Position numbers and translations under genes: made by a program. Under the pieces are notes generated by a model. That model was not told the DNA's origin, made no database searches, and saw only the letters and a list, made by a program, of their open reading frames with translations. From Methanomicrobiaceae archaeon (GTDB lineage: Archaea; Halobacteriota; Methanomicrobia; Methanomicrobiales; Methanomicrobiaceae), in assembly GCA_029762625.1 (NCBI GenBank), contig JARVGI010000007.1, forward strand, positions 1 to 64,000: 64,000 nt of DNA, read 5' to 3'. This document shows positions 1-64,000 of this stretch, one piece after another (position 1 is the first letter of the stretch; each line of letters begins with the position of its first letter).

Positions 1-839
1 GCCCCGCCGAACACGTCCCGGGCGATCTTCACCAGCCCGTGGGCCGCACACCACTCATCGAACACGTGCACGGATCTGTCCAGCAGCGCCTCCACCTCCG
101 CGGCGATACGCGGGCCGCAGGACCCGGCGAGGGCGACACGCCCCCCCGGATTGAGGACGGAGAGCGCAGCGATCTCCATCGCGGCAAAGAGGGCCAGCGT
201 CCGCTCCCGGTCTTGGGCGGGCATGGTGTGCGCCACCCCGGCGTGGAGGAAGGCCTCGTTTGCGGTCTCCCTGCCCCAATCGATCCGCCGGATGGCGTCC
301 ACGTCGAGCGCTCCGTGCTGTGTTCCGGGCGCAAACACGCAGGCATCGAGGGCACCCCGGATCCTCCCCTCCGAGACCAGCAGGGTCACGGTGTTGGAGC
401 TCACATCAGAGACCACGAAGTCGCCCCCGAGGGCGGAAAAGACCTCGTAGGCGATGCCGATCTTCTCCGGGCTCGCCTGGTGCGAATACGCCTTCAACCG
501 GACATCGGCGGGTGAGCCGCGGTGCAGCCCGGGGATGACCACGGCCGGAAGTCCGCTCCCGGCGATCTCGTCAAAGACCCGGGTGCCGCCGCCGATATGT
601 TCGCCCGCCCCTTCGCGGGTGATCACACCCCGTCCTTCCACCTTCCTGATATCGGTGATCGCGGCGATGGCGTCGCCCATGGAGTAGCAGACGGCGATTC
701 CCTCGATCTCGTCCAGCGGACAGAGGCGTTCCAGGTCCTGGTAGCGGAAATCGCGGGCATCCGTTCTCGAGAGTTTGAAGGCAGCGTTCTCTCCCGCGAA
801 CCGCATGGCAGTCGTCCCGTGGTCGATGCCGATGTACAT
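1..839 (-). CDS. mmp12: Methanogenesis marker protein 12 (partial, 3' end off the left edge)
   Basis: My translation of the minus strand from the ATG at 839 begins MYIGIDHGTTAMRFAGEN and stays open to base 1, giving 279 codons. The N-terminal GIDHGTTA phosphate-loop motif and the later VSDVSSNT segment indicate an actin/hexokinase (ASKHA) ATPase fold, and the sequence matches what I know of methanogenesis marker 12, a family confined to methanogens whose exact role is not settled. A Shine-Dalgarno-like AAAGGAG lies about 8 bases upstream of the ATG. The gene is divergent from the epimerase, with only about 35 bp between starts. The C-terminus lies outside the window. Family assignment is from recognition of the N-terminus and overall pattern, not a search. 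Confidence 0.85.
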   Translation of the reverse strand, partial: MYIGIDHGTTAMRFAGENAAFKLSRTDARDFRYQDLERLCPLDEIEGIAVCYSMGDAIAAITDIRKVEGRGVITREGAGEHIGGGTRVFDEIAGSGLPAVVIPGLHRGSPADVRLKAYSHQASPEKIGIAYEVFSALGGDFVVSDVSSNTVTLLVSEGRIRGALDACVFAPGTQHGALDVDAIRRIDWGRETANEAFLHAGVAHTMPAQDRERTLALFAAMEIAALSVLNPGGRVALAGSCGPRIAAEVEALLDRSVHVFDEWCAAHGLVKIARDVFGG

Positions 840-875
840 AACAGTACTCCTTTAGGAGGGAACGCATATTAGTTG

Positions 876-1814
876 ATGATGTTTGGTATCGTGACCGGGG
901 GCGCCGGATTTATCGGATCCCATCTCGTAGACGCGCTCGTGGAGAGGGGCGACGAGGTGCTCGTCATCGACAACCTCGCGTCAGGCGAGGAAGCGAACCT
1001 CGCACGGCACCTCGAGGAGGAGAGGATACGGTTTCTCAAGGCCGATCTGCTCGACGACGGCTGGCAGGAGCATCTGCAGGGAGCCGACCGGGTCTACCAT
1101 ATCGCCGCGGACCCCGATGTCAGGGGGAGCGTCCGCACGCCCGCAATGATGTTTGCCAACAACACGGTGGCGACCGAGCGTGTGCTGGAGGCGATGCGGG
1201 AACAGGGCGTTCCGGAGATCGTCTTCACCTCGACCTCCACGGTCTACGGGGAGGCAGCGGTCATCCCCACCCCGGAGGACTATGCGCCAATGGCCCCCAT
1301 CTCGGTCTACGGCGCGAGCAAACTGGCGGGAGAGGCGCTCATCTCGGCCTATTGCGCCTCGTTTGGCATGCAGGCGTGGGTGTTCCGGTTCGCGAACATC
1401 ATCGGGGAGCGGAGCACCCACGGGGTCATCTGGGACTTCGTGCACAAGCTGCGGGCATACCCCGGTGAACTCGAAATCCTGGGCGACGGACGGCAGACCA
1501 AATCGTACCTCGACGTGCAGTCCTGCGTCGCCGCCATGCTCTTTGCCGTCACCCACGCAAACGAAGCCTGCAATGTCGTTAATATCGGCTCCGAGGACTG
1601 GGTGGACGTGACAACCATCGCCGACATCGTCGCCGGGGAGATGGGGCTCTCGACGGTGCAGTACCGGTTCACGGGAGGGGACCGGGGATGGGTCGGCGAC
1701 GTGCCAAAGATGCAGCTTGCGGTCGACAGGCTCAAAGCCCTCGGGTGGAGGCCACAAACCACATCCCCGGAATCCGTGCGAAACGCGGTCCGCGCACTCC
1801 TCGCATCGGTGTGA
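876..1814 (+). CDS. NAD-dependent epimerase/dehydratase (UDP-glucose 4-epimerase family)
   Basis: Extended short-chain dehydrogenase of 312 aa. The N-terminal Rossmann motif TGGAGFIG sits at residues 7-14, followed by an acidic residue (VIDNLASG) that selects NAD. The catalytic Tyr-x-x-x-Lys is YGASK (Tyr145, Lys149), preceded by the TSTSTVYG strand. This architecture fits UDP-sugar 4-epimerases or dehydratases that supply nucleotide sugars for glycan or S-layer glycosylation; the exact sugar cannot be told. Start choice: TTG 873, ATG 876 and ATG 879 are consecutive codons; AGGAGGG at 854-860 is the ribosome site, and I take the first ATG. The stop is 3 bp before the next gene, suggesting co-transcription. 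Confidence 0.85.
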   Translation: MMFGIVTGGAGFIGSHLVDALVERGDEVLVIDNLASGEEANLARHLEEERIRFLKADLLDDGWQEHLQGADRVYHIAADPDVRGSVRTPAMMFANNTVATERVLEAMREQGVPEIVFTSTSTVYGEAAVIPTPEDYAPMAPISVYGASKLAGEALISAYCASFGMQAWVFRFANIIGERSTHGVIWDFVHKLRAYPGELEILGDGRQTKSYLDVQSCVAAMLFAVTHANEACNVVNIGSEDWVDVTTIADIVAGEMGLSTVQYRFTGGDRGWVGDVPKMQLAVDRLKALGWRPQTTSPESVRNAVRALLASV

Positions 1815-1817
1815 CGC

Positions 1818-2297
1818 ATGGACCCGGGTGCATTGATTCTCGTGCTGGTGCTGAGCGCGACGCCCATGTTCGAGGCGCGCTACGCGATACCGCTGGCCAT
1901 CAATACGCTCGGGTTTACCCCGGCAGAAGCATTCACCATCGGCCTCATCGGCAACCTCATCCCGGTGGTGGCCCTGCTGCTGCTCCTCGACCCGGTGTCC
2001 GACTACTTAAGCCGCCGCTTCGCGTTCTTCGACCGGTTCTTCACCTGGCTCTTCGAGCGGACACGGCGGCACAGCGAGCGGTTCGAGCGCTGGGGCGCAC
2101 TGGCCCTGATCCCCTTCGTGGCGGTGCCCCTGCCCGTCACCGGCGCATGGACGGGATGCGCCGCGGCGTTCGTCTTCGGCATCAGGTTCCGATACGCCCT
2201 CCCCACCATCTTCGCGGGCATGGTCATCGCTGCGCTGGCAACCACCCTCGGCGTCACCACCCTGCAGGCACTGATCCCGTCACCTGGAGGCATATGA
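1818..2297 (+). CDS. Small multidrug export family membrane protein (COG2426-like)
   Basis: A 159-aa integral membrane protein. Hydrophobic segments at about 4-24, 41-61, 90-115 and 128-150 alternate with an Arg-rich amphipathic loop (residues 60-88). The opening ATPMFEARYAIPLAI and the central PFVAVPLPVTGAWTG are, from memory, characteristic of the COG2426 'small multi-drug export' family. The functional name is historical and substrates are unknown. It follows the epimerase stop by 3 bp and precedes apgM by 1 bp, so it is probably part of one transcript although the functions are unrelated. Confidence 0.75.
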   Translation: MDPGALILVLVLSATPMFEARYAIPLAINTLGFTPAEAFTIGLIGNLIPVVALLLLLDPVSDYLSRRFAFFDRFFTWLFERTRRHSERFERWGALALIPFVAVPLPVTGAWTGCAAAFVFGIRFRYALPTIFAGMVIAALATTLGVTTLQALIPSPGGI

Positions 2298-2298
2298 C

Positions 2299-3450
2299 AT
2301 GAAAGCGATAGTAATCCTGGGAGACGGCATGGCAGACGAGCCACTTGCTGAGCTGGGCGGAAAGACCCCTCTCGAATACGCACATACCCCGAATATGGAC
2401 ACCATCGCCCGTGCGGGCAGATGCGGCCTTCTGAGAACCGTTCCTGCAGGGTTCGAGCCGGGGAGCGATATCGCCAACCTCTCGGTGCTCGGCTACGACC
2501 CGCGGGAGTACTACACCGGGCGGGGGCCGCTGGAAGCGGCGAGCATGGGCATCGACCTCGGTCCCGAAGACTTCGCCTACCGGTGCAACCTGACAACCGT
2601 CCGCGACGGCACCATGGAGGATTTCTCCGCCGGGCATATCTCCAGCCAAGAGGGAAAAGAGCTCATCAGCGCCCTCGATGCGCGGCTGGAGGGGGCGGTG
2701 CTCTCTTCCGGGATCAGCTACCGCAACCTGCTGGTGGTGCACGGGGGCGGGGGCGCGGTCACCACGCCGCCCCACGACATCGTCGGCCGGGAGATCGCGG
2801 AATATCTCCCCGAGGGCATCGACGCGGAACTGCTCCGCCGCTGTATGGAGGAGAGCGTGCAGGTGCTCGAAGGCCACCCGGTCAACGTCCGGCGCGAGGC
2901 CGAAGGCCTGCCGCCGGCGACGATGATCTGGCCGTGGAGCGGCGGCAGGAAACCCGCCCTCCCCGATTTTTCCGAGAAATACGGGCGTTCGGGGGGGGTG
3001 ATCTCGGCCGTCGACCTCCTCAACGGGATCGCCCGCTGCGCGGGAATGCAGGTGATCGAGGTGCCGGGCGCCACGGGATTTCTGGACACCGATTACGAGG
3101 CAAAGGCCCGCCACGCCATCGAAGCAGTAACAACCCTCGACTTTGTGTACATGCACGTCGAGGCCCCGGACGAGGCGGGGCACATGGGGAGCGTCGAGGA
3201 GAAGGTGCTCGCCATCGAGCGCCTTGATGCCGTGGTGGGAATGATCCTCGGGGAATTCGAGGGAATTATCGCCGTGCTCCCCGACCATCCCACCCCCATC
3301 CGCGTCCGCACCCACACCGCTGATCCGGTCCCCTTTGCGGTGCTCGGCAAAGGCATGGATTCGACCGGATCGTATTCCGAAAAAGAGGCCGCGAAGGGAT
3401 CGTTCGGGATTATGGAGGCGACCGATTTCCTCTCCATGATTCTCTCGTAA
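2299..3450 (+). CDS. apgM: 2,3-bisphosphoglycerate-independent phosphoglycerate mutase, archaeal type
   Basis: Interconverts 3- and 2-phosphoglycerate in glycolysis and gluconeogenesis. The 383-aa protein belongs to the alkaline-phosphatase superfamily: ILGDGMAD at residues 6-13 gives the first metal Asp, GSDIANLSVLGYDP (55-68) carries the catalytic serine region, and the C-terminal DHPTPIRVRTHTADPVP supplies the second metal site, with His and Asp ligands (HVEAPDEAGH) between. Length is typical of archaeal ApgM (about 400 aa). The ATG at 2299 follows a TGGAGG ribosome site in the end of the preceding gene, with which it is almost contiguous. Confidence 0.92.
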   Translation: MKAIVILGDGMADEPLAELGGKTPLEYAHTPNMDTIARAGRCGLLRTVPAGFEPGSDIANLSVLGYDPREYYTGRGPLEAASMGIDLGPEDFAYRCNLTTVRDGTMEDFSAGHISSQEGKELISALDARLEGAVLSSGISYRNLLVVHGGGGAVTTPPHDIVGREIAEYLPEGIDAELLRRCMEESVQVLEGHPVNVRREAEGLPPATMIWPWSGGRKPALPDFSEKYGRSGGVISAVDLLNGIARCAGMQVIEVPGATGFLDTDYEAKARHAIEAVTTLDFVYMHVEAPDEAGHMGSVEEKVLAIERLDAVVGMILGEFEGIIAVLPDHPTPIRVRTHTADPVPFAVLGKGMDSTGSYSEKEAAKGSFGIMEATDFLSMILS

Positions 3451-3562
3451 GTGCATGGACTGCGGCATCAGGCCCCTGCTTCATCACGCGGATCAGTGGG
3501 GGTAACTCTCATCATCTGCCGCAAACATTGCCGGACGATCCCTCCGTGATTTTTCCCTATCC

Positions 3563-3575
3563 TTATTATTATAAT
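3563..3575 (+). promoter_or_regulatory. Putative TATA box for the DUF98-mptG gene
   Basis: An isolated A/T run (TTATTATTATAAT) in the 173-bp gap after apgM, about 50-60 bp before the ATG at 3624, consistent with an archaeal TATA element and a short leader. No other feature was recognised in this gap. Confidence 0.45.
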
Positions 3576-3623
3576 GGTGTCTGGTTAATAATTTGGTGAA
3601 GGGATCATGCGGACTGATACATC

Positions 3624-5156
3624 ATGCACATCGCCGAACGAATGAAGGAGATAGAAGAACAGGTCGGAAGCCTCTCCCCTGTTCATAAAATTCTTCTCGG
3701 AACCGACGGCTCGGTCACCCAGATGCTCGAGATCATCACCGGCCACCCCGTCACTGTCGTCACCAGGGTGCAGGAAGTGGTGCCCGCTGACAGAGCGACG
3801 GCAGCCTCCCTCGCCCTCGAGGAGGGCGACCCGATCAACCACCGTGTGGTCGAGCTGCGAGATACCGAAACCAATGAAGTGCTCGTCTATGCAGTATCCG
3901 ATACCCCGATTTCTCGCCTCTCACACGAGTTCAGGCACGATCTGATGAAGGCGGATGTGCCCATCGGCAAAATCATGCAGAACCACAGGATCGAGGCGCG
4001 GCGCGAGATCCTGGACGCACAGGTCCTCCCTGCCGACGCAACATTCAGCACCGTATTCGGCATCTATCGCGATGAGCCGCTCCTGAACAGGCGCTACCAG
4101 ATTATCCATCACGAACAGCCCCTTATCGCCATCGAAGAGACCTTTCCCTACCACCGCTTCGAGGACGAGCGCACGATCATCGTCACCGCACCGTCGCGCA
4201 TCCACCTCGGCCTGATCGACATGAACGGATCGTCGGGGAGGGTCGACGGGGGGATCGGGATTGCGCTCAATGATCCCGGCATCCTGCTCGAGGTGAAGCG
4301 AGGCGACGGGATCGAGATCCGCGGCGGTGACGGTGCGTGCAGGCAGGCGGTCCGGAGCGCTGCGGAGCTGATGCATGCGGCGCTGCACATCCCCACCAGC
4401 GCGGCGATCACCCTGCGCCGCACCTACCCGCGGCACATCGGCCTCGGGAGCGGCACGCAGCTCGCGCTCGCCACGGCATCCGCCATTGCAGAACTCCACG
4501 GGCAGCACCTGCCTGCCGCCGCGCTCGCCCGCATCGTGGGAAGGGGCGGCACTTCGGGTATCGGCACCGCCGCCTTCGAGCAGGGCGGCTTCATTCTCGA
4601 CGGGGGGCATTCGTTCGGAATCCACGGGGAGAAGACACATTTTTCCCCCTCCTCCGCCTCGAAGGAGGTGCGGCCCGCACCGGTGACCGTCCACCATCCG
4701 TTCCCCGAGGACTGGCGCATTCTGCTCACCGTCCCGCATATTCCCCCGGGCGCGAGCGCTGCTGCGGAGGTGGATATCTTCAGGAGCCACTGCCCGGTAC
4801 CGCTCGACGAGGTACGGGAAATGTCCCACGAGATCCTCATGCGCATGCTCCCGGCCCTGGTGGAACGGGACCTCGATGCATTCGGGACGGCAATCAACCA
4901 TCTCCAGGACCTTGGATTCAAACGCGTCGAGCTCAGTCTTCAGCCGCAGGCGGTGCATGACCTCCTCGGCGCCATGCGTGAGGCGGGGGCGGCAGGCGCC
5001 GGGATGAGCTCCTTCGGGCCGACCCTGTATGCGTTCGGCGATGCGGGGATGGGAGAGGTGGAACGCGCGGTCCGGGAACGCCTCGACGCGATGGGCGGCG
5101 GAGAAACACTGATAACGACGGCAAATAATGCGGGAGCGGAACAGAGGACCGCCTAG
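3624..5156 (+). CDS. mptG: Fusion: DUF98 chorismate lyase-like domain + beta-RFAP synthase (MptG)
   Basis: A 510-aa protein with two domains. Residues 1 to about 178 look like the DUF98 chorismate pyruvate-lyase-like fold (LGTDGSVTQMLEII, VTVVTRVQE, paired acidic and basic strands). Residues about 185-505 are the GHMP-fold beta-ribofuranosyl(hydroxy/amino)benzene 5'-phosphate synthase: PSRIHLGLIDMNG at 190-202, the nucleotide-loop segment PRHIGLGSGTQLALA at 269-283, and GAAGAGMSSFGPT near the C-terminus. Known family role: the synthase condenses PRPP with 4-hydroxy- or 4-aminobenzoate in methanopterin synthesis, and chorismate lyase makes 4-hydroxybenzoate. The fusion therefore plausibly couples substrate formation to use. 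Stop is TAG; the zinc-ribbon gene follows after 24 bp. Confidence 0.85.
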   Translation: MHIAERMKEIEEQVGSLSPVHKILLGTDGSVTQMLEIITGHPVTVVTRVQEVVPADRATAASLALEEGDPINHRVVELRDTETNEVLVYAVSDTPISRLSHEFRHDLMKADVPIGKIMQNHRIEARREILDAQVLPADATFSTVFGIYRDEPLLNRRYQIIHHEQPLIAIEETFPYHRFEDERTIIVTAPSRIHLGLIDMNGSSGRVDGGIGIALNDPGILLEVKRGDGIEIRGGDGACRQAVRSAAELMHAALHIPTSAAITLRRTYPRHIGLGSGTQLALATASAIAELHGQHLPAAALARIVGRGGTSGIGTAAFEQGGFILDGGHSFGIHGEKTHFSPSSASKEVRPAPVTVHHPFPEDWRILLTVPHIPPGASAAAEVDIFRSHCPVPLDEVREMSHEILMRMLPALVERDLDAFGTAINHLQDLGFKRVELSLQPQAVHDLLGAMREAGAAGAGMSSFGPTLYAFGDAGMGEVERAVRERLDAMGGGETLITTANNAGAEQRTA

Positions 5157-5180
5157 TGCACATTCGGGAGGATACGACAT

Positions 5181-5813
5181 ATGGAACCCATGAAAAAACT
5201 GAGCATCGGAATCACGGTCAATCTTGAGAACTACGAAAACCTCCGCCTCGAGGTGGACGGCGAGGTGGCAGCACCGGAGGACGCACAGGCCCTCGTCGCC
5301 TACCTCGATGCGGTGCTGGGGGGGCTGGGTCGTGCCGATCCGGCCACCGCCAGAAAGATCGACAGCTACCGCACCCGGGTGCTCAGCACCCCGGGGATCA
5401 GCCGGCACGCGGAGATGGCTGAAACGATCGAGGAAGAAGTGGCCGAGATGATCGAGGAGGAGATGCCGATCCCCGCAGAACGCGAGGAGGAAGTGCTCGT
5501 TGCCGAGCAGCCGGTCATGGAAGCGATCCACGATGGAGACCTGACAGAATCGCTCTACCACACGCCTGCCGATGCCGCATGCGTCGGCGAGAACTCCAAC
5601 CACGCGGGGGAGCGGGTTGCCGCCGAGGTACCGGAGATGGCGAAAGAGCAGCAGGAGATCTGCGAGTGCGCCGCCCAGCCCGAGGCGCCGCGCGGGGAGG
5701 AGGTGTTTGTCTGCAGCGCCTGCGGCACTGCCATCTCCCGGGCGCAGGAGCAGCTCTCCCAGCTCTTCGTGGGAAAAGCGCTGTGCAAAAAGTGTATGGA
5801 TACCGGGGAGTAA
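5181..5813 (+). CDS. Hypothetical protein with C-terminal zinc ribbon
   Basis: A 210-aa protein of unknown role. Residues 1-70 form a mixed alpha/beta region (SIGITVNLENYENLRLEV), residues 75-165 are strongly acidic and probably a flexible or coiled linker (runs of Glu), and the C-terminus has two CxxC pairs, CSAC and CKKC, about 30 residues apart, typical of a zinc ribbon. GGGAGGA 8 bases upstream of the ATG at 5181 supports that start; a second Met at residue 4 is possible. The gene lies between the methanopterin-synthesis fusion and an Orc1 paralogue. No function is assigned. Confidence 0.7.
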   Translation: MEPMKKLSIGITVNLENYENLRLEVDGEVAAPEDAQALVAYLDAVLGGLGRADPATARKIDSYRTRVLSTPGISRHAEMAETIEEEVAEMIEEEMPIPAEREEEVLVAEQPVMEAIHDGDLTESLYHTPADAACVGENSNHAGERVAAEVPEMAKEQQEICECAAQPEAPRGEEVFVCSACGTAISRAQEQLSQLFVGKALCKKCMDTGE

Positions 5814-5871
5814 TGTGCGGGCGAAATGAAAAGCTGCCACGCTTTTATACTCCGGTATTGAGATTTGTATA

Positions 5872-6996
5872 ATGAAGAAGAATCTGCTGATGTGGGACGA
5901 GACGCTTTTCCGCGATCCCGAGGTCTTTGAGATCGACTACGTCCCCGAGCAGTTCAATTACCGCGATAGCCAGACAAAGGAACTCGCATTCCAGATACGG
6001 CCCGGCCTTCGCGGCGGCCGTCCCCTCAACACCATCTGCAGGGGCCTCCCCGGCACCGGCAAGACAACCTGCATACGCAAAATCTTTTCCGAGATCGAGG
6101 ATGCGACCAAAAAACTCGTCCCGGTCTACGTTAACTGCCAGATCGACAACACCAAGTTCGCCATATTCTCCCAGATCTACCGCAAACTCTCCGGCCACCT
6201 CCCTCCCGCCTCGGGAACCTCGTTCAAGCAGGTATTCGACGCCGTCGGCCGCCTGCTGGCGAAGGAGAACACCGTTCTTGTCGTCTGCCTCGACGATGCC
6301 AATTACCTGCTCTATGAAAACGAGATCAACCGCGTGCTCTACACCCTCCTCCGTTCCCACGAGTCGTACCCCGGCACCCGGATCGGGGTCATCACCGTCA
6401 TCAGCGACATGAACGTCGATCTCCTCAGGGAGGTGGACGTCCGCGTGGCTTCGGTCTTCCGGCCGACCGAGATCTATTTCCCGCCGTACAGTGAAGAGGA
6501 GGCGCGGGCCATCCTGGCAGAGCGCGTCCTGCAGGGCCTCTACCCGGGCGTTCTCTCCGATGAGATGCTCGATCTCGTTGCCGAGCAGACCATGAAGAGC
6601 GGGGACCTCCGCGTCGGCATCGATCTCATCAAGCGGGCGGCCCTGAACACCGAGCACGATGCCCGCCGGTTCATCGAGGAGGATGACATCTGCCGCGCGT
6701 ACGAGATCTCGAAGTACCTGCATCTCACCTTCACGATCCGGACGCTGAAGGAGGAGGAGAAGGAGGTTCTGCGCCGCATAGCCGAAATGAGCCGATCCGA
6801 GCAGGAAATGGCGTCGGGAAAAGTCTTTTCCGCGGTCAAGGAGGAGGGGCCGATCGGGTATACCCGCTTTTACGAGATCGTCAAGAAGCTGGATGCCATG
6901 CGGCTCATCAACCTCCACTACCGGCAGGGGCGCGGGAGAACCCGGCTGATCACGCTTCGCTATGACCCCGAGAGGGTGATCGAGCTCCTGAAGTAA
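5872..6996 (+). CDS. Orc1/Cdc6-type AAA+ ATPase (replication initiator paralogue)
   Basis: A 374-aa protein with the Orc1/Cdc6 layout: YVPEQFNYRDSQ entry motif (residues 23-34), Walker A GLPGTGKT (58-65), Walker B VVCLDDA (137-143), sensor-type segment VISDMNVD, then a C-terminal winged-helix (about 290-374, with EEGPIGYTRFYEIVKKL). Orc1 proteins bind origin repeats and recruit MCM. The Walker B second acidic residue is Asp142 where a Glu is usual, so ATP hydrolysis could be slow or altered. I saw no repeated origin-recognition boxes in the flanking 60-80 bp, so this may not mark an origin. Start ATG at 5872 follows an A/T-rich stretch, consistent with a short leader. Confidence 0.85.
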   Translation: MKKNLLMWDETLFRDPEVFEIDYVPEQFNYRDSQTKELAFQIRPGLRGGRPLNTICRGLPGTGKTTCIRKIFSEIEDATKKLVPVYVNCQIDNTKFAIFSQIYRKLSGHLPPASGTSFKQVFDAVGRLLAKENTVLVVCLDDANYLLYENEINRVLYTLLRSHESYPGTRIGVITVISDMNVDLLREVDVRVASVFRPTEIYFPPYSEEEARAILAERVLQGLYPGVLSDEMLDLVAEQTMKSGDLRVGIDLIKRAALNTEHDARRFIEEDDICRAYEISKYLHLTFTIRTLKEEEKEVLRRIAEMSRSEQEMASGKVFSAVKEEGPIGYTRFYEIVKKLDAMRLINLHYRQGRGRTRLITLRYDPERVIELLK

Positions 6997-7020
6997 GGGC
7001 TGCAATCCATTTAACAATCC

Positions 7021-7028
7021 TTATTAAT
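7021..7028 (+). promoter_or_regulatory. Putative TATA box of mch
   Basis: TTATTAAT lies 49-56 bp upstream of the TTG start of mch, in the 80-bp gap after the Orc1 paralogue, at a distance compatible with a leader of about 25-30 nt that contains the GGGGGAT ribosome site (7063-7069). Confidence 0.45.
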
Positions 7029-7076
7029 CCTGCACCACTATTCTGGTTCACCAATTTAGTATGGGGGATATGTAAT

Positions 7077-8024
7077 TTGATCAGTGTAAATGAACTCGCA
7101 TTGGAGATTTTTGAAGACCTTGCGGAGTACCCGGAAGAATTTAACGCTGCATTCCACCAGCTGGACAACGGTGCACGGATCGTTGACTGCGGAGTAAGCA
7201 CCCGCGGCGGCTACCTTGCGGGGAAACGGTTTACCGAGATCTGCATGGGCGGGCTCGGCGAGGTCAACTTCAGGATGGGGCACATCAGGGACGTCCCCAT
7301 CCCGTTCATCGATGTGAACACGGACTTCCCCTCCATCTCCTGCCTGGGTGCACAGAAGGCCGGGTGGACGGTGAAGGTGAGCAATTTCTTTGCGATGGGG
7401 AGCGGTCCGGCCCGCGCACTCTCGCTCAAGCCCAAGCACACCTACGAGGTCATCGACTACGAAGACGACTCCGACTACGCGGTGATCGCGCTGGAGAGCG
7501 ACACGCTGCCCAACGGTGAGGTGATGGAGAAGATCGCCGAGGAGTGCAACGTGGATGTCGCCAACACCTGTGCGGTGGTCGCGCCGACGGCCTCCCCCGT
7601 GGGATCCATCCAGGTGGCGGGAAGGTGCGTCGAGACGGCGATCTACAAGCTCAACGAACTGGGCTTCGACACCAGAAAGATCGTCTCCGCAATCGGCACC
7701 GCACCGCTCCCCCCCGTCAAGAAGGACTCCACCCGGGCAATGGGATGCACCAATGACGCCACCATCTACCACGGGCGGATCTACCTGACCATGAACGCAC
7801 CCGATATCAAGGATTACCTCGAAAAGATCCCCAGCCTGAAGTCCTCGTCCTACGGAAAGCCCTTCTACGACACCTTCAAGGAAGCGGATTTCGACTTCTA
7901 CAAGATCGACACCGGCCTCTTCTCCCCGGCAGAAGTGGTCATCAACGAACTCTCCGAGGGTGCCGTCTACCATGTCGGCACCGTGAACGAGGAAGTCACG
8001 CTCCAGTCCTTCGGCCTCCTCTAA
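7077..8024 (+). CDS. mch: Methenyltetrahydromethanopterin cyclohydrolase
   Basis: Catalyses reversible hydrolysis of methenyl-H4MPT to 5-formyl-H4MPT in the C1 pathway from CO2 to methane; cytoplasmic. The 315-aa sequence is typical: SVNELALEIFEDL at the N-terminus, DCGVSTRGGYLAGKRFTEICMGGLG (start of the substrate fold), then FFAMGSGPARALSLKP, PTASPVGSIQVAGR and the AIGTAPLPPV segment. No ATG gives a proper N-terminus; the TTG at 7077 with GGGGGAT 7 bases upstream does. It is transcribed alone after the Orc1 paralogue, and this gene is one of the clearest methanogen markers in the window. Confidence 0.95.
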   Translation: MISVNELALEIFEDLAEYPEEFNAAFHQLDNGARIVDCGVSTRGGYLAGKRFTEICMGGLGEVNFRMGHIRDVPIPFIDVNTDFPSISCLGAQKAGWTVKVSNFFAMGSGPARALSLKPKHTYEVIDYEDDSDYAVIALESDTLPNGEVMEKIAEECNVDVANTCAVVAPTASPVGSIQVAGRCVETAIYKLNELGFDTRKIVSAIGTAPLPPVKKDSTRAMGCTNDATIYHGRIYLTMNAPDIKDYLEKIPSLKSSSYGKPFYDTFKEADFDFYKIDTGLFSPAEVVINELSEGAVYHVGTVNEEVTLQSFGLL

Positions 8025-8203
8025 CCAATATTTTGACAGTTCCCGGCGCAGGGCGCCGGCAGGCTGCAACCACTTTTCTGCACGAAGTCGGTGCACCCCC
8101 GTTGTCGCCCACGCACGGGCGTGCCGGGCGGGAGAGGGCTTTTGTGCTCTGGAGAGCACAGGGATGCAGGAACCACACGGCAGGTGAGATGCAGGGATGA
8201 GCG

Positions 8204-8713
8204 ATGCGTGACGCACGGCGCTGGGAGGTGTGGGTGGCGGCGCTACTTGGCCTTGTGCTGCTTGCCGCGGTGCTGTTCATCCACACCACGGTCATGCACC
8301 CTGCCGCGCCGGCCCCGGCCCAAAAGGCGGGAGAGGAGAGGGCTGCCGTAAAAGGAGGCGCCGCCGAGGACAGCGGAGGGCCCGGCCCCGACCCGTCCTT
8401 CTCCCTCGCGGTGGCCCCGGCGCATGCGACGGCGAGATCGGGCGAAACCGTCCGCTATCGTATGGCTGTCGCACCCGAGGGGGGCTTTGACGCCCCCGTC
8501 TCCCTCTCCCTTTCCGCCTCCGCCCTCTACGGGACGGTCACGGAAACGAGGGAACTGGGCGTCATCGATCCGCCCTATGATCCGGTCACCTTTGATTTCG
8601 TGGCACCCGACCTTCCCTTTCCGACGTCATCGACGACGATCGAGGCCACCGTTACGGCAGCAGGCGGCGGGATGACAATGACGCAGAAGCTTACCCTCCG
8701 GGTGACGCGCTAG
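8204..8713 (+). CDS. Hypothetical membrane-anchored secreted protein
   Basis: A 169-aa protein with a single N-terminal hydrophobic helix (residues 8-29, VWVAALLGLVLLAAVLFIHT) after a short positively charged start, then a low-complexity Ala/Pro/Glu linker (33-60) and a beta-rich domain of about 100 residues (FSLAVAPAHATARSGETVRYRM...) resembling an Ig-like or CARDB-type fold. It is probably an extracellular domain tethered to the membrane. No family is recognised. The preceding 180 bp (8025-8203) contains no gene that I can support. ATG 8204 is used because the nearby upstream ATGs run into stops within a few codons. Confidence 0.55.
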   Translation: MRDARRWEVWVAALLGLVLLAAVLFIHTTVMHPAAPAPAQKAGEERAAVKGGAAEDSGGPGPDPSFSLAVAPAHATARSGETVRYRMAVAPEGGFDAPVSLSLSASALYGTVTETRELGVIDPPYDPVTFDFVAPDLPFPTSSTTIEATVTAAGGGMTMTQKLTLRVTR

Positions 8714-8766
8714 GTGGTCCGGGTAAAATGGCGGCCTTTATCTCCTCAGGTAGTGAGGTATTTTCC

Positions 8767-9240
8767 ATGAACGGGCGAGGGTTCCCGGGAATCGTCCTCA
8801 TCGTGTGCGTGATCCTCCTCTCCGCAGCGTGCGGGTGCACAGAGCTCGCGGGCGTGACCGACAACGAGGCGGTCCACGTGACGGCGATCCTCGAGGTGAC
8901 GGTGACCGACGGCTCGGGCGATCGCGTGGCGGGCGTGCCGGTGGACTTCTACTCGGCCAAATACACCGGTACGTCCATCAAAGAGAACAGCGAGTTCCGG
9001 TTCTTCCGGTCCACGGAGAGCAATGGAAAGACCAGTTTCACGGTGGGCTACAACCTCCACAAGGGAACCGGATATCCGCCCGTCCCTGAAATGGTGGCCA
9101 TGACCGCAACGATCCCGGGCGGCATTGCCGGCAACGCCCACATCACCTATGACGACGCCGAAGCGCGGGCGGGGGGTACCGGCGCCGCCGTGATCACGAG
9201 GGCGGTCACCCTGCAGGTACCCTACGAGGTGCGGCAGTAG
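8767..9240 (+). CDS. Hypothetical lipoprotein
   Basis: Starting at the ATG at 8767 gives 157 aa with a signal peptide (MNGRGFPGIVLIVCVILL) and a lipobox-like LSAAC, so it is probably a lipid-anchored surface protein. The mature part is beta-rich (HVTAILEVTVTDGSGDRVAGVPVDFYS), like an Ig-like/invasin-type domain in which a disordered-to-strand pattern recurs. The frame is open upstream to 8728, but that would bury the signal peptide; GTGAGGT about 10 bases upstream supports 8767. Its domain style resembles the preceding gene's, suggesting related surface functions. Specific function unknown. Confidence 0.6.
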   Translation: MNGRGFPGIVLIVCVILLSAACGCTELAGVTDNEAVHVTAILEVTVTDGSGDRVAGVPVDFYSAKYTGTSIKENSEFRFFRSTESNGKTSFTVGYNLHKGTGYPPVPEMVAMTATIPGGIAGNAHITYDDAEARAGGTGAAVITRAVTLQVPYEVRQ

Positions 9241-9302
9241 GACATCCCTGTCGGCGGCGGGGCGGAAACGAAAGACGGGACCACCGCCGCTGCTGACAAC
9301 AC

Positions 9303-9309
9303 CTTTAAT
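9303..9309 (+). promoter_or_regulatory. Putative TATA box of tRNA-Val
   Basis: TTTAATA lies about 30 bp upstream of the first base of the tRNA gene, the normal distance for an archaeal TATA element. Confidence 0.5.
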
Positions 9310-9338
9310 ACCAGACAGGCGCAATTTTGATGGCTACA

Positions 9339-9412
9339 GGGCTTGTGGTCTAGCTGGTTATGACGTCGCCCTTACACGGCGAAGATCTCCGGTTCGAATC
9401 CGGACAGGCCCA
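9339..9412 (+). tRNA. tRNA-Val (anticodon UAC)
   Basis: A complete cloverleaf can be drawn: acceptor arm GGGCTTG paired with CAGGCCC, D arm GTC...GAC with the GG of the D loop, anticodon stem TCGCC/GGCGA with loop CTTACAC (anticodon TAC), a five-base variable loop, and T arm TCCGG/CCGGA with TTCGAAT. The discriminator is A and CCA is not encoded. No intron. The anticodon UAC reads GUA and other valine codons. Confidence 0.95.
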
Positions 9413-9425
9413 TCAAACAGCCTCG

Positions 9426-9431
9426 TTTTTT
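9426..9431 (+). terminator. Oligo-T terminator after tRNA-Val
   Basis: A run of six T residues 14 bp beyond the tRNA 3' end, typical of archaeal termination without a strong hairpin. Confidence 0.5.
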
Positions 9432-9538
9432 GACGAAATGGACCACCCTGCAGAGGAGTCTCTGTTCCGTGCTCTCCCCGGCAGCGCAAATTTACATGAT
9501 AAATAATTATAAATAGAGGGGAGGATGTACTCCTCATC

Positions 9539-9712
9539 GTGGTAACTGTGCCACGCCATGACACGGCATGCCCGTACTGCTTCAATACGGAACGCGTCAG
9601 GATCCGGAGGCTTGACGGCAGTCAGGGCCTCTACTGCCCGAGCTGCAAATACATCGAGGCGATCGCCGCTCCTGCGGACACTTCGCCGGTGCCACCGGGG
9701 CCCGCCGCCTGA
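9539..9712 (+). CDS. Small zinc-ribbon protein (57 aa)
   Basis: Reading from the GTG at 9539 gives VVTVPRHDTACPYCFNTER followed by a second knuckle YCPSC and a Pro/Ala-rich tail to a TGA at 9710. CPYC and CPSC are spaced 23 residues apart, a classical zinc-ribbon arrangement, and the codon use looks like its neighbours. GGGGAGG (9518-9524) lies 14 bases upstream and an A/T-rich promoter (AATTATAAAT near 9503-9512) precedes it; a second GTG at 9548 is an alternative start. Possibly a small nucleic-acid-binding protein; no family recognised. Confidence 0.6.
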   Translation: MVTVPRHDTACPYCFNTERVRIRRLDGSQGLYCPSCKYIEAIAAPADTSPVPPGPAA

Positions 9713-9861
9713 TGGCCTCTCCCGGATCCGCTGCCCGGCCCACGCGGAGGGCTACGGGGAGGCTTGGCTTTTGCATTGCATTTCTCCACCCCTGCGCGGA
9801 AGGATCGTGCACCGACACCGGATAACCTCATTGTCCCAGCGCCCCAACATTGTACCCGACC

Positions 9862-10083
9862 ATGCCCGATGCACATGCAGACAAACCAGAAGGCCGCGCC
9901 TATAGCACCGTCGGCCTCGCCCTCGGTGTCGTTTCGTTTGTGTTTCTCCCGATCGTGTTCGCCCCGCTTGCCGTCATCTTCGGCGTCATCGGCGTGCGCA
10001 AAGATGACCGGAACAGGGGGATTGCAGCCGTGGCGCTCGGCATCCTGGCGATCGCGGGGTTCGTAGCAGTCAACGTCCTGTGA
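9862..10083 (+). CDS. Small membrane protein, DUF4190-like
   Basis: Begins MPDAHADKPEGRAYSTVGLA at the ATG at 9862 and is 73 aa. After a short polar start there are two hydrophobic helices (about 17-41 and 52-72) joined by the charged loop GVRKDDRNRG, with a Gly-rich repeat pattern (GLALGVVSF, GVIGVR, AVALGILA) typical of DUF4190-type two-helix proteins. Cell membrane; function unknown. A TTG at 9850 in the same frame is a less likely start. The 289 bp that follow (10084-10372) hold only an A/T-rich promoter-like stretch near 10254-10270. Confidence 0.55.
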   Translation: MPDAHADKPEGRAYSTVGLALGVVSFVFLPIVFAPLAVIFGVIGVRKDDRNRGIAAVALGILAIAGFVAVNVL

Positions 10084-10372
10084 GGGAGCTGCTGTTCCCG
10101 CCCGTGACAAAAAAAAGCACCCTGCCGAAGAGGCATGGATGCAGACCACAAAGCAGATCCACTGAACCAGGCATCCGTGCCGCACCCGCCTCACCAACCA
10201 GCGCATGTTTTCCCACACCGCCTCCGTTCACGCTCCCGCGACTCACTGCGACGTTTTTATATACCAGGATATATCCGAATCGGGCATATTTCGGGCATTG
10301 GCAGATAATCCGGGTGAATAAAGGAATCGTAAAAATACAGGACTTTATACTCCCGGATCAATCTGATTCTGA

Positions 10373-10969
10373 ATGGCAGGAGATCGATCCGCAGGATATC
10401 AGATCGGATTGCTCTTTCTCGGCGCCCTCCTCACTCTTGCGAGTTCCTACATTTTCTGGTGCGCCCAGATGGATGCGGACAAACAACATATCGCCTATGC
10501 ACTGTATAACGAGATCGACACGCTCGAAGAGACCGTGGTACCCCTGGCGTACGAGATGAATAATCGCTCCGGACAGGGGATGGAAGGCGACCAGATCCCG
10601 CAGGTCATCTACAGCGCAAACGGGGCCTACTACGACTACCGCAAAGAGGTGTCCTCGCTCGACAAGAATCTCGCCCACAATATCTCCCAATTCTACAATA
10701 CCCTGATCGCTGCCGAGAACGACCGCCAGGTAATCATGGACATCTACATCAGGGTCAACAACAACACCCCCGAGAATAAGCGGGAAGAGCTGGATGAGGC
10801 ATCCGTAGAGATCTCGCAGCGGCTGGAAGACTCGCTGACCAGCTCGGCCGAACTCCTCCCCTCGCTCAAAGGGGAACTCGAGGATTATCTGGAGATCGAT
10901 GCCGACAGGGAGCGCAAACCCTGCCCGACGCTCTTTGCCGGCAGCCCTATACTACCTGATATCAATTAG
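10373..10969 (+). CDS. Hypothetical membrane-anchored helical protein
   Basis: A 198-aa protein with one N-terminal transmembrane helix (about 9-30, YQIGLLFLGALLTLASSYIF) and a long, mostly alpha-helical hydrophilic region (35-180) rich in Glu, Asp and Asn, including ALYNEIDTLEETVVPLAYEM and LEDSLTSSAELLPSLKGEL. The layout resembles small sensory or scaffold membrane proteins. An A/T-rich promoter with TTTTTATATACC lies near 10255, about 115 bp upstream. No homologue family recognised. Confidence 0.55.
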   Translation: MAGDRSAGYQIGLLFLGALLTLASSYIFWCAQMDADKQHIAYALYNEIDTLEETVVPLAYEMNNRSGQGMEGDQIPQVIYSANGAYYDYRKEVSSLDKNLAHNISQFYNTLIAAENDRQVIMDIYIRVNNNTPENKREELDEASVEISQRLEDSLTSSAELLPSLKGELEDYLEIDADRERKPCPTLFAGSPILPDIN

Positions 10970-11113
10970 GGGGCCCGGGGAGACACTCAAGCGATCTCTA
11001 TAGGTCCATCGAGCCCACCTATAACCCCTTTGTTTCCATTGGAGATTTTCTATAGATCCCGCCTCCGTGACACCGTTGGTGCGGAATGCCAGCGTGCCGC
11101 AGAACCCGCATCC

Positions 11114-11626
11114 TCAGGGTTCGGGCCGCACCACAAGGCCGTAGTTGTATGGCCGATTGATGTCGAGGGGATCGATGCCGGAAGGCGCCCCGACCTCGAT
11201 GCGGCCCGGGTACACCGTCCGGTAGAGCGCGATTCTCGAGGACTGGTAGGGGATACCCGCCCTGATGACCTCCTGGTAGGAGCCGGGATTGAAATCGGCA
11301 GGCACGCGGTCAACGTTGTAGGCGAACGCCGTCAGCATGATGTCAAGGCGTTCGCCGGGAGCGCCCACCCATCCCTTCGCATTGTCGAGCGTATAGGTGA
11401 CGATGATGGTGCCGGCAGATCGACCCCCCTCGACGGCCTCGAACGTGACTGCCAGCCCCTCGAGCGCCGGGTCGAGGATGAGGATCTTTTCGGTGACCGG
11501 AGGGGCCGGCTCGGCGGTCGGCGTGGCGGTTTCCATTGCGGTTGGTTCGACCGCACCATCGGGGGAGGGTGCGGTGCACCCCGCCGCAAGCACGAGAAGC
11601 AGGATTGCACACAGAATCCATTTCAT
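11114..11626 (-). CDS. Hypothetical lipoprotein
   Basis: From the ATG at 11626 the protein is 170 aa, starting MKWILCAILLLVLAAGCTAP: a short charged start, hydrophobic core and LAAGC lipobox, so it should be lipid-anchored outside the membrane. A Thr/Pro/Ala linker follows and then a beta-rich domain (KILILDPALEGLAVTFEAV, IIVTYTLDNAKGW). The frame is open to 11665, but that start would place the signal peptide internally. Unknown function. It is a single gene convergent with the preceding hypothetical and divergent from nifB. Confidence 0.6.
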   Translation of the reverse strand: MKWILCAILLLVLAAGCTAPSPDGAVEPTAMETATPTAEPAPPVTEKILILDPALEGLAVTFEAVEGGRSAGTIIVTYTLDNAKGWVGAPGERLDIMLTAFAYNVDRVPADFNPGSYQEVIRAGIPYQSSRIALYRTVYPGRIEVGAPSGIDPLDINRPYNYGLVVRPEP

Positions 11627-11765
11627 ACCCGGTAGTGCAGCGGTGGGGCAGATAGAGATTCCCATGCACCCCGGCCCCCTGCACCGCCGGGGAATGGCGG
11701 GTACAGGCAGGCGGCCTGCTCTGATAGGTTTATCTAAGTGGTTTTCCCAAGTACTGGTAGTTCAC

Positions 11766-12692
11766 ATGTCCGATACCGAATACCCCACCGCAAAGGTACA
11801 GGGAAAGAATGTCCCCTACGATCCCGAGCAACTGAGAAAAATCAGGGAACACCCCTGCTACAGCGAAAAGGCCTGCCACGCCTTCGGACGCTGCCACCTC
11901 CCCGTCGCACCGAAATGCAACATCCAGTGCAACTACTGCGTCAGGGACTTCGACTGCGTTAACGAGAGCCGCCCCGGCGTGACCAGCAGGGTGCTCTCGC
12001 CCGATGAGGCGATCGAGCTGGTGCGCAGGGTGGTCAAGCAGTTCTCCTACGTCAAGGTCATCGGCATTGCAGGGCCGGGCGAACCCCTCGCCAACGAAGA
12101 GACCTTCGAGACCCTCAGGCTGCTGAAAGACGAGTTCCCCGGCCAGATCAAGTGCCTCTCCACCAACGGACTGAACCTTCCCGCATCCATCGACCGCCTC
12201 CACGAGTACGGGGTGGGCAACCTCACCGTCACCCTCAACGCCATCGACCCTGCCGTCGGCGAGCAGATCTACTCCTGGGTCGAGTGGGAAGGCGAAAAAC
12301 TCCACGGCCGCGAGGCAGCCGAAAAACTGCTGGAAAACCAGATGAAAGGCATCGAAATGGCGATCGAGCGCCGGATGCTCGTCAAGATCAACACGGTCTA
12401 CATCCCGGGCGTCAACGACGAGCATATCCCCGACATTGCCAGAAAGATGGGTGAAATGGGTGTCTACACCTTCAACGTCATCCCCCTGATCCCGCAGTAT
12501 AAATTCGCCGACATCACCCCTCCCACCATGGCGGAAAAGCGGGCGATGCAGGACCGCTGCGAGCCGTTCATCAGGCAGATGCGCCACTGTCAGCGGTGCA
12601 GGGCGGACGCCATCGGCCTGCTCGGCCAGGACATCCAGAGCTGCCTCTACGGAGAGGATATGGCTAAAAAAGTCGAAGAAAAGAAAAAATAA
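11766..12692 (+). CDS. nifB: NifB-type radical SAM protein (no NifX domain)
   Basis: A 308-aa radical SAM enzyme. The N-terminal REHPCYSEKACHAFGRCHLP (residues 27-46) and the CxxxCxxC cluster at Cys51, Cys55, Cys58 (PKCNIQCNYC) match archaeal NifB, as does the C-terminal CQRCRADAIGLLGQD. Known role: builds the 8Fe-9S-C NifB-co precursor from two 4Fe-4S clusters with a SAM-derived carbon. The C-terminal NifX-like domain is absent, as is usual in archaea. The frame is open upstream to 11397, but that part overlaps the opposite lipoprotein gene; ATG 11766 begins the family homology. A/T-rich GTTTATC upstream may be the TATA box. No nif structural genes are in the window. Confidence 0.85.
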   Translation: MSDTEYPTAKVQGKNVPYDPEQLRKIREHPCYSEKACHAFGRCHLPVAPKCNIQCNYCVRDFDCVNESRPGVTSRVLSPDEAIELVRRVVKQFSYVKVIGIAGPGEPLANEETFETLRLLKDEFPGQIKCLSTNGLNLPASIDRLHEYGVGNLTVTLNAIDPAVGEQIYSWVEWEGEKLHGREAAEKLLENQMKGIEMAIERRMLVKINTVYIPGVNDEHIPDIARKMGEMGVYTFNVIPLIPQYKFADITPPTMAEKRAMQDRCEPFIRQMRHCQRCRADAIGLLGQDIQSCLYGEDMAKKVEEKKK

Positions 12693-12693
12693 T

Positions 12694-12703
12694 CTTTTTT
12701 TTT
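12694..12703 (+). terminator. Oligo-T terminator between nifB and thrS
   Basis: A run of nine T residues immediately after the nifB stop codon in the 31-bp gap between convergent genes. It would end nifB transcription; the reverse strand has only A residues, so thrS probably terminates elsewhere. Confidence 0.55.
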
Positions 12704-12723
12704 GGCGGAGGTTTCCGTCGGGT

Positions 12724-14553
12724 TCAGATAAACCGCGGCTTTCGGGAGAGTTTCCGGGGGGTATAGAGGGGCCGGAAGGGTTTTCCCGCCGTCTCCTCCC
12801 GCACCCTGGCGATGAGATCGTCGGGATTGAGGTCCTCCTTATAGGGCTTTTTCGGCAGGGACTGACGCCGGATGGTGACCGCCATGTTCCCGGATTCCAT
12901 CTCGCGGTCGCCGACGACCGCCACATACGGGACCCAGTCCATGCCCGCCTCCCGGATCTTCCGGTTGACGCTCTCCTCGCGATCATCGATGTCCGCACGG
13001 ATACCCGCTGCGGTAAGGCTGCGGCAGACCTCGTCGGCGAAGGCGAGGTGGCGGTCGGCAACCGGCACCAGCCTGACCTGCGAGGGCGAAAGCCAGGTCG
13101 GCAGCATCGGCACCGCCTGCTGGGCGGTCCCCTCGAGCAGGGCGCAGATGACCCGTTCGATGCTCCCCGTGGGCGAGAAGTGAAGGATGGGGGGGTGGAC
13201 CTCTTTTCCGTCGCTGTGGTATTTGATGTCGAAGCGCTGTGCGCTCTCCACGTCGATCTGCACGGTGGGGTTCTCGATGGGACGCCCCTGACTGTCAATG
13301 GCGGCGAGGTCAACCTTGGCGACCCAGTAGTGCACGCGGTCCGAGAGCACCTCGATCAACACGGGCTGGCCCGAGACCGCCACCAGGTGCCGGACCCAGT
13401 CCTCGTGGGCCTCGTAGAACTCCCGGGTGCACCGGAACACCGCCACGAGCGGCGTTTCGAGATCCCTCCCGCTCTGCCACCCGATGAGCATCTGCTCCTC
13501 GAAACAGGCCAGCGTCTGCTCCATGTCCCTGCAGAGGGTGTGCATATCAGGCATGGTGAACGCCCGGAGGCGTTTGAGCCCGATGCACTCGCCCTTCTGT
13601 TCGTGGCGGAAGGAATAGGTGGAGAGCTCGTACATCTTGAGAGGGAGGGTGGCGGGGGAGACATACATGTCCTTCATGATGGAGAACATGCCGAAACAGG
13701 CGGCAAACCGGAGCATCATATCCCGGTTGCCGCTCTTGAACCGGTACTGCCGCTCCCCGAACTTGCCGGCGTGCTCGTTGATGGCCGCATTCCCGAGATC
13801 GTACATCACCGGAGTCTCCACGGGCATGCCGCCATAGTCGAGCACCAGACCGAGCACGTAGTCGGCGAGCAGGTCGCGGATCAGCTTGCCCCGCGGCATC
13901 CACCGGTGCTGGCCTACATCGGAGAGGGGTTCGTAGTCGACCAGCTCCTTGGCCCGCATCAGGTCGACGTGGAGAGGTTCGCCGCCAGAGGGGAGGCCGA
14001 TCCCCACCTCTTTTTTGATCAGGGCACTGAAACCGCCCTGATCGAGGAACTCCGTATACGCCCGCCGCTCCCCTTCGGGCGTGAGCACGAAGAACTCATG
14101 GGTGACCTCCTTCTTTGGTGCCGTCTCTCCTGCCCCCGGCGTGATGGTGCGGGAGAGCTCGGAGAGGGGGTGGCCCTTGCAGGCGAGGGTGAAGGATTTA
14201 TACCAGCCGAAGGGGGCCCGTTTCACGGTGAGGGATCCTGCCCCGATAAGCCCGGCTTCGATCTTTTTCAGGGCTTCCACGGCGGCCTTCGGGGAGGAGA
14301 GGTCGCTGGAGAGGTGGGCGTACGGGTAGAGCATGACCGCGTCCGTATCGAGAGTGACCGCCGTCTCGGCGATCTCGCGGACCGCCGTGTCCACAACGCC
14401 GTCGATATCCTCTTCATCAACCGATTCCACTGCACAGAACACCGCGAGCGCCTCGTCGAGAGCATCCTTTGAAACGATGTCCTCTTCGGCCACGGGGGTC
14501 TTTTTCCGTGCCTCGTATTCGATATGGTCCGAATGTATCAACAGAAGTCGCAT
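12724..14553 (-). CDS. thrS: Threonyl-tRNA synthetase, archaeal type
   Basis: Charges tRNA-Thr. The 609-aa protein has the archaea-specific N-terminal editing domain related to D-aminoacyl-tRNA deacylase ([19 protein letters not shown]..., residues 1-140), then the class II catalytic core (about 190-500: [57 protein letters not shown]) and a C-terminal anticodon-binding domain (about 505-600: [18 protein letters not shown]). Start ATG 14553 follows AGGAGA 8 bases upstream. Length is normal for the family. It lies first after nifB in the long minus-strand block and is separated from dcd by 39 bp. Confidence 0.95.
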
Positions 14554-14592
14554 GTACAGGTCTCCTGATCATGTCCTGGTGAGGTCGGTTCG

Positions 14593-15150
14593 TCACTGGC
14601 TCCGGGGGTTTTCGTGGTAGCGGGAGAGCGTCGCCTGCCGCTGCCCCATGTATTTCGCGTCCTCCTTGGCGTCGTAGGGGCACTCCGCGCACTCGGTGGT
14701 GTAGAAGACGAGCTGGCCGATGGGCATGCCGGCATAGAGCCTGACCGGACGCTGGTTGACGTTGCACATCTCGAGGGTGATCGAGCCGTGGAACCCCGCG
14801 TCGATCCATCCTCCGGTCTGGTGCAGCTCCACGCCGAGACGGGCGATGCTGCTCTTGCCCTCGATGCTGGCCACGATATTGTTCGGCAGGCGGATGATCT
14901 CGAGGGTCTCGGCGAGCATGAACCTGCCCGGCGGGAGGATGATCTCGGGCGAGCGGATCTCCTCGACACCGGTGGTGACGGTTCCTTTGTCGAAGGGATC
15001 GATCACCTCGTCTCCCTCGGTATACCAGACAAAATGGTCCCCCAGGCGAATATCCAGCGAATTCGGCTGGATAAGCTTCGGATCGAAGGGGTCGATGGCG
15101 ATATGCCCCCGCCGGATCCGGTCAAGAATCTCCCAATCGACAAGAATCAT
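14593..15150 (-). CDS. dcd: dCTP deaminase
   Basis: Deaminates dCTP to dUTP for dTTP synthesis; the archaeal enzyme may also hydrolyse dUTP. The 185-aa sequence contains [15 protein letters not shown] near the N-terminus, the nucleotide-binding [11 protein letters not shown] and the [18 protein letters not shown] active-site segment, all strongly conserved in the Dcd/Dut trimer family. GGAGGAGAT lies just upstream of ATG 15150. Whether it is mono- or bifunctional cannot be settled by eye. Transcribed with the methyltransferase upstream (26 bp gap). Confidence 0.92.
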
Positions 15151-15175
15151 TGGATCAGTATCTCCTCCTGATGCC

Positions 15176-15874
15176 TTACCTCTTATTGTTCAGGTGCCAC
15201 TCCGTCCGCCTGAGCAGCCCGTGAAGCGTGCTCACCTCGCGGGGCGTAAGGGCGGTCCGCCCGAAGATGCGTCGCATCATGATCATGGTGTTGTCACGTT
15301 TGTAGTCCGGGTGATCGATCCGCTCGAGGAACCGCCCGAGGTGCTCGTAGAAACTCTCCATCTCGACCCTGTTCGCCACCCGCCACGTGCCGCGGGGGAT
15401 ATGGGCGAGCTCGTAGGCCACGATGCCCACGGCGTGGGAGATGTTGACGATGGGGTAGAGGCGGGAGGTGGGGATGGTGCAGATGATATCGCAGCGGCGG
15501 ATCTCCGCGTTGGAAAGCCCCCAGTTCTCGCGCCCGAAGAGGACCGCCACCCTCCCGTCGACATCCTCGAGCATGCGCCGCAGTTCGCTGGGGGAGAAGT
15601 AGGGCATGCGCATCGAGGTGCAGATCGACTTGCTCACCTCCCCGGTGGTGGCGATGACAATGGTGCTGCGGCCGAAGACCTCGTCGAGCGTGGCATGCTC
15701 GGCCTGCTCCAGCACGTCGCGGGCATGGGAGGCGCGGGCAATTGCCTCGTCGCCCAGCGGGGGCGGGTTGATCAGTACAAGGCGCGAAAACCCGAAATTC
15801 TTCATTACCCGGGCACAGAACCCGACATTTCCCTCGTACAGGGGATCGACAAGGACAAAATCGATTTCCGGCAT
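15176..15874 (-). CDS. SPOUT-class RNA 2'-O-methyltransferase (TrmJ-like)
   Basis: A 232-aa SpoU/TrmH-type methyltransferase. Motif 1 is [18 protein letters not shown] (residues 11-28, with Asn16), motif 2 is [16 protein letters not shown], and motif 3 is [25 protein letters not shown], forming the trefoil-knot SAM site. The C-terminal extension (160-232) resembles TrmJ, which methylates the 2'-O of nucleotide 32 in tRNA. I place it in TrmJ by layout; the target base is inferred. It starts 10 bp after the GGGPS stop. Confidence 0.85.
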
Positions 15875-15884
15875 GGTGGACCGA

Positions 15885-16571
15885 TCATTGCACTGCCCGG
15901 ACCGTGGCCTTCAGGGCGCCGGGGCCCTCCTCGTAGACGGCGTTGCCCACCACGATGGTATCGGCGTACTGCGCCATCTCGGCGGCCCGCTCCGCAGAAT
16001 TGATGCCGCCGCCGTAGTAGAGCACGGCCTTCTCCACGGCTTCGGACGCGGCGCGGACTACCGCAAGATCGCCATAGGTCCCGGAATATTCGATATAGAC
16101 GATGGGAAAGCGGAAGTACCTGTCCGCGACCATGGCATAGGCCGCCACATCGTCCGCTGCGATATCGCAGAAAGCCCGGGTCACCCTGCCCACGGCCGAC
16201 GCGGGGTTGAGGACGATGTAGGCCTCGGGGACGACCTTCTCCCACTCCACGGCATTGTTCCTGACCCAGTGCTGGTGCTTGCCCACGATCCAGCCCACAT
16301 CGGGGGTATTCAGCACGCTGGGCACGAAGAGAGCGTCCACCCCGTCGGAGAGCACGGCTTCCGGATCGGCAGGCTCCACCACCAGCGGAAGATCGTAGCG
16401 CTCCACCTGTTCCCGCAGGACGCCCAGGTTTTCCCGTGTTACGTTGAGTGTTCCCGAGAGCATCAGGGCATCGGTCCCGCTGGTCGCAATCTCCTCGATG
16501 GATGCAGAATCGATCGTTTTGTCGGGATCGAGCTTGGTCACGTGCACCCAGTCCTTCCACGCATATCTCAC
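15885..16571 (-). CDS. Geranylgeranylglyceryl phosphate synthase (PcrB/GGGPS family)
   Basis: Makes the first ether bond of archaeal membrane lipids, joining sn-glycerol 1-phosphate to a polyprenyl diphosphate. The open frame reaches 16793, but homology begins only at VRYAWKDWVHVTKLDPDKT, so the GTG at 16571 is the start (228 aa), supported by GGAGTG upstream. Conserved segments: DALMLSGTLNVT, PLVVEPADPEAV, VPSVLNTPDVGWIVGKHQ, FPIVYIEYSGTYG and LYYGGGINSAERAAEMA, which form the TIM-barrel phosphate site. The product name follows the archaeal group I family; chain length is not resolvable by eye. Confidence 0.88.
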   Translation of the reverse strand: MRYAWKDWVHVTKLDPDKTIDSASIEEIATSGTDALMLSGTLNVTRENLGVLREQVERYDLPLVVEPADPEAVLSDGVDALFVPSVLNTPDVGWIVGKHQHWVRNNAVEWEKVVPEAYIVLNPASAVGRVTRAFCDIAADDVAAYAMVADRYFRFPIVYIEYSGTYGDLAVVRAASEAVEKAVLYYGGGINSAERAAEMAQYADTIVVGNAVYEEGPGALKATVRAVQ

Positions 16572-16605
16572 GCCGCAATCACTCCGCTGTCGCCCGGGCA
16601 CCGTC

Positions 16606-19410
16606 TCATGCGGCCCGGGCTGCTTCCTTGTATGCGTTGATTTTATCAGCTGATAATCCACTCTTTTTTGCCACAGTCTCAGCATCGCAGGCGGCGAGTG
16701 TATCCGGGTCCATGATGCCCGCCCGATACAGCCGCTCCAGCGTCGATTCGCCGATACCCGGAAGGGAAAGGAGCCGGTTCCGCCCCTCTTCAAACGCCTT
16801 TCTGCTCACCTTCTCGGGCGGCTCAATCCGCATGCCCGCGCAGACCTTTGCCACGTGCCGGTACACAGTATCGATCGAGAGCCCGGTTTTCGCGCTGAGG
16901 TATGCGGGGTGGAGGGTGCAGAAATCCTTCGGTGCCGTAATGCCGGCGTCGAGGTATTTTTTCAGGCTGACCGGGGGGATGCCGAAATCCCGCAGCTGTG
17001 CCTCGTTCACGACGCGGCGGGACTCATCGAGCAGGAGCGCGGCCTCCTTCTCCCCGACATGCATGGTGCAGAGCGTCCGTGCCGGGGTCGCCGCCAGATC
17101 CTCGATGGTGTTGATGCCCGCCGCAAAAAGCGCATTGAGCACTTTGCCGTGGCTCCTGCCGCGGCGGGGCGGGATATGCTTCCTGACGAATTTCCGCAGC
17201 TCGGTCCGTTTTCGCAGGATCTGGAGGACCGATTCTGCCTCCTGCTGCAGTGCCGCCGCCTCCGCATCGCTCACGCCGAGCATGCCGGCGAGGGCGCAAG
17301 TATCGCTCTGGGCGAGTTCGGAGACCGAGTAGGTGTGGTCCGCGTGGAGGCGCTCGATCAGGTCGTCGGTCATGGAGGGCATCATGCGCAGGGTTTTTTC
17401 GTTCGATGCGATATGGGCGCAGAGCGGGCAGCCGATCTCCCATGGCCGCGCCCCTTTCCGCACGAGCCGCACGAAATGGAGGTTGTGCGTAGCGCATACC
17501 TCGTCCGTGCGCAACGCCCGCCCCCATTGTGCGCCGGGAAGGCCGAGATTGAAGGTGCATTCGGGATACCCCGTGCAGCCGATGAACTGCCGCATCCCCC
17601 GGGTGGAGCGGATGGTAAGGTCTCTGCCGCAGACCGGACAGGGGCCAACGACGCGCTCCTGGTCGGTGCGCCCCATGATCTCCTCACCGATCTCCTCCTC
17701 GTGCTCCTCGAGGGCGTCGAAGACCTCATGCAGCATCTCCTGCGATTTGGCCACCACGGTGTCTTTGGACCGGCGCCCCTTTTTGATCTCCTCCATGTGG
17801 GACTCGAGGGTGCGGGTCATATCCGGCTTGGTGATCAGTTCGACGTGGTTTTCCAGCGACTCGGTGACCGCACGCCCGACGAGGGTGGGCCGCATCGGCG
17901 TGCCTTCCACGTACCGTCGGGCCATAAGCTTGGCGATCACGTCGTGGCGCGTGCTCTTCGTGCCGAGCCCCAGCTCCTCCATCCGCTGGATGAGTTTGCT
18001 CTGCGAATACCGTGCGGGCGGCTGCGTCTCCTTTTCCTCGAGGATCACCTCGTGGATGGGCAGGCGTTCGCCGACCGCGATATCGGGGAGCACGTACTCC
18101 CGGGCGTCGCTGTACGGGTAGACGTGCCGGTAGCCCTCCTCCACGAGCCGCTGCCCGGTCGCCGTATACGGCTCGCCGCCCGCATCGAAGAGGTACTTCA
18201 GCGTCTTCCATTTCGCGTCCGGGGCGAGGGTGGCGAGGAACCTGCGGACGACCAGTTCGTATATCTTCCACTGATCATCGGCGAGCGCGCCCCGTTTCAC
18301 CGCCCCGGAGGGGTGGATGGGGGGGTGGTCGGTGCTCGACTTCTTGCCCCGGGTGGGCCGGGCGCGGAGGTGGTCGCGCACCCATGCGGCCTCGGCGGCG
18401 AATGCGGATGTGCCGAGCATGGAGAGGGTGCCCTTGAGATCGAGCGAGGCGGGGTAGACGGTATTATCGGTGCGGGGGTAGGAGATGTACCCGTTCATGT
18501 AGAGGTCTTCCGCGACCCGCATCGCATTCGCCGCGGAAAAGCCCAGACGTGCTGCGGCAACGATGAATGAGGTGGTATCGAACGGCGACGGGGGCGTGCT
18601 GGTCTTTTCCCCGGTGCGGACTTCGGTTGCGACCAGGGGCTCAACCGAGCGGTCCCGCGCCCTTTCGCTCTCTGCTTTCTCCCAGAACCGACCATGGGTG
18701 TGGCGCACCTCGAAATAGTGCCCCCCTTTCTGCGTCTCCAGGGAGAGCACCCAGTAGGGCTGCGGTACGAACGCCTCGATCTCCTTTTCCCGGTCCACGA
18801 TCATCGCGAGGGTCGGGCTCTGGACCCTGCCCACGCTCAGGATATTGCTGCCGCCCCGGCGTGCGGCGATGCTGATGAACCGGGTGAGCGAAGCCCCCCA
18901 CATCAGGTCCACATGCTGCCTCGATTCGCCTGCCGCCGCAAGGTCGAAGTCGATTTCCACGGGATGCGCGAAGGCGTTGTGGATCTCTTCTGCGGTGATG
19001 GCCGAAAAGCGGGCTCGCCGGACGGGAACGGATCCGTTCTTCTGCCGCACCAGCTCGTAGGCCTCCTTGCCGATGAGCTCGCCCTCGGTATCGAAATCCG
19101 TGGCGATGGTGACGAAATCGGCCGATTTCGCCAGTTTGTGGATATGAGCGACGATCTTCTTCTCAGTGGGCTTTTTCACGGTCCGGGCGTCGATGAGGCT
19201 GCGGGGGGTGTAGACCTCGCTGCGCCAGTTGGTGTAGCCGGGCTCGAAGTCAACCTCGACCACGTGCCCGCGCAGCCCCATCACCACCACCTCGTCGAAG
19301 CGGTAGGTGGAAACGCCCCCCTCTTTCGAAGTGCTGACCTTTTCCTTTCCTGCCAGTATCTGCGCAATGCGCTGCGCCGCAATATTTTTCTCTGCAATTA
19401 TCAGGTGCAA
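16606..19410 (-). CDS. topA: DNA topoisomerase I (type IA)
   Basis: Relaxes negative supercoils. In the 934-aa protein the Toprim domain occupies residues 1-140 with D105, D107 and E109 in TDFDTEGE; the catalytic Tyr is Tyr311 in GYISYPRTDNT. After the core (to about 580) there is a four-Cys zinc ribbon (CPVCGRDLTIRS...CTGYPEC), a second likely zinc motif (CATHNLH...CPLC), and several C-terminal helix-hairpin-helix-like repeats, ending LLSLPGIGESTLERLYRAGI. The only fitting start is TTG 19410, with AGGAGG at the gatB stop acting as ribosome site. Such HhH tails are known in archaeal TopA and probably add DNA contacts. It follows gatB by 6 bp. Confidence 0.93.
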   Translation of the reverse strand: MHLIIAEKNIAAQRIAQILAGKEKVSTSKEGGVSTYRFDEVVVMGLRGHVVEVDFEPGYTNWRSEVYTPRSLIDARTVKKPTEKKIVAHIHKLAKSADFVTIATDFDTEGELIGKEAYELVRQKNGSVPVRRARFSAITAEEIHNAFAHPVEIDFDLAAAGESRQHVDLMWGASLTRFISIAARRGGSNILSVGRVQSPTLAMIVDREKEIEAFVPQPYWVLSLETQKGGHYFEVRHTHGRFWEKAESERARDRSVEPLVATEVRTGEKTSTPPSPFDTTSFIVAAARLGFSAANAMRVAEDLYMNGYISYPRTDNTVYPASLDLKGTLSMLGTSAFAAEAAWVRDHLRARPTRGKKSSTDHPPIHPSGAVKRGALADDQWKIYELVVRRFLATLAPDAKWKTLKYLFDAGGEPYTATGQRLVEEGYRHVYPYSDAREYVLPDIAVGERLPIHEVILEEKETQPPARYSQSKLIQRMEELGLGTKSTRHDVIAKLMARRYVEGTPMRPTLVGRAVTESLENHVELITKPDMTRTLESHMEEIKKGRRSKDTVVAKSQEMLHEVFDALEEHEEEIGEEIMGRTDQERVVGPCPVCGRDLTIRSTRGMRQFIGCTGYPECTFNLGLPGAQWGRALRTDEVCATHNLHFVRLVRKGARPWEIGCPLCAHIASNEKTLRMMPSMTDDLIERLHADHTYSVSELAQSDTCALAGMLGVSDAEAAALQQEAESVLQILRKRTELRKFVRKHIPPRRGRSHGKVLNALFAAGINTIEDLAATPARTLCTMHVGEKEAALLLDESRRVVNEAQLRDFGIPPVSLKKYLDAGITAPKDFCTLHPAYLSAKTGLSIDTVYRHVAKVCAGMRIEPPEKVSRKAFEEGRNRLLSLPGIGESTLERLYRAGIMDPDTLAACDAETVAKKSGLSADKINAYKEAARAA

Positions 19411-19416
19411 GGCTGG

Positions 19417-20838
19417 TTATGCCTCCTTGTTCTCGAGCAGTTCTTTGATGCGTCGGCCGAGATCCCGGGCGTCGGCGCGGCCCCGCGTCTCCCGCATCGC
19501 CTGTCCCACCAGGAAATTCAGTGCGCCGCCTTTGCCGTTATGGTAGTCGGCAACCGCGTCCGGGTGCGCCTCGACCACCTGCGCCGCCACCTCGTCGAAC
19601 TCGTCGCCTGCAGCTTTGCGCAGCCCGAACCGGTCCACGACCGCCGAGGGCAGCTCCATCTCCTCGCCGGCGGCGCCCTCGTCGAGCATGGTGCGGAGCG
19701 CATCCACGCCGGAGCGGTCGGTGATGGCATCCACCCGCACCAGGGCGAGCAGGTCGGCGAAGTGGGCGGGGGGCACCCGGTCGATCTTCATGTCGCGGTA
19801 GTTGAGCTCGCCGAGCAGGGTGTCGGCCACCCACGTGGCGGCGAGTACAGGGTCGTCGCCAGCCACCTTCTCGTAGAAGTTGGCGAGTTTCATGTCGCCG
19901 GTGAGCGTGCGTGCGTGGTTGTGCGAGATGCCGTACTGCGCCACGAACCGCGCTTTACGGGCGTCGGGCAGTTCGGGAAGGGTGATGTCGTCCAGCCAGT
20001 CCCGCACGCGCAGAGGCCGGAGATCGGGTTCGGGGAAGTAGCGGTAATCGGTCTCCTCCTCCTTGCTGCGGGAGGACATGGTAATGCCCCGCCCTTCATT
20101 GAAATGGCGGGTCTCCCGCGTGATCTCGTGGCCGCGTGCGATCTGGTTCTTCTGGCGGGTGATCTCGAAGGTGAGGGCTTTTTCCACCCCCTTGTAGGAA
20201 GAGATATTCTTGCACTCCACCCGGTTGTGGCCAACGAGGGAGATGTTGGCATCCACGCGGATGGCGCCCTCACGCTCCCCGTCGAAGACCTCGAGGTACT
20301 CCAGCGTGTTGCGCAGTTTGTTGAGGAACCGCCGTGCCTCTTTGGGCGAGCGCAGGTCGGGCTCGGTCACGATCTCGATGAGAGGGATGCCGCTGCGGTT
20401 GTAGTCAACGAGCGAGTACCCGGCGCGGTCACGCCCGCTCCTGTGGACGAGCCTGCCGGGGTCTTCCTCCAGGTGGATGCGCGTGATCCGCACCTCCTTG
20501 GGGGTGCCGTCGTCGGCCTCGATCTCGACGACCCCCCGCTCGGCGAGGGGGCGGTCGTACTGGGTGATCTGGTAGCCCTTGGGGAGATCGGGGTAGAAGT
20601 AGTTCTTCCGGGAAAACTCGCACTCCTCCGCCACCTCAAGGTTGAGGGCTTTCGCCACCCGGAGCGCGTACTCGACCGCTTTTGTGTTGAGGCGGGGGAG
20701 GGCGCCGGGGAGGGCGAGGCAGACCGGACAGACATGGGTGTTGGGGGGGTCATCGCGGTAGTCGGTGGAGCAGCCGCAGAAGAGCTTGGTATCGGTGTTC
20801 AGCTGACAGTGGATCTCCAGCCCGATGATCACCTTCAT
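19417..20838 (-). CDS. gatB: Aspartyl/glutamyl-tRNA amidotransferase subunit B
   Basis: The 473-aa tRNA-binding kinase subunit of GatCAB, which converts Asp-tRNA(Asn) (and, in some lineages, Glu-tRNA(Gln)) to the amide. The N-terminus MKVIIGLEIHCQLNTDTKLFCGCS, the zinc-site CxC...CPVCLALPGALP and the SRKNYFYPDLPKGYQITQYD segment are diagnostic. The C-terminal YqeY-like domain (about 400-473) ends the protein. GGAGGG precedes ATG 20838; the start overlaps the gatA stop by 4 bp. Confidence 0.95.
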   Translation of the reverse strand: MKVIIGLEIHCQLNTDTKLFCGCSTDYRDDPPNTHVCPVCLALPGALPRLNTKAVEYALRVAKALNLEVAEECEFSRKNYFYPDLPKGYQITQYDRPLAERGVVEIEADDGTPKEVRITRIHLEEDPGRLVHRSGRDRAGYSLVDYNRSGIPLIEIVTEPDLRSPKEARRFLNKLRNTLEYLEVFDGEREGAIRVDANISLVGHNRVECKNISSYKGVEKALTFEITRQKNQIARGHEITRETRHFNEGRGITMSSRSKEEETDYRYFPEPDLRPLRVRDWLDDITLPELPDARKARFVAQYGISHNHARTLTGDMKLANFYEKVAGDDPVLAATWVADTLLGELNYRDMKIDRVPPAHFADLLALVRVDAITDRSGVDALRTMLDEGAAGEEMELPSAVVDRFGLRKAAGDEFDEVAAQVVEAHPDAVADYHNGKGGALNFLVGQAMRETRGRADARDLGRRIKELLENKEA

Positions 20839-22136
20839 GCCGGTCCCTCCTGCTCGAAGGCGAATGCCACATCCACCACCACCTCGTCTGCGAAGTGCTG
20901 GCCGATGATCTGCAGGCCGACCGGCATGCCCTCCACCCTGCCGCAGGGCACCGAGATGGCCGGAACCCCGGCAAGGTTCGCAGGCACCGTGAGGACGTCG
21001 GAGAGGTACATCGAGAGCGGATCCGACTTCTCCCCGAACCGGAATGCTATGGTGGGCATCGTGGGGCCGGCGATCACGTCGACGGACTTGAGCACCCGCA
21101 GGAAATCCCGGCGCACGTTCTCCTTCGCCACCTGCGCCTTGGCGTAGTACTTCCCGTAGTAGCCCGCCGAGAGGGCGAACGTGCCGAGCATGACGCGCCG
21201 CTGCACCTCGCGCCCGAAATGCTCGCCCCGGAACTCCTGGAACTCATCGTGCCAGGAGCGCTTCGTCCCGACGCCGGGGCCGTAGCGCACGCCGTCGAAC
21301 CGCGCGAGGTTCGAGCTGGCCTCGCTCGTGCAGGTCACGTAGTAGGCGGCGAGAGCGTATTCCATGCTCGGGATGCTGCACTCCTCGACGATTGCGCCAG
21401 CACTCTCGAGGGTCGCGATGGCGTCGCGGACGCATTCTGCCACCGCGGGGTCGACCCCCTCGCCGAAGTACTCGGCCGGGATGCCGATCGTCATGCCCCG
21501 GATCTCGCCGGAGGGCGCGTGCGCGTACCCGCGGTCATATGAGGTCGAGTCGCGGGCATCGTGCCGGCAGATGACCTCCATGAGCGTCCCAACGTCGGCG
21601 ACGCTCCGGCCCATCGGGCCGATCTGTTCGAGCGAGTTCGAGTAGGCGATGAGGCCGTAGCGCGATACGCGCCCGTAGGTCGGCTTGAGGCCCACGATGC
21701 CGCAGAACGCCGCGGGGCAGCGGATCGATCCGCCGGTGTCGGTGCCGAGCGCCATGGGCACCATGCCGGCGGCGACGGCGGCCGCGCTCCCTCCCGACGA
21801 CCCGCCGGGAACGCGGGCGGGATCGTGCGGGTTGGTGGTGGGGCCGAAGCCGCTGTTCTCCGTGGTCGTCCCCATGCCGAACTCGTCCAGATTGGTCTTG
21901 CCGACGATCGCCGCCCCCTCTTCCCGTAGCAGTTCGACGACGTGGGCATCGTAGGGCGGGATGTACCCTTCGAGGATCCTCGACCCGCACGTCGTCTGCA
22001 TGCCCCGCGTGGAGATATTGTCCTTGACGGCAAGGGGGATGCCGGCAAGCCTGCCATCCCCGAAGGTGGCGGATTCCACGCGGGTGATGAAGGCGTTGGA
22101 GCGGTCTTCGGCGTCGAAATGAAACGTTCCCGCCAC
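20835..22136 (-). CDS. gatA: Aspartyl/glutamyl-tRNA amidotransferase subunit A (amidase)
   Basis: Glutaminase/amidase subunit, 433 aa. The Ser-Ser-Lys triad is visible: VKDN (Lys38), GGSSGGSAAAVAAG and DTGGSIRCPAAFCG. These residues hydrolyse glutamine and channel ammonia to GatB. The length is slightly shorter than bacterial GatA (about 485 aa), as is common in archaea. Overlaps gatC by one base and gatB by four, so the gatC-gatA-gatB order on the transcript is translationally coupled. Confidence 0.95.
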   Translation of the reverse strand: MAGTFHFDAEDRSNAFITRVESATFGDGRLAGIPLAVKDNISTRGMQTTCGSRILEGYIPPYDAHVVELLREEGAAIVGKTNLDEFGMGTTTENSGFGPTTNPHDPARVPGGSSGGSAAAVAAGMVPMALGTDTGGSIRCPAAFCGIVGLKPTYGRVSRYGLIAYSNSLEQIGPMGRSVADVGTLMEVICRHDARDSTSYDRGYAHAPSGEIRGMTIGIPAEYFGEGVDPAVAECVRDAIATLESAGAIVEECSIPSMEYALAAYYVTCTSEASSNLARFDGVRYGPGVGTKRSWHDEFQEFRGEHFGREVQRRVMLGTFALSAGYYGKYYAKAQVAKENVRRDFLRVLKSVDVIAGPTMPTIAFRFGEKSDPLSMYLSDVLTVPANLAGVPAISVPCGRVEGMPVGLQIIGQHFADEVVVDVAFAFEQEGPA

Positions 22137-22405
22137 TACATCACCCGCGGGCCCTTGATGAACGTTTCTTCCGTGGATCCTGCATTGGCCAGCACATCCT
22201 CGACGGGCAGCGAGGGGCGGACCTCGTCCTCACGAAAGACATTGACGAGGTCGGCGCGGCCCTCTCCTGCGGCCTCCACCCGGTCGAGGACATCGAAATA
22301 TTCAAGGATGGCGTTGAACTGGACGGTAAATTCCCCCAGTTCCTCTTTTTGGATGCGGATATCTGCTAGTTTTGCTATGGATTCAACTTCCCTCTCAGAG
22401 ATCAT
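22136..22405 (-). CDS. gatC: Aspartyl/glutamyl-tRNA amidotransferase subunit C
   Basis: Small 89-aa scaffold subunit that wraps around GatA and GatB. The N-terminal helix ISEREVESIAKLADIRIQKEEL and the C-terminal LPVEDVLANAG are characteristic. Its start codon overlaps the stop of the asparagine-synthetase-like gene by one base, placing that gene first in the gat transcript. Confidence 0.9.
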   Translation of the reverse strand: MISEREVESIAKLADIRIQKEELGEFTVQFNAILEYFDVLDRVEAAGEGRADLVNVFREDEVRPSLPVEDVLANAGSTEETFIKGPRVM

Positions 22406-23394
22406 CAGTCAGCCCCGCGAACATGAATTAAGTACCCTTGTATCGACTTTGTATAACCGTTTCTGCGTGCCAGCAGCTGGATCGTTTTCCAGATGCCACT
22501 CCCGTACTGCATGGCCTTCTTCTCATAAAATGCCATTGAATGCGGTAAATATCGTTCTGCGGCCACCCTGAGGGGTTGCTTGCGCACGCCCCCCTGCACC
22601 TTTTCGGCCGCGGGAATCGCACGGGCAGCGCGCACCACCCGGACATCGGCGTAGGGCAGCGAAAAGAAGGTGCCGTGGAGGCCCGCCACGGCCTGATCGC
22701 GTGCCACCTGCGCGGGCAGGCCGGCGATATCGCGGGCGAGATCCCCGGCGAGGTCCGCGGAGGCAAGATAGCGTGCATAGCCGCCGAAGAGCTCGTCCGC
22801 CCCCTGCCCGGCGAGGATGCGCCGGTGCCCGTGAGTATTGGCCCATTCGGCCACAAAGTAGAGGGTGGTGGCGATGGCGGCATCGACGGGGGTGAGCCGG
22901 GGGATCACCGGCACGATGCGGCGGAGGGCGTCTTCGATCCGTTCCTCGTCGACGAGCACGGTCGCGAGGGGGAGGTCCAGTCCGTCCGCCACCTCCCGCG
23001 CCCGGCACACATCGTGCGACCCCGGCAGCCCGACCACCACGCAGGGGCGCCGTGCAAGGCAGGCCACCAGCGCCGAATCCACGCCGCCCGAAAGGGCGAC
23101 CGCGCCCTCATCGCTCCGCAGCCGCACCGCCTCGGCAACGGCCTCATCGAGCGGCATCGCGGCGACGGGAGGATCGATATGCCACCGCACCGCGCCGTCG
23201 CAGAGCACCGTGCCTGCCGGGCAGCCCTCCCCCGGCATGATCCCGAAATGATCGCGTGCGCTGCAGCCGTCCCACCGGAGGAAGAATTCCCCCCCGCAGG
23301 AGCAGAGTGCCTCCATATCGTGGCGAGCTATACGCTCGATCTCGTCATCGTCGAGGCGCACGCCGCGCCGCTCCACCCAGCCAGTGATCTCCAT
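22405..23394 (-). CDS. Asparagine synthetase-like PP-loop protein, glutaminase degenerate
   Basis: A 329-aa protein. The ATP pyrophosphatase loop ALSGGVDSALVACLA (about residues 98-112) and GQGADELFGGYARYL match the asparagine synthase domain. The N-terminal class II glutaminase is reduced to about 70 residues: a GGEFFLRWDGCSARDHFGIMPGEG segment corresponds to the end of that domain, but the N-terminal catalytic Cys is absent, so glutamine cannot be used directly. It is the first gene of the gatC-gatA-gatB operon, joined by a one-base overlap. It might make Asn from free ammonia or do something else; this is inference. Confidence 0.75.
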   Translation of the reverse strand: MEITGWVERRGVRLDDDEIERIARHDMEALCSCGGEFFLRWDGCSARDHFGIMPGEGCPAGTVLCDGAVRWHIDPPVAAMPLDEAVAEAVRLRSDEGAVALSGGVDSALVACLARRPCVVVGLPGSHDVCRAREVADGLDLPLATVLVDEERIEDALRRIVPVIPRLTPVDAAIATTLYFVAEWANTHGHRRILAGQGADELFGGYARYLASADLAGDLARDIAGLPAQVARDQAVAGLHGTFFSLPYADVRVVRAARAIPAAEKVQGGVRKQPLRVAAERYLPHSMAFYEKKAMQYGSGIWKTIQLLARRNGYTKSIQGYLIHVRGAD

Positions 23395-23481
23395 GGCGTC
23401 ACCGGGCCTGCCGGCTTTCCGGCACGTCTGCTCTTATTGTTGATCACCGGAGAGCATGAACCTGCCCGCATACCTCAGGGG

Positions 23482-23796
23482 TCACAGGGGTTGCGGGACA
23501 AGGAGGAGGATCACGGAGATGTTGTGGGCGATGGCGAACGCATAGAATCCGATGATCACCGCCAGCAGGTACAGGCCCGATCCTTCGATTCTGGTTTCGA
23601 GAAAGGAGGTGGTGAGGGCAACAAACAGCAGCACCATGCCTTTGACCGCCGTGTGCACGGCGGGTTGCTCCGCGATCCCGGCCATGAACACGTTCAGCTC
23701 GGATGCGCCGCAGGAGAGCGCCAGCGTGGTGGTGACAATATCGAGACCGAACAGAATGCATACGACAAGGATCCCCACCGCCAGTACTGCTCTCAT
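23482..23796 (-). CDS. Small integral membrane protein (DUF5658-like)
   Basis: A 104-aa protein with four predicted membrane helices: about 3-25, 42-60, 72-90 and a C-terminal segment; short loops include ALSCGASELNVFMAG and ETRIEGSG. The DxxTT-like VTTTLALSCGASELNVFM near the start is typical of DUF5658 proteins. Function unknown. An A/T-rich promoter region (23825-23860) lies directly upstream. Confidence 0.55.
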   Translation of the reverse strand: MRAVLAVGILVVCILFGLDIVTTTLALSCGASELNVFMAGIAEQPAVHTAVKGMVLLFVALTTSFLETRIEGSGLYLLAVIIGFYAFAIAHNISVILLLVPQPL

Positions 23797-24308
23797 CCCA
23801 TCACAGAGAACTATACTCCACGAGGATATTATTATAATTATTGCATTATATTATTCTGTGTGCGCAGAAATTCTCCGTACACATGTATTCGAAGGCTCGA
23901 TCATCGCAGTACACGATCACAAACGATAATCCGTAACCAAAAAGTATTTAAATAATATTGCCCCAGACATTTTTGGGGAGTTCCACACAGGACAATAGAC
24001 GGTTCATCCTCCTCCATGCAATGCCGATCAGGCGTCGAGACCCGGAACATCACACTATCTACTCCCATACCGCCAGAATAGGGCGGGACGGTGCAAAACC
24101 GCACGAAAACTCTGCACCGCTCTCCCCGCACCATGCGATGGGTCTCGCATGCGACACGAGCACCTGACCGATGCATTGCACAGAACCTTCACGTCAAAGG
24201 TGCTTTCCACACTCCCCTGACACGCACCTCTTTTTCCCGCCGTTCCGTTGCAGATGGGATCTCCCGGAGCAATGCCTGCCCGCACGCCGGGGCGGCATTG
24301 CCGCGCCG
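23797..24308 (+). other. Intergenic region, about 510 bp, with an orphan promoter
   Basis: No supported protein gene on either strand; short open frames lack ribosome sites and family signals. It contains A/T-rich blocks (23820-23860 and 23940-23958) that serve the membrane gene on the minus strand and, at 23946, possibly a plus-strand transcript. A small stem of CCCCA (23961-23965) with TGGGG (23974-23978) and a T run at 24231-24235 could bound a non-coding RNA of about 250 nt. The right end meets the purB stop. Confidence 0.35.
23946..23956 (+). promoter_or_regulatory. Orphan TATA-like element
   Basis: ATTTAAATAAT preceded by a purine-rich ACCAAAAAGT is a good match to an archaeal TATA box with upstream BRE, but no protein gene follows on the plus strand. 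Initiation would be expected near 23975-23980. Confidence 0.4.
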
Positions 24309-25655
24309 TCAGGTGCGGCGGCAGAGGGGGGCGAGTTTGGCGACGAGGCGGTCCACCTGCCCGACCGCGGTGCCGATGTAGGCATCCGGCTCTAATAGCC
24401 CGGCGATCTCCTCCGGCGCGGCGAGCGCTACAACCCCGGGATGGGCGCCGAGGATGTCGGCCAGCGGGCGTTGTTCGCGGAGCGCCTGCATGGAGGCGAC
24501 CCGCACTATCTCATGGGCCTCCTGCCGGTCCATGCCCCGCCGGGTCAGCTCGATCATGACCGATTCGGCCATGTTCACGCCCTGCAGGAGCATGAGGTTT
24601 CTGCGGATGGCATCTTCGTGGATCACGAGGCGCTCGAGCACCCCCGCCATCACCGCGAGCAGGTGGTCGCAGAGCACCGAGGCTTCGGGAAAGAGCACCC
24701 GCTCGCAGGAGCTGTTGGTGAGGTCGCGTTCGTCCCAGAGCGTATTGTTCATGAGCGCCGGTTCGACGGCGGCGCGAACGATGCGGGCAAGCCCGCAGAC
24801 CTGCTCGCTTTTGATGGGGTTCCGTTTGTGCGGCATGGTGCTCGAGCCGACCTGCTTTTCCCCGAACGACTCCTCGAGCTCGGCGATCTCGCTGCGCTGC
24901 ATCATGCGGATCTCCACCCCGATCTTGTCGAGCGTCGTCGCCACGTTCGCAAGGAACATGAAATATTCGGCATAGCGGTCGCGCTGCACGATCTGGTTGG
25001 AGACATCGACCGCGGCAAGGCCGAGATGCGCCATCATCGATTCCATGACCGCCCCCCCCTTCTCCCCGAGTGCCGCCTGGGTGCCGACGGCGCCGGTCAT
25101 CTGGCCGACCGCCACACGGGGACGCATCTGTCGCAGCCGCTCGAGGTGCCGGGCGACCTCGCTCGCCCAGATGGAAAATCGCAGCCCGTAGGTCGTGGGC
25201 ACGCCGATCTGGCCGTGCGTCCGTCCCGCGCAGACGAGGTGGCGCGTCTCTTCGCTCCTCCTGAGCAGGATTGCGAGGAGCCTGCAGAGCTTCTCCTCCA
25301 GCAGGTCGAGGCTCTCCCGGATCTGAAGGCCCGTGGCGGTATCGAGAATGTCATTGGAGGTCGCCCCGTAGTGGACCCACCGTCCCGCCTCGCCGCTGAC
25401 CTCGGCGATGGCCCTGACCACGGCCATCATGTCATGGTGGATCTCCGCCTCGATCTCTTTTACGCGGTCGAGCGACGCGGACGGTGCGCGCGCCTCGACT
25501 TCGGCCGCCGCATCGGCCGGGATGAGCCCGTGTTCGGCCTCCGCCTTTGCCAGCGCCACTTCGGCGGCAACAATGCACCTGAATCGGTTGTCTTCATCCC
25601 ACACGGCCCGCATCTCGGGGGTACCGTACCGGAAATCGATGGGGTGGATCGCCAT
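24309..25655 (-). CDS. purB: Adenylosuccinate lyase
   Basis: Catalyses two steps of purine synthesis: SAICAR to AICAR and adenylosuccinate to AMP. The 448-aa protein carries the fumarase/aspartase signature GSSTMPHKRNP, the N-terminal YGTPEMRAVW, a catalytic His region in AGRTHGQIGVPTTYG, and the HYGATSNDI loop. Length is usual. ATG 25655 lacks an obvious ribosome site; a TATA-like TATTTTTA lies 30 bp upstream, so the mRNA may be nearly leaderless. Upstream is the divergent small membrane gene at 25748. Confidence 0.95.
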   Translation of the reverse strand: MAIHPIDFRYGTPEMRAVWDEDNRFRCIVAAEVALAKAEAEHGLIPADAAAEVEARAPSASLDRVKEIEAEIHHDMMAVVRAIAEVSGEAGRWVHYGATSNDILDTATGLQIRESLDLLEEKLCRLLAILLRRSEETRHLVCAGRTHGQIGVPTTYGLRFSIWASEVARHLERLRQMRPRVAVGQMTGAVGTQAALGEKGGAVMESMMAHLGLAAVDVSNQIVQRDRYAEYFMFLANVATTLDKIGVEIRMMQRSEIAELEESFGEKQVGSSTMPHKRNPIKSEQVCGLARIVRAAVEPALMNNTLWDERDLTNSSCERVLFPEASVLCDHLLAVMAGVLERLVIHEDAIRRNLMLLQGVNMAESVMIELTRRGMDRQEAHEIVRVASMQALREQRPLADILGAHPGVVALAAPEEIAGLLEPDAYIGTAVGQVDRLVAKLAPLCRRT

Positions 25656-25747
25656 ATGAGAACATGGTTGGCGTTCACCGCTAAAAATACGAGCGCCTGC
25701 GCCGCGGCGCCAGATTCAAATACCCGGATGCCGACCTCATCGGTAGT

Positions 25748-25987
25748 ATGGGTGCAGATTTCCGCGGTGCGCTGAGGAACTACTACGGCGGCCTTATCGG
25801 CATCGCCATCTACCTTGCCGTCACGGCGGTCGTGTCCTTCGCGGCATTCATGGCCGCATTCGGCAACCCCACCCCTGCCGCAGAGGCCGTACTCGGTCTC
25901 GCCGCCATCTACTTCACGGTGGCGCGTCCCCTGTGGATGATCCCCATCGCCTACCTTCTCGGCGGGCTTGTTATCCGGAAAAAATAG
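25748..25987 (+). CDS. Small two-helix membrane protein
   Basis: A 79-aa protein with two hydrophobic segments (about 15-40 and 47-72, GGLIGIAIYLAVTAVVSFAA and IYFTVARPLWMIPIAYLL) and charged ends (RNYYGG, VIRKK). No family recognised. The TATA-like CAAATACCC about 35 bp upstream of the ATG, divergent from purB, supports expression. It ends 63 bp before the convergent PAS gene. Confidence 0.5.
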   Translation: MGADFRGALRNYYGGLIGIAIYLAVTAVVSFAAFMAAFGNPTPAAEAVLGLAAIYFTVARPLWMIPIAYLLGGLVIRKK

Positions 25988-26050
25988 ATGCAGGACCGCG
26001 AGCCCGAATGGCTCAATTAAACTCGCGGATCTGCCTGGAAGCCGGTTGAT

Positions 26051-27301
26051 TCACGGATCCTCTTCCTGCCCCGCCTGCGCGATGTCGAGCCCGGTGACAA
26101 TGACGTGAGAGACCACACCGTACTCATCGTGCAGAACCGTATTCGACCACTGCACCACATGTGCCTCGCCGTCCCGGTCGACATAGCGAATGTTCCCCTT
26201 TCCGGGATGCTTGCCGGTGATATACTGGTCGAAGAGCTCTCGCATCGCGTCACTATCCTCCTTCTGCACGAACAGGTCCCAGAACAACATCCCCCTGGCC
26301 TCGGCCTCGGGAACACGGGCCATTTCCTCGGCAGCCCGGTTGAACCGTACAATGCGGCCCTCACAGTCGAGCACAATCACCATGTTGCGCACCGTTTCCA
26401 GCACCGCGCCGATCAAATCCCGCTCCGCAGTGAGGGCATCCTCGGCCATCTTCCGTTCGCTGAGGTCGAACACAACCCCTCTCACATCCGTGATATCACC
26501 GTTTGTCCTGATAGGTGATGCGTACACCATGAACGGGAAGGTGGTGCCATCCTTGCGAAGCGCCGTGAACTTCTGCCGGCTCTTTCCTCCCCCGGTGAGG
26601 ATGCGCTGGATATCCGCTCTCGCCCTCTGCCGGTCTTCGGGGGCGATCACGTCAAGGATGGTGAGACCTTCGAAAAAATCCCCCGCGGTATAGGCGAAGC
26701 ATTCGTACGCCATCCGGTTGCCGAAGGTGATCGTACCGTTCGCATCCGCCTCGAATACCGGCTTGGGGAGGAGATCCACGAGTTCACGGAAACGCTTTTC
26801 GCTTGCTTCCAATGCCTCTTGTACCCTTTTCTGTTCGGTGATGTCGTTGCCGATGGAAAGGACACCCACTGCCAAGCCGTCTTCGTCGACAATCCCCCGG
26901 TTGGTCCACTGGATCCAGACCCGTCTGCCGTCCTTCGTAACGTTCTCGTTTTCGTTGTTGATGTATGCCTCGGGGTTGGCACAGACGTCCCGGATGATAC
27001 GCCGCATATCACGTCCCGAACTCTCCGTTTCAGGAACGATCGTCCCCACAACATTCCTGCCGATGATTTCTTCGGAGGTATAGCCGAAGAACCGCTGCGC
27101 GAAATCGTTGAAAAAGGTGATGTTTCCGAGGGAGTCCATCTTCAGGATGACCGAATTGGCGTGCTCCACAAGTTCCCGGTACTGCTTTTCACTCTCCTGA
27201 AGGGCGATCTCTGCGTGTTTTCTCCGGGTGATATCGACGAGGACGACCACATACCCCTGTTCGCCCGACTCAAAGACCGTGGGCACAATCTCGCCGTGGA
27301 A
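26051..27301 (-). pseudogene. PAS-domain sensor protein, 5' end missing
   Basis: About 415 codons with three PAS/PAC units (roughly 29-150, 160-275 and 285-400), joined by the usual DITERK-like linkers, and no histidine kinase or output domain. The N-terminus (VPTVFESGEQGYVVVLVDITRRK) is only the tail of another PAC motif; matching frame continues upstream to FHGEI at 27301, and then changes abruptly to Pro-rich sequence with a TGA at 27356-27358. A full-length sensor should continue further, with additional PAS or sensory domains. So this is a truncated gene, probably inactive unless a GTG at 27286 is used. See the junction finding. Confidence 0.7.
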
Positions 27302-27303
27302 AG

Positions 27304-28260
27304 GTGGACCTGGACAAGGTGACGCGGACGATGGGGCCGGTGGAAGGCCTCCCGGTCATCGTGCAGGGCGACAATGTCCTCGGCCTCGATACGATCCGGT
27401 GGATGCACGAATTTCAGGAGTATGAACTGAGCCACAACAGCATGGTTTCCGGATCGGTGAGCATCGCTAACTTCGTCCTGCAGCACAACGGCGGGCGGAT
27501 GCCGCAGACCGACGCCGAGCTGGACAGAATTCTCGCCATGATCCCGGAGGAGACACGACAGCGGTATACCCGCGGCAATGGCGAGGCGGTGATCGAGTTC
27601 GCTATCATGAACATGGAAAACGAGGCTGCGATGTCCTTCGTCGACCAGATGAAAAAGGAGATTGCATGGATGCCGCCCCCTCCCGGCGTGACCGCCACCA
27701 TCACCGGCCCCGGGGAGATGTTTACCAACCTGATCACCGAGATCCGCGAGGGCAAGGCCTTCATGACCCTGCTCGGCTTCGGGCTTATCTTCGGGTTCCT
27801 CCTGCTGGTGTTCCGGAATGCGGGGAGAGCGGCAACACCGCTCATCCCCATCGGCCTGATCGTGGGCTGGAACGGGCTGGTCATGTTCGTGCTGGGTATC
27901 GACTACACCCCCATGACCGCCACGCTGGGATCCATGACCATCGGCGTGGCCTCGGAGTACACCATCCTGATCCTGGAGCGCTGCCATGAGGAGCTCGAAC
28001 GCGGCCTGCCGCTCGTGGAGGCCATACGCCAGAGCGTCCAGAAGATCGGCACCGCCATCACCGTCTCGGGGCTGACCACGATCTTCGGGTTCTCGGCGCT
28101 AATGCTCTCCTCGTTCGGCATCGTCAGCAACTTCGGGATTCTCACGGTCATCTCCGTGGGATTCGCCCTGCTGGGCGCCATCATCATCATGCCCGCGGTG
28201 CTCGTCATCGCCGGCTCATTCCGCGAACTCGGACGGCGGGCCCCCCTCGCCCGCCCCTGA
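27304..28260 (+). pseudogene. RND-superfamily exporter (HAE3/MmpL-like), 5' half missing
   Basis: A 318-aa frame corresponding to the C-terminal part of a two-lobed RND transporter: a periplasmic-type loop region (residues 1-130), then about six membrane helices from GKAFMTLLGFGLIFGFLLLV to LLGAIIIMPAVLVIAG, with the conserved GIDYTPMTATLGSMTIGVASEY and SGLTTIFGFSALMLSS segments. Full-length members have about 750-800 aa with a first TM-loop-TM half. No ribosome site precedes GTG 27304, and the homologous sequence starts within a few bases of where the PAS gene ends. It is therefore a 5'-truncated fragment, probably non-functional. Confidence 0.75.
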
Positions 28261-28296
28261 GGCATACGCGAGGCTCGAAAATCCCCAACCCTCTTT

Positions 28297-29064
28297 TTAC
28301 CGCCCGCAGCGGTCGAGCACCGCTGCGGCGAGGCCTCGCACCGCCGCAAGGGCACCGCTCCCTTCGCCGACCCATGCCACCGGCGCCCCCCGCAGGTCCG
28401 CGTCCTCCACCGCGGCGTCCTCGGGGATTGCGGCCAGCAGGGGGAGCCCCTCTCCTGAGAGGTCCTCTGCAGGGGCTTTTTCCCCTTTGCACCGGTTGAT
28501 AACGAGATACATGGGCGTCTTTCCGAGGCCGAGCGATACCGCGAGGTCACGGATCCGCCGCGCCGTGCGCAGTCCCCGCATGCCGGGGTCACTGACGATG
28601 AGCAGGATATCGGGACGCCGGACGGTGCCACGGGAGATGTGCTCGAGGCCGGCCTCCGAATCGACGACGGTGATGGGGTAGTCCTCCCCGAGGAGGTGCA
28701 TGCACTCTCCCAGAAGGGAGTTCGGAAAACAGTAGCAGCCCGTTCCCTCAGGCCGGCCCATGGCGAGGAGATCGAAGCCCTCCGCCTCCACGAGGACCTT
28801 CCGGAAGCGGTATTTGATGTACGAGGTGCGGTCCATCCCGGGGGGGATGCTCCGGGTGAACGCCTCCTCCCGCATCCACCCGAGCGTCTCAGCCAGATCC
28901 ACGCCCAGCGCCTCGTGGAGGTTGGCGTTGGGGTCCGCGTCGACGGCGAGCACGGGCCTCGCCCCCGCCTCAAGAAACGACCGGACGAGCAGGCCCGAGA
29001 TGGTGGTCTTGCCGGTCCCCCCCTTCCCGCAGACCACGATGGTGCACGTTCTGTTCACGCCCAT
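28297..29064 (-). CDS. cooC: CooC/AcsF-type nickel-insertion ATPase
   Basis: MinD/SIMIBI-class ATPase of 255 aa that loads nickel into CODH/ACS metal centres. The deviant Walker A is KGGTGKT (residues 14-20), the switch region contains DADPNANLHEALG, and the metal-binding CxC is Cys110-x-Cys112 (GTGCYCF). The open frame starts at 29196 but homology starts at MGVNRTCTIVVCGKGG, so ATG 29064 is chosen; it overlaps the upstream methyltransferase stop by 10 bp. As the last gene of the acs operon it presumably serves the adjacent AcsB. Confidence 0.88.
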   Translation of the reverse strand: MGVNRTCTIVVCGKGGTGKTTISGLLVRSFLEAGARPVLAVDADPNANLHEALGVDLAETLGWMREEAFTRSIPPGMDRTSYIKYRFRKVLVEAEGFDLLAMGRPEGTGCYCFPNSLLGECMHLLGEDYPITVVDSEAGLEHISRGTVRRPDILLIVSDPGMRGLRTARRIRDLAVSLGLGKTPMYLVINRCKGEKAPAEDLSGEGLPLLAAIPEDAAVEDADLRGAPVAWVGEGSGALAAVRGLAAAVLDRCGR

Positions 29065-30089
29065 TCCTCCCGTGCCCGGCGCGAAAGGTCGGCGGCAGTA
29101 CCCATGATCGCTCCCGCCCCCCGCTCGTCGGCGAACCGGATCCCGCAGGTCGGCGTGATCATCGACTGGCGGGCGAAGAGTTCCGGGTCGAGCCACGAAC
29201 AGACCTCATCCCGGATGGCGCTCATGCGGGTATAGAGCGAATCCGGGGTTTCTTCTTCATAGACATCATACTCCGCTGGCACGATGCCCCAGGCGACCAC
29301 GCCTCCCGCCTCCATGAACCGGGCGATCGCATCGCGGTAGAGCAGGAATTCCCTGGCGTACCGGTAGGCATCGAGGGAGACGAACCCGATATCCATGCCG
29401 AGCACGAAGGCCCAGTCGGTATTGGAGCAGCAGTGGACCCCTATACCCCCCTCCAGCAGCGTTGCGGTCTCTTCGAACCCTGCCGCCACCAGGTCGCGGT
29501 TCACCGGGATGACCGACGAGCCGAAGGCGGCGAGGTAGGGTTCGTTGAGCACCACGAGGGTGTGCGGCGCCCCGGTCCGCGCAATCAGCCGCTCCTCGTA
29601 CCACCGGGCTCGCAGCGCGATCATCTTGTTGAGCAGGTCCGCGTATTCGGGGTCGTAGTGGAGCGGGCGTTTCTCCCGGTCGACCACCTGCATGCCGAAG
29701 GTCAGGGGCCCGGTGACCTGCGCCTTGGCGAACAGCGCCCCCGAGAGATCGCATTCCAGCATCGCAAGAAAGCCTGAATTATACTCCTCCGACGCACCGT
29801 ACGCCGCGAAATTCCCCTCCATGTAGTCGAGCATGATCTGCTCCATCTGGCCTGAATGGTCCGCGGCGGTATCCGCGAACAATTTTTCGCCCTCAACCAC
29901 CGCACCCGGCAGGTGTTCGGCGTCGTTGAAGACGATCGCCTCCCGCGGCCCCCGGTTGGGCAGGGTGGGGGCATAGGGAACCTCCGGGAAACTCTCCAGC
30001 ACCGCCCTGCAGGCGGCCCCCGGGTCGGTGTGGGGAAGCCCGCCCACGCCGGTGGCGGCAAGGCGCGGCGGGGGAAGGAGCGATGCCAT
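29055..30089 (-). CDS. Core MetE-like methyltransferase (corrinoid-dependent methionine synthase, MesB-like)
   Basis: A 344-aa UROD/MetE-superfamily protein lacking the N-terminal duplication of bacterial MetE. Zinc ligands fit His219, Cys221 (HCC at 219-221) and Cys315 (TPTCG); other signature segments are GVGGLPHTDPGAA, FNDAEHLPG, KAQVTGPLTFG and LNEPYLAAFGS. Published work on core-MetE from Dehalococcoides shows a methyl-corrinoid iron-sulfur protein as methyl donor. Here it overlaps acsV (ATGA) and lies in the operon with acsC/acsD, so it probably takes a methyl group from that protein to homocysteine. The translated frame extends far upstream, but that part is antisense to the real acsV reading; ATG 30089 is the start. 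Confidence 0.75.
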   Translation of the reverse strand: MASLLPPPRLAATGVGGLPHTDPGAACRAVLESFPEVPYAPTLPNRGPREAIVFNDAEHLPGAVVEGEKLFADTAADHSGQMEQIMLDYMEGNFAAYGASEEYNSGFLAMLECDLSGALFAKAQVTGPLTFGMQVVDREKRPLHYDPEYADLLNKMIALRARWYEERLIARTGAPHTLVVLNEPYLAAFGSSVIPVNRDLVAAGFEETATLLEGGIGVHCCSNTDWAFVLGMDIGFVSLDAYRYAREFLLYRDAIARFMEAGGVVAWGIVPAEYDVYEEETPDSLYTRMSAIRDEVCSWLDPELFARQSMITPTCGIRFADERGAGAIMGTAADLSRRAREEWA

Positions 30090-31999
30090 CACTCCACCCC
30101 CCCGTAGCGGATGCGGCACTCGTCGAGCACCCGCTGCACCCCCGGAAAGAGGGAGAGATCGGTGTGGGGCAGAAAGCAGCTGGAGGTGTACTGGTCCATG
30201 AAGGAGGGTTCCGCATTGAGCTCGATATAGGTGATCTGCTGGGCGATGCGGTCGAGGTTGCGGCGGCGCTCGCGGCTGATGAGGGCGAGATTGGCCCCCG
30301 TGATGGCTCCGTTGCCGATGTTTTTCACCGCGTCGAGGGGGACTTCCGGGATGAGGCCGACGGCGATGGCGTTCTCCTTGTTCAGGTAGTTGCCGAACGC
30401 GCCGGAGAAGTAGATGGCGGCGATGTCCTCCCGCGTGATCCCGGCGGCGTCCATCAGGGTCATGCAAGCGCCAAGGATCGCCGCTTTGCTCATGATCAGG
30501 TTTTTGATGTCGTTTTCGGTGATCACGATATCCCGCTCGCCATCCGTCTCGTCGGCCCAGGCGATCACGAACTCGGGGAAATAGCGGCCCTGCCGGACCC
30601 GCGGGTGCCTGATACCCATATTGATGTGCCCGTTGCGGTCGATGACGCAGGCGCGGATGAGCTCTGCAAGCAGATCGATGAGCCCCGAACCGCAGATGCC
30701 TTTGGGCCTGATGCGGTTGATGGTCTCGTAGGTGGGCTTGAGGGTGCCGCCGTCGATGCGGACCTTCTCCATCGCTCCCGGGTTTGCCCGCATCCCGAAG
30801 AGCACCTCGCCGCCCTCGAGAGCCGGGCCGGCGGCACCGGCGCAGGAGAGCATCCAGTCGCTGTTGCCGAGCACCACCTCGAAATTGGTGCCGATATCGA
30901 TTAAAAGGGAGATCTCCTCCCGCTCGGTTATCCCGCAGGCAAGGATGTCGGCGATGATGTCCCCCCCGATGAAGTTGGAGACCGCGGGGAAGGTATAAAC
31001 CCCCGCATTGCGATGTACGGCGAGACCGATCCTGCCTGCCGCCGTTGAGAGCATCCGGCGGACCACCGGCACGTAGGGCTCGGCGATCATGTACCCCGGA
31101 TCGATGCAGAGCAGGAGGTGGGTCATCACCGTGTTGCCGGCGACGACCACCTCGTGGATGTCCTCCCGGTCGATCCCGGCATTGTTCGCCGCTTCGGTGA
31201 GGGCCTGGTTGATGCTCTCGGCGGCGAGTCGCTGCAGTCTGGACAGGCCGTTTTTCCGGGCGAAGTTGACCCGGGAGAGGATGTCCTCGCCGTACCCGAT
31301 CTGCCGGTTGTAGTTGGATGCGGTGGCGATCACGGATGCGGTGGCGAGATCCCAGAGGTACACGACGATGGTGGTCGTGCCGAGATCGACCGCCGCCCCG
31401 TAGAGGCGCCCCTCGGTGTTGCCCTCCTCGACCTTGATGAGGCGATAACCTCCGGGGACCAGCGCGACGGTGCCGGTGACGCGCCAGATCCCCTGCCGCA
31501 GCAGCTGGGGAACGGAGCGGAGCACCTCGAGGGGGGCGTAGATCTTGTTCGCGGCAGGACCGCCCCGCGTCTCGATCCCCTCCAGCAGGCGGGTGATATC
31601 GGGGGTGGTGTCGGTGAGCGAGGGCGGGTTGAGCTCGAGGTAGTACTTCCTGACGGAGGGGCGGAACGGGATCTCCGCCGCACGAGCCTCGATGAGGATC
31701 TTCTGCTCCTGCACGAGCGAGGATTCCGGCACCTCCACGCGCAGGTCGTTTCTCACGAGCGACTGGCACGCGAGGCACGCCCCGCGGTCCAGCTCCTCCG
31801 CGGTGAAAAAGTTCCCGAACTTCTCCCGGTCAAAGGTGATCTTTCCGCTTTTTACGTATACCACACACTTTCCGCACCGGCCCTGCCCCCCGCAGACCAC
31901 GTTCATGTGCAGCCCGGCGCGCTGGGCGGCATCGAGGATGGTGGCCCCCCGGGGGACGTCGGCTTTGTGAAAACCGGGCAGAAAGGTGACCGTGGGCAT
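30089..31999 (-). CDS. acsV: Reductive activator of corrinoid Fe-S protein (RACo/AcsV-like, ASKHA domain)
   Basis: A 636-aa two-part protein. Residues 1-90 form a plant-type [2Fe-2S] ferredoxin with Cys36, Cys42, Cys45 and Cys75 or Cys78 (VCGGQGRCGKC...CLAC); the C-terminal half (about 210-636) is an ASKHA ATPase (AVDLGTTTIVVYLWD, VVAGNTVMTHLL, FIGGDIIADILAC, DIGTNFEVVLG). Such proteins use ATP to re-reduce inactive Co(II) in the corrinoid protein. ATG 31999 follows GGAGGCC and sits one base beyond the acsC stop; its own stop overlaps the next gene. Context with acsC/acsD makes this role very likely. Confidence 0.88.
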   Translation of the reverse strand: MPTVTFLPGFHKADVPRGATILDAAQRAGLHMNVVCGGQGRCGKCVVYVKSGKITFDREKFGNFFTAEELDRGACLACQSLVRNDLRVEVPESSLVQEQKILIEARAAEIPFRPSVRKYYLELNPPSLTDTTPDITRLLEGIETRGGPAANKIYAPLEVLRSVPQLLRQGIWRVTGTVALVPGGYRLIKVEEGNTEGRLYGAAVDLGTTTIVVYLWDLATASVIATASNYNRQIGYGEDILSRVNFARKNGLSRLQRLAAESINQALTEAANNAGIDREDIHEVVVAGNTVMTHLLLCIDPGYMIAEPYVPVVRRMLSTAAGRIGLAVHRNAGVYTFPAVSNFIGGDIIADILACGITEREEISLLIDIGTNFEVVLGNSDWMLSCAGAAGPALEGGEVLFGMRANPGAMEKVRIDGGTLKPTYETINRIRPKGICGSGLIDLLAELIRACVIDRNGHINMGIRHPRVRQGRYFPEFVIAWADETDGERDIVITENDIKNLIMSKAAILGACMTLMDAAGITREDIAAIYFSGAFGNYLNKENAIAVGLIPEVPLDAVKNIGNGAITGANLALISRERRRNLDRIAQQITYIELNAEPSFMDQYTSSCFLPHTDLSLFPGVQRVLDECRIRYGGVE

Positions 32000-32000
32000 A

Positions 32001-33335
32001 TCAGGCCTCCCACCCGGTCTCCAGGTACTCGCCGATCTCGGCCGCATCGCGCGGGCCCACCCGCACCTCCCAGCCCGTCTCCTCCTCGATCTTGCCGCTC
32101 AGCGGGGCCGCGTAACCGGGGATGATCAGGATCCGGTGATCGACCCGGTTCTCCAGATCGGTCTTTTTGATCGCGTCCGCCACCACCGTCTCGGTAAGCT
32201 TGCCGCCGGCAACGGCGGTGAGCACGGACATGCCCTCCGTGTCCACGATGAAGAGATAGCAGGGGATGCCCGCCGCCTCGAGGTAGCCGAGGAGGGTGAA
32301 GTAGGTGAGGGAGAAATTGACGGTCATCAGCACGGGGGCGCTGCCGGTCGGGGCATTGACCGGGTAGAGCCCCGGGGTCACCTGGATGGGCTTCTGCGGA
32401 TCGGTGTAGATATTCTGGCGGAGGGTGAGGGCTGCCATCGTGGACGAGGGGGCGAGCTCGTCGATGATGATGACCCCGGCATATTTCAGGATCCCGAGCG
32501 CCGTCGCAGCGTCGGGCAGATCGATCGGCACGGTATCGAAGACCACCGGGTAGCCGAGATCGGGATCGGTGCGCTCCACCGCACGCCTGCGTATCTCGAC
32601 CGACCGGACGAGGAAGTCGCGCAAGGTGGCGGGAGCGGGGTCGAGCATCAGGTTCTCGATGCCGCGGTCCCTGCACAGCCCCACGAGGCGTTTGAGTTCC
32701 TCGAGGTCGCCTGCCCGCACCGCCAGCGCACAGCCGTATTTTCTGGCGAGATCGCACATCGCCTCGACGGTGTCGGCACATGCCGCGTGGATGAGCGGCT
32801 GGAAGTTGCCGCAGTGGGCGAGCGCCGCCGCCTGCGCCTCCGGGTCGTCGGCGATGACCACCTCGGGGAGGCTCGCGCACGCCTCCACCATCCCGACAAC
32901 CCCGCCGAATTGGTCCGCATCGCCCGACTCGCAGCGGAACGCAATGCCGTCGACGGAGAGATCCTCCCCGACACGGTGGAAGGTCTCGTCACGCACCCGC
33001 GTCATGATCCTCTCGATCCGCTCCCCGGGCCATGTATCGGCAACCTGCATCATCAGCCCGGGCTGGTGGTAGAACGTCCGCTCGTGGCGGTAGAGCACGA
33101 ACTCCTCGCCCACGGCAAACGACCGCTCCCCCGCGCCGATGCCAACCAGCCGGATGGGGGGGCGGGTGGCCCCGCCCAGCAGCTCCCGCGTCTGCTCGTC
33201 GAGGTCGGGGCAGAGGTCCACGTCCACCTTGCCCGAAGCAAGTTTCATGGCAAATGCGAGGCAGGTGGGAAACCCGCATTTCTTGCAGTTGGTTTTGGGG
33301 AGTAACTTGTAGATATCAAGCGCTTTCATCGCCAT
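32001..33335 (-). CDS. acsC: Corrinoid iron-sulfur protein large subunit
   Basis: A 444-aa subunit. Its N-terminal 4Fe-4S motif is Cys17, Cys20, Cys25 and Cys42 (TNCKKCGFPTC...LCPDL); the middle TIM barrel and C-terminal corrinoid domain (PNAPTGSAPVLMTVNFSLTYFTLLGYLE, SVLTAVAGGKLTE) follow. It carries the cobamide that receives the methyl group from methyl-H4MPT and gives it to ACS. The ATG 33335 with AGGAGG six bases upstream is chosen (a second Met follows two residues later). The 5' end overlaps acsD by 20 bp. In archaeal nomenclature this is CdhE. Confidence 0.9.
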   Translation of the reverse strand: MAMKALDIYKLLPKTNCKKCGFPTCLAFAMKLASGKVDVDLCPDLDEQTRELLGGATRPPIRLVGIGAGERSFAVGEEFVLYRHERTFYHQPGLMMQVADTWPGERIERIMTRVRDETFHRVGEDLSVDGIAFRCESGDADQFGGVVGMVEACASLPEVVIADDPEAQAAALAHCGNFQPLIHAACADTVEAMCDLARKYGCALAVRAGDLEELKRLVGLCRDRGIENLMLDPAPATLRDFLVRSVEIRRRAVERTDPDLGYPVVFDTVPIDLPDAATALGILKYAGVIIIDELAPSSTMAALTLRQNIYTDPQKPIQVTPGLYPVNAPTGSAPVLMTVNFSLTYFTLLGYLEAAGIPCYLFIVDTEGMSVLTAVAGGKLTETVVADAIKKTDLENRVDHRILIIPGYAAPLSGKIEEETGWEVRVGPRDAAEIGEYLETGWEA

Positions 33336-34293
33336 AAGCTTCCTCCTGTGGATGGGATCCTTCCTGAAGCGCCGGGAGCGCCTCCCGCAACAGCGCCACC
33401 GTGCCGGGGTGGCGGACGCACACGATCTCCGCCCCCGCGACGAGCGCGGAAAACGCCGCATAAAATTCCCAGCGGATCGCCACCTCGTCCGCCGTCTCCG
33501 GATCCGCCTCACGCACCTCCTTGACATTGAGGGAATCGATGGCAGAACTGATCATGGGGCGGGCGAGATCGGCGTCCCCCTGCAGGGCGACTGAGCGGAT
33601 GCGCTCCATCACCGAGTAGGAGTACTCGAAACCGTAGCCCAGGGTCCCGGTATACGGGTCGATGACGATCCTCTCCGGGGGAAGTCCCGTTTCATGCAGC
33701 AGGATGTTGAGCTGCTTTGCCAGGTTGATGTCGATGGGCGTCTGGGCGACCAAGGCGTGCCCGTAGGCGAGCGCCGATGCCGCCACGCTGCGGTAGCGGT
33801 CGGCTTCCGCGGTCCCGAGCAGGATCCGTTCGCCTTCCGCGGCCTCCCCGATCCGCCGGTAGACCTCCGAATCGATGCCCGGCTCGGTGCTCCCCTCGAC
33901 GATCAGGGGGTACTTCGTCGCCCCGATCACCTCCTCCATCGTGGTGCCCAGCGAGGCGAAATCGTCGAACCCCCGCTGCCGTGTGCTGGTAAAGAAGAGG
34001 CGCACCATATCCGCGCCGAATGTCGTCTCGGCCGCCGCAGCCCATGCACCCGTATCCCCCGCGAGATCCCCGACCTCGCGGAGCACGATCGGCGACCACG
34101 TGCGGGTATCGTCGCAGATTTCAAGGGCGATGCGAGGTGGGTGGCCCGCGGCGGGCCCCGCGCCGAGAAACGGGAACGTACCCGCGCCCCCCACCGTATA
34201 CACGCGTTCCCGCGTCCCTCCCTCCGCCGTGGTCGCTCCAAGGCTGACCTCCAGGATCCGGTTGCCCTGTTCCGGATTGTGCTCTTCACTCAT
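33316..34293 (-). CDS. acsD: Corrinoid iron-sulfur protein small subunit
   Basis: A 325-aa TIM-barrel protein (RIALEICDDTRTWSPIVLREV, FTSTRQRGFDDFASLG, GEAAEGERILLGTAEADRYR, DPYTGTLGYGFEYSYSVMERIR). With acsC it makes the methyl-carrying heterodimer. Length fits the bacterial small subunit (about 310-325 aa) rather than the longer archaeal CdhD (about 430 aa), which is a further hint of a bacterial-type operon. Located 14 bp after acsB and overlapping acsC by 20 bp. Confidence 0.9.
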   Translation of the reverse strand: MSEEHNPEQGNRILEVSLGATTAEGGTRERVYTVGGAGTFPFLGAGPAAGHPPRIALEICDDTRTWSPIVLREVGDLAGDTGAWAAAAETTFGADMVRLFFTSTRQRGFDDFASLGTTMEEVIGATKYPLIVEGSTEPGIDSEVYRRIGEAAEGERILLGTAEADRYRSVAASALAYGHALVAQTPIDINLAKQLNILLHETGLPPERIVIDPYTGTLGYGFEYSYSVMERIRSVALQGDADLARPMISSAIDSLNVKEVREADPETADEVAIRWEFYAAFSALVAGAEIVCVRHPGTVALLREALPALQEGSHPQEEAYGDESA

Positions 34294-34307
34294 GTGCCCA
34301 TCCTCTC

Positions 34308-36338
34308 CTAAATAAGGGGCCGCATCGCGAGGGCGGGATGATCCACCCGCGCCAGGAATTCGGCCAGATCCTCGATGCTCACGGCGACCGTCTCGTCGGC
34401 GATTTTGTCGAACAATTCAGGAATGCTCATCCGTTCGAGCTTCTCCTCGAGCCGGCCCTTCAATTCGTCCTTGAGAAGCGACGGCATCCAGACCACCCGC
34501 TCGATCCCGTTCTCCGCCTGCAGGAACCGGTCGCTGAGGATATAGCCCTTCGAGATTCCCACGAACCCGGGGGTCTGGGCTCCCCCGCCGATGGTGCCGG
34601 CGAGAGTGGAGAAGGTCATGCCCAGCGGCGTGTCGCCGAGGTAATCGCGGTTGACGATCATGATCCCGTTCACCTCGGGCAGGATCGTGGCGATGCACTC
34701 GAAACACCCGCAGCAGGTCATCGGCTCATCCATCATCCCGTAGAGGGAGACACGGTCCACCGCGCCGTGCGAGGCTTTCTTCACGAAGCGGTTCACCCCC
34801 TCGAACTGACCGAGGACGGGATCGATCAGCTCGCCCTTCTCCACGGGCTGGTTGGCACCTGCGGGCGCGATCTCGTAGGCAATTTTCGCATCCAGCCAGG
34901 TGATGGCACCGCAGAGGGCGGGGCGTTCGGGGGTGATGATGCAGACGTGGTTGGGGGCAAATGTCTGGCAGAGGGTGCAGGAGTAGTAGGTCCCGACATC
35001 CTCGTCCTTCATGCCCGCGATGCGCTCATCGCGCTCGTCGTAGATGGCCCGGGCCTCCTCGAGCATCGCCTCCACGCGCTCCCGGTCCGTCACCAGCGTT
35101 ACCTGCACGGCATCGATCAGGTCGGGAAACTCCATGCGGAACTTGCTCGCGAGCAGCCTGCCCAGGTCTGCGATCGCCACGCCCCGCCGGACCACGTCTT
35201 TCGTAAGCCGGACCCAGACGAGGTCGCGCTGGGCGACATGCCACGACCCCTCCCCGTAGTTGAGGAACGTGTGGATCCTGCGCTCAAGGACCGGTTCGTA
35301 ATCCTTCTTCATCGATGCGCCGGCCACGTCCACGAGAATGGCCAGCGGCACCGCCGACCCTTCTTCGAGGTCGCCCACCTCCGGGCCGATCACCTCGACG
35401 CGGCCGTCCTCCACCTCGTCCGCGGGCCGCACGCGGAGGAGTTCGAATGCAGGCGCCTTCGCCCCCCCGAATTCCACGTACATCTCCTCTTTCCGTATAC
35501 TCTTTCCCTCGAACGCCGGGGAGCAGGCCATGGGAATCGGGATGGCGACCACGTTGACCCGGATCCCGCGCCGCTCCATCCCTTCCCGCACCGCGTCGAG
35601 GTAGGGGACGCGGATCCACTCCCCCCCTTCATAGCCCTCCGGGGTGAGGATGGGGATGCTCAGCACCCGGAGACCGTCGATGACCGCGATCTCCTCGTCC
35701 TCGAGGCCCGGAAAGGCAATCACGAATGCTTTCGCCCGTTCGGCGGCGTAATTGAGCAGGCGGTCCGCATCCCCGGGCTGAACGCCCCCGAACATCATGG
35801 CCACGCGGGCGATGATATCGGCGAAATGAATCGCCGCCATGCCGGTGGAGCCAAGGGGGACGAGGCGGTACTCGAGCCCCACCTTCACCCCCGCCTCGGT
35901 CAGGGTTTGGATCACCCCGCCTGCGAGGAAGGTGAGCAGGTACTTCTCCTGCATCTCCCGGCAGATGGCGGCGGCCGCATCGGCGTCATCCGGCGATCCG
36001 GCAACGAGACCGATCCCGGCGATACTGCCGTCCACCAGCGAATACCCGAGCCTGCGCAGCACCGTATCGGGCACAAACCCGGTGTAGGGCTCCCCTTCCT
36101 CCCCTCCGGCGGCATACCCCGCCGCCGCAAGACACTCTCCCGCCACGAGCACGCTGGATCCCGAAGCGGCGTATGCCTCACGTGCGCTTCCCGCGTCATG
36201 CACCGCCATGCCGGTGACGGCATAGGTCACGGGGAGCGCATATGCCGTCTCATCATACCCGATACTCCCTTCCAGCGCGGCCATTTCCTCATCGAGACGC
36301 TCCCGGCCCGATATAAGACTCTCATCAATCGGCGTCAT
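34308..36338 (-). CDS. acsB: Acetyl-CoA synthase, bacterial-type full-length subunit
   Basis: Joins a methyl group, CO and CoA to acetyl-CoA (reversibly). At 676 aa it includes the N-terminal domain (1 to about 260) that binds CODH in Moorella and that archaeal CdhC (about 470 aa) lacks. Cluster A ligands are visible: Cys454, Cys457, Cys466, Cys476 and Cys543-Gly544-Cys545 (SCTLCQTFAPNHVC, ALCG, TCCGCFEC); each is exactly 52 residues below the Moorella positions 506, 509, 518, 528, 595, 597 as I know them. The start ATG 36338 has no strong ribosome site. It is the first gene of the operon; no CODH subunit is adjacent. Confidence 0.92.
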   Translation of the reverse strand: MTPIDESLISGRERLDEEMAALEGSIGYDETAYALPVTYAVTGMAVHDAGSAREAYAASGSSVLVAGECLAAAGYAAGGEEGEPYTGFVPDTVLRRLGYSLVDGSIAGIGLVAGSPDDADAAAAICREMQEKYLLTFLAGGVIQTLTEAGVKVGLEYRLVPLGSTGMAAIHFADIIARVAMMFGGVQPGDADRLLNYAAERAKAFVIAFPGLEDEEIAVIDGLRVLSIPILTPEGYEGGEWIRVPYLDAVREGMERRGIRVNVVAIPIPMACSPAFEGKSIRKEEMYVEFGGAKAPAFELLRVRPADEVEDGRVEVIGPEVGDLEEGSAVPLAILVDVAGASMKKDYEPVLERRIHTFLNYGEGSWHVAQRDLVWVRLTKDVVRRGVAIADLGRLLASKFRMEFPDLIDAVQVTLVTDRERVEAMLEEARAIYDERDERIAGMKDEDVGTYYSCTLCQTFAPNHVCIITPERPALCGAITWLDAKIAYEIAPAGANQPVEKGELIDPVLGQFEGVNRFVKKASHGAVDRVSLYGMMDEPMTCCGCFECIATILPEVNGIMIVNRDYLGDTPLGMTFSTLAGTIGGGAQTPGFVGISKGYILSDRFLQAENGIERVVWMPSLLKDELKGRLEEKLERMSIPELFDKIADETVAVSIEDLAEFLARVDHPALAMRPLI

Positions 36339-36364
36339 ACTCTTGCATCATCCCTGTTATCGAA

Positions 36365-36390
36365 GTGGCAGGGGTGCCACCTTAATAAGC
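36365..36390 (-). promoter_or_regulatory. Promoter and palindrome upstream of acsB
   Basis: The minus strand has a TATA-like GCTTATTAAG (36381-36390) immediately followed by a perfect six-base-arm inverted repeat (GTGGCA-4-TGCCAC, 36365-36380). The palindrome lies between the TATA box and the expected start of transcription near 36362, a position suited to a repressor. Confidence 0.45.
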
Positions 36391-36428
36391 TTTCGTCTTG
36401 AATGCGAACCAAAGGGGCTCTTCGCCGA

Positions 36429-37487
36429 TCACAGCCACCCTCTCTTCCTGAAAAACCAGACCTCGACGAGCCCCACCGCAAGCATGAGGAGCAGCACCGC
36501 CGGGTAGCCATACCGGTTCGAGAGCTCGGGCATCCCGACAAAGTTCATCCCGTACAGGCCGGCGATAAACGTGAGTGGGATGAAAATCGTGGCGATGATA
36601 GTGAGTACCTTCATGATCTCGTTCATATGGTTGCTGGTGGTGGAGAGGTGGATATCGATCATACCGCTCATCATATCCCGGTACGTCTCGAGGGTTTCGA
36701 CGAGCTCGACGGTATGGTCGTAGACATCACGGAGGTACACGGGGGTGATGCCGGAAACAAGCGGCGATTCCACCCGCTCGAACGCCCCCACCACCTCGCG
36801 CAACGGCCAGATGGAGCGGCGGATCATGATAAGGAGGCGTTTTTTCTCGTGGATAGCCTGCAGTGTCCGTTGACCGGGCCCATCGAGGAGTTCGTCTTCC
36901 AGATCCTCGATCTCCTCGCCGAACCACTCGAAAATTGCGTAGTAGCCGTCGACCACAGCATCGAGCAGAGAGTAGGCGAGATAGCCGGCTCCCTCCCGTC
37001 GTATGCGGTTTCCCCCCGCACGCAGACGGGCACGCACCGGGTCGAATACGTCGCCCTCCTGCTCCTGGAAGGTGAGGACAAACTCCTCGCCGAGGATAAT
37101 GCTGACCTGTTCGGTGCGGATTTCCCGATCATCGAGTGCAAGCATCTTGAGAACCACGTAGATGTAGTGGTCGAAATACTCGATTTTCGGCCTCTGCCGG
37201 GTGTTGAGAATGTCCTCGAGGGTGAGAGGGTGGATCGAGAACCGTGCGCCGATCGCTTCCACCGCTCCGATGTCGCCCAGGCCCGAGCAATCGATCCAGG
37301 TCACCTCTTTGTCGGGGAGGGGGGCGGTCACCTCTGCAAGCGTCGCTCCCTTTCGCTCGGTGATTCCTTTTTCGCTGTACCGGAACAGGGTAATCGCAGT
37401 CGCCAGCGGGGGTACCGAGCCGATGTGCACGAGCGAGCCGGGGGGCATCCCGGCTTTGGCCGAAGGGGAGGGCGCAGGTTCCGTCAC
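36429..37487 (-). CDS. corA: CorA-family magnesium/cobalt transporter
   Basis: Membrane channel for Mg2+ (or Co2+/Ni2+), 352 aa. A cytoplasmic N-terminal alpha/beta domain (to about 230) precedes long helices (240-290) and two C-terminal transmembrane helices with the YGMNF signature at the end of the first, ending with a basic tail (FFRKRGWL). The open frame extends further upstream, but GTG 37487 with TAGGAGAT gives a standard length; a TATA box (CCTTATAAGC, about 37517-37528) is well placed. Its location next to a nickel- and cobalt-dependent operon may be fortuitous. Confidence 0.85.
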   Translation of the reverse strand: MTEPAPSPSAKAGMPPGSLVHIGSVPPLATAITLFRYSEKGITERKGATLAEVTAPLPDKEVTWIDCSGLGDIGAVEAIGARFSIHPLTLEDILNTRQRPKIEYFDHYIYVVLKMLALDDREIRTEQVSIILGEEFVLTFQEQEGDVFDPVRARLRAGGNRIRREGAGYLAYSLLDAVVDGYYAIFEWFGEEIEDLEDELLDGPGQRTLQAIHEKKRLLIMIRRSIWPLREVVGAFERVESPLVSGITPVYLRDVYDHTVELVETLETYRDMMSGMIDIHLSTTSNHMNEIMKVLTIIATIFIPLTFIAGLYGMNFVGMPELSNRYGYPAVLLLMLAVGLVEVWFFRKRGWL

Positions 37488-37621
37488 GGGATCTCCTACG
37501 GGGATATACAGGGCAGAGCTTATAAGGTCACGGAAACGTCCCTGTGACCATTCTGCCATGACGGCGAAAAAAGGTGCAATTGATGCCGGCTTTACCGGGC
37601 ACATACGGGAGAGGTCCGGAC

Positions 37622-37846
37622 TCAGGTCTTTGCCTCCCCGGCGATCCTGCCGATCCAGATGGTCACGATCACCGCGATCACGGTCACGATAATTGCGTAG
37701 AGCAGCAGCGCCATGATGTTCTGCGCTTCGCCGAACACAGCCGCAAATATCGCCTGGATCGCCCCGTTCCATGCAAGGGCGGCAACCAGACCGAATGCAG
37801 CAGTCAGGAGCGCCGCGATCTTATCAATCACTTCAGCATGTACCAT
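37622..37846 (-). CDS. Small membrane protein (DUF5654-like)
   Basis: A 74-aa protein: short helix MVHAEVIDKIAALLTAAFGL, an ALAWN segment, then a hydrophobic C-terminal helix (about 47-68) and basic end. The order 'ALAWNxAIQAIF' is, from memory, typical of DUF5654. Start: ATG 37846 has AGGG six bases upstream, better than ATG 37852. Function unknown. Confidence 0.6.
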   Translation of the reverse strand: MVHAEVIDKIAALLTAAFGLVAALAWNGAIQAIFAAVFGEAQNIMALLLYAIIVTVIAVIVTIWIGRIAGEAKT

Positions 37847-37985
37847 GCACATCCCTCAGACCGACAACTATCGTTGTATCGAGATATAAATTCCGGCTAT
37901 CACTCATGCCTGACACCGGCAGAGCGGCGAGACGGGGGCCAATCCAAGGGTACATGTGACAGGGACACCAACAGTACCTGCAGTC

Positions 37986-39989
37986 ATGGACGACCTCGAT
38001 GCGTGGTTTCCCTACGAGTCCTATCGCCCCCACCAGCGAGGGATGCTCGATCTGGTAGCCCGGACCGCCGCGGAGGGCGGCATTGCCATGATCGACGCGC
38101 CGACCGGGAGCGGCAAGTCCAGCGCCGTGGCAGCGCTGCTCGCCCGTGCGAGGGGCAGGAAAGTGGTCGTTGCAGTCCGCACCGTCAGCCAGCTCAACAC
38201 TTTCGTCCGCGAGCTCGAGCTCATCCGGAAGAAACGGGGGCGTCTGAAATTCGCCTACCTCGTGGGGAAGGGGAACATGTGCCCCATGGCGGGTGCGGGC
38301 GACACCTACCGCCTCTGCGAGGGCCTCAAGACCTTTTCCACCTCGCTGATGCGCGAACGAGCGCAGCGGGGAGCGCTCGTGCCTGTAAAAGACCCGTTCA
38401 TCAGGCAGCAGATGCGGAGGGTGTCGATGGACCACCCCGTCATCTGCCCGTATTTCATCCACACGCGCAGTTACGCGGAGACCAGCGAAGGGCTCAAGAT
38501 GCTGCCCTCGGCGAAGCTGCGCACCCTCGGGGAGCGGGCGTGCTCACGCCCTGTTGCACCCGAAACCCTCCACGAGTTCTGCGGCGACCTCTGCCCCTAC
38601 GAGGTGATGCTCCAGGCGGCGCGGGAGGCGGATGTGGTGCTCGTCAACTTCCACCACCTCTTCGACAAGCAGATCAGGGAGCAGATCTTCGATTCGCTCG
38701 ACATCGAGGCGGAACGGACCCTCCTTCTGATCGACGAAGCGCACAACTGCGGCGATACCATCCAGAGCATCCAGAGCGTGAGCCTCGGGGAGAGGAATCT
38801 CGAGGCGGCCTACCACGAGATCGGGGCCATGCGCTCGCGGCAGAGCAGCGCGGACGCCGTCCTGAGGATCCTCCCGCGGATCACGGCGTTTATGGAATCG
38901 CTCCGCCGCTCGTGGAAGGAAGAGGACTGGTTCGATCCGGCGATCTTTTCCCGCCACGTGCTGGGCGGCTCGCTGTATGCGACCTTCGACCAGATCATCG
39001 AAGACCTCCTCTCGCTTTCCGAGGCGATCCGGGAGCGGAACATACAGGCGGGGGAGTTCCGGGAGAGCGCCGCCGAACGGCTCTGCGATTTCTTCTACCA
39101 CATCCTGCGAGCCACGGAGAGCAACGCGTTTCTCTCCGTCTATAAAAAGGTGGACGAAGAGGTCTTTCTGGAAGTGCGCAACATCGATCCCGCCGACACC
39201 CTGCAGGAGATCGCCGCCGCCCATCCGTGCACGGTGCTCATCAGCGGTACTCTCTCACCGGTGGAGAGCTACCGCCGCTACTACTTCGGCGATACAGAGG
39301 TCGCCACCCTCTCCCTCCCCAACGCCTTCCCGCGAGAGCACCGCAGGCTCTTCTGCACGCGCGACATCACCTCCGCCTACCGCCAGCGGCGCGATCCCGA
39401 GAACACAGCCCGCATCGGCGAATACATCAGGACGTTTGCGGGGGTTGGCGGGAACCTCGCCGTGTATTTCCCCTCCTACGATCTGCTCAACACGCACACC
39501 GCGTCGTTCGGCGCCACGCTCGCCGGAAAAGAGGTATTTATCGAGGCGTCAAACTCGTCCGAGGCGGCGGCGGCCCTGAAACGGTTTCTCTCCCTGCCCG
39601 CACAGGGCCGGGCGGGAATCCTCTTCGGCGTATGCGGGGGGAAATGGAGCGAGGGGCTCGACTACCGGGGGGAACTGCTCACCGGGGCGATGGTCATCGG
39701 CCTGCCCCTCGCCCCCTTCAACCCGGTGCGCAAAATGGTGATCGAGTACTACCGCTCCAAGTTCGGCGAGGAGGGAGAATTCATCTCCTATACCCTGCCG
39801 GCAATCAACCGGGGCCTGCAGGCGCTGGGGCGGGTGTTGCGGACGCCGGAGGATACGGGGCTGCTCGTCCTCGGCGACTCGAGGTTCCTGGACCGAAGGG
39901 TGCACGCCGGGCTGCCGCCGTGGATGCAGGAGGAGCTGGCCGCCTGCGATACGGCCTCGTTTGCGGAGGCGGTGCGGGCATGGCGCTGA
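37986..39989 (+). CDS. XPD/Rad3-family (DinG-like) Fe-S DNA helicase
   Basis: A 667-aa superfamily 2 helicase (5'-3' in the family). Walker A DAPTGSGKSS at 38-47, DEAH box at 250-253, C-terminal motif VI region (INRGLQALGRVLRTPED). Cysteines that could hold the 4Fe-4S cluster are Cys99, Cys111, Cys154 and Cys199/Cys203 (NMCP, RLCEGL, VICPYF, CGDLC). Likely role in nucleotide excision repair or removal of DNA secondary structure. ATG 37986 follows the A/T-rich divergent promoter shared with the DUF5654-like gene; the stop overlaps ogt by 10 bp. Confidence 0.9.
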   Translation: MDDLDAWFPYESYRPHQRGMLDLVARTAAEGGIAMIDAPTGSGKSSAVAALLARARGRKVVVAVRTVSQLNTFVRELELIRKKRGRLKFAYLVGKGNMCPMAGAGDTYRLCEGLKTFSTSLMRERAQRGALVPVKDPFIRQQMRRVSMDHPVICPYFIHTRSYAETSEGLKMLPSAKLRTLGERACSRPVAPETLHEFCGDLCPYEVMLQAAREADVVLVNFHHLFDKQIREQIFDSLDIEAERTLLLIDEAHNCGDTIQSIQSVSLGERNLEAAYHEIGAMRSRQSSADAVLRILPRITAFMESLRRSWKEEDWFDPAIFSRHVLGGSLYATFDQIIEDLLSLSEAIRERNIQAGEFRESAAERLCDFFYHILRATESNAFLSVYKKVDEEVFLEVRNIDPADTLQEIAAAHPCTVLISGTLSPVESYRRYYFGDTEVATLSLPNAFPREHRRLFCTRDITSAYRQRRDPENTARIGEYIRTFAGVGGNLAVYFPSYDLLNTHTASFGATLAGKEVFIEASNSSEAAAALKRFLSLPAQGRAGILFGVCGGKWSEGLDYRGELLTGAMVIGLPLAPFNPVRKMVIEYYRSKFGEEGEFISYTLPAINRGLQALGRVLRTPEDTGLLVLGDSRFLDRRVHAGLPPWMQEELAACDTASFAEAVRAWR

Positions 39990-40429
39990 ACGAGGGCGCC
40001 TGCCGGTTCGGGCTCTGGTGGGTGCACGTCGCATGGGCTGACGATGTCGTCCACCGGGTACGGTTTGCGAAAACGGGCGAGGAAGGCGCCGTGCCCCCGG
40101 TGGTGCGCCGCTACATCGCAGGCCAGCGGGTCGATCCTGCGAGCCTGCAGTCGACTGCCGCCGCCGACCATGCGCCGTTTGCCGCCATCTACCGGGCGGT
40201 CCGGGAGGTCGGCTACGGCAGCACCGCGACCTACGGCGCCATCGCCGCACAGGCCGGCACGTCCCCCCGGGTCGTGGGCACGGCGATGAAGCGCAACCCC
40301 ACGCCCCTCGTCATCCCCTGCCACCGCATCGTCGCCCGGGACGGGATCGGCGGGTTTACCCCCGACATCGGGATCAAGCGCGCGCTCCTGCGCATGGAGG
40401 CGGGAGAAAGGCGCATTTTTAGCCGGTGA
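39980..40429 (+). CDS. ogt: Methylated-DNA--protein-cysteine methyltransferase
   Basis: A 149-aa suicide DNA repair protein that moves O6-alkyl groups from guanine to its own cysteine. Active-site segment VIPCHRIVA places the reactive Cys at 114; the helix-turn-helix YGSTATYGAIAAQAGTSPRVVGTAMKRNP precedes it and RALLRMEAGE closes the family domain. N-terminal domain is short. ATG 39980 is inside the helicase stop region and suggests translational coupling of two repair genes. Confidence 0.93.
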   Translation: MALNEGACRFGLWWVHVAWADDVVHRVRFAKTGEEGAVPPVVRRYIAGQRVDPASLQSTAAADHAPFAAIYRAVREVGYGSTATYGAIAAQAGTSPRVVGTAMKRNPTPLVIPCHRIVARDGIGGFTPDIGIKRALLRMEAGERRIFSR

Positions 40430-40462
40430 AGGAGATGTAATTACACACGGTGGGATGGAAGC

Positions 40463-41401
40463 ATGCAGGTAGCAGTGCTCGGGGCGGGCGCAGTGGGGCT
40501 CTCCGTGGCGGCAAAACTCTCGGCGGTCTGCACGGTGCACGCTGTCTGCCGGCCGCGCCATGTGGAGGCAATCGCGAGCCGCGGATTTGAGATGACCGGG
40601 ATCTGGGGCGACGGAACCTATCGGTTCACCTGCTCCGAATCATACCTCCCGAAACGGGAATTCGACTACATCATCATCACGTCCAAATCGACCGACACGC
40701 GGGCGGTCTGCGAGCAGTTTTCTGACGCCATCGCCGGTGCCGAGGTCGTCAGCCTGCAAAACGGCATCGGCAACGAGGAGATCATTGCCGAATATACCGG
40801 CCGGGTGATCGGGGGGATGATCATCACCGGGTTCGAGTGGCAGGGCGATGCACGGGTGCACGTCTCGGTCGAGGCGGGGCCGGTGAAACTGGGCCGGTTT
40901 CCCCGGGGCAGCGACGATGCTGTGCGGGCACTGGCAGAACTCTTTGCATGTGCCGGGATACGGTGCGAGGAGAGCGGCGAGATCCGGGGGGACCTGTGGG
41001 GAAAGACGCTCTACAACTGCGCCCTCAACCCGCTCGGCGCGATCATGAACGTCCCCTACGGCGAGCTCGACGATCCTGCGGCATGGGAGATCATCGCAGA
41101 CGTCGTTGAGGAGGCGTTCGCCGTCTGCCGGGAAGAAGGGGTTCCCCTCGCATGGGAGACGCCCGTCGACTACCTCGCCTACCTTGCAGAAGTGCAGCTG
41201 CCGGCGACCGCACGCCACCACTCCTCCATGCTGCAGGACCTCGCCCTGGGCCGCAAGACCGAAATCGACTTTATCAACGGGGCTGTCGTCGCTCGCGGGC
41301 AGCAGCACGGCATCCCGACGCCCGCCAACACCATGTTGGCACGGCTGATCCGGTTCCGCGAAGCGCTGTGCACGAAGGAGAGGGGAGTGCGGACGGCGTG
41401 A
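40463..41401 (+). CDS. panE: 2-dehydropantoate 2-reductase family protein
   Basis: Reduces 2-dehydropantoate to pantoate in CoA synthesis. The 312-aa protein has the Rossmann motif GAGAVG (residues 7-12), QNGIGNEE, the ILE-like central segment GDLWGKTLYNCALNPLGAI with the catalytic Lys, and HHSSMLQDLALGRKTEIDFINGAVV, typical of KPR. The MobA-like gene starts inside its stop (GTGA overlap). Function within this family is likely, though paralogues acting on other 2-ketoacids exist. Confidence 0.85.
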   Translation: MQVAVLGAGAVGLSVAAKLSAVCTVHAVCRPRHVEAIASRGFEMTGIWGDGTYRFTCSESYLPKREFDYIIITSKSTDTRAVCEQFSDAIAGAEVVSLQNGIGNEEIIAEYTGRVIGGMIITGFEWQGDARVHVSVEAGPVKLGRFPRGSDDAVRALAELFACAGIRCEESGEIRGDLWGKTLYNCALNPLGAIMNVPYGELDDPAAWEIIADVVEEAFAVCREEGVPLAWETPVDYLAYLAEVQLPATARHHSSMLQDLALGRKTEIDFINGAVVARGQQHGIPTPANTMLARLIRFREALCTKERGVRTA

Positions 41402-41994
41402 GGACGGGCATCATTCTCGTCGGGGGCGAGGGGCGGCGTGCGGGAGGCATGGAGAAGTATTTTTTCAGCTACCACGGCCAGACCTTCATCGCCCGCCTCA
41501 TCGAGACCCTGAGCCGCGAGGTCGACGAAATCGTCGTGGTCGCCCGCGATGCCGACCAGCGCGACCGGGTCGCGGCGATCACCGGCGTCCGGGTGGTGGA
41601 GGACATCAGGCGCGGCCTCGGCCCCATCGGCGGCCTGCACGCGGGCCTCCTGCATGCGCACGGGGAGGAGGTCTTCGTGGTGGCGTGCGACATGCCCTGC
41701 GTGCACGCCGATGTGGTCAGCCTGCTCTTTTCGCTCCTCGACGGCTACGACGCCGTGATCCCGACGTGGAACCACGATATGCTCGAGCCTCTCCACGCCG
41801 TCTACCGGCGCGGTGCGGTAATACAGTACCTGGAGAGCCACGAATCCCTCTCCATGCGGGACATGGTCAAATCGCTGCATGCGCGGTACGTGAACGTGCA
41901 CGAGCTGCAGCCCCTCGACCCGCACCTGCAGACCTTCACCAACATCAACAAGATCGAGGATTTGCACGACCTCGACCGCCGGCCTGACCGGTGA
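41398..41994 (+). CDS. mobA: Molybdenum cofactor guanylyltransferase-like nucleotidyltransferase
   Basis: The frame from the GTG at 41398 encodes 198 aa: RTGIILVGGEGRRAGGMEKYFFSY is the N-terminal nucleotide-binding motif (LxGGxxRRMGxxK type), GLGPIGGLHAGLL and VACDMPCV (metal Asp) follow. Such proteins join GMP to molybdopterin for formate and formylmethanofuran dehydrogenases; they can also be other nucleotidyltransferases. The start overlaps the stop of panE by four bases. The remainder of the upstream open frame is a shadow of panE. No moa/moe genes are nearby. Confidence 0.8.
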   Translation: MRTGIILVGGEGRRAGGMEKYFFSYHGQTFIARLIETLSREVDEIVVVARDADQRDRVAAITGVRVVEDIRRGLGPIGGLHAGLLHAHGEEVFVVACDMPCVHADVVSLLFSLLDGYDAVIPTWNHDMLEPLHAVYRRGAVIQYLESHESLSMRDMVKSLHARYVNVHELQPLDPHLQTFTNINKIEDLHDLDRRPDR

Positions 41995-42069
41995 TCCCCG
42001 GCGACCTCATACAAAGGTTGAAGAGATCTCCGGGCACATGCACCCACGAATCTGCGCGGAGGGGTTGCG

Positions 42070-42576
42070 TTGAAGTGCCTGATTGTGTATGAGTCCTATC
42101 ACCACGGGAACACGAAACAGATCGCCGGCGCCATGGCGGAGGAGCTGCATGCGGATATGGTGAAGGCCACGGACGCGGAGTACGCATCGCTTGCCGGGTA
42201 CGACCTCATCGGGTTCGGATCGGGGATCTACGCGGGCAGGCACCACGTCAGCCTGCTGAACTTCGTGCGCAGGATGCCGCACCTTGACGGTACACCTGCA
42301 TTCATCTTCTCGACCGCTGCCTTCCCCGAGTTCAAGGCGGTCTGGCACCGGTCGCTCGCCCGGAAGCTCCGGCGGAAAGGTCTCGTCATGTGCGGCGATT
42401 TTTCCTGCAAGGGCCTGTCCACCGACGGCCTCTGCGGGGTGATCGGCGGGGTCAACAAAGGGAGGCCCGATGCGGGCGACCTCGCGCGGGCAAAGCGGTT
42501 CGCCGCAACACTTGTGGCATCCGTGCCCAAACCGCAGCGAGCCCCCGCCGGGGAGAGCCCCGCACAGGCGCACTGA
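42070..42576 (+). CDS. Flavodoxin-like protein
   Basis: A 168-aa FMN-binding flavodoxin fold: LIVYESYHHGNTKQIAGAMA (phosphate loop YESYHHGNT), IGFGSGIYAGRHH (residues around the flavin), and a C-terminal helix with AKRFAATLV. It includes CGDFSCKGLSTDG, which is a common feature in small archaeal flavodoxins. Start is a TTG at 42070 with GGAGGGG upstream. Probably a low-potential electron carrier. Confidence 0.8.
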   Translation: MKCLIVYESYHHGNTKQIAGAMAEELHADMVKATDAEYASLAGYDLIGFGSGIYAGRHHVSLLNFVRRMPHLDGTPAFIFSTAAFPEFKAVWHRSLARKLRRKGLVMCGDFSCKGLSTDGLCGVIGGVNKGRPDAGDLARAKRFAATLVASVPKPQRAPAGESPAQAH

Positions 42577-42590
42577 AAAACCCGGATCCT

Positions 42591-43355
42591 CTAGAGCGCT
42601 TTTTTCCTGCCGCTCGCGTCCCGCGTGTACGCCCCGAACTCGGATCCCAGCAGGAGATCCCCGGAAAACACCGGGCCGTCACTGCAGACGCAAAGGCCCG
42701 ACGGGTCGATGCAGCACGATCCGCAGATCCCCACCCCGCACTTCATGTACCGGTGCAGGGAGAACTGGCCGCGGTCCGCACAGCCCGCCTCGTCGAGCAG
42801 CCGGAGCACCGCCCGCATCATGATCTCCGGCCCGCAGACGCAGACGCGGTCGTAGGAGGTCAGGTCGATCGTCGCACAGAGGTCGGTCACGAACCCGTGG
42901 TGGCCCTCGCTGCCGTCGTCGGTCGCCACCACGAGATCGGTCATCCTCGCGATCTCGCGTGCAAACGGCAGCTCCGCCGCCGTCCTCGCCCCCAGCAGGA
43001 AGGTCTCGACGCTCCCCTCGATGGCGAGGTGCCGCAGGGGGGCCGCCCCGATCCCACCGGCAACCGCAAGCGTGCGCCCCCCGACCGAAAAACCGTTGCC
43101 GAGGGGGCCCTTGATGCCGAGCATATCGCCCTCCTCGCAGGCGAAGAGCGCCGCGGTGGCGTCGCCCACCTTCAGGACGGAAATCGACCACGGCGAGGAG
43201 AGGGCCATGGGGATCTCGTCCACCCCGGGCACCCAGACCATCACGAACTGGCCCGGCCGGAAGGTGAAGGCGTGGGAGAACTCGAAGGTCTTGATGCCCG
43301 GCGTCTCATCGATGATACGGGTGATGGTGACGGGGACGGATGCGTATTCATGCAT
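42591..43355 (-). CDS. pyrK: Dihydroorotate dehydrogenase electron-transfer subunit
   Basis: The 254-aa FAD/[2Fe-2S] subunit that connects PyrD to an electron acceptor. FAD motif RPGQFVMVW near residues 33-41, the SSPWSISV segment, a nucleotide-binding GGIGAAPLRHL, and the C-terminal cluster cysteines CGVGICGSCCIDPSGLCVC. It overlaps pyrD by 8 bp. Confidence 0.93.
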   Translation of the reverse strand: MHEYASVPVTITRIIDETPGIKTFEFSHAFTFRPGQFVMVWVPGVDEIPMALSSPWSISVLKVGDATAALFACEEGDMLGIKGPLGNGFSVGGRTLAVAGGIGAAPLRHLAIEGSVETFLLGARTAAELPFAREIARMTDLVVATDDGSEGHHGFVTDLCATIDLTSYDRVCVCGPEIMMRAVLRLLDEAGCADRGQFSLHRYMKCGVGICGSCCIDPSGLCVCSDGPVFSGDLLLGSEFGAYTRDASGRKKAL

Positions 43356-44235
43356 GGGCGCACCCCACGATCGCCGCGGCGTCCACGCCGTCTTCAGCGT
43401 AGAGATCCGCCGCGATGGCCTCGAAGACCCCGACGCCCCCGATTACCGCACTGCCGATCTCCACGGCGCTCGCCCCGGCCATCATCATCTCCAGCACATT
43501 GTCCGCCGAGGCGATCCCGCCGCACCCGACGATGGGGATACGGCACGCCTCGTAGAGCTCGTACACGCAGCGGACGGCCACGGGAAAGATGGCGGGGCCC
43601 GAGAGCCCGCCGAACCGGTTGCCGAGGACGGGCCTTCGCAGGCCGGTGGAGATGCGCATCGCTTTCACGGTGTTGATGGCCACGATGGCCGACGCCCCGC
43701 CCTTCTCCGCCGCTATCCCGCACCCGGTGATATCGGTGACGTTCGGGGTGAGCTTCACCCAGGTGGGCAGGCCGAGGGAGGCCACCGCCCGGGTGCAGGC
43801 CTCCACCATTGCCGGGTCGGTGCCGATGGCCGCCCCGTAGCCTTCCGCGTGCGGGCAGCTGAGGTTGAGCTCGAAGCCGGCGGCACGGTCGGCAAACCAT
43901 GCGGCGACCTCCGCAAACTCCTCCGGCGACCCGCCGAAGACGCTCACCACCACCGGCCGCCCGGCGAATCCGTCCAGTTCGCCCGCGAAATCGGCGGAGG
44001 GGTTCGGCAGCCCCATGGCGTTGAGGATGCCGTCTTCGAGCACCGCCACGCAGGGGCCGGGGTGCCCGGGGAAGGGTGCGGGGCCGATGGACTTGGTGAC
44101 CACCCCCCCCGCCCCGATCGACAGCACCCGTGCAAGCGACGCCCCCGTGGTCCCCAGAATTCCCGCAGCGAGCAGGAGGTGGTTGTCCAGCGCCACCCCG
44201 CCCACCTCAATTGCGCCCGGTTTCAGTGCCAGCAT
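43348..44235 (-). CDS. pyrD: Dihydroorotate dehydrogenase catalytic subunit
   Basis: Class 1B FMN enzyme of pyrimidine synthesis. The 295-aa protein shows AAGILGTTGASLARVLSIGAGGVVTKSI, FELNLSCPH with the active-site Cys-containing loop, WVKLTPNVTDI and PIVGCGGIASADNVLEMMMAGASAVEIGSAV (phosphate site). The open frame extends upstream to 44370, but ATG 44235 begins the family homology. Transcribed with pyrK from a promoter shared with divergent mdh. Confidence 0.93.
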   Translation of the reverse strand: MLALKPGAIEVGGVALDNHLLLAAGILGTTGASLARVLSIGAGGVVTKSIGPAPFPGHPGPCVAVLEDGILNAMGLPNPSADFAGELDGFAGRPVVVSVFGGSPEEFAEVAAWFADRAAGFELNLSCPHAEGYGAAIGTDPAMVEACTRAVASLGLPTWVKLTPNVTDITGCGIAAEKGGASAIVAINTVKAMRISTGLRRPVLGNRFGGLSGPAIFPVAVRCVYELYEACRIPIVGCGGIASADNVLEMMMAGASAVEIGSAVIGGVGVFEAIAADLYAEDGVDAAAIVGCAHA

Positions 44236-44244
44236 TGCAGAGAA

Positions 44245-44282
44245 ATTGTAGTTATTTATTATTAGCATGCCCATATTGTAGT
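44245..44282. promoter_or_regulatory. Shared pyrD/mdh promoter with 8-bp direct repeats
   Basis: The 50-bp gap between the two divergent starts contains an A/T-rich core (TTATTTATTATTAG, 44252-44265), usable as TATA for both genes, flanked by two copies of ATTGTAGT at 44245-44252 and 44275-44282, 30 bp apart (about three helical turns). GCATGC lies between them. Confidence 0.4.
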
Positions 44283-44285
44283 CAC

Positions 44286-45152
44286 ATGACCAGCCTCTCC
44301 GTGATGGGTGTCGGGCGTGTGGGGGGCGAGGTCGCCTACCTGGCCGCGGTGCTGGGCCTCGTCGACACAATCAACCTCCATGACACCTATAAGCCTCTTC
44401 TCGAGGCGCAGATCCTGGATCTCGAGCACACCGGGCTCGATATCCGGGTCTCCCGCGATCCGGCGGACATCCACGATACGGATGTGTTCGTCTTTGCGGC
44501 GGGAACCCCCCGGACCCCCGATGTCAAAACCCGCGCCGATCTCCTGCAGGCCAACCTCCCGGTCGCGGATCTCTGCAGCAAGTACCTCCGCCGCTTCGAC
44601 GGCATGCTCATCACCATCACCAACCCGATGGACGCCAACAACTACTATCTCTGGAAAAAGACCGGGCTCGACCGGGGCCGCTGCATCGGGTCGGGGGGAA
44701 TGCTGGATTCGGCGCGCTTTTCCGGGTTTCTGCGGCAGCGCGGCATCGACGGCGAGGGCTGGGTGCTGGGGGAGCACGGCGAACACCAGGTCCCGGTCTT
44801 CTCCCGGCTTGCGAGGTCGGTGCCGGAGCAGATCCGCGAGGAGATCCTCGGCGCCATGGGCAGCGCGAGCATGCAGGTGATCCGGGGCAAAGGGGGCACC
44901 GTCTTCGGGCCCGCCTACCACACCGTAACTCTCATCCGGGCGATCCTGGAGGATGCCGGGGAGGTCTATCCCTGTTCCTGCGTGCTGGACGGCGAATACG
45001 GTGTCGAGGGCTGTTCCCTCGGGGTGCCGGCGCGGATCGGCGGACAGGGCGTCGAGGAGATCCTCGAGTGGGACCTCGACGCGTGGGAACAGCGGCGATT
45101 CCGCGAGGCGGCCGCATTCGAGAAGCAGCTGGTCGGGCAGTCCAATGAGTGA
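44286..45152 (+). CDS. mdh: Malate/lactate dehydrogenase family protein
   Basis: Interconverts malate and oxaloacetate with NAD(P). The 288-aa sequence has MTSLSVMGVGRVGGEVAYLAA (Rossmann GxGxxG at residues 8-13), AAGTPRTPDVKTRADLL (substrate-loop Arg), ITNPMDANNYYLWK, and GEHGEHQVPVFSR with the catalytic His. LDH and MDH are difficult to separate; Arg in the TPRTP loop favours malate. The frame opens earlier but those codons are on the opposite gene's promoter; ATG 44286 is chosen. Its stop overlaps polB by 8 bp. Confidence 0.88.
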   Translation: MTSLSVMGVGRVGGEVAYLAAVLGLVDTINLHDTYKPLLEAQILDLEHTGLDIRVSRDPADIHDTDVFVFAAGTPRTPDVKTRADLLQANLPVADLCSKYLRRFDGMLITITNPMDANNYYLWKKTGLDRGRCIGSGGMLDSARFSGFLRQRGIDGEGWVLGEHGEHQVPVFSRLARSVPEQIREEILGAMGSASMQVIRGKGGTVFGPAYHTVTLIRAILEDAGEVYPCSCVLDGEYGVEGCSLGVPARIGGQGVEEILEWDLDAWEQRRFREAAAFEKQLVGQSNE

Positions 45153-47580
45153 CCGAACAAACCCGGCCAAAAACCCGGAAGAACCGGCAGAACGCCTCTT
45201 TGGCATCAACCAGGTGGAGTACTCCGTCGCCGCCGGCGGCCCCGTCGTCCACATCTTCGGCCGCGACCCCGGCGGCGAGGCCGCCCATATCGAGGTCGCC
45301 GGGTTCCGGCCGTATTTTTACGCGCCTGCCGGGGAAGTGGCAACGGTCCCCCCCCCGGCAGTGGTGGAGTCCGACCCGGCAACGCCGTACTACTCGATCC
45401 GGGGCGAGGAGCTGCGCCGCCTCTACACCCAGAAACCCACCGACGTGCGCGAGGTCAGGGACCGCTACACCCACTACGAGGCCGACATCCCCTTCGCCAC
45501 CCGCTTCATGATCGACATGGGGCTGACCGGCGGGGTGGCGGTGCCTGCGCTGCAGTGCGACTACCGGAGCGTGCGCCCCGCTTCGGTGCAGGCGCCGGCC
45601 CGCATCTGCCTCATGGACATCGAGTGCGAAGACGAGCGGGGCTTTCCCTCGCCCGACCGCGACAAAATCATCTGCATCACCTGCTGGGACTCCTTCGATG
45701 ACGTCTACACCACCTTCTACCTCGTCGCCGAAGGGACCCGTCTCGACGAGGCGGCGCTCAGGCCGGACGGGATGGGGCGGTGTTTCGGAGACGACCACCA
45801 TATCCGCATCTTCGAGAGCGAGAGGGCGATGCTGGAGGCATTCGCCGACTATATCCGGGAGACGGACCCTGACATCATGAGCGGATGGAACTTCACCGAG
45901 TTCGACATCGACTACACCCTCAAACGGACCGGGGCGCTGGGGATGCGGGGCGATGAGCTCTCCCGCCTGCCGGGCCAGACCGAGCGGAGCGCCATCCGCG
46001 GGCGGGCGCTCTTCGACCTGCTTTCCGCCTACAAAAAGATGCACGCCACCCAGAAAGAGTCCTACCGGCTCGACGCGGTGGCGGAAGAGGAGCTCGGCGA
46101 GGGCAAGATCCGCTACGCCGGGACCATCAGCGACCTCTGGAAAAACGACCCCCGCCACCTGATCGCCTACAACTTCCGCGACGTGGAGCTCTGTGTGGCG
46201 ATCGACCGGAAAGACAGCATCATCGACTTCTACCGCGAGATCTCCCGGTACGTGGGCCTCCCGCTCGACCGGACGCTCAACTCCTCGAACGTCATCGACA
46301 TCTACATCCTGCGGAAAGCGCACGGGACGTTCGTGCTCCCCTCGAAAGGCTACGCCGCCTCGGAGGAGTTCGAGGGGGCGACCGTCTTCGATCCCTCGCG
46401 GGGGGTGCGGGAGAACGTGGTGGTGCTCGACTTAAAATCCCTCTATCCCATGTGCATGATGACCATCAACGCCTCGCCGGAGACCAAGGATCGCGACGGG
46501 GAACTGCGCGCCCCGAACGGCGTGCGGTTCCGCCGCCGGCCCGACGGGCTGACCAGGAGCATCATTAGCGAACTCCTGCGGGAGCGTGACGAGAAGAAGG
46601 CCCAGCGTGACGCATATCCCTTCGGGTCGCCGGAATACGTCCTCTATGACCTGCAGCAGAACGTCCTGAAGGTGATCATGAACACCTACTACGGGGTGAG
46701 CGGGTACGCGAGGTTCCGCCTGTACGACCGCGAGATCGGGGCGGCGGTCACCTCGGTCGGGCGGGCTATCATCGAGCACACCCGCACCGTCATCGACGGG
46801 ATGGGGTATACGGTCATCTACGGCGACACCGACTCCTGCATGGTGCAGCTGCCCCCCAGAGACCTCGAGGAGACTATCGCCGTGGCCCGGGAGATCGAGC
46901 GGCGCGTCAATGAAAGCTACGCAGAATTCGCCCGGACCGTGCTCAACGCCGACTCGCATTACTTCTCCATCAAGTTCGAAAAAGTCTACCGACGGTTCTT
47001 TCAGGCAGGGAAAAAGAAGCGCTATGCCGGCAAGCTCGTCTGGAAAGAGGGCCAGACAGTCGACCGGATCGACATCGTCGGGTTCGAGATGCGGCGGAGC
47101 GACTCCCCGCAGATCACGCGGGAGGTGCAGTACACGGTCATCGACCTCATCCTCAGGGAGACCGATTTCGCGCCGGTGAAGGCCTACCTCGCCGGGGTCA
47201 TCGCCGCCTACCGCCGGGGGGAGTACTCCCTCGACGAGATTGGCATTCCTGGCGGGATCGGCAAGGAACTCGACGCCTACGCCACGAAAGACGCCCATAT
47301 CAGGGGCGCGATCTACTCCAATTCTTATCTCGGCACCGATTTCAAGCGGGGGAGCAAGCCCAAACGGATCTATATCAAGAACGTGACGGCGAAATACCCC
47401 AAGACCGACGTGATCTGCTTCGAATATGCCGACCAGGTGCCGCCCGAGTTCGTGGTGGACTACGAGACGATGCTCGAGCGGACGGTCAAGCAGCCCATCT
47501 CCCGCATCATCGAGGCCGTCGGCTGGAAATGGGAGGATGTCGATCCGTCCCGGACCACGCTCTTCGATTTTGGGCTCTGA
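45145..47580 (+). CDS. polB: Family B DNA polymerase
   Basis: Replicative polymerase of 811 aa with 3'-5' proofreading. Exonuclease motifs DIECEDE (about 156), NFTEFDIDYTL and YNFRDVELC, and polymerase motifs DLKSLYPMCMMTIN, KVIMNTYYGVSGY and YGDTDSC (metal Asp pair) are all present. The C-terminus lacks an obvious PIP box by eye. ATG 45145 begins inside the mdh stop. The adjacent, convergent TPR remnant ends 9 bp beyond its stop. Confidence 0.95.
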   Translation: MSDRTNPAKNPEEPAERLFGINQVEYSVAAGGPVVHIFGRDPGGEAAHIEVAGFRPYFYAPAGEVATVPPPAVVESDPATPYYSIRGEELRRLYTQKPTDVREVRDRYTHYEADIPFATRFMIDMGLTGGVAVPALQCDYRSVRPASVQAPARICLMDIECEDERGFPSPDRDKIICITCWDSFDDVYTTFYLVAEGTRLDEAALRPDGMGRCFGDDHHIRIFESERAMLEAFADYIRETDPDIMSGWNFTEFDIDYTLKRTGALGMRGDELSRLPGQTERSAIRGRALFDLLSAYKKMHATQKESYRLDAVAEEELGEGKIRYAGTISDLWKNDPRHLIAYNFRDVELCVAIDRKDSIIDFYREISRYVGLPLDRTLNSSNVIDIYILRKAHGTFVLPSKGYAASEEFEGATVFDPSRGVRENVVVLDLKSLYPMCMMTINASPETKDRDGELRAPNGVRFRRRPDGLTRSIISELLRERDEKKAQRDAYPFGSPEYVLYDLQQNVLKVIMNTYYGVSGYARFRLYDREIGAAVTSVGRAIIEHTRTVIDGMGYTVIYGDTDSCMVQLPPRDLEETIAVAREIERRVNESYAEFARTVLNADSHYFSIKFEKVYRRFFQAGKKKRYAGKLVWKEGQTVDRIDIVGFEMRRSDSPQITREVQYTVIDLILRETDFAPVKAYLAGVIAAYRRGEYSLDEIGIPGGIGKELDAYATKDAHIRGAIYSNSYLGTDFKRGSKPKRIYIKNVTAKYPKTDVICFEYADQVPPEFVVDYETMLERTVKQPISRIIEAVGWKWEDVDPSRTTLFDFGL

Positions 47581-47589
47581 ACCGGGAGA

Positions 47590-48456
47590 TCAGACCGGGC
47601 TTAGCTTGTCCAGGACCAGATCCCGGTGTGTCCGGGCGGCGGTGCTGCGGGGGTCGATCTCCAGCACCCGGTTGTGGCACGTGAGCGCATCACGGTACCG
47701 GAAGAGCGCCTGGAAGGCCAGTCCCTCGCGGTTGAGCGCGTCCACATTCCCGGGATCGAGGGCCAGCGCACGCTCGTAGCTGTCGATCGCGTCCCCATGG
47801 CGGCCGAGGCCGCACAGCGCATCCCCCTGCATGATCAGGAGTTCGACGCACGCAGGATCGATCTGGAGGGCGCATTCGGAGATGACGAGCGCCTCCCCGT
47901 AGCGCTGCAGGCTGACCAGGACCTGCGCTTTCTTCTTCCACGGATCGAGATCGTTGAAATAGCTGGAGAGGGCGCGGTCACAGCAAAGGATCGCGTCCTA
48001 GAACTGGTCCTGCCTGAAGAGCGCGATGGCCTTTCCCGCCCACAACTCCGCATCCTCCGGGCTGATCTCGGCCGCACGGTCGAAGCATGCCAGCGCGGTC
48101 CAGTATGCCCCTTCCTCGATGTGGGAGTATCCTTTGCGGACCAGGATCAGTTCATTGTGGGGATTGAGCTCCAGCGCACGGGAAAACGAGGCGAGAGCAT
48201 CCCCATGCCTCCCCACGTACTGGCAGGAGAGTCCGCGAAGGGTATGGTAGTAGACAATTTCGTCCGTATTGTACTGGGACTCCAGTGCACGCCTGCATAC
48301 TTCCGTCGCCTCCTCGTAGCGCTCGAGAAGAAAGAGCGCCTCCGCCAGTACACCCCACGCACTGGCGCTTCCTGGAGCGAGCTCAAGCGCATGCCCGATG
48401 CATTCCAGTGCTTTTTCATATTCGCAGGTGCGGATGAACACACGCCCGAGGCTCAC
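47590..48456 (-). pseudogene. TPR-repeat protein interrupted by an in-frame TAG
   Basis: Conserved tetratricopeptide repeats (ALELAPGSASAWGVLAEALF, ALELNPHNELILVRKGYSHI, ALALDPGNVDALNREGLAF) run through one reading frame from GTG 48456 to TGA at 47590, except for a TAG at 47998-48000, between FRQDQF and DAILCCDRALS, where TPR consensus expects a polar residue (GAG or CAG to TAG is one change). After the TAG the frame stays intact for 136 codons and the TPR pattern resumes immediately. TPR-like sequence also continues upstream in frame to about 48600 (ADADAWALRGDAD) without any usable start codon. Both signs point to decay. TAG is used as an ordinary stop by many genes here, so suppression is unlikely. 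Confidence 0.8.
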
Positions 48457-48788
48457 CCAGAGATCGTGCCGCTCCGGATCGAGCGTGAGGGCGTTTGCAT
48501 TCGCGACGGCCTTTTTTGCCGGATCCTGATCGGCATCCCCCCGTAATGCCCACGCATCCGCATCCGCGCCTTCGATCAGCCCTTTTGTCTCCTCTTTGGC
48601 ATTCGATCCGAATGCTCCCGGAATCGCATCGTGTTCTCCCGGCGTGCATCGGCTGCGCGGTCTGCATGCGGCGACAATATAGAGTAGACGCCAATATGTA
48701 CATAGAGGTATATATCACTTCCAGTTTTTCATCAGAGTTATCCGGCGAGGCGTGTGCCACCTTATGCAGAGGAGAGAGGAGAGAATCC
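48457..48788. other. Intergenic and decayed 5' region of the TPR gene
   Basis: About 330 bp. The part nearest the TPR remnant (48457 to about 48600) translates in the TPR frame but has no ATG, GTG or TTG. The rest is A/T-rich (48680-48740, with GATATATACC on the minus strand, a possible promoter) and ends at the TnpB stop. Nothing else is seen. Confidence 0.4.
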
Positions 48789-49523
48789 TCACTCCAGCAT
48801 GCACATCAGGTGTTCGAAGAGATAGGATTCTGACATACCCCCTGCCAGAAAGGGCAGCGGGCTTGCAGGCCGGCGGCGTTCTCGCACAACCTCCGGAGGG
48901 GTATCAGTGCTCCCTTTACACGCATCTCTGTCTACGTGCAATTGATCTCCGCCACCATCTGTGACTGCGATATTGAACGCTGCGTTCACATCGGCGTGAT
49001 CAACGTGCCCGCAGCAGGGGCACTCAAAACTCTTCCTGTGTCGGAGGCCAATATCGCCGCATTTCGAGCATCGCTTCGAGGTAAATGCCGGATCGACATA
49101 GACCACAGGAATGCCGACTTTTTTTGCTTTCACCTCCACCATCTTCTGAAGCTGGTAGAATGATTCGTTGTTGATACAGAAGGGATGAGAAGAGAAGTTC
49201 TTTTTTCGTATGCGCGGGTTCGACCCGTAGAGTTTTTCCAGCTTGATCCCCGAACCCAGCCACTTCGCCACATCGACGATTTCCCTGCTGATCTGGTGGT
49301 TGAGATCCTTGAGGATACTGCGTTCCCGCTTATTTATTCGTTTTAATTTTCGGCTTTTGCCGTGAGTCTGCAGTTGCCTGCGAATTTTATTGTATTTGAG
49401 ATGGATATGATGTGCTTTTTTGCCGAGTTTGAACACCTTTCCCGTTGAGGGATGGGCGACCACGGCAATATGGCCCGTCGTGTTGAGATCCACGCCGACC
49501 CAGGAATTTGGTTCGCTATTCAT
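48789..49523 (-). mobile_element. tnpB: TnpB-family (IS200/IS605, IS1341-like) transposase remnant
   Basis: A 244-aa frame with the RuvC-type catalytic residues in GVDLNTTG (Asp12), LEKLYG (Glu96) and HADVNAAFNIA (Asp178) and a zinc finger between them (Cys152, Cys155, Cys168, Cys171). TnpB proteins are usually about 350-420 aa, with an N-terminal domain missing here: in-frame TAG lies 21 bp upstream of the first ATG. No TnpA is adjacent. It therefore appears to be a truncated solo TnpB copy. The C-terminal part (from about 195) diverges from the family. Surrounding DNA is A/T-rich and gene-poor. Stop is TGA at 48789. Confidence 0.8.
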
Positions 49524-50560
49524 TCGAGGAATTCCATCACCCTATCCTGCTGGTATTCGTCTGCACGGTACCTGAACTCATTGCCATGTGATTCCGGGAA
49601 TCTGCCACTCACCTCCATCCCCTATCCACCCTTGGGAACGGGCACATATATATTTATTCAATTTAGTACGCATTTACAATAAATTGTATAGTGAATACTA
49701 TAGGAAAACGGATATACCCGGCATGCCCTGACCACCACCCGACGGTGAGGTGAGAAATCCGGAAAATTGAGGAGAGCACCTGCATAGCCCCGGATCACAG
49801 CCGCAATGACGCGATCGGATTCCCGGAAAAATATCGGTATTCGGGGAACGCGGAGATTGGGTGCTCGTGTGTGTTCAGGTGCATCTAGTGTATGAGAGGT
49901 CTGGTATCACCCTGTGCCGCGGTGATATGAGTATATGCCCCTGCGTTCCCGATCGATGCTGTGTGCGATAGTATTCCGAAGCGAAATATGTTCGAGGACC
50001 TTCGTATCCTTGTGCGTAGATGGTGCGTCTCGCGTGTGGTTTCGTTGGTGTGCCTTGTGAGTGTTTTGCAATTACTGCAACCAGCCGGTGTCTGTGAGGG
50101 GACGCCGGCCGTGTGGGCAGGGACGAGAATCGCTCAGAGAACCGATCCGTTCCTCCTGTGTGCATGGAGGAGCGAACCGAGGGGGCGTGTTCCCGTGTGA
50201 TCGAACCTGTACTCGTCATCTCCGACCCACATAACAACTTCATCGCCCTCTAATATATATTTAATAAATTTTGTCTATACTATTAAAATAAAATATATTT
50301 ACTTTTGGAGAACCTGGATCCGTAACACACATTTTTTCCACCGGGTGTGCCCCGGGATTTCCGGTAGAAAAGAATCTCCGCGGGTTTCATCGCTTTGGAG
50401 GGGGCGTGTTCCCGGCCCCCATACCGCCGGGGACGGGTGCTGTCCGCACCTCACCGCGAGCTCCACGCGGGAGGCGACGTAGGTACCCCGCATGGTGCCG
50501 GGGGCAGGCGCTACCCCTACCAAGGCCATCGAAAAATGGGTTGCCGCGAGCGACGACGCT
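49524..50560. other. Gene-poor region, about 1 kb
   Basis: No frame with codon pattern or family signal was accepted. The A/T-rich part (49650-49720) holds two overlapping palindromes, and a second A/T-rich block (50240-50310) has several TATA-like runs on both strands. Composition between (49740-50230) is less GC-rich and less codon-like than neighbours. It may be relic sequence of the mobile element or hold RNA genes I cannot recognise. Confidence 0.4.
49675..49702. repeat. Overlapping palindromes near the TnpB remnant
   Basis: TACAATAAATTGTA (49675-49688) and TATAGTGAATACTATA (49687-49702) are each perfect inverted repeats with two- and four-base spacers, sharing two bases. They may be hairpin ends of an IS200/605-type element, or an operator. 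Confidence 0.5.
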
Positions 50561-51073
50561 TCAGGAGATATCCTTGAAGAGCGGTTCGAGATCCCCGGCC
50601 CATGCCGCGATCTCGTCCCAGTCACGGAAATCACCCTCCATGACGCCCGCCATCTTGATAATCTCCGCATCGGCCCCGGAAAGATCATCGTAGGTAAGTT
50701 TTCCGGCAAAAATGCCGACGTCGAAGGGGTGCACGTAAGGGCGTATGACCGAGATGGCCGCGCGCCCGCTCTCGCGGTTCTCCTCGGTCGCCTCCTTCAT
50801 CGAAAAGCCCACCGCGAATACCGCCACCGGCACCCGGCGAAGGTCGTCCTGGAAATTTTTAACGAAATCGACCGCTTCAGGGAGCCATTTGCCCATGTAG
50901 ATCGGGCTGCCGATCACCACACCGCCATACCCGGTCAGGTTCTCGGTCTCGAGAACATTGCTGACCGAAACGTCCACGCCCACATCCCGCAGCACCTCTG
51001 CAATCTCTTCTGCAATTTCCCCTGTGGAACCGTAGCGTGACGCATATGCAACAAGGATTTTCTTTTCTGCCAT
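50561..51073 (-). CDS. Flavodoxin-domain protein
   Basis: A 170-aa FMN-binding protein. N-terminal MAEKKILVAYASRYGSTGEIAEEIAEVL gives the flavin phosphate loop (ASRYGST), followed by GGVVIGSPIYMGKWLPEAVDFVKNF and a C-terminal IFAGKLTYDDLSG. It resembles HemG/protoporphyrinogen-oxidase-like flavodoxins. The frame is open to 51331, but ATG 51073 with GGAGGTG upstream begins the family homology. No adjacent partner suggests its electron acceptor. Confidence 0.82.
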   Translation of the reverse strand: MAEKKILVAYASRYGSTGEIAEEIAEVLRDVGVDVSVSNVLETENLTGYGGVVIGSPIYMGKWLPEAVDFVKNFQDDLRRVPVAVFAVGFSMKEATEENRESGRAAISVIRPYVHPFDVGIFAGKLTYDDLSGADAEIIKMAGVMEGDFRDWDEIAAWAGDLEPLFKDIS

Positions 51074-51346
51074 ATCTGCACCTCCGTCTGTCGAACCATG
51101 GTGTCTATCACTGAAATGTCGCATCTCAACAATAAACCTTCCTCCGCCGCGAAGCCACATGCACCATGGACAAGGGGGAGGGCAATGAGATGTGAGGAGT
51201 GCGGATCGCCACCGGAAATCGGCCTTTCTCCGCTCCCGGCCATCGCCGCCCGGGGCGTCTGGTCGTGCGCCTCCGCGGGCCGCAGGCGGTCGCCGCACGA
51301 GACACCATTCGCAACCGATAAGCCTGCACACCGGAGAGTGATAGGT

Positions 51347-51535
51347 ATGCCAATCGTGACCATACAGATGTCAAAAGGCAGGACCGCAGAACAGAAGACG
51401 CAGATCATCGAGGGCGTCACCGCCGTCCTCGTCGACACCCTCGGCGTCGACCCCGGATGGGTGACCGTCCTCCTCCACGAACTTGACCGCGAGAACATCG
51501 GCAAGGCGGGCGTGCCCCTCAGCGGAACGAACTGA
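51347..51535 (+). CDS. 4-oxalocrotonate tautomerase family protein
   Basis: A 62-aa protein starting MPIVTIQMSKGRTAEQK; after Met removal, Pro1 is the catalytic base of the tautomerase family. The pattern beta-strand, helix (AEQKTQIIEGVTAVLVDTLG), strand (VTVLLHELDRENIGKAG) is complete and full length. Substrate unknown. GGAGAGTG is 7 bases upstream of ATG 51347. The 270-bp region between it and the flavodoxin contains nothing recognised. Confidence 0.88.
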   Translation: MPIVTIQMSKGRTAEQKTQIIEGVTAVLVDTLGVDPGWVTVLLHELDRENIGKAGVPLSGTN

Positions 51536-51579
51536 CCGGGCAGGCAGGATTCGACCCCATCTTTTTTTTCAGGCCGTCT

Positions 51580-52488
51580 TCAGCTTGCGATACCTGCCAG
51601 GAGAAAGAGATTTGCGAGGAGCACAAATGCATTCAGGGCGGCAAGATTTGCGGCGGCGCGACAGACAAGGCACCGGCGGCTCTCACAGGGGAGCAGCACG
51701 CCCGCACCAGCGGTGCCCATTATAAGCAGGGAGAGGGCGGCGAGAATACCGAAATCGCCCCTCTCCCACGGAAAAAGAGCGTAGAAGAGCGATGCTGCGG
51801 CCGCACACCCCGCAATAACCCATCCACTCGACTTTCTCCCGTACCGGACCACAAAGGTCCGTTTCCCGCCCAGACGATCCCCTTCCATATCGGGCAGCTC
51901 CACACTCAGGATGAATATCATCCCGTAGCAGAGGAGGGGGACGAGGAAGGGGATCAGGGCAGGATCGAAACGATGCGCCATGACCAGGTATCCTGTTGCC
52001 GGGATGAGTGCTCCGAGGGTCACAGCGGTGCTCACCTCCCCGAGCCCCCGGCCCACGAGCCGCAACGGGGGCGCGGAATACCACCACCCGAGAAGGGCGC
52101 CCAGCCCGACCATGCTTATGAATAGGGGAGAAACGATACCGGCCACCGCCAGGCTTGCGGCGAGGGTAAGGGCAAGCGCATTCAGGACGAGGGCAAGTTT
52201 CAGGGCGGCCGGCGCCAGTTCGGGGTGATGGACGAGCATCCCGCTGCCGCCCGAGATCAGCGTCCTCGACCCCGCGCGATCCGGTATCCTGTCAAAATAC
52301 TCGTTGCTGTAAGAAACCGAGAGATGGACGAGTCCGAACGCCGTATACCCCGTCCAGAATGCCACAGGATCGGGGGAAGCACCCATCTGGACAGCGGCGA
52401 GTGCACCCATGCAAAAGAGCAGAAAGCCCCCGAGCAGAAACGGCAGCCTCCCCATCCGGAGCATCCTGCACACGAACTCTGCCGCCAT
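51580..52488 (-). CDS. UbiA-family prenyltransferase
   Basis: A 302-aa membrane protein with about eight hydrophobic helices. The two prenyl-diphosphate/Mg2+ motifs are SNEYFDRIPD (about residues 61-70) and ELPDMEGDRLGGKRT (about 194-208). Members attach prenyl chains to aromatic rings (quinones) or to lipid precursors; in archaea also digeranylgeranylglyceryl phosphate synthase. Which applies is uncertain, and quinone use is not expected in Methanomicrobiales. The gene is divergent from the DUF523 protein. Confidence 0.85.
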   Translation of the reverse strand: MAAEFVCRMLRMGRLPFLLGGFLLFCMGALAAVQMGASPDPVAFWTGYTAFGLVHLSVSYSNEYFDRIPDRAGSRTLISGGSGMLVHHPELAPAALKLALVLNALALTLAASLAVAGIVSPLFISMVGLGALLGWWYSAPPLRLVGRGLGEVSTAVTLGALIPATGYLVMAHRFDPALIPFLVPLLCYGMIFILSVELPDMEGDRLGGKRTFVVRYGRKSSGWVIAGCAAAASLFYALFPWERGDFGILAALSLLIMGTAGAGVLLPCESRRCLVCRAAANLAALNAFVLLANLFLLAGIAS

Positions 52489-52615
52489 GTTCCTCTCCCT
52501 CGCCGCAGGGCGTTCCCAGAGGAATACGAGCGGAGGAACCTATATAATCATTTCCTTCCTGCAGACATGGGGAAATGTATATTATTCGCCATAGCTCTAC
52601 CCTGCCGAGGTGTTG

Positions 52616-53605
52616 ATGGTGAAGACGCGCACGTTCATCTCCCCGCGCATCCTGGTCAGCAGGTGTATCGAATTCGACCACTGCCGGTACAACGGCGATA
52701 TGATTACCAGCCATATCGTCCAGAAGCTGAAAGGCGACGCAGAGTTCATCCACGTCTGCCCCGAGAACGATATCGGCCTCGGCGTCCCCCGCGATCCCGT
52801 GCGCATCGTCAGGATAGAGGGGGAAAACCGGCTCATCCAGCCAGCGACCGGCCGCGATATAACCGAGGAGATGCACCGGTTTTCGGAGGCGTTCCTGCAC
52901 TCGCTCCCCCCAATCGACGGGGTGATCCTCAAATCGAGATCGCCCTCCTGCGGGATCAAGGATGTCAATGTGTATCCCAGGCCGGAGAGGTCTGCCGCCG
53001 TCGACAAATCGCCAGGCCTGTTCGCGGCTGCGGTACAGGAACGCTCCCCCCTCCTCCCCATAGAAGACGAGGGAAGGCTTCGGAATGTGCGTATCAGGGA
53101 CCATTTCCTCACCTGCGTCTTCACCCTCTCAGATTTCGACAGGGTGGAAGCCTCGGGAAGGCTGGAACGTCTCGCCCGATTTCACACCCAGCACAAATTC
53201 CTCCTCATGGCCTGCAACCAGCGGCTGCAGCGCGAGATGGGAACTATAATTGCCCATGCCGGCGATCAACCCTTCGCCTCGGCAGCAGCGCAGTACAGGG
53301 AGCGTCTCCTCGCCGCACTGGCGAGAGCACCGCGCTACACGGCAAACATCAATGTCCTCCTGCACGCGCTGGGGCACGTCTCCGACCGCCTCTCCCGCGA
53401 CGAGAAAGCGTTGTTCCTCGACAGCCTGGAGCGGTACCGGCAGGGGTTTACCTCGATCTGCGCCCCGAACAATATTCTCAAGAGCTGGATCGTCCGCTTT
53501 GAGGATCCCTATCTCGGCGAACAGACCTTCTTTGCCCCGTTCCCCGACCACCTGATGGAGATCTCCGCAGCCGAAGCGGACAGGGGCCGGGATCTCTGGG
53601 CCTAG
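52616..53605 (+). CDS. DUF523-DUF1722 protein
   Basis: About 329 aa. The N-terminal DUF523 part (residues about 5-150: RILVSRCIEFDHCRYNG, SRSPSCGIKDVNVY) has conserved cysteines including CR and PSCG motifs; the C-terminal part (190-310: TQHKFLLMACNQRLQREMG, YRQGF) is DUF1722 (YbgA-like). The fused form is widespread but functionally undefined. Consecutive GTG 52610, TTG, ATG 52616 and GTG 52619 make the start ambiguous; GAGGT at 52607-52611 favours 52616 or 52619. It lies divergent from ubiA with a shared A/T-rich promoter. Confidence 0.75.
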   Translation: MVKTRTFISPRILVSRCIEFDHCRYNGDMITSHIVQKLKGDAEFIHVCPENDIGLGVPRDPVRIVRIEGENRLIQPATGRDITEEMHRFSEAFLHSLPPIDGVILKSRSPSCGIKDVNVYPRPERSAAVDKSPGLFAAAVQERSPLLPIEDEGRLRNVRIRDHFLTCVFTLSDFDRVEASGRLERLARFHTQHKFLLMACNQRLQREMGTIIAHAGDQPFASAAAQYRERLLAALARAPRYTANINVLLHALGHVSDRLSRDEKALFLDSLERYRQGFTSICAPNNILKSWIVRFEDPYLGEQTFFAPFPDHLMEISAAEADRGRDLWA

Positions 53606-53608
53606 AGA

Positions 53609-54295
53609 TCAGGGCGCCGGTATCACCTTATCTCCGTGCACCGTCCGCACGCCATCGATATGGCAGGCCATCATCCCCGCGTCCAGCGCCCCCGCAAGAT
53701 CACGCCAGGGATCGCCGCCGATGAAGAGGGTGTGCCGGGCCGGGACGGAGAGTTTCTTCGCTGCGTTCCGGAAGAGACGTTCATCTGGCTTTCCGTACCC
53801 GTAATCGGACGCCCACACGCATGCATTAAAAGCCTCGAAGAGGCCCAGCTGCCGCAACTCGGTTACCCCCACGATGCACTGCGCATCGGAGACCACCCCG
53901 AGGGGAATCCCGCGCAGTGAGTCAAGAAGGGGAAGGATTCCCGGCAGGACCGCCTTTTCCCGGACCGTAATCGCACGAAACATCAGCACGCAGCGATGCG
54001 GGAGATGCGGGGCCACCTGCGGGGTGCGGCGGTGGCGCATGCAGATCGATCTCCATACCGCCACCAGATCGAGGGCCGGGAACCGTTCCCCGGACCGCCC
54101 CCCCCCCTCGCTGCGCACCCGCTCCCGGTACTCCCGGCGCAGGGCGACAGGATCGATGTCCACCCCCTCGTACCCGAGCCAGGTGCTGAGCACCTCGTAG
54201 GCTTTCCTCGATTCCTCGTCCACCGCAACATCGATCAGAGTACCATAGCAGCCAAAAAGCACCGCCCGCGCATCCCCGAGCTCAGGGCAGCTCAT
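53609..54295 (-). CDS. HAD-superfamily protein lacking the nucleophile Asp
   Basis: A 228-aa paralogue of the next two genes. HAD motif I reads VLFGCYGTLID where the family has FDxYGT: residue 15 is Gly (GGC) in place of the nucleophile Asp. The remaining motifs (LGVVSDAQ, YGKPDERLF, FIGGDPWRDLAG) are largely intact, so the fold is probably retained but phosphatase activity should be lost. The frame is open upstream to 54391, but ATG 54295 starts the homology. It ends 3 bp after the DUF523-DUF1722 stop (convergent). Confidence 0.8.
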   Translation of the reverse strand: MSCPELGDARAVLFGCYGTLIDVAVDEESRKAYEVLSTWLGYEGVDIDPVALRREYRERVRSEGGGRSGERFPALDLVAVWRSICMRHRRTPQVAPHLPHRCVLMFRAITVREKAVLPGILPLLDSLRGIPLGVVSDAQCIVGVTELRQLGLFEAFNACVWASDYGYGKPDERLFRNAAKKLSVPARHTLFIGGDPWRDLAGALDAGMMACHIDGVRTVHGDKVIPAP

Positions 54296-54360
54296 GACGA
54301 GCCTATCTGCCCGTGCGGGTGATAGAGGTTTTGGCCCGGAGAGGGGCAGGATCGGATGCG

Positions 54361-55029
54361 CTAGTAGCCGCCGCCGTTGGGAATATTCCACGCCTCGTGA
54401 ATGAACATGGAACGCATCCCGATCCGCTGAGGGGCAAGGATGTCATTTTCATAGGAATCCCCGATGAACAGGACCTTTTCAGGTTTGAGCCCCATGGGTC
54501 CGAGCGCTTTCCAGAATAACCGCGCATCAGGCTTCTTGTAGCCATAATCCGAAGAAAATACGACCGTGTCGAAGTGGTCATAGAGGCCGAGGTGGCGCAG
54601 CTCCTGCTCGGAAAAGACGCGCTGGGCGTTGGAGACGATGCCTTTGGGCATATCACGGAGGTGATCGAGGAGGCGGAGGCTTTCGGGAAACGCCTGTTTT
54701 TTCCGTATGGACGCGGCCCGGAAGGTCCGTGCCGCCCTTCGCCCCAGCTTCTTCTCGTCGATGTCCCAGATTTTGTACTGGTAACAGATGTCTCGAAAGA
54801 CCTTCTCGATCTTTATCTCCGCAAACTGCTCGCCCGCCTTCTCGATGTGTTGTCTGCACAGCCGCCAGTATTCGTTTTTCAACGTCTCCGGATCGATGCT
54901 GACCCCATGGTATGCCAGCCACGAGCTCAGTGTCCGGTAGGTCTCAATGCCGCGCTCATCGGTCCTGATATCGATCAGTGTATTGTAACAGTCAAAGAGG
55001 ACTCCCTCTATTCCGTCAAGTGCCGACAT
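54361..55029 (-). CDS. HAD-superfamily hydrolase
   Basis: A 222-aa HAD phosphatase: motif I VLFDCYNTLID (nucleophile Asp13), motif II IVSNAQ, motif III KKPDARLF, motif IV FIGDSYENDILAPQ. It has a helical cap between motifs I and II (about 20-95). ATG 55029 with GGGAG 8 bases upstream; an in-frame ATG at 55044 is possible. The paralogues at 53.6, 54.4 and 55.3 kb are a tandem family. The TATA-rich block around 55230-55275 is a likely promoter. Confidence 0.85.
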   Translation of the reverse strand: MSALDGIEGVLFDCYNTLIDIRTDERGIETYRTLSSWLAYHGVSIDPETLKNEYWRLCRQHIEKAGEQFAEIKIEKVFRDICYQYKIWDIDEKKLGRRAARTFRAASIRKKQAFPESLRLLDHLRDMPKGIVSNAQRVFSEQELRHLGLYDHFDTVVFSSDYGYKKPDARLFWKALGPMGLKPEKVLFIGDSYENDILAPQRIGMRSMFIHEAWNIPNGGGY

Positions 55030-55293
55030 GCCATATGCTCCCATAGATAAGAAAATATCGAGATATGTGCGACGCACGAGATCTGCCGCCCCCTCATGCC
55101 CTGAAAGGGCTTCGGCGGAGCGCCGCCGGACAGACTGCCGAAGGGGATCCCGGTGCACACCGGATGCTCCCACCGATGAACCATCGTATGTACATGAGGT
55201 AGCTCCCCGCCATATATAGGGCTTTTCAAATGATCCTATAGTGCACAATATTTATTTTGTATTTTATATATCTTCGAACCTCTGCCGAGAACC

Positions 55294-55983
55294 TCAGCGG
55301 CGGGCGTAGAGGTACTCGGTGTAGCTGCGATCGGGAATGGTCCATGCCTCCCTGATGAACATAGCCTGCATGCCCACCTTCCGCGCCCCGAGAATATCGG
55401 CTTCGAACGAATCCCCGATGAACAGCGCCTCCTCCGGTTCAAGGGACAGTGCATCGAGCGCCACCCGGAAAATCCTGGGGTCTGGCTTCTTCACCCCGAT
55501 ATCCGAGGAGAAGACGATGACGTCGAAGTGGTGGTGGAGGCCGAGGTACTTGAGCTCGATCTCGGAAAAGACGCGCTGGCCATTGGACACGATACCCTTT
55601 GCAACGTAGCCGAGGTGGTCGAGAAGGCGGACGGTCTCCGGAAACGCGCGGAACCGCCGCAGCGATGCCGCACGAAAGGCACGGGCGGCCTGGATGCCCA
55701 CGATCATCTCGTCTATCTCCCAGAGCCGGTAGTCGGCGCAGATCCCGCGGAAGATTTCCTCCAGACGGACTTCCGGGTACTTCTCCTTGCGCTGGTCCAT
55801 CGTCCGCCGGATACGCGTACGGTACTCATCCCGGATCGCGGACGGATCGATGCTCACGCCCTGGTAGCGCAGCCACGCGCTCAGGGCTTCGTATGCCGCG
55901 ATATCCTCCTCATCACGTCGTATTTCGATAAGGGTATCGTAACAGTCGAACAGGATCCCTTTTACCCCTTCGAGGACAGGCAT
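55294..55983 (-). CDS. HAD-superfamily hydrolase
   Basis: A 229-aa member of the tandem HAD family. Motif I ILFDCYDTLIE (Asp13), motif II IVSNGQ, motif III KKPDPRIF and motif IV FIGDSFEADILGA are complete, so it should be an active phosphatase for a small phosphorylated sugar or metabolite. Its 5' end overlaps the kinase-like gene by 22 bp, suggesting coupled translation with the carbohydrate operon. Confidence 0.87.
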   Translation of the reverse strand: MPVLEGVKGILFDCYDTLIEIRRDEEDIAAYEALSAWLRYQGVSIDPSAIRDEYRTRIRRTMDQRKEKYPEVRLEEIFRGICADYRLWEIDEMIVGIQAARAFRAASLRRFRAFPETVRLLDHLGYVAKGIVSNGQRVFSEIELKYLGLHHHFDVIVFSSDIGVKKPDPRIFRVALDALSLEPEEALFIGDSFEADILGARKVGMQAMFIREAWTIPDRSYTEYLYARR

Positions 55984-56912
55984 GCGACCGCCTCCCTGAT
56001 TAAATAATTCCGGTACTGGTCCGGCATATCCAGCCGCGCGATGCGCAGGTAGCCGAGGCTCATGAAGAACGGGAGCACGTCGGTTACGTACCCGAACTCG
56101 TTGCCATCCCTGCAGTACTGCGAAAGATAGTGCCCGATATAGGGCTCGGCAAGGGCGGCATCCTGGTTGCGCAGCGCGAAGTAATGCCGCAGCTCCGCAC
56201 AGAAGATACCGGCGTCGTGCACCGGGTGGGCGTACTCCCATGCGCTCTCGAAATCGACCGCGAACGCATGGTGGTTGGTGAAGATATAGTTTGCAAGCGT
56301 TGCGTCCCGGTGGATCATGCAGCCATGGCCGCGCTCGAGCCTCCCGCTGTGCCACCACTCCCCCAGCAGGTCGTCGAAGTGCCGGCGTTCGGTGCCTGAG
56401 AGGTGCACCTTGCCGAGCACATTGTGAAAGGTCGAAAACACGCGGGTTTTGTCGTAGCCGCCGTCGGTATGGGAGTGAAGCCTTTTGTGCATGTGGGCGA
56501 CGGTGGCAATCCGCCGAAACGGCCGCCGCTCCCTCCTGAGAGAGTGGAGAAGCGGCCTGCCATTGATGTACTCGGTGACCAGGACGCAGTGGAAATCGGC
56601 ATTGCAGGCAATCGGGTAGGCAACGGGGATCACCTTCGCCACCTTTTTGAGGATCCTGTACTCGTTGTTCATCGCCTTTCTGGCATCATAATGGGTCTCC
56701 TGTCCCGTCGGCTCGGCGAAAAATTTCGCAACCACCGCATACTCCTCCCCCACAAAGCGGTACTTGCAGACCGTGTGCGAGGCGGGTTTGAGCAGGGAGA
56801 CGATCACCTTGCACCTTGTGTTGCCGATGCGCCCCCCGATCTTGTTGATGAGCCAATCACGAAAGACATCGCCCTCCCGGAGCACACCGACCTCTTTCTC
56901 GTGGACCATCAC
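55962..56912 (-). CDS. APH-like small-molecule kinase
   Basis: A 316-aa protein of the aminoglycoside phosphotransferase/choline-kinase superfamily: an N-lobe with EYAVVAKFF (Lys) and MNNEYRILKKV (Glu), then VLVTEYINGRPLL, the catalytic HRDATLANYIF (about 207-217) and AVDFESA (Mg site). These fit the Brenner motif and DFG-like positions. Substrate is unknown; sugar or sugar-like substrates are suggested by neighbours (maltokinases belong to a related group). Overlaps HAD-3 at its 3' end and follows a GT4 by 48 bp. Confidence 0.78.
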   Translation of the reverse strand: MMVHEKEVGVLREGDVFRDWLINKIGGRIGNTRCKVIVSLLKPASHTVCKYRFVGEEYAVVAKFFAEPTGQETHYDARKAMNNEYRILKKVAKVIPVAYPIACNADFHCVLVTEYINGRPLLHSLRRERRPFRRIATVAHMHKRLHSHTDGGYDKTRVFSTFHNVLGKVHLSGTERRHFDDLLGEWWHSGRLERGHGCMIHRDATLANYIFTNHHAFAVDFESAWEYAHPVHDAGIFCAELRHYFALRNQDAALAEPYIGHYLSQYCRDGNEFGYVTDVLPFFMSLGYLRIARLDMPDQYRNYLIREAVACLSSKG

Positions 56913-56960
56913 GCACCCCTGCCGTGACGAAATCCCGTCATCAATGCTGCCCGATCCTCA

Positions 56961-58217
56961 TCAATGCTGCTTCCTCCTGTGCGATTCGATCGCCCCGCGG
57001 TAGACCTCCAGCGTGCGCTGGGCGCAGAGGTGCCACGTGAAGTGCTCCTCCACCCGTGCCCGCGCCGCCCGTCCCACCCCCGCCCGCATGTCCGCATCCT
57101 TCAACAGGCGCACCGTAAACGTGGCGATATCCGCGGGATCGTGTGGATTGATGTGAAACCCGCAGGCATGCTCGCCCGCACAGATCACCTGTTCGCGCAT
57201 GCCCGATGTTCCCCGTCCGCCCACGACCACCGGTTTTCCCATGGCCATCGCCTCGGTAGCGGCAAGGCCGAACGGCTCGTACTTGGAGGGGAAAACCGCC
57301 ACATCGCAGGCCGCGTAGTACCGTATCCGCTCCTCCTCCTCGACGTAGGAGAGGTTGGTGATGACCGCATCGGCGCACTGGCACTGGACGAGGTGTCCGA
57401 GGAGCTGCTCCTCCTCCCCGCAGCCCAGAATGACCAGTTTGGCATCAGGCACCCCGGACCGGATGATGGGCATGGCGCGGATGAGGGAATCGACGCCCTT
57501 CGTCCACGCCAGCCTGCCCACGTAGAGGATCATGGGATGGCGGCCCACCCCGATGTCGTCCCGGATCGCCCGGATCTCGTCTGCGGAGTAGATGTCCGGA
57601 CGGTACTTTTGCGTATCGACTCCCGGGTAGACGACCCGGATTTCCCGTTCACGGATCCCCTGCCGGACCAGCTCGTCGCGCATGGCGTAGGAGACGGTGA
57701 TGATGCGGTCCGCCTCCTGCGCGGCGATCCGCTCGATCTCCCTGATGGTCTCCGACCCGTTGCCGGTCCGCCCCCGCTCCGAGGAGTGGAAGTGAAAGAC
57801 AAAGGGAAGGTTGAGGTTGCGTTTCGCCATGATCCCGGCCATCGCAGAGAGCCAGTCGTGCGCCACCACGATATCGAAGCTCCTGTTCTCCACCCGGACC
57901 AGCAGGTTGACGAGCTCGGACGCCGCCATGAAATTGTAGTGTAGCGTTTCCTGGAAGAATTCCTGCCCCCGGGACGACCATTTCTGGACGTCGGGGGGCA
58001 CCACGATGGGGAGCACGCCGGTGAAGTTCATCAGGTAGGGGCGGTGCACCTCGATGCCCTCCCGGACGTCGCGGAGGGGATCGTCGCCCCGGTTGCGGGA
58101 AAAAACGGTGATTTCGTGCCCCATCCGGGTGCACTCCCGCGAGAGTTCCCGTGCATAGGTACCAAGCCCCCCCAGGAAATAGGGGGGGTATTCGTCAATC
58201 ATGCAGGCGATCTTCAT
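56961..58217 (-). CDS. Glycosyltransferase family 4
   Basis: A 418-aa GT-B fold transferase. N-terminal IACMIDEYPPYFLGGLGTYARELS with the conserved GGLG acceptor/donor loop, C-terminal VGRLAWTKGVDSLIRAMP and the donor-binding SKYEPFGLAATEAMAMGKPVV (EX7E motif, E...E) near residues 310-330. Resembles archaeal glycogen-synthase or sucrose-synthase-like enzymes. Start overlaps the next gene by 4 bp. Product unknown. Confidence 0.87.
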   Translation of the reverse strand: MKIACMIDEYPPYFLGGLGTYARELSRECTRMGHEITVFSRNRGDDPLRDVREGIEVHRPYLMNFTGVLPIVVPPDVQKWSSRGQEFFQETLHYNFMAASELVNLLVRVENRSFDIVVAHDWLSAMAGIMAKRNLNLPFVFHFHSSERGRTGNGSETIREIERIAAQEADRIITVSYAMRDELVRQGIREREIRVVYPGVDTQKYRPDIYSADEIRAIRDDIGVGRHPMILYVGRLAWTKGVDSLIRAMPIIRSGVPDAKLVILGCGEEEQLLGHLVQCQCADAVITNLSYVEEEERIRYYAACDVAVFPSKYEPFGLAATEAMAMGKPVVVGGRGTSGMREQVICAGEHACGFHINPHDPADIATFTVRLLKDADMRAGVGRAARARVEEHFTWHLCAQRTLEVYRGAIESHRRKQH

Positions 58218-59350
58218 GCCAGCACATCCGCATAGACGGACTCGACGGTCCCGGCAATCCTATCCCAGCGGAAATGGCGGTCCACGTTTTCCCGCCCTCT
58301 GCGTCCCAGCGCACGCACCTCGCTCGCATCGTCGATGACGGAGGTGACGCCGCGGGCAATCCCCTCCGGGTTGACCGGGACCTTGATCCCGTCGACCGCA
58401 TGTGTGATATTCTCCGATAACCCTCCCACCTCGGTGGCGACCACGCACCTGCTCGCGCTCCACGCTTCGGGCAGGATGAGTCCGAAGGGTTCGTTGCGGC
58501 TCGGGATGACCACGATGTCGCTGGCGTTGAGAAGCCTGACGAACTCTGCGTCGGGGATATGCCCGAGCAGGGAGACCGGCAGGCGCTTTGCCCTCTTCCG
58601 CAGCGAGCGGTACATGTCTCCACCGCCTGCGAAGAGAAACCGCGCGTCCCACCGGTGGCGCAGGATTTCCGGGACGGCGGCGAGCAGCAGGTCGGGGCCC
58701 TTCTGGATCGAGAGGCGGCCCGCGTAGAACACGAGCGGGGCGAGGGGGTGGATCCCGTAGCTCCGTTTGACCTCGCCGGCATCGACCTCCGCATAGAACC
58801 GCTCGGGATTGACGCCGTTCCTGACCACCGCGATCTTCCAGTCCGGCACATTGTAGAGGCCCATCACCTCCTGGCGGAGCGTCTCGGAGACCGCAGTGCA
58901 CCGGCCCGCAATGTACGCCCCGTACCATTCCTTGCCCGAGATCTCCCGAAATTCCCACCAGTCCCCGTGCCGGTTCCCGTTCCGGCCCCACTCGGTGGAA
59001 TGGAAGGTGAGGACGGTGTGCCTGTCTTTTAAGAGGTGCAGGGCCTCCACGAAATGCCAGTCGTGGAAATGCAGGATATCAAAGCGGGGGCGGTCGAATT
59101 CACGGAACCGCCGCCCCGCCATGTGGCTCATACGGCGGCAGAACTCGACGATATTGTCGCCGCAGGGGTGAACGTAGTGGTAGTGCACATGATTGATCAC
59201 CTCATCAGGCTTGTTGCCCCGGGTGAAGTAATGCACCTCGTGGCGGGCGGCAAGCGATTCGGCAAGGCAGGTCGCCGCGCTTGCCAGCCCGCCCACTTTC
59301 TCTGAATACAGTGATTCCCAGGCAAAATGAGCTATTTTAAGCGTTTCCAC
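58214..59350 (-). CDS. Glycosyltransferase family 4
   Basis: A 378-aa GT4: ETLKIAHFAWESLYSEKVGGLA at the start, HDWHFVEALHLLK, YAGRLSIQKGPDLLLAAV and the donor site SRNEPFGLILPEAWSASRCVV near residues 285-305. It is related to but distinct from the downstream GT4. The open frame begins at 59383, but GTG 59350 with GGAGGG 9 bases upstream fits the homology; it overlaps the GH57 stop by 19 bp. Both GT4 enzymes and GH57 are on one transcript. Confidence 0.87.
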   Translation of the reverse strand: METLKIAHFAWESLYSEKVGGLASAATCLAESLAARHEVHYFTRGNKPDEVINHVHYHYVHPCGDNIVEFCRRMSHMAGRRFREFDRPRFDILHFHDWHFVEALHLLKDRHTVLTFHSTEWGRNGNRHGDWWEFREISGKEWYGAYIAGRCTAVSETLRQEVMGLYNVPDWKIAVVRNGVNPERFYAEVDAGEVKRSYGIHPLAPLVFYAGRLSIQKGPDLLLAAVPEILRHRWDARFLFAGGGDMYRSLRKRAKRLPVSLLGHIPDAEFVRLLNASDIVVIPSRNEPFGLILPEAWSASRCVVATEVGGLSENITHAVDGIKVPVNPEGIARGVTSVIDDASEVRALGRRGRENVDRHFRWDRIAGTVESVYADVLA

Positions 59351-60792
59351 AGGGCATCCCTCCTTGCGTTCACCGCCCCGCACAGCGCCCCCCGGTCCGT
59401 GCTGTCTTCGATCGTTTCGGCCAGCCCCGGTTCACCGAGCACGTCTGCCACCCACCGCGAGAAGTCCCCGCGTTCACCGTGATGGCGGAGCGTCCCGGCA
59501 GGGACCCACGCGAGGGCGTCGGCAAACTCGGCGAGGCTGTGGGCGGAGGTGACATACTGCCCGCCGTCGTCCCTGAAGTGGAAGGCCTCCTCCGGCGGGA
59601 CGATGCGCAGGGCCCGTGCGGCGGTGCGGGATTTCCGCAGAGCGGTGAACTGGCGGAAATACGCAGCCACCGCGTGCATGTACAGGGAAAAAGCATCCTC
59701 AGCAGTGTCCTGCGGATTGAAATATTCGTGAACGTAGCCGCAGGAGCCGTTTTTCGTGGAGAAGTAGTAGAAGTGGTCGCTGGTCAGAAGGTAGCGGTAG
59801 AGGGGATCTTCGGGGCGGAGCGCCACGATATCCTGCATCGCGCAGAACGCGCTCTTCTGCATCCGGTTGCCGAGCCACGCCGAGACATCCTTCTCCCGGT
59901 CGGCCCACGAGAGCGGGTACTCGATGGAGAGCTCGCCGACCGGGTCGAGCCGGGCGATCTCGGCGGGGAGCGCGCATTCGACCCCCTGCTCCTCGCATGC
60001 CGCGGGAAGGACCTCAAAAAAGTCGAGGATCCCGGTTTCCGACCAGTGATGCTCGCCGAACGACTCGTAATCGAGAAACACGTGGGTGCAGTCGCCGGGG
60101 GTCGCCGCAAGCCAGCGTGCATAGGTGGCGGCGGTAAGCGGCCATTCCTCCCAGGTGCGGTCCGAAAAGCGAAAGGCGATATCGTCGGAGAGACGCCCGT
60201 GGCGGAGCAGGGTGGGGATCCCCGCCGTGGCGTAGACACAATTCGGGCTCCGCCCCCCGAGCACGCGGTCCGCCCCTTCCGTATAGACCGCGTCGAACCC
60301 GAGGTCGGCGGCAGTCCGTGCGATCCTCTCATCGAGGATCAGTTCCGTGTTTTCGAAGACCGACGGGGTCTCGCAGAAGAGGTCCTCCATCAGCTGCCGG
60401 TGGTGCCGGATCTCCGCGGCAAACTCCTCGTGGTTCTCGAAAAGGCCCGCAAGGCTGTGATAGTAGGTCTGCCCGAGGACCTCCGTATTCCGGTGCGCTG
60501 CCGCCTGGCTGAAGAGGTCCAGCGCGTCAGGCGACCACCGCTCGATCTGCTCGATAACCGTGCCGGAAAAACTCAGCGCACACCGGAAATCCCTATCCAA
60601 TGACTCGAGCAGCAGTTCCGTCGCCGGGATATAGCACTGTGCGGCGATGCGCGTGCAGTAGTCCCGATTCGACGGGGAGAACAACCACGATTCAAACGAG
60701 GACACCTTCCCCGGATTACTATAGCGGATGGCTTCGTTCAGGCGGAACGGCTGATGGATCTCGAACGCGAAACAGACTCGGGGAACGGTCAT
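59332..60792 (-). CDS. GH57 family glycoside hydrolase
   Basis: A 486-aa enzyme with all five GH57 motifs: EIHQPFR (region 1), GQTYYHSL (2), FENTEL with the nucleophile Glu (3), FLDYESFGEHH with the acid/base Asp (4), and TSDHFYYFSTK (5). Family activities include alpha-amylase, 4-alpha-glucanotransferase, branching enzyme and amylopullulanase; length and the ESFGEHH motif suggest alpha-amylase or glucanotransferase. Cytoplasmic (no signal peptide). ATG 60792 with GGAGGT upstream. It is the first gene of the carbohydrate cluster. Confidence 0.9.
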   Translation of the reverse strand: MTVPRVCFAFEIHQPFRLNEAIRYSNPGKVSSFESWLFSPSNRDYCTRIAAQCYIPATELLLESLDRDFRCALSFSGTVIEQIERWSPDALDLFSQAAAHRNTEVLGQTYYHSLAGLFENHEEFAAEIRHHRQLMEDLFCETPSVFENTELILDERIARTAADLGFDAVYTEGADRVLGGRSPNCVYATAGIPTLLRHGRLSDDIAFRFSDRTWEEWPLTAATYARWLAATPGDCTHVFLDYESFGEHHWSETGILDFFEVLPAACEEQGVECALPAEIARLDPVGELSIEYPLSWADREKDVSAWLGNRMQKSAFCAMQDIVALRPEDPLYRYLLTSDHFYYFSTKNGSCGYVHEYFNPQDTAEDAFSLYMHAVAAYFRQFTALRKSRTAARALRIVPPEEAFHFRDDGGQYVTSAHSLAEFADALAWVPAGTLRHHGERGDFSRWVADVLGEPGLAETIEDSTDRGALCGAVNARRDALWKRLK

Positions 60793-60857
60793 ACGTACCT
60801 CCGGACGGCCGCACAGCAGAATTGTCGTTGATGAATCATCGTATTTTTATATCGTAG

Positions 60858-60871
60858 CTATAAATTTATAG
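60858..60871. promoter_or_regulatory. Palindromic A/T-rich promoter element upstream of GH57
   Basis: CTATAAATTTATAG is a perfect 14-bp palindrome 66-79 bp from the GH57 start; TATATCG/GATATAAAAATAC next to it (about 60842-60855) is another TATA-like run on the minus strand. Possibly an operator overlapping a promoter. Confidence 0.4.
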
Positions 60872-61009
60872 TTATGTATAAATGTAGATATGTAGATCTG
60901 ACACTAGCAGAAAATAGGATCCCCGTGTTTGGAGAAAATATATGGAGGTCTATAGAACGCTGCTCCCCCTGACAGGCCCTGCCTCGACGAGAGCGGCGTT
61001 CGGCATGAA

Positions 61010-61016
61010 AAAAGAG
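61010..61016 (-). terminator. Oligo-T run after the AhpD-like gene
   Basis: On the minus strand a T6-7 tract lies shortly after the TAA of the 61-kb gene (plus strand A run near 61010-61016), a probable terminator. Confidence 0.4.
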
Positions 61017-61021
61017 AGAAA

Positions 61022-61477
61022 TTATTTTTCACTCTTCAGGGTGTGTTTCAGGCCCACGCCGTTGACATCGCAGGAGGCGCCGCAGGGATCCCCGTTCGGG
61101 TCGACCACCCGGTAGGCATCGGCGAGCACCGAGGCGTTTGCGAGCGATCCGGCGATCAGGATGACCTCGAGGATCTCCTCGCGAGTCGCACCTTTCTTCA
61201 GCGCAGTATTCATGTGGTACTCGACGCAGTGGCTGCAGTTGAGGGCGGCGCTGACCGCAAGGCTGATGAGCTCGACGTATTTTGGTTCGATGGAGCTCGT
61301 CTCCGTTACTGCATTCTTGTAGAGGAGATGGGAGAGGAGCACCTCGGGGCGCCCGGCCATCCGCCGGAAAATCAGGGGGACCGCCCCCGATTCCTCCTCG
61401 ATTTTCCGCAGGCATTCCTCCGCTGTCTCTGCAAGGCCGCGTTCGCCAATTTCCTTCAGCATCGCTTCAAAATTCAC
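61022..61477 (-). CDS. Carboxymuconolactone decarboxylase/AhpD-like protein
   Basis: About 151 aa. The AhpD-type CxxC is CSHCVEYH (NCSHC) in the helix after AVSAALN; other conserved helices are LLSHLLYKNAVTE, and GATREEILEVILIAGSLANA. These proteins are trimeric all-alpha disulfide reductases or peroxidases. Open frame extends to 61594; candidate starts are GTG 61477 and ATG 61462, and neither has a strong ribosome site. The C-terminal CGASCDVNGVG tail is not part of the usual core. Confidence 0.75.
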   Translation of the reverse strand: MNFEAMLKEIGERGLAETAEECLRKIEEESGAVPLIFRRMAGRPEVLLSHLLYKNAVTETSSIEPKYVELISLAVSAALNCSHCVEYHMNTALKKGATREEILEVILIAGSLANASVLADAYRVVDPNGDPCGASCDVNGVGLKHTLKSEK

Positions 61478-61548
61478 TCGTATGCACCACGCTACTGTCG
61501 GTGACCGGCGCGGATGGGGCGGATCCCCCGCACCGGGTCCGTCACGAT

Positions 61549-62487
61549 TCAGACCATGACATTTGTTTCTGAAAAAGGTCGTATCTTCAGCCATATGTAA
61601 TTGCGCATTCTGGACGGGAGGACTTCTGCCACATCGCCCACCGTAACCCCGTCCTCGATCTCCAGCGCGCGCAGGTCATCCGCATAGGTCTCGTAGTCCA
61701 CCTTGACCCGCAGGCCCGCGATCTGGACGGTGATCGGGGTGGGGTGCGTGGATTCGGCCGAAATCCGCATCTTCTCATCGATGACCACCATCAAACGGGC
61801 CGGGGAGATCGAGAGGGGGTCCTGCGCGATCTCCTCGCGGTAGGCGCTGAGCACACTCGAGACCTCGTCAACAACCCGGTCGAGGGGTTCGAGCTCCTCC
61901 TCTTTTCGCATCCGGTGCGCAACCCTCCCGAGATCGCCCACATAGCCCTCGACCGGCGGCTGGATGATCTCTTTCAGGCGCTCGGTCGAGGGGGCGCCGG
62001 CGACCACGATAGGGACGGTGACGCCACGGCGCAACGCGGGCAGTTTCTCCCGGATGCATTCCTCGAAGTTGCCCAGCAGGTAGACCGCGCAGTCGTGCTC
62101 GTTGATTACATCCCGTTCCTCGAGGTTGAGGTTGGCAATCCTTTTTCCGAACCCTCGGGCAAGCCCGATCACGTTGGTCTTTGCGCCCACGCGGCGCAGG
62201 TATTCGGCCACATCGCAGGAGGCGTGCGGGAGGTGGTGGATCTCGAGGCTGGGGCTTATAACGGCGATCTCGGTGCCCACGAGCGGCGCCTCGATCACCT
62301 CGCCGGCGAGGGGGCGGGCAACCGTGCGCAGGTAGTCGATATCCTCTTTGGGAACCAGGGACTGGAGCACGACCTCCTGGGCGAGCTGGTGCTTCTGGAT
62401 GACATACCCCCCAAGGTCATCGATGAGATCGACGATCTCGTCGTGGCGGTAGACACCTCCCTTGTAGGTGATCGGCACGAGCGTCAT
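61549..62487 (-). CDS. mmp7: Methanogenesis marker protein 7
   Basis: A 312-aa protein I recognise as marker 7: [65 protein letters not shown] and the C-terminal VLPSRMRNYIWLKIRP. Marker 7 is found in the complex that activates methyl-coenzyme M reductase. Cysteines (e.g. SCDV, CAV, ECI) might serve clusters. The start overlaps mmp17 stop by 4 bp. Assignment is from memory of the family. Confidence 0.85.
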   Translation of the reverse strand: MTLVPITYKGGVYRHDEIVDLIDDLGGYVIQKHQLAQEVVLQSLVPKEDIDYLRTVARPLAGEVIEAPLVGTEIAVISPSLEIHHLPHASCDVAEYLRRVGAKTNVIGLARGFGKRIANLNLEERDVINEHDCAVYLLGNFEECIREKLPALRRGVTVPIVVAGAPSTERLKEIIQPPVEGYVGDLGRVAHRMRKEEELEPLDRVVDEVSSVLSAYREEIAQDPLSISPARLMVVIDEKMRISAESTHPTPITVQIAGLRVKVDYETYADDLRALEIEDGVTVGDVAEVLPSRMRNYIWLKIRPFSETNVMV

Positions 62488-63068
62488 TCATTCACCCCGA
62501 TTTTGGCAAAGTTCTCCGCGAGCAGGCGGTCCACCTCGCCCTCTTCGAGCGTGTTCTCGCTCGCCACATAGTAAAACCTCCCCTCTTTCACGAGCTGGCG
62601 CCTGACCTTGAAGCCCTCGGGGGCGATGTACTGGAAGGCGTAGATGATGTCTTTTGCCAGGCTTTCGGTGGGATCAAACACGATAAGGTCCTCGATGTCG
62701 GACGGGTCCACCGCGCCGCCCCGGATCTGGATCGTCCACCGGTCGGGCTGCTCCACCAGGTCGCGCCCGAACCGCTCCCAGAGGATGTGCAGGAGCCGGG
62801 ACAAATGGGTCTCGTCGGAAATATCGATGAGCACGCCGTCCCCCTTCTCGAGTACGTTTGCAAAATCACGGAGCCGCACCCGCCGGGGCAGTTTTCTGGT
62901 CAGGCCCACCGCGAGAAAGAGAGGCACCTTCGGATCGATAAAGATGTGCAGCCTGCCGATCACCTTGATCAGGTCGAGGTCGCCGAGGATATCCCCGGCT
63001 ATCCGCCGGTAGGATTCCGCCCCCACCGCATCCTCGCATTCCACCTCGAAATACTCAAACGCTTTCAT
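62484..63068 (-). CDS. mmp17: Methanogenesis marker protein 17
   Basis: A 194-aa protein starting [22 protein letters not shown], with [23 protein letters not shown] and the C-terminal [21 protein letters not shown], matching marker 17. Also reported as part of the MCR activation complex. ATG 63068 (not the upstream open part) fits. Overlaps mmp15 by 14 bp and mmp7 by 4. Confidence 0.85.
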
Positions 63069-64000
63069 CGGATCGTCCACCCCTGAACCCCGAGGCAAGC
63101 AGTGCGCAGCCGACCGCACCGATGAACTGCGAGTGCGGGGGGACCAGGATATCCGTCTGCAGGAGCTGGCCCATCTCGTGGACCAGCCCTTCGATGAGCG
63201 ACGTCCCGCCCACCATGATCACCGGCTCCTTGATGTCCACCTCCTGCAGCTGCTGCTCGAACACCTGTTCGGCAACGCTGTGGCAGGCTGCCGCCGCCAC
63301 ATCTTCCGGGGTGCTGCCTGCGGCCAGCGCATTGACCAGGCTCTGCGTACCGAAGACGATGCAGTAGCTGTTCATGGGGACATTCTTCGAGAGCCCCTTC
63401 ATTGCAAGAGGCCCGAGCTCGGTGATGTCGATCCCCAGCCGTTTCGCGGTCATTTCGAGGAACCTCCCGCTGGCGCCCGCACAGATGCCGCCCATGGTGA
63501 AGGTTCCCGGGATGCCGCCCTGCACCGAGATGGCCTTGTTGTCCATGCCACCGATATCGATGACCGTGGCCGGGCCGTGCTGGCGGCCTGCAAGATAGAC
63601 CGCTCCCTTGGAGTTCACGGTCAGTTCCTCCTGTACGAGATTTGCGGCGAGGTGGTCGCCCACCAGGAAGCGCCCATAGCCGGTCGTCCCGATGGCTTCT
63701 ATCTCGTCGATCGTCACCCCCGCCTCCTCGAGCGCCCGCGCCACCGCCTCCTCGGCGCTCTCCTTCACCCTGACGGTGGGAAGCCACCCGGTGCCGACGA
63801 TCTCGTTCTCGCGCATGACCACCGCCTTGGTGGTAGACGACCCGCTGTCCACCCCGAGGGTGAGCCCCTCCTGCACCTCGCGGGCTAGGAGGGCGCGGCG
63901 CCGGGCGATGGTGGTCAGCGCCTCCATCCGGGTCAGCAGCGTTCCGGCCGTCGTGCGCTCCGTAAACGAGTAGCTGACCACCGGAAGGTCGGAATGTTCG
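63055..64000 (-). CDS. mmp15: Methanogenesis marker protein 15 (partial; 5' end off the right edge)
   Basis: The frame is open to the window end (315 codons visible). Residues show a BadF/BcrA-type ATPase: [16 protein letters not shown] (phosphate loop), [28 protein letters not shown] and [21 protein letters not shown] with a conserved Cys for a 4Fe-4S cluster in this family. It is first of the mmp15-mmp17-mmp7 overlap-linked operon. Family members have about 400 aa, so roughly 90 N-terminal residues are outside. Role: probably ATP-driven electron delivery in MCR activation (inference). Confidence 0.88.

Follow-up and report, generated by a model that had tools for sequence, protein, structure and literature searches.

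A bacterial-type acetyl-CoA synthase operon of Methanomicrobiales whose constant genomic partner is a core methionine synthase

The CO tunnel is regarded as the reason why CODH and acetyl-CoA synthase (ACS) form one complex. The class 1 bacterial CODH/ACS (Moorella thermoacetica, Carboxydothermus hydrogenoformans) shares with the operon described here a three-domain AcsB, the A-cluster ligands, four of the five alcove residues, the corrinoid iron-sulfur protein (CoFeSP) and AcsV. However, our operon has no adjacent acsA and contains no acsE, and its AcsB differs in the N-terminal domain and at tunnel positions A222 and A265, as set out below. The archaeal ACDS/CODH-ACS (CdhABCDE) has the chemistry in common with the operon, and some relatives encode ACDS additionally, but CdhC lacks the N-terminal domain and belongs to a separate clade. 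In the incomplete Wood-Ljungdahl pathway of Dehalococcoides mccartyi, AcsB and the corrinoid iron-sulfur protein are combined with a core methionine synthase of the MesB type, with no obligate CODH; D. mccartyi is thought to run AcsB, AcsCD and core-MetE without CODH (PMC7005905, PMC7857596). In contrast, the host studied here is an archaeon that has methyl-H4MPT and encodes another methionine synthase as well, its genes form one six-gene operon that includes acsV and cooC, and the tunnel substitutions are established for the Methanomicrobiales side only. Price et al. 2021 (PMC7857596) had already pointed out clusters of acsCD and mesB in methanogens, in sections that address neither the CO tunnel nor independence from CODH; the comparison is extended here to 113 AcsB genomes.

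The operon and the identity of its products

The operon lies on the minus strand (36338-28297) of the window, by which we mean the whole 64-kb stretch of DNA analysed, and consists of the following genes:

acsB, 34308..36338, minus strand: bacterial-type acetyl-CoA synthase, 676 aa (NF040764, 904 bits against a cut-off of 800; alignments; tree), with A-cluster residues C454, C457, C466, C476, C543 and C545, tunnel residues I176 (Moorella A222) and V219 (A265), and alcove residue Y99 (I146)
acsD, 33316..34293, minus strand: corrinoid iron-sulfur protein small subunit, 325 aa (PF03599; NF003376, 323 bits against a cut-off of 280)
acsC, 32001..33335, minus strand: corrinoid iron-sulfur protein large subunit, 444 aa (NF003195, 534 bits against a cut-off of 306), with an Fe-S motif at the N-terminus (PF04060)
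acsV, 30089..31999, minus strand: corrinoid reductive activator (RACo/ASKHA plus a 2Fe-2S domain; PF14574, PF17651, PF17650, PF00111), with an ATG start at 31999 and a score against NF040756 of 569 bits, under the cut-off of 800
mesB, 29055..30089, minus strand: core methionine synthase, 344 aa, with zinc ligands H219, C221, D240 and C315 (ligand spacing; fold comparison)
cooC, 28297..29058, minus strand: CooC/AcsF-like nickel-insertion ATPase with a P-loop (PF01656/MinD-like matches), with a GTG start at 29058

The gene order given in the preliminary description (acsB-acsD-acsC-acsV-core metE-cooC) was borne out by the profile matches and coordinates, as were strand, sizes (the 325 aa of AcsD among them) and identities. 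The operon was syntenic in 20/20 loci inspected, and cooC was found 3' of mesB in 19/20 related loci.

AcsB is a full three-domain alpha/beta protein, and its NF040764 match spans residues 18-676. The six A-cluster cysteines, said in the preliminary description to match Moorella positions with an offset of 52, are indeed all unchanged when AcsB is aligned with that of C. hydrogenoformans, and Moorella F512 falls on F460 of the window AcsB, which fits the same offset. Alcove residues G145, V149, F229 and F512 are conserved, and the fifth, I146, is replaced with a tyrosine.

MesB matched no Pfam or NCBIfam family at E <= 1e-3, and sequence searches of Pfam, NCBIfam and the PDB yielded nothing useful; its identity was settled by fold comparison. 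The top 18 Foldseek matches of the AlphaFold model (pLDDT 87) were all methionine synthases (MetE, E 6.8e-07), and the protein has the MetE catalytic-domain fold with no folate domain, its length being close to the expected 340 aa or so. The four zinc ligands are invariant in 17 sequences and their spacing equals that of H215/C217/D236/C312 in D. mccartyi core-MetE. The proposed identity as a core metE is thus confirmed. MesB homologues were also found in Carboxydocella and a relative (143-178 bits), and a MesA-like synthase is encoded in this genome as well.

CODH genes and the CO tunnel

The operon had been described as lacking CODH. This is correct for the window, in which no Prismane/CODH match above cut-off was detected, but not for the genome: the whole-genome search that the preliminary description called for revealed, as the only such match above cut-off, a CooS-type CODH on another contig (G000:C27:35380-37338; TIGR01702, 689 bits against a cut-off of 478), with its own CooC, the second of this genome, following it. 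In a wider sense the description is nevertheless right, because the congener G098, whose AcsB is 96% identical, and nine more genomes that are at least 90% complete show no CODH. Neither CooS nor CdhA was found in these 10 of the 63 AcsB-positive genomes at least 90% complete, only one of the ten (G056) being a single contig and absence from MAGs never being certain. A recheck of the ten with PF03063 at E <= 1 recovered hybrid cluster proteins of ~540 aa only, and the absences need five changes on the AcsB tree. The CODH-free state of the Dehalococcoides-type incomplete pathway is therefore not that of the present genome, which has CooS, but is that of ten other genomes of the order.

A CODH gene was neither adjacent to AcsB nor always present with it. 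Among genomes at least 90% complete, CooS accompanied AcsB in 39/63 and occurred in 47/72 of those with no AcsB, and its occurrence is independent of AcsB. MesB was present in all 63 AcsB-positive genomes at this level of completeness (discordant, 0). The constant genomic partner of this AcsB is a methionine synthase, not CODH.

The tunnel positions were compared in 88 aligned Methanomicrobiales AcsB sequences. The position of A222 is occupied by I, L or V in 88/88 and that of A265 by a bulky residue in 80/88. The window AcsB has I176 and V219 in place of the small residues expected at these positions in a CODH/ACS with a CO tunnel. Furthermore, a segment of 18-22 residues is absent from the N-terminal domain. 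The CODH-binding domain said to be kept in this AcsB is thus present, but in a shortened form with altered tunnel positions. All the sampled CODH-coupled AcsB keep both A222 and this segment; A222 is retained in Moorella, C. hydrogenoformans, four Bacillota loci, a CODH-AcsB fusion and C. autoethanogenum. The alanine of C. autoethanogenum at the A222 position argues against the idea that a changed tunnel characterises the rerouted class to which this enzyme belongs, and A265 alone is not diagnostic of uncoupling, since the CODH-AcsB fusion carries an isoleucine there.

Substitutions at these two alanines in Moorella (A222L and A265M) reportedly block the CO tunnel. Engineered variants with the same kinds of replacement (A to L, A to M) at the two positions are represented by PDB entries 8cmw (A225L) and 8cjb (A268M), and the blocking effect of bulky residues is taken here from the titles of these entries, from PMC12289521 and from the Moorella work. 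ACS still captures CO with the tunnel blocked, according to the part of PMC12289521 that deals with this point. Domain placement is uncertain in the AlphaFold model of AcsB (pTM 0.59), which plays no part in the tunnel argument. Judging from the aligned residues, the tunnel is probably closed in Methanomicrobiales AcsB, and the substitutions and the co-occurrence pattern together strengthen the earlier proposal that the system may work without CODH.

It is possible, but rather unlikely, that the operon belongs to an ordinary CODH/ACS of the bacterial type, the CODH gene having merely moved, with the C27 CooS docking on AcsB to convert CO2 to acetyl-CoA and MesB forming a side branch. The CooS of this genome, followed by a second CooC, would suit such an arrangement, and a cooS-cooC pair located ~2 kb downstream of the operon in three genomes (G156, G211 and G219) suggests that the two may be connected in some species. 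However, a bactofilin-like gene parts cooC from cooS in these three genomes, and A222 is bulky in all members, these three included. The independent occurrence of CooS and AcsB speaks against the arrangement too, as does the pair formed by G098, with AcsB and no CooS, and its congener G099, with CooS and no AcsB.

A proposed link to methionine synthesis

We consider it fairly probable that the operon encodes an ACS uncoupled from CODH and wired to methionine synthesis through a shared corrinoid protein, much as in Dehalococcoides, with CO exchanged with the solution. AcsB would catalyse both the cleavage of acetyl-CoA to a methyl group, CO and CoA and its re-formation, with the methyl group carried on the corrinoid of AcsC/AcsD; AcsV would re-reduce inactive cobalt, CooC would load nickel, and MesB would methylate homocysteine with methyl-AcsCD as the donor. 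AcsB probably forms no complex with CODH, and its CO would come from and go to the solution, with no tunnel leading to a docked enzyme; where the cell has CooS or CdhA, these could make or remove CO at a distance. As to direction, we lean slightly towards reversible methyl exchange, with acetyl-CoA (from acetate) and methyl-corrinoid buffering each other, but we give almost the same probability to a net synthesis of acetyl-CoA from free CO. Against this reading, methyl-H4MPT is plentiful in methanogens and a MesA-like synthase is present here, which leaves no obvious call for a second route to methionine.

The co-occurrence of AcsB and MesB could also mirror the gain or loss of one operon as a block, a counterpoint to uncoupling.

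A decarbonylase serving methionine synthesis only, as proposed for Dehalococcoides, in which AcsB would work solely in the cleaving direction, the methyl group of acetyl-CoA would go to methionine and CO would be waste, appears unlikely. The parts list of D. mccartyi is identical (AcsB, AcsCD and core-MetE, with CODH not needed; PMC7005905) and the strict AcsB-MesB linkage is in keeping with this role. However, D. mccartyi has no route to methyl-THF, whereas the methanogen has methyl-H4MPT and its genome encodes the MesA-like enzyme, and the CO-concentrating alcove residues are mostly retained.

Ancestry and biological meaning

In the tree of the shared core, for which few bacteria were sampled, AcsB was split from eight CdhC sequences of the same order with support of 100/100, and this position and the NCBIfam match uphold its designation as bacterial-type. 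Methanomicrobiales AcsB formed one clade with a long stem, with the window sequence nested beside Methanoculleus-type sequences, and showed ~47% identity to the closest named bacteria detected in a donor scan dominated by Methanomicrobiales in which the class of the sole named bacterial centre comprised only four genomes. The comparison across the order recommended in the preliminary description revealed this AcsB in 113/232 Methanomicrobiales genomes, as one clade; a recent transfer is therefore unlikely, and the transfer from bacteria thought plausible would have to be an old one. A recent acquisition of the operon by this lineage is in fact very improbable: in its favour, the protein falls with bacterial AcsB and apart from CdhC and, within family f1, is confined to this genus, but the tree and the order-wide spread effectively rule it out, and the GC content of the operon (65-68%) is similar to that of the window (63%). 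It is hardly credible that a CdhA/CdhB complex is concealed by gaps in the assembly, which has 28 contigs but is 99.8% complete, since the profile search found no cdhA or cdhB anywhere in it, and the other listed genomes of family f1 likewise lack cdhA.

The strict co-occurrence of AcsB with MesB, together with its independence from CooS, and the replacement of both N-terminal tunnel alanines are new. More tentatively, and with not quite even confidence, we suggest that Methanomicrobiales hold a distinct, vertically maintained class of ACS with a sealed tunnel, using free CO or no net CO and exchanging methyl groups between acetyl-CoA and methionine, which in species such as G056 would be the sole CO-handling nickel enzyme of the Wood-Ljungdahl type. 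If this is true, there is a large natural family in which the A-cluster is kept and the tunnel filled, tracking methionine synthase rather than CODH, and ACS can be selected for roles besides CO2 fixation. This would have a bearing on acetate assimilation in Methanomicrobiales, and also on the pathway of Dehalococcoides and the question of whether the earliest ACS chemistry used free CO. These results suggest that an ancient carbon-fixing enzyme has been rewired to exchange methyl groups in many hydrogen-using methanogens.

The acetyl-CoA synthase operon and its methionine synthase gene

The preliminary description had proposed a minus-strand operon of six genes encoding a bacterial-type AcsB, and both points were borne out: the gene order was acsB-acsD-acsC-acsV-mesB-cooC, AcsB passed the family model, and its alignment showed that the A-cluster cysteines were kept (6/6).

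36338-34308, minus strand, acsB (bacterial alpha/beta model, 904 bits; cut-off 800)
34293-33316, minus strand, acsD
33335-32001, minus strand, acsC
31999-30089, minus strand, acsV
30089-29055, minus strand, putative mesB (fold match and zinc-ligand spacing)
29058-28297, minus strand, cooC

Overlaps of a few bases join acsV to mesB and mesB to cooC, and purine-rich Shine-Dalgarno-like stretches lie upstream of most operon starts. Sequence searches of Pfam, NCBIfam and the PDB did not identify the product of the fifth gene, previously labelled core metE. The top 18 Foldseek matches of its AlphaFold model (pLDDT 87) were methionine synthases, and residues H219, C221, D240 and C315 are spaced like H215, C217, D236 and C312, the zinc ligands in D. 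mccartyi; on this predicted fold and spacing, the gene is best called mesB. That mesB adjoins acsCD in methanogens is a prior observation (PMC7857596). A 318-aa MMPL/RND-type transporter frame (27304-28260, plus strand) spans the family length only in part and may be an N-terminally truncated remnant; its start lies head-to-head with that of a PAS-domain gene.

Distribution and origin of AcsB

Full-length AcsB was found in 113 of 232 Methanomicrobiales genomes, and the same cluster was present at all 20 loci read, with cooC absent from its place in one. In an even draw of the phylum, the AcsB N-terminal domain occurred beyond this order in only one other family. The tree on the shared catalytic core grouped the Methanomicrobiales AcsB as a single clade (support 95/99); this clade falls on the bacterial side, across a branch (100/100) from CdhC of the same order, with no nesting of AcsB with CdhC. 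The suggested transfer from bacteria agrees with this placement, but as the nearest named bacterial sequences are ~47% identical, any transfer was old.

CODH and MesB as candidate genomic partners

The operon had been described as lacking CODH. No cdhA or cdhB was found in the genome holding the window (2.2 Mb, 28 contigs, 99.8% complete), but this description is not valid for the organism, since contig C27 encodes one CooS of 652 aa (35380-37338), which scores 689 bits where the cut-off is 478, followed by a second CooC. Neither CooS nor CdhA was found in the closest operon-bearing relative (G098, an incomplete MAG labelled Methanoculleus sp. SpSt-1212; AcsB 96% identical); in G099, a third genome of the genus and likewise an incomplete MAG, CooS is present and AcsB absent.

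Among Methanomicrobiales genomes at least 90% complete (63 with AcsB, 72 without), AcsB and MesB occurred in the identical set of 63. This linkage is partly structural because an operon's genes enter and leave genomes as a unit; even so, across many genera the operon retains mesB, not CODH. CooS was present in 39/63 genomes with AcsB versus 47/72 without, and its occurrence is therefore independent of AcsB. Both CooS and CdhA were absent from 10 of the 63, including G056, which is assembled as one 1.98-Mb contig. Searching these ten more permissively for the family returned only ~540-aa hybrid cluster proteins, or nothing above the cut-off. CODH presence or absence needs five changes on the AcsB tree (21 sampled sequences).

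The CooS of Methanomicrobiales are of two distinct types, ~34–35% identical (loci L158, L166 and L169 versus L001), and Methanoculleus-type genomes with AcsB have only the second. In 3/3 genomes where the ACS operon and cooS-cooC are neighbours, a bactofilin-like membrane gene (L057:8938-9945, L059:13595-14701, L061:5202-6287) separates the two.

The CO tunnel and a possible role without docked CODH

In CODH-coupled AcsB, CO travels to the A-cluster along a channel within the N-terminal domain, lined by Moorella A222 and A265, which correspond to A225 and A268 of C. hydrogenoformans. The PDB includes engineered A225L and A268M variants (8cmw, 8cja, 8cjb), and PMC12289521 mentions the tunnel as blocked in that earlier work. 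When positions were matched through Moorella numbering, none of 88 Methanomicrobiales AcsB had alanine at A222 (I in 54, L in 27, V in 7), and position 265 was F, L, V, I, M or Y in 80 and A, S or C in eight. Of the alcove residues named in PMC11321310, I146 was replaced by Y in 88/88, and G145, V149, F229 and F512 were retained. All clearly readable Methanomicrobiales AcsB also lack 18–22 residues between TAYxLP and TGF (51–56 residues versus 72–75 in A222-keeping enzymes). A222 is retained in Moorella, C. hydrogenoformans, four Bacillota loci, a CODH-AcsB fusion and C. autoethanogenum, and in Carboxydocella and the Bacillota locus examined, acsB has a CODH gene upstream. Substitutions of the same kind were found in the three genomes with cooS near the operon.

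The fusion, from another Halobacteriota family, joins a CooS-type CODH and full-length AcsB in a single ORF of 1377–1395 aa; acsD and acsC follow it, with cooC and acsV nearby.

L154:6167-10297, minus strand, CODH-AcsB fusion
L155:5247-9377, minus strand, CODH-AcsB fusion
L156:5591-9775, plus strand, CODH-AcsB fusion

We infer from sequence that the tunnel would be closed, that AcsB would form no complex with CODH, and that methyl groups would pass to MesB. No paper on tunnel substitutions or CODH independence of Methanomicrobiales ACS was found in a literature search with important subscription papers outside its scope. The closest known parallel is Dehalococcoides with its incomplete pathway: there, AcsB cleaves acetyl-CoA, CO exits the cell and AcsCD is believed to pass the methyl group on to core-MetE (PMC7005905). 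The methanogen differs because methyl-H4MPT is on hand and its genome also encodes a MesA-like core methionine synthase (C26:83203-84057, on the same contig outside the window; PF01717, 147 bits), which with MesB gives the organism two kinds of this enzyme; the net direction of ACS is therefore not fixed by the likeness to Dehalococcoides. On balance, it seems rather likely that the Methanomicrobiales ACS is adapted to function without docked CODH, in which case it would exchange CO with the solution and share its corrinoid protein with a methionine synthase.
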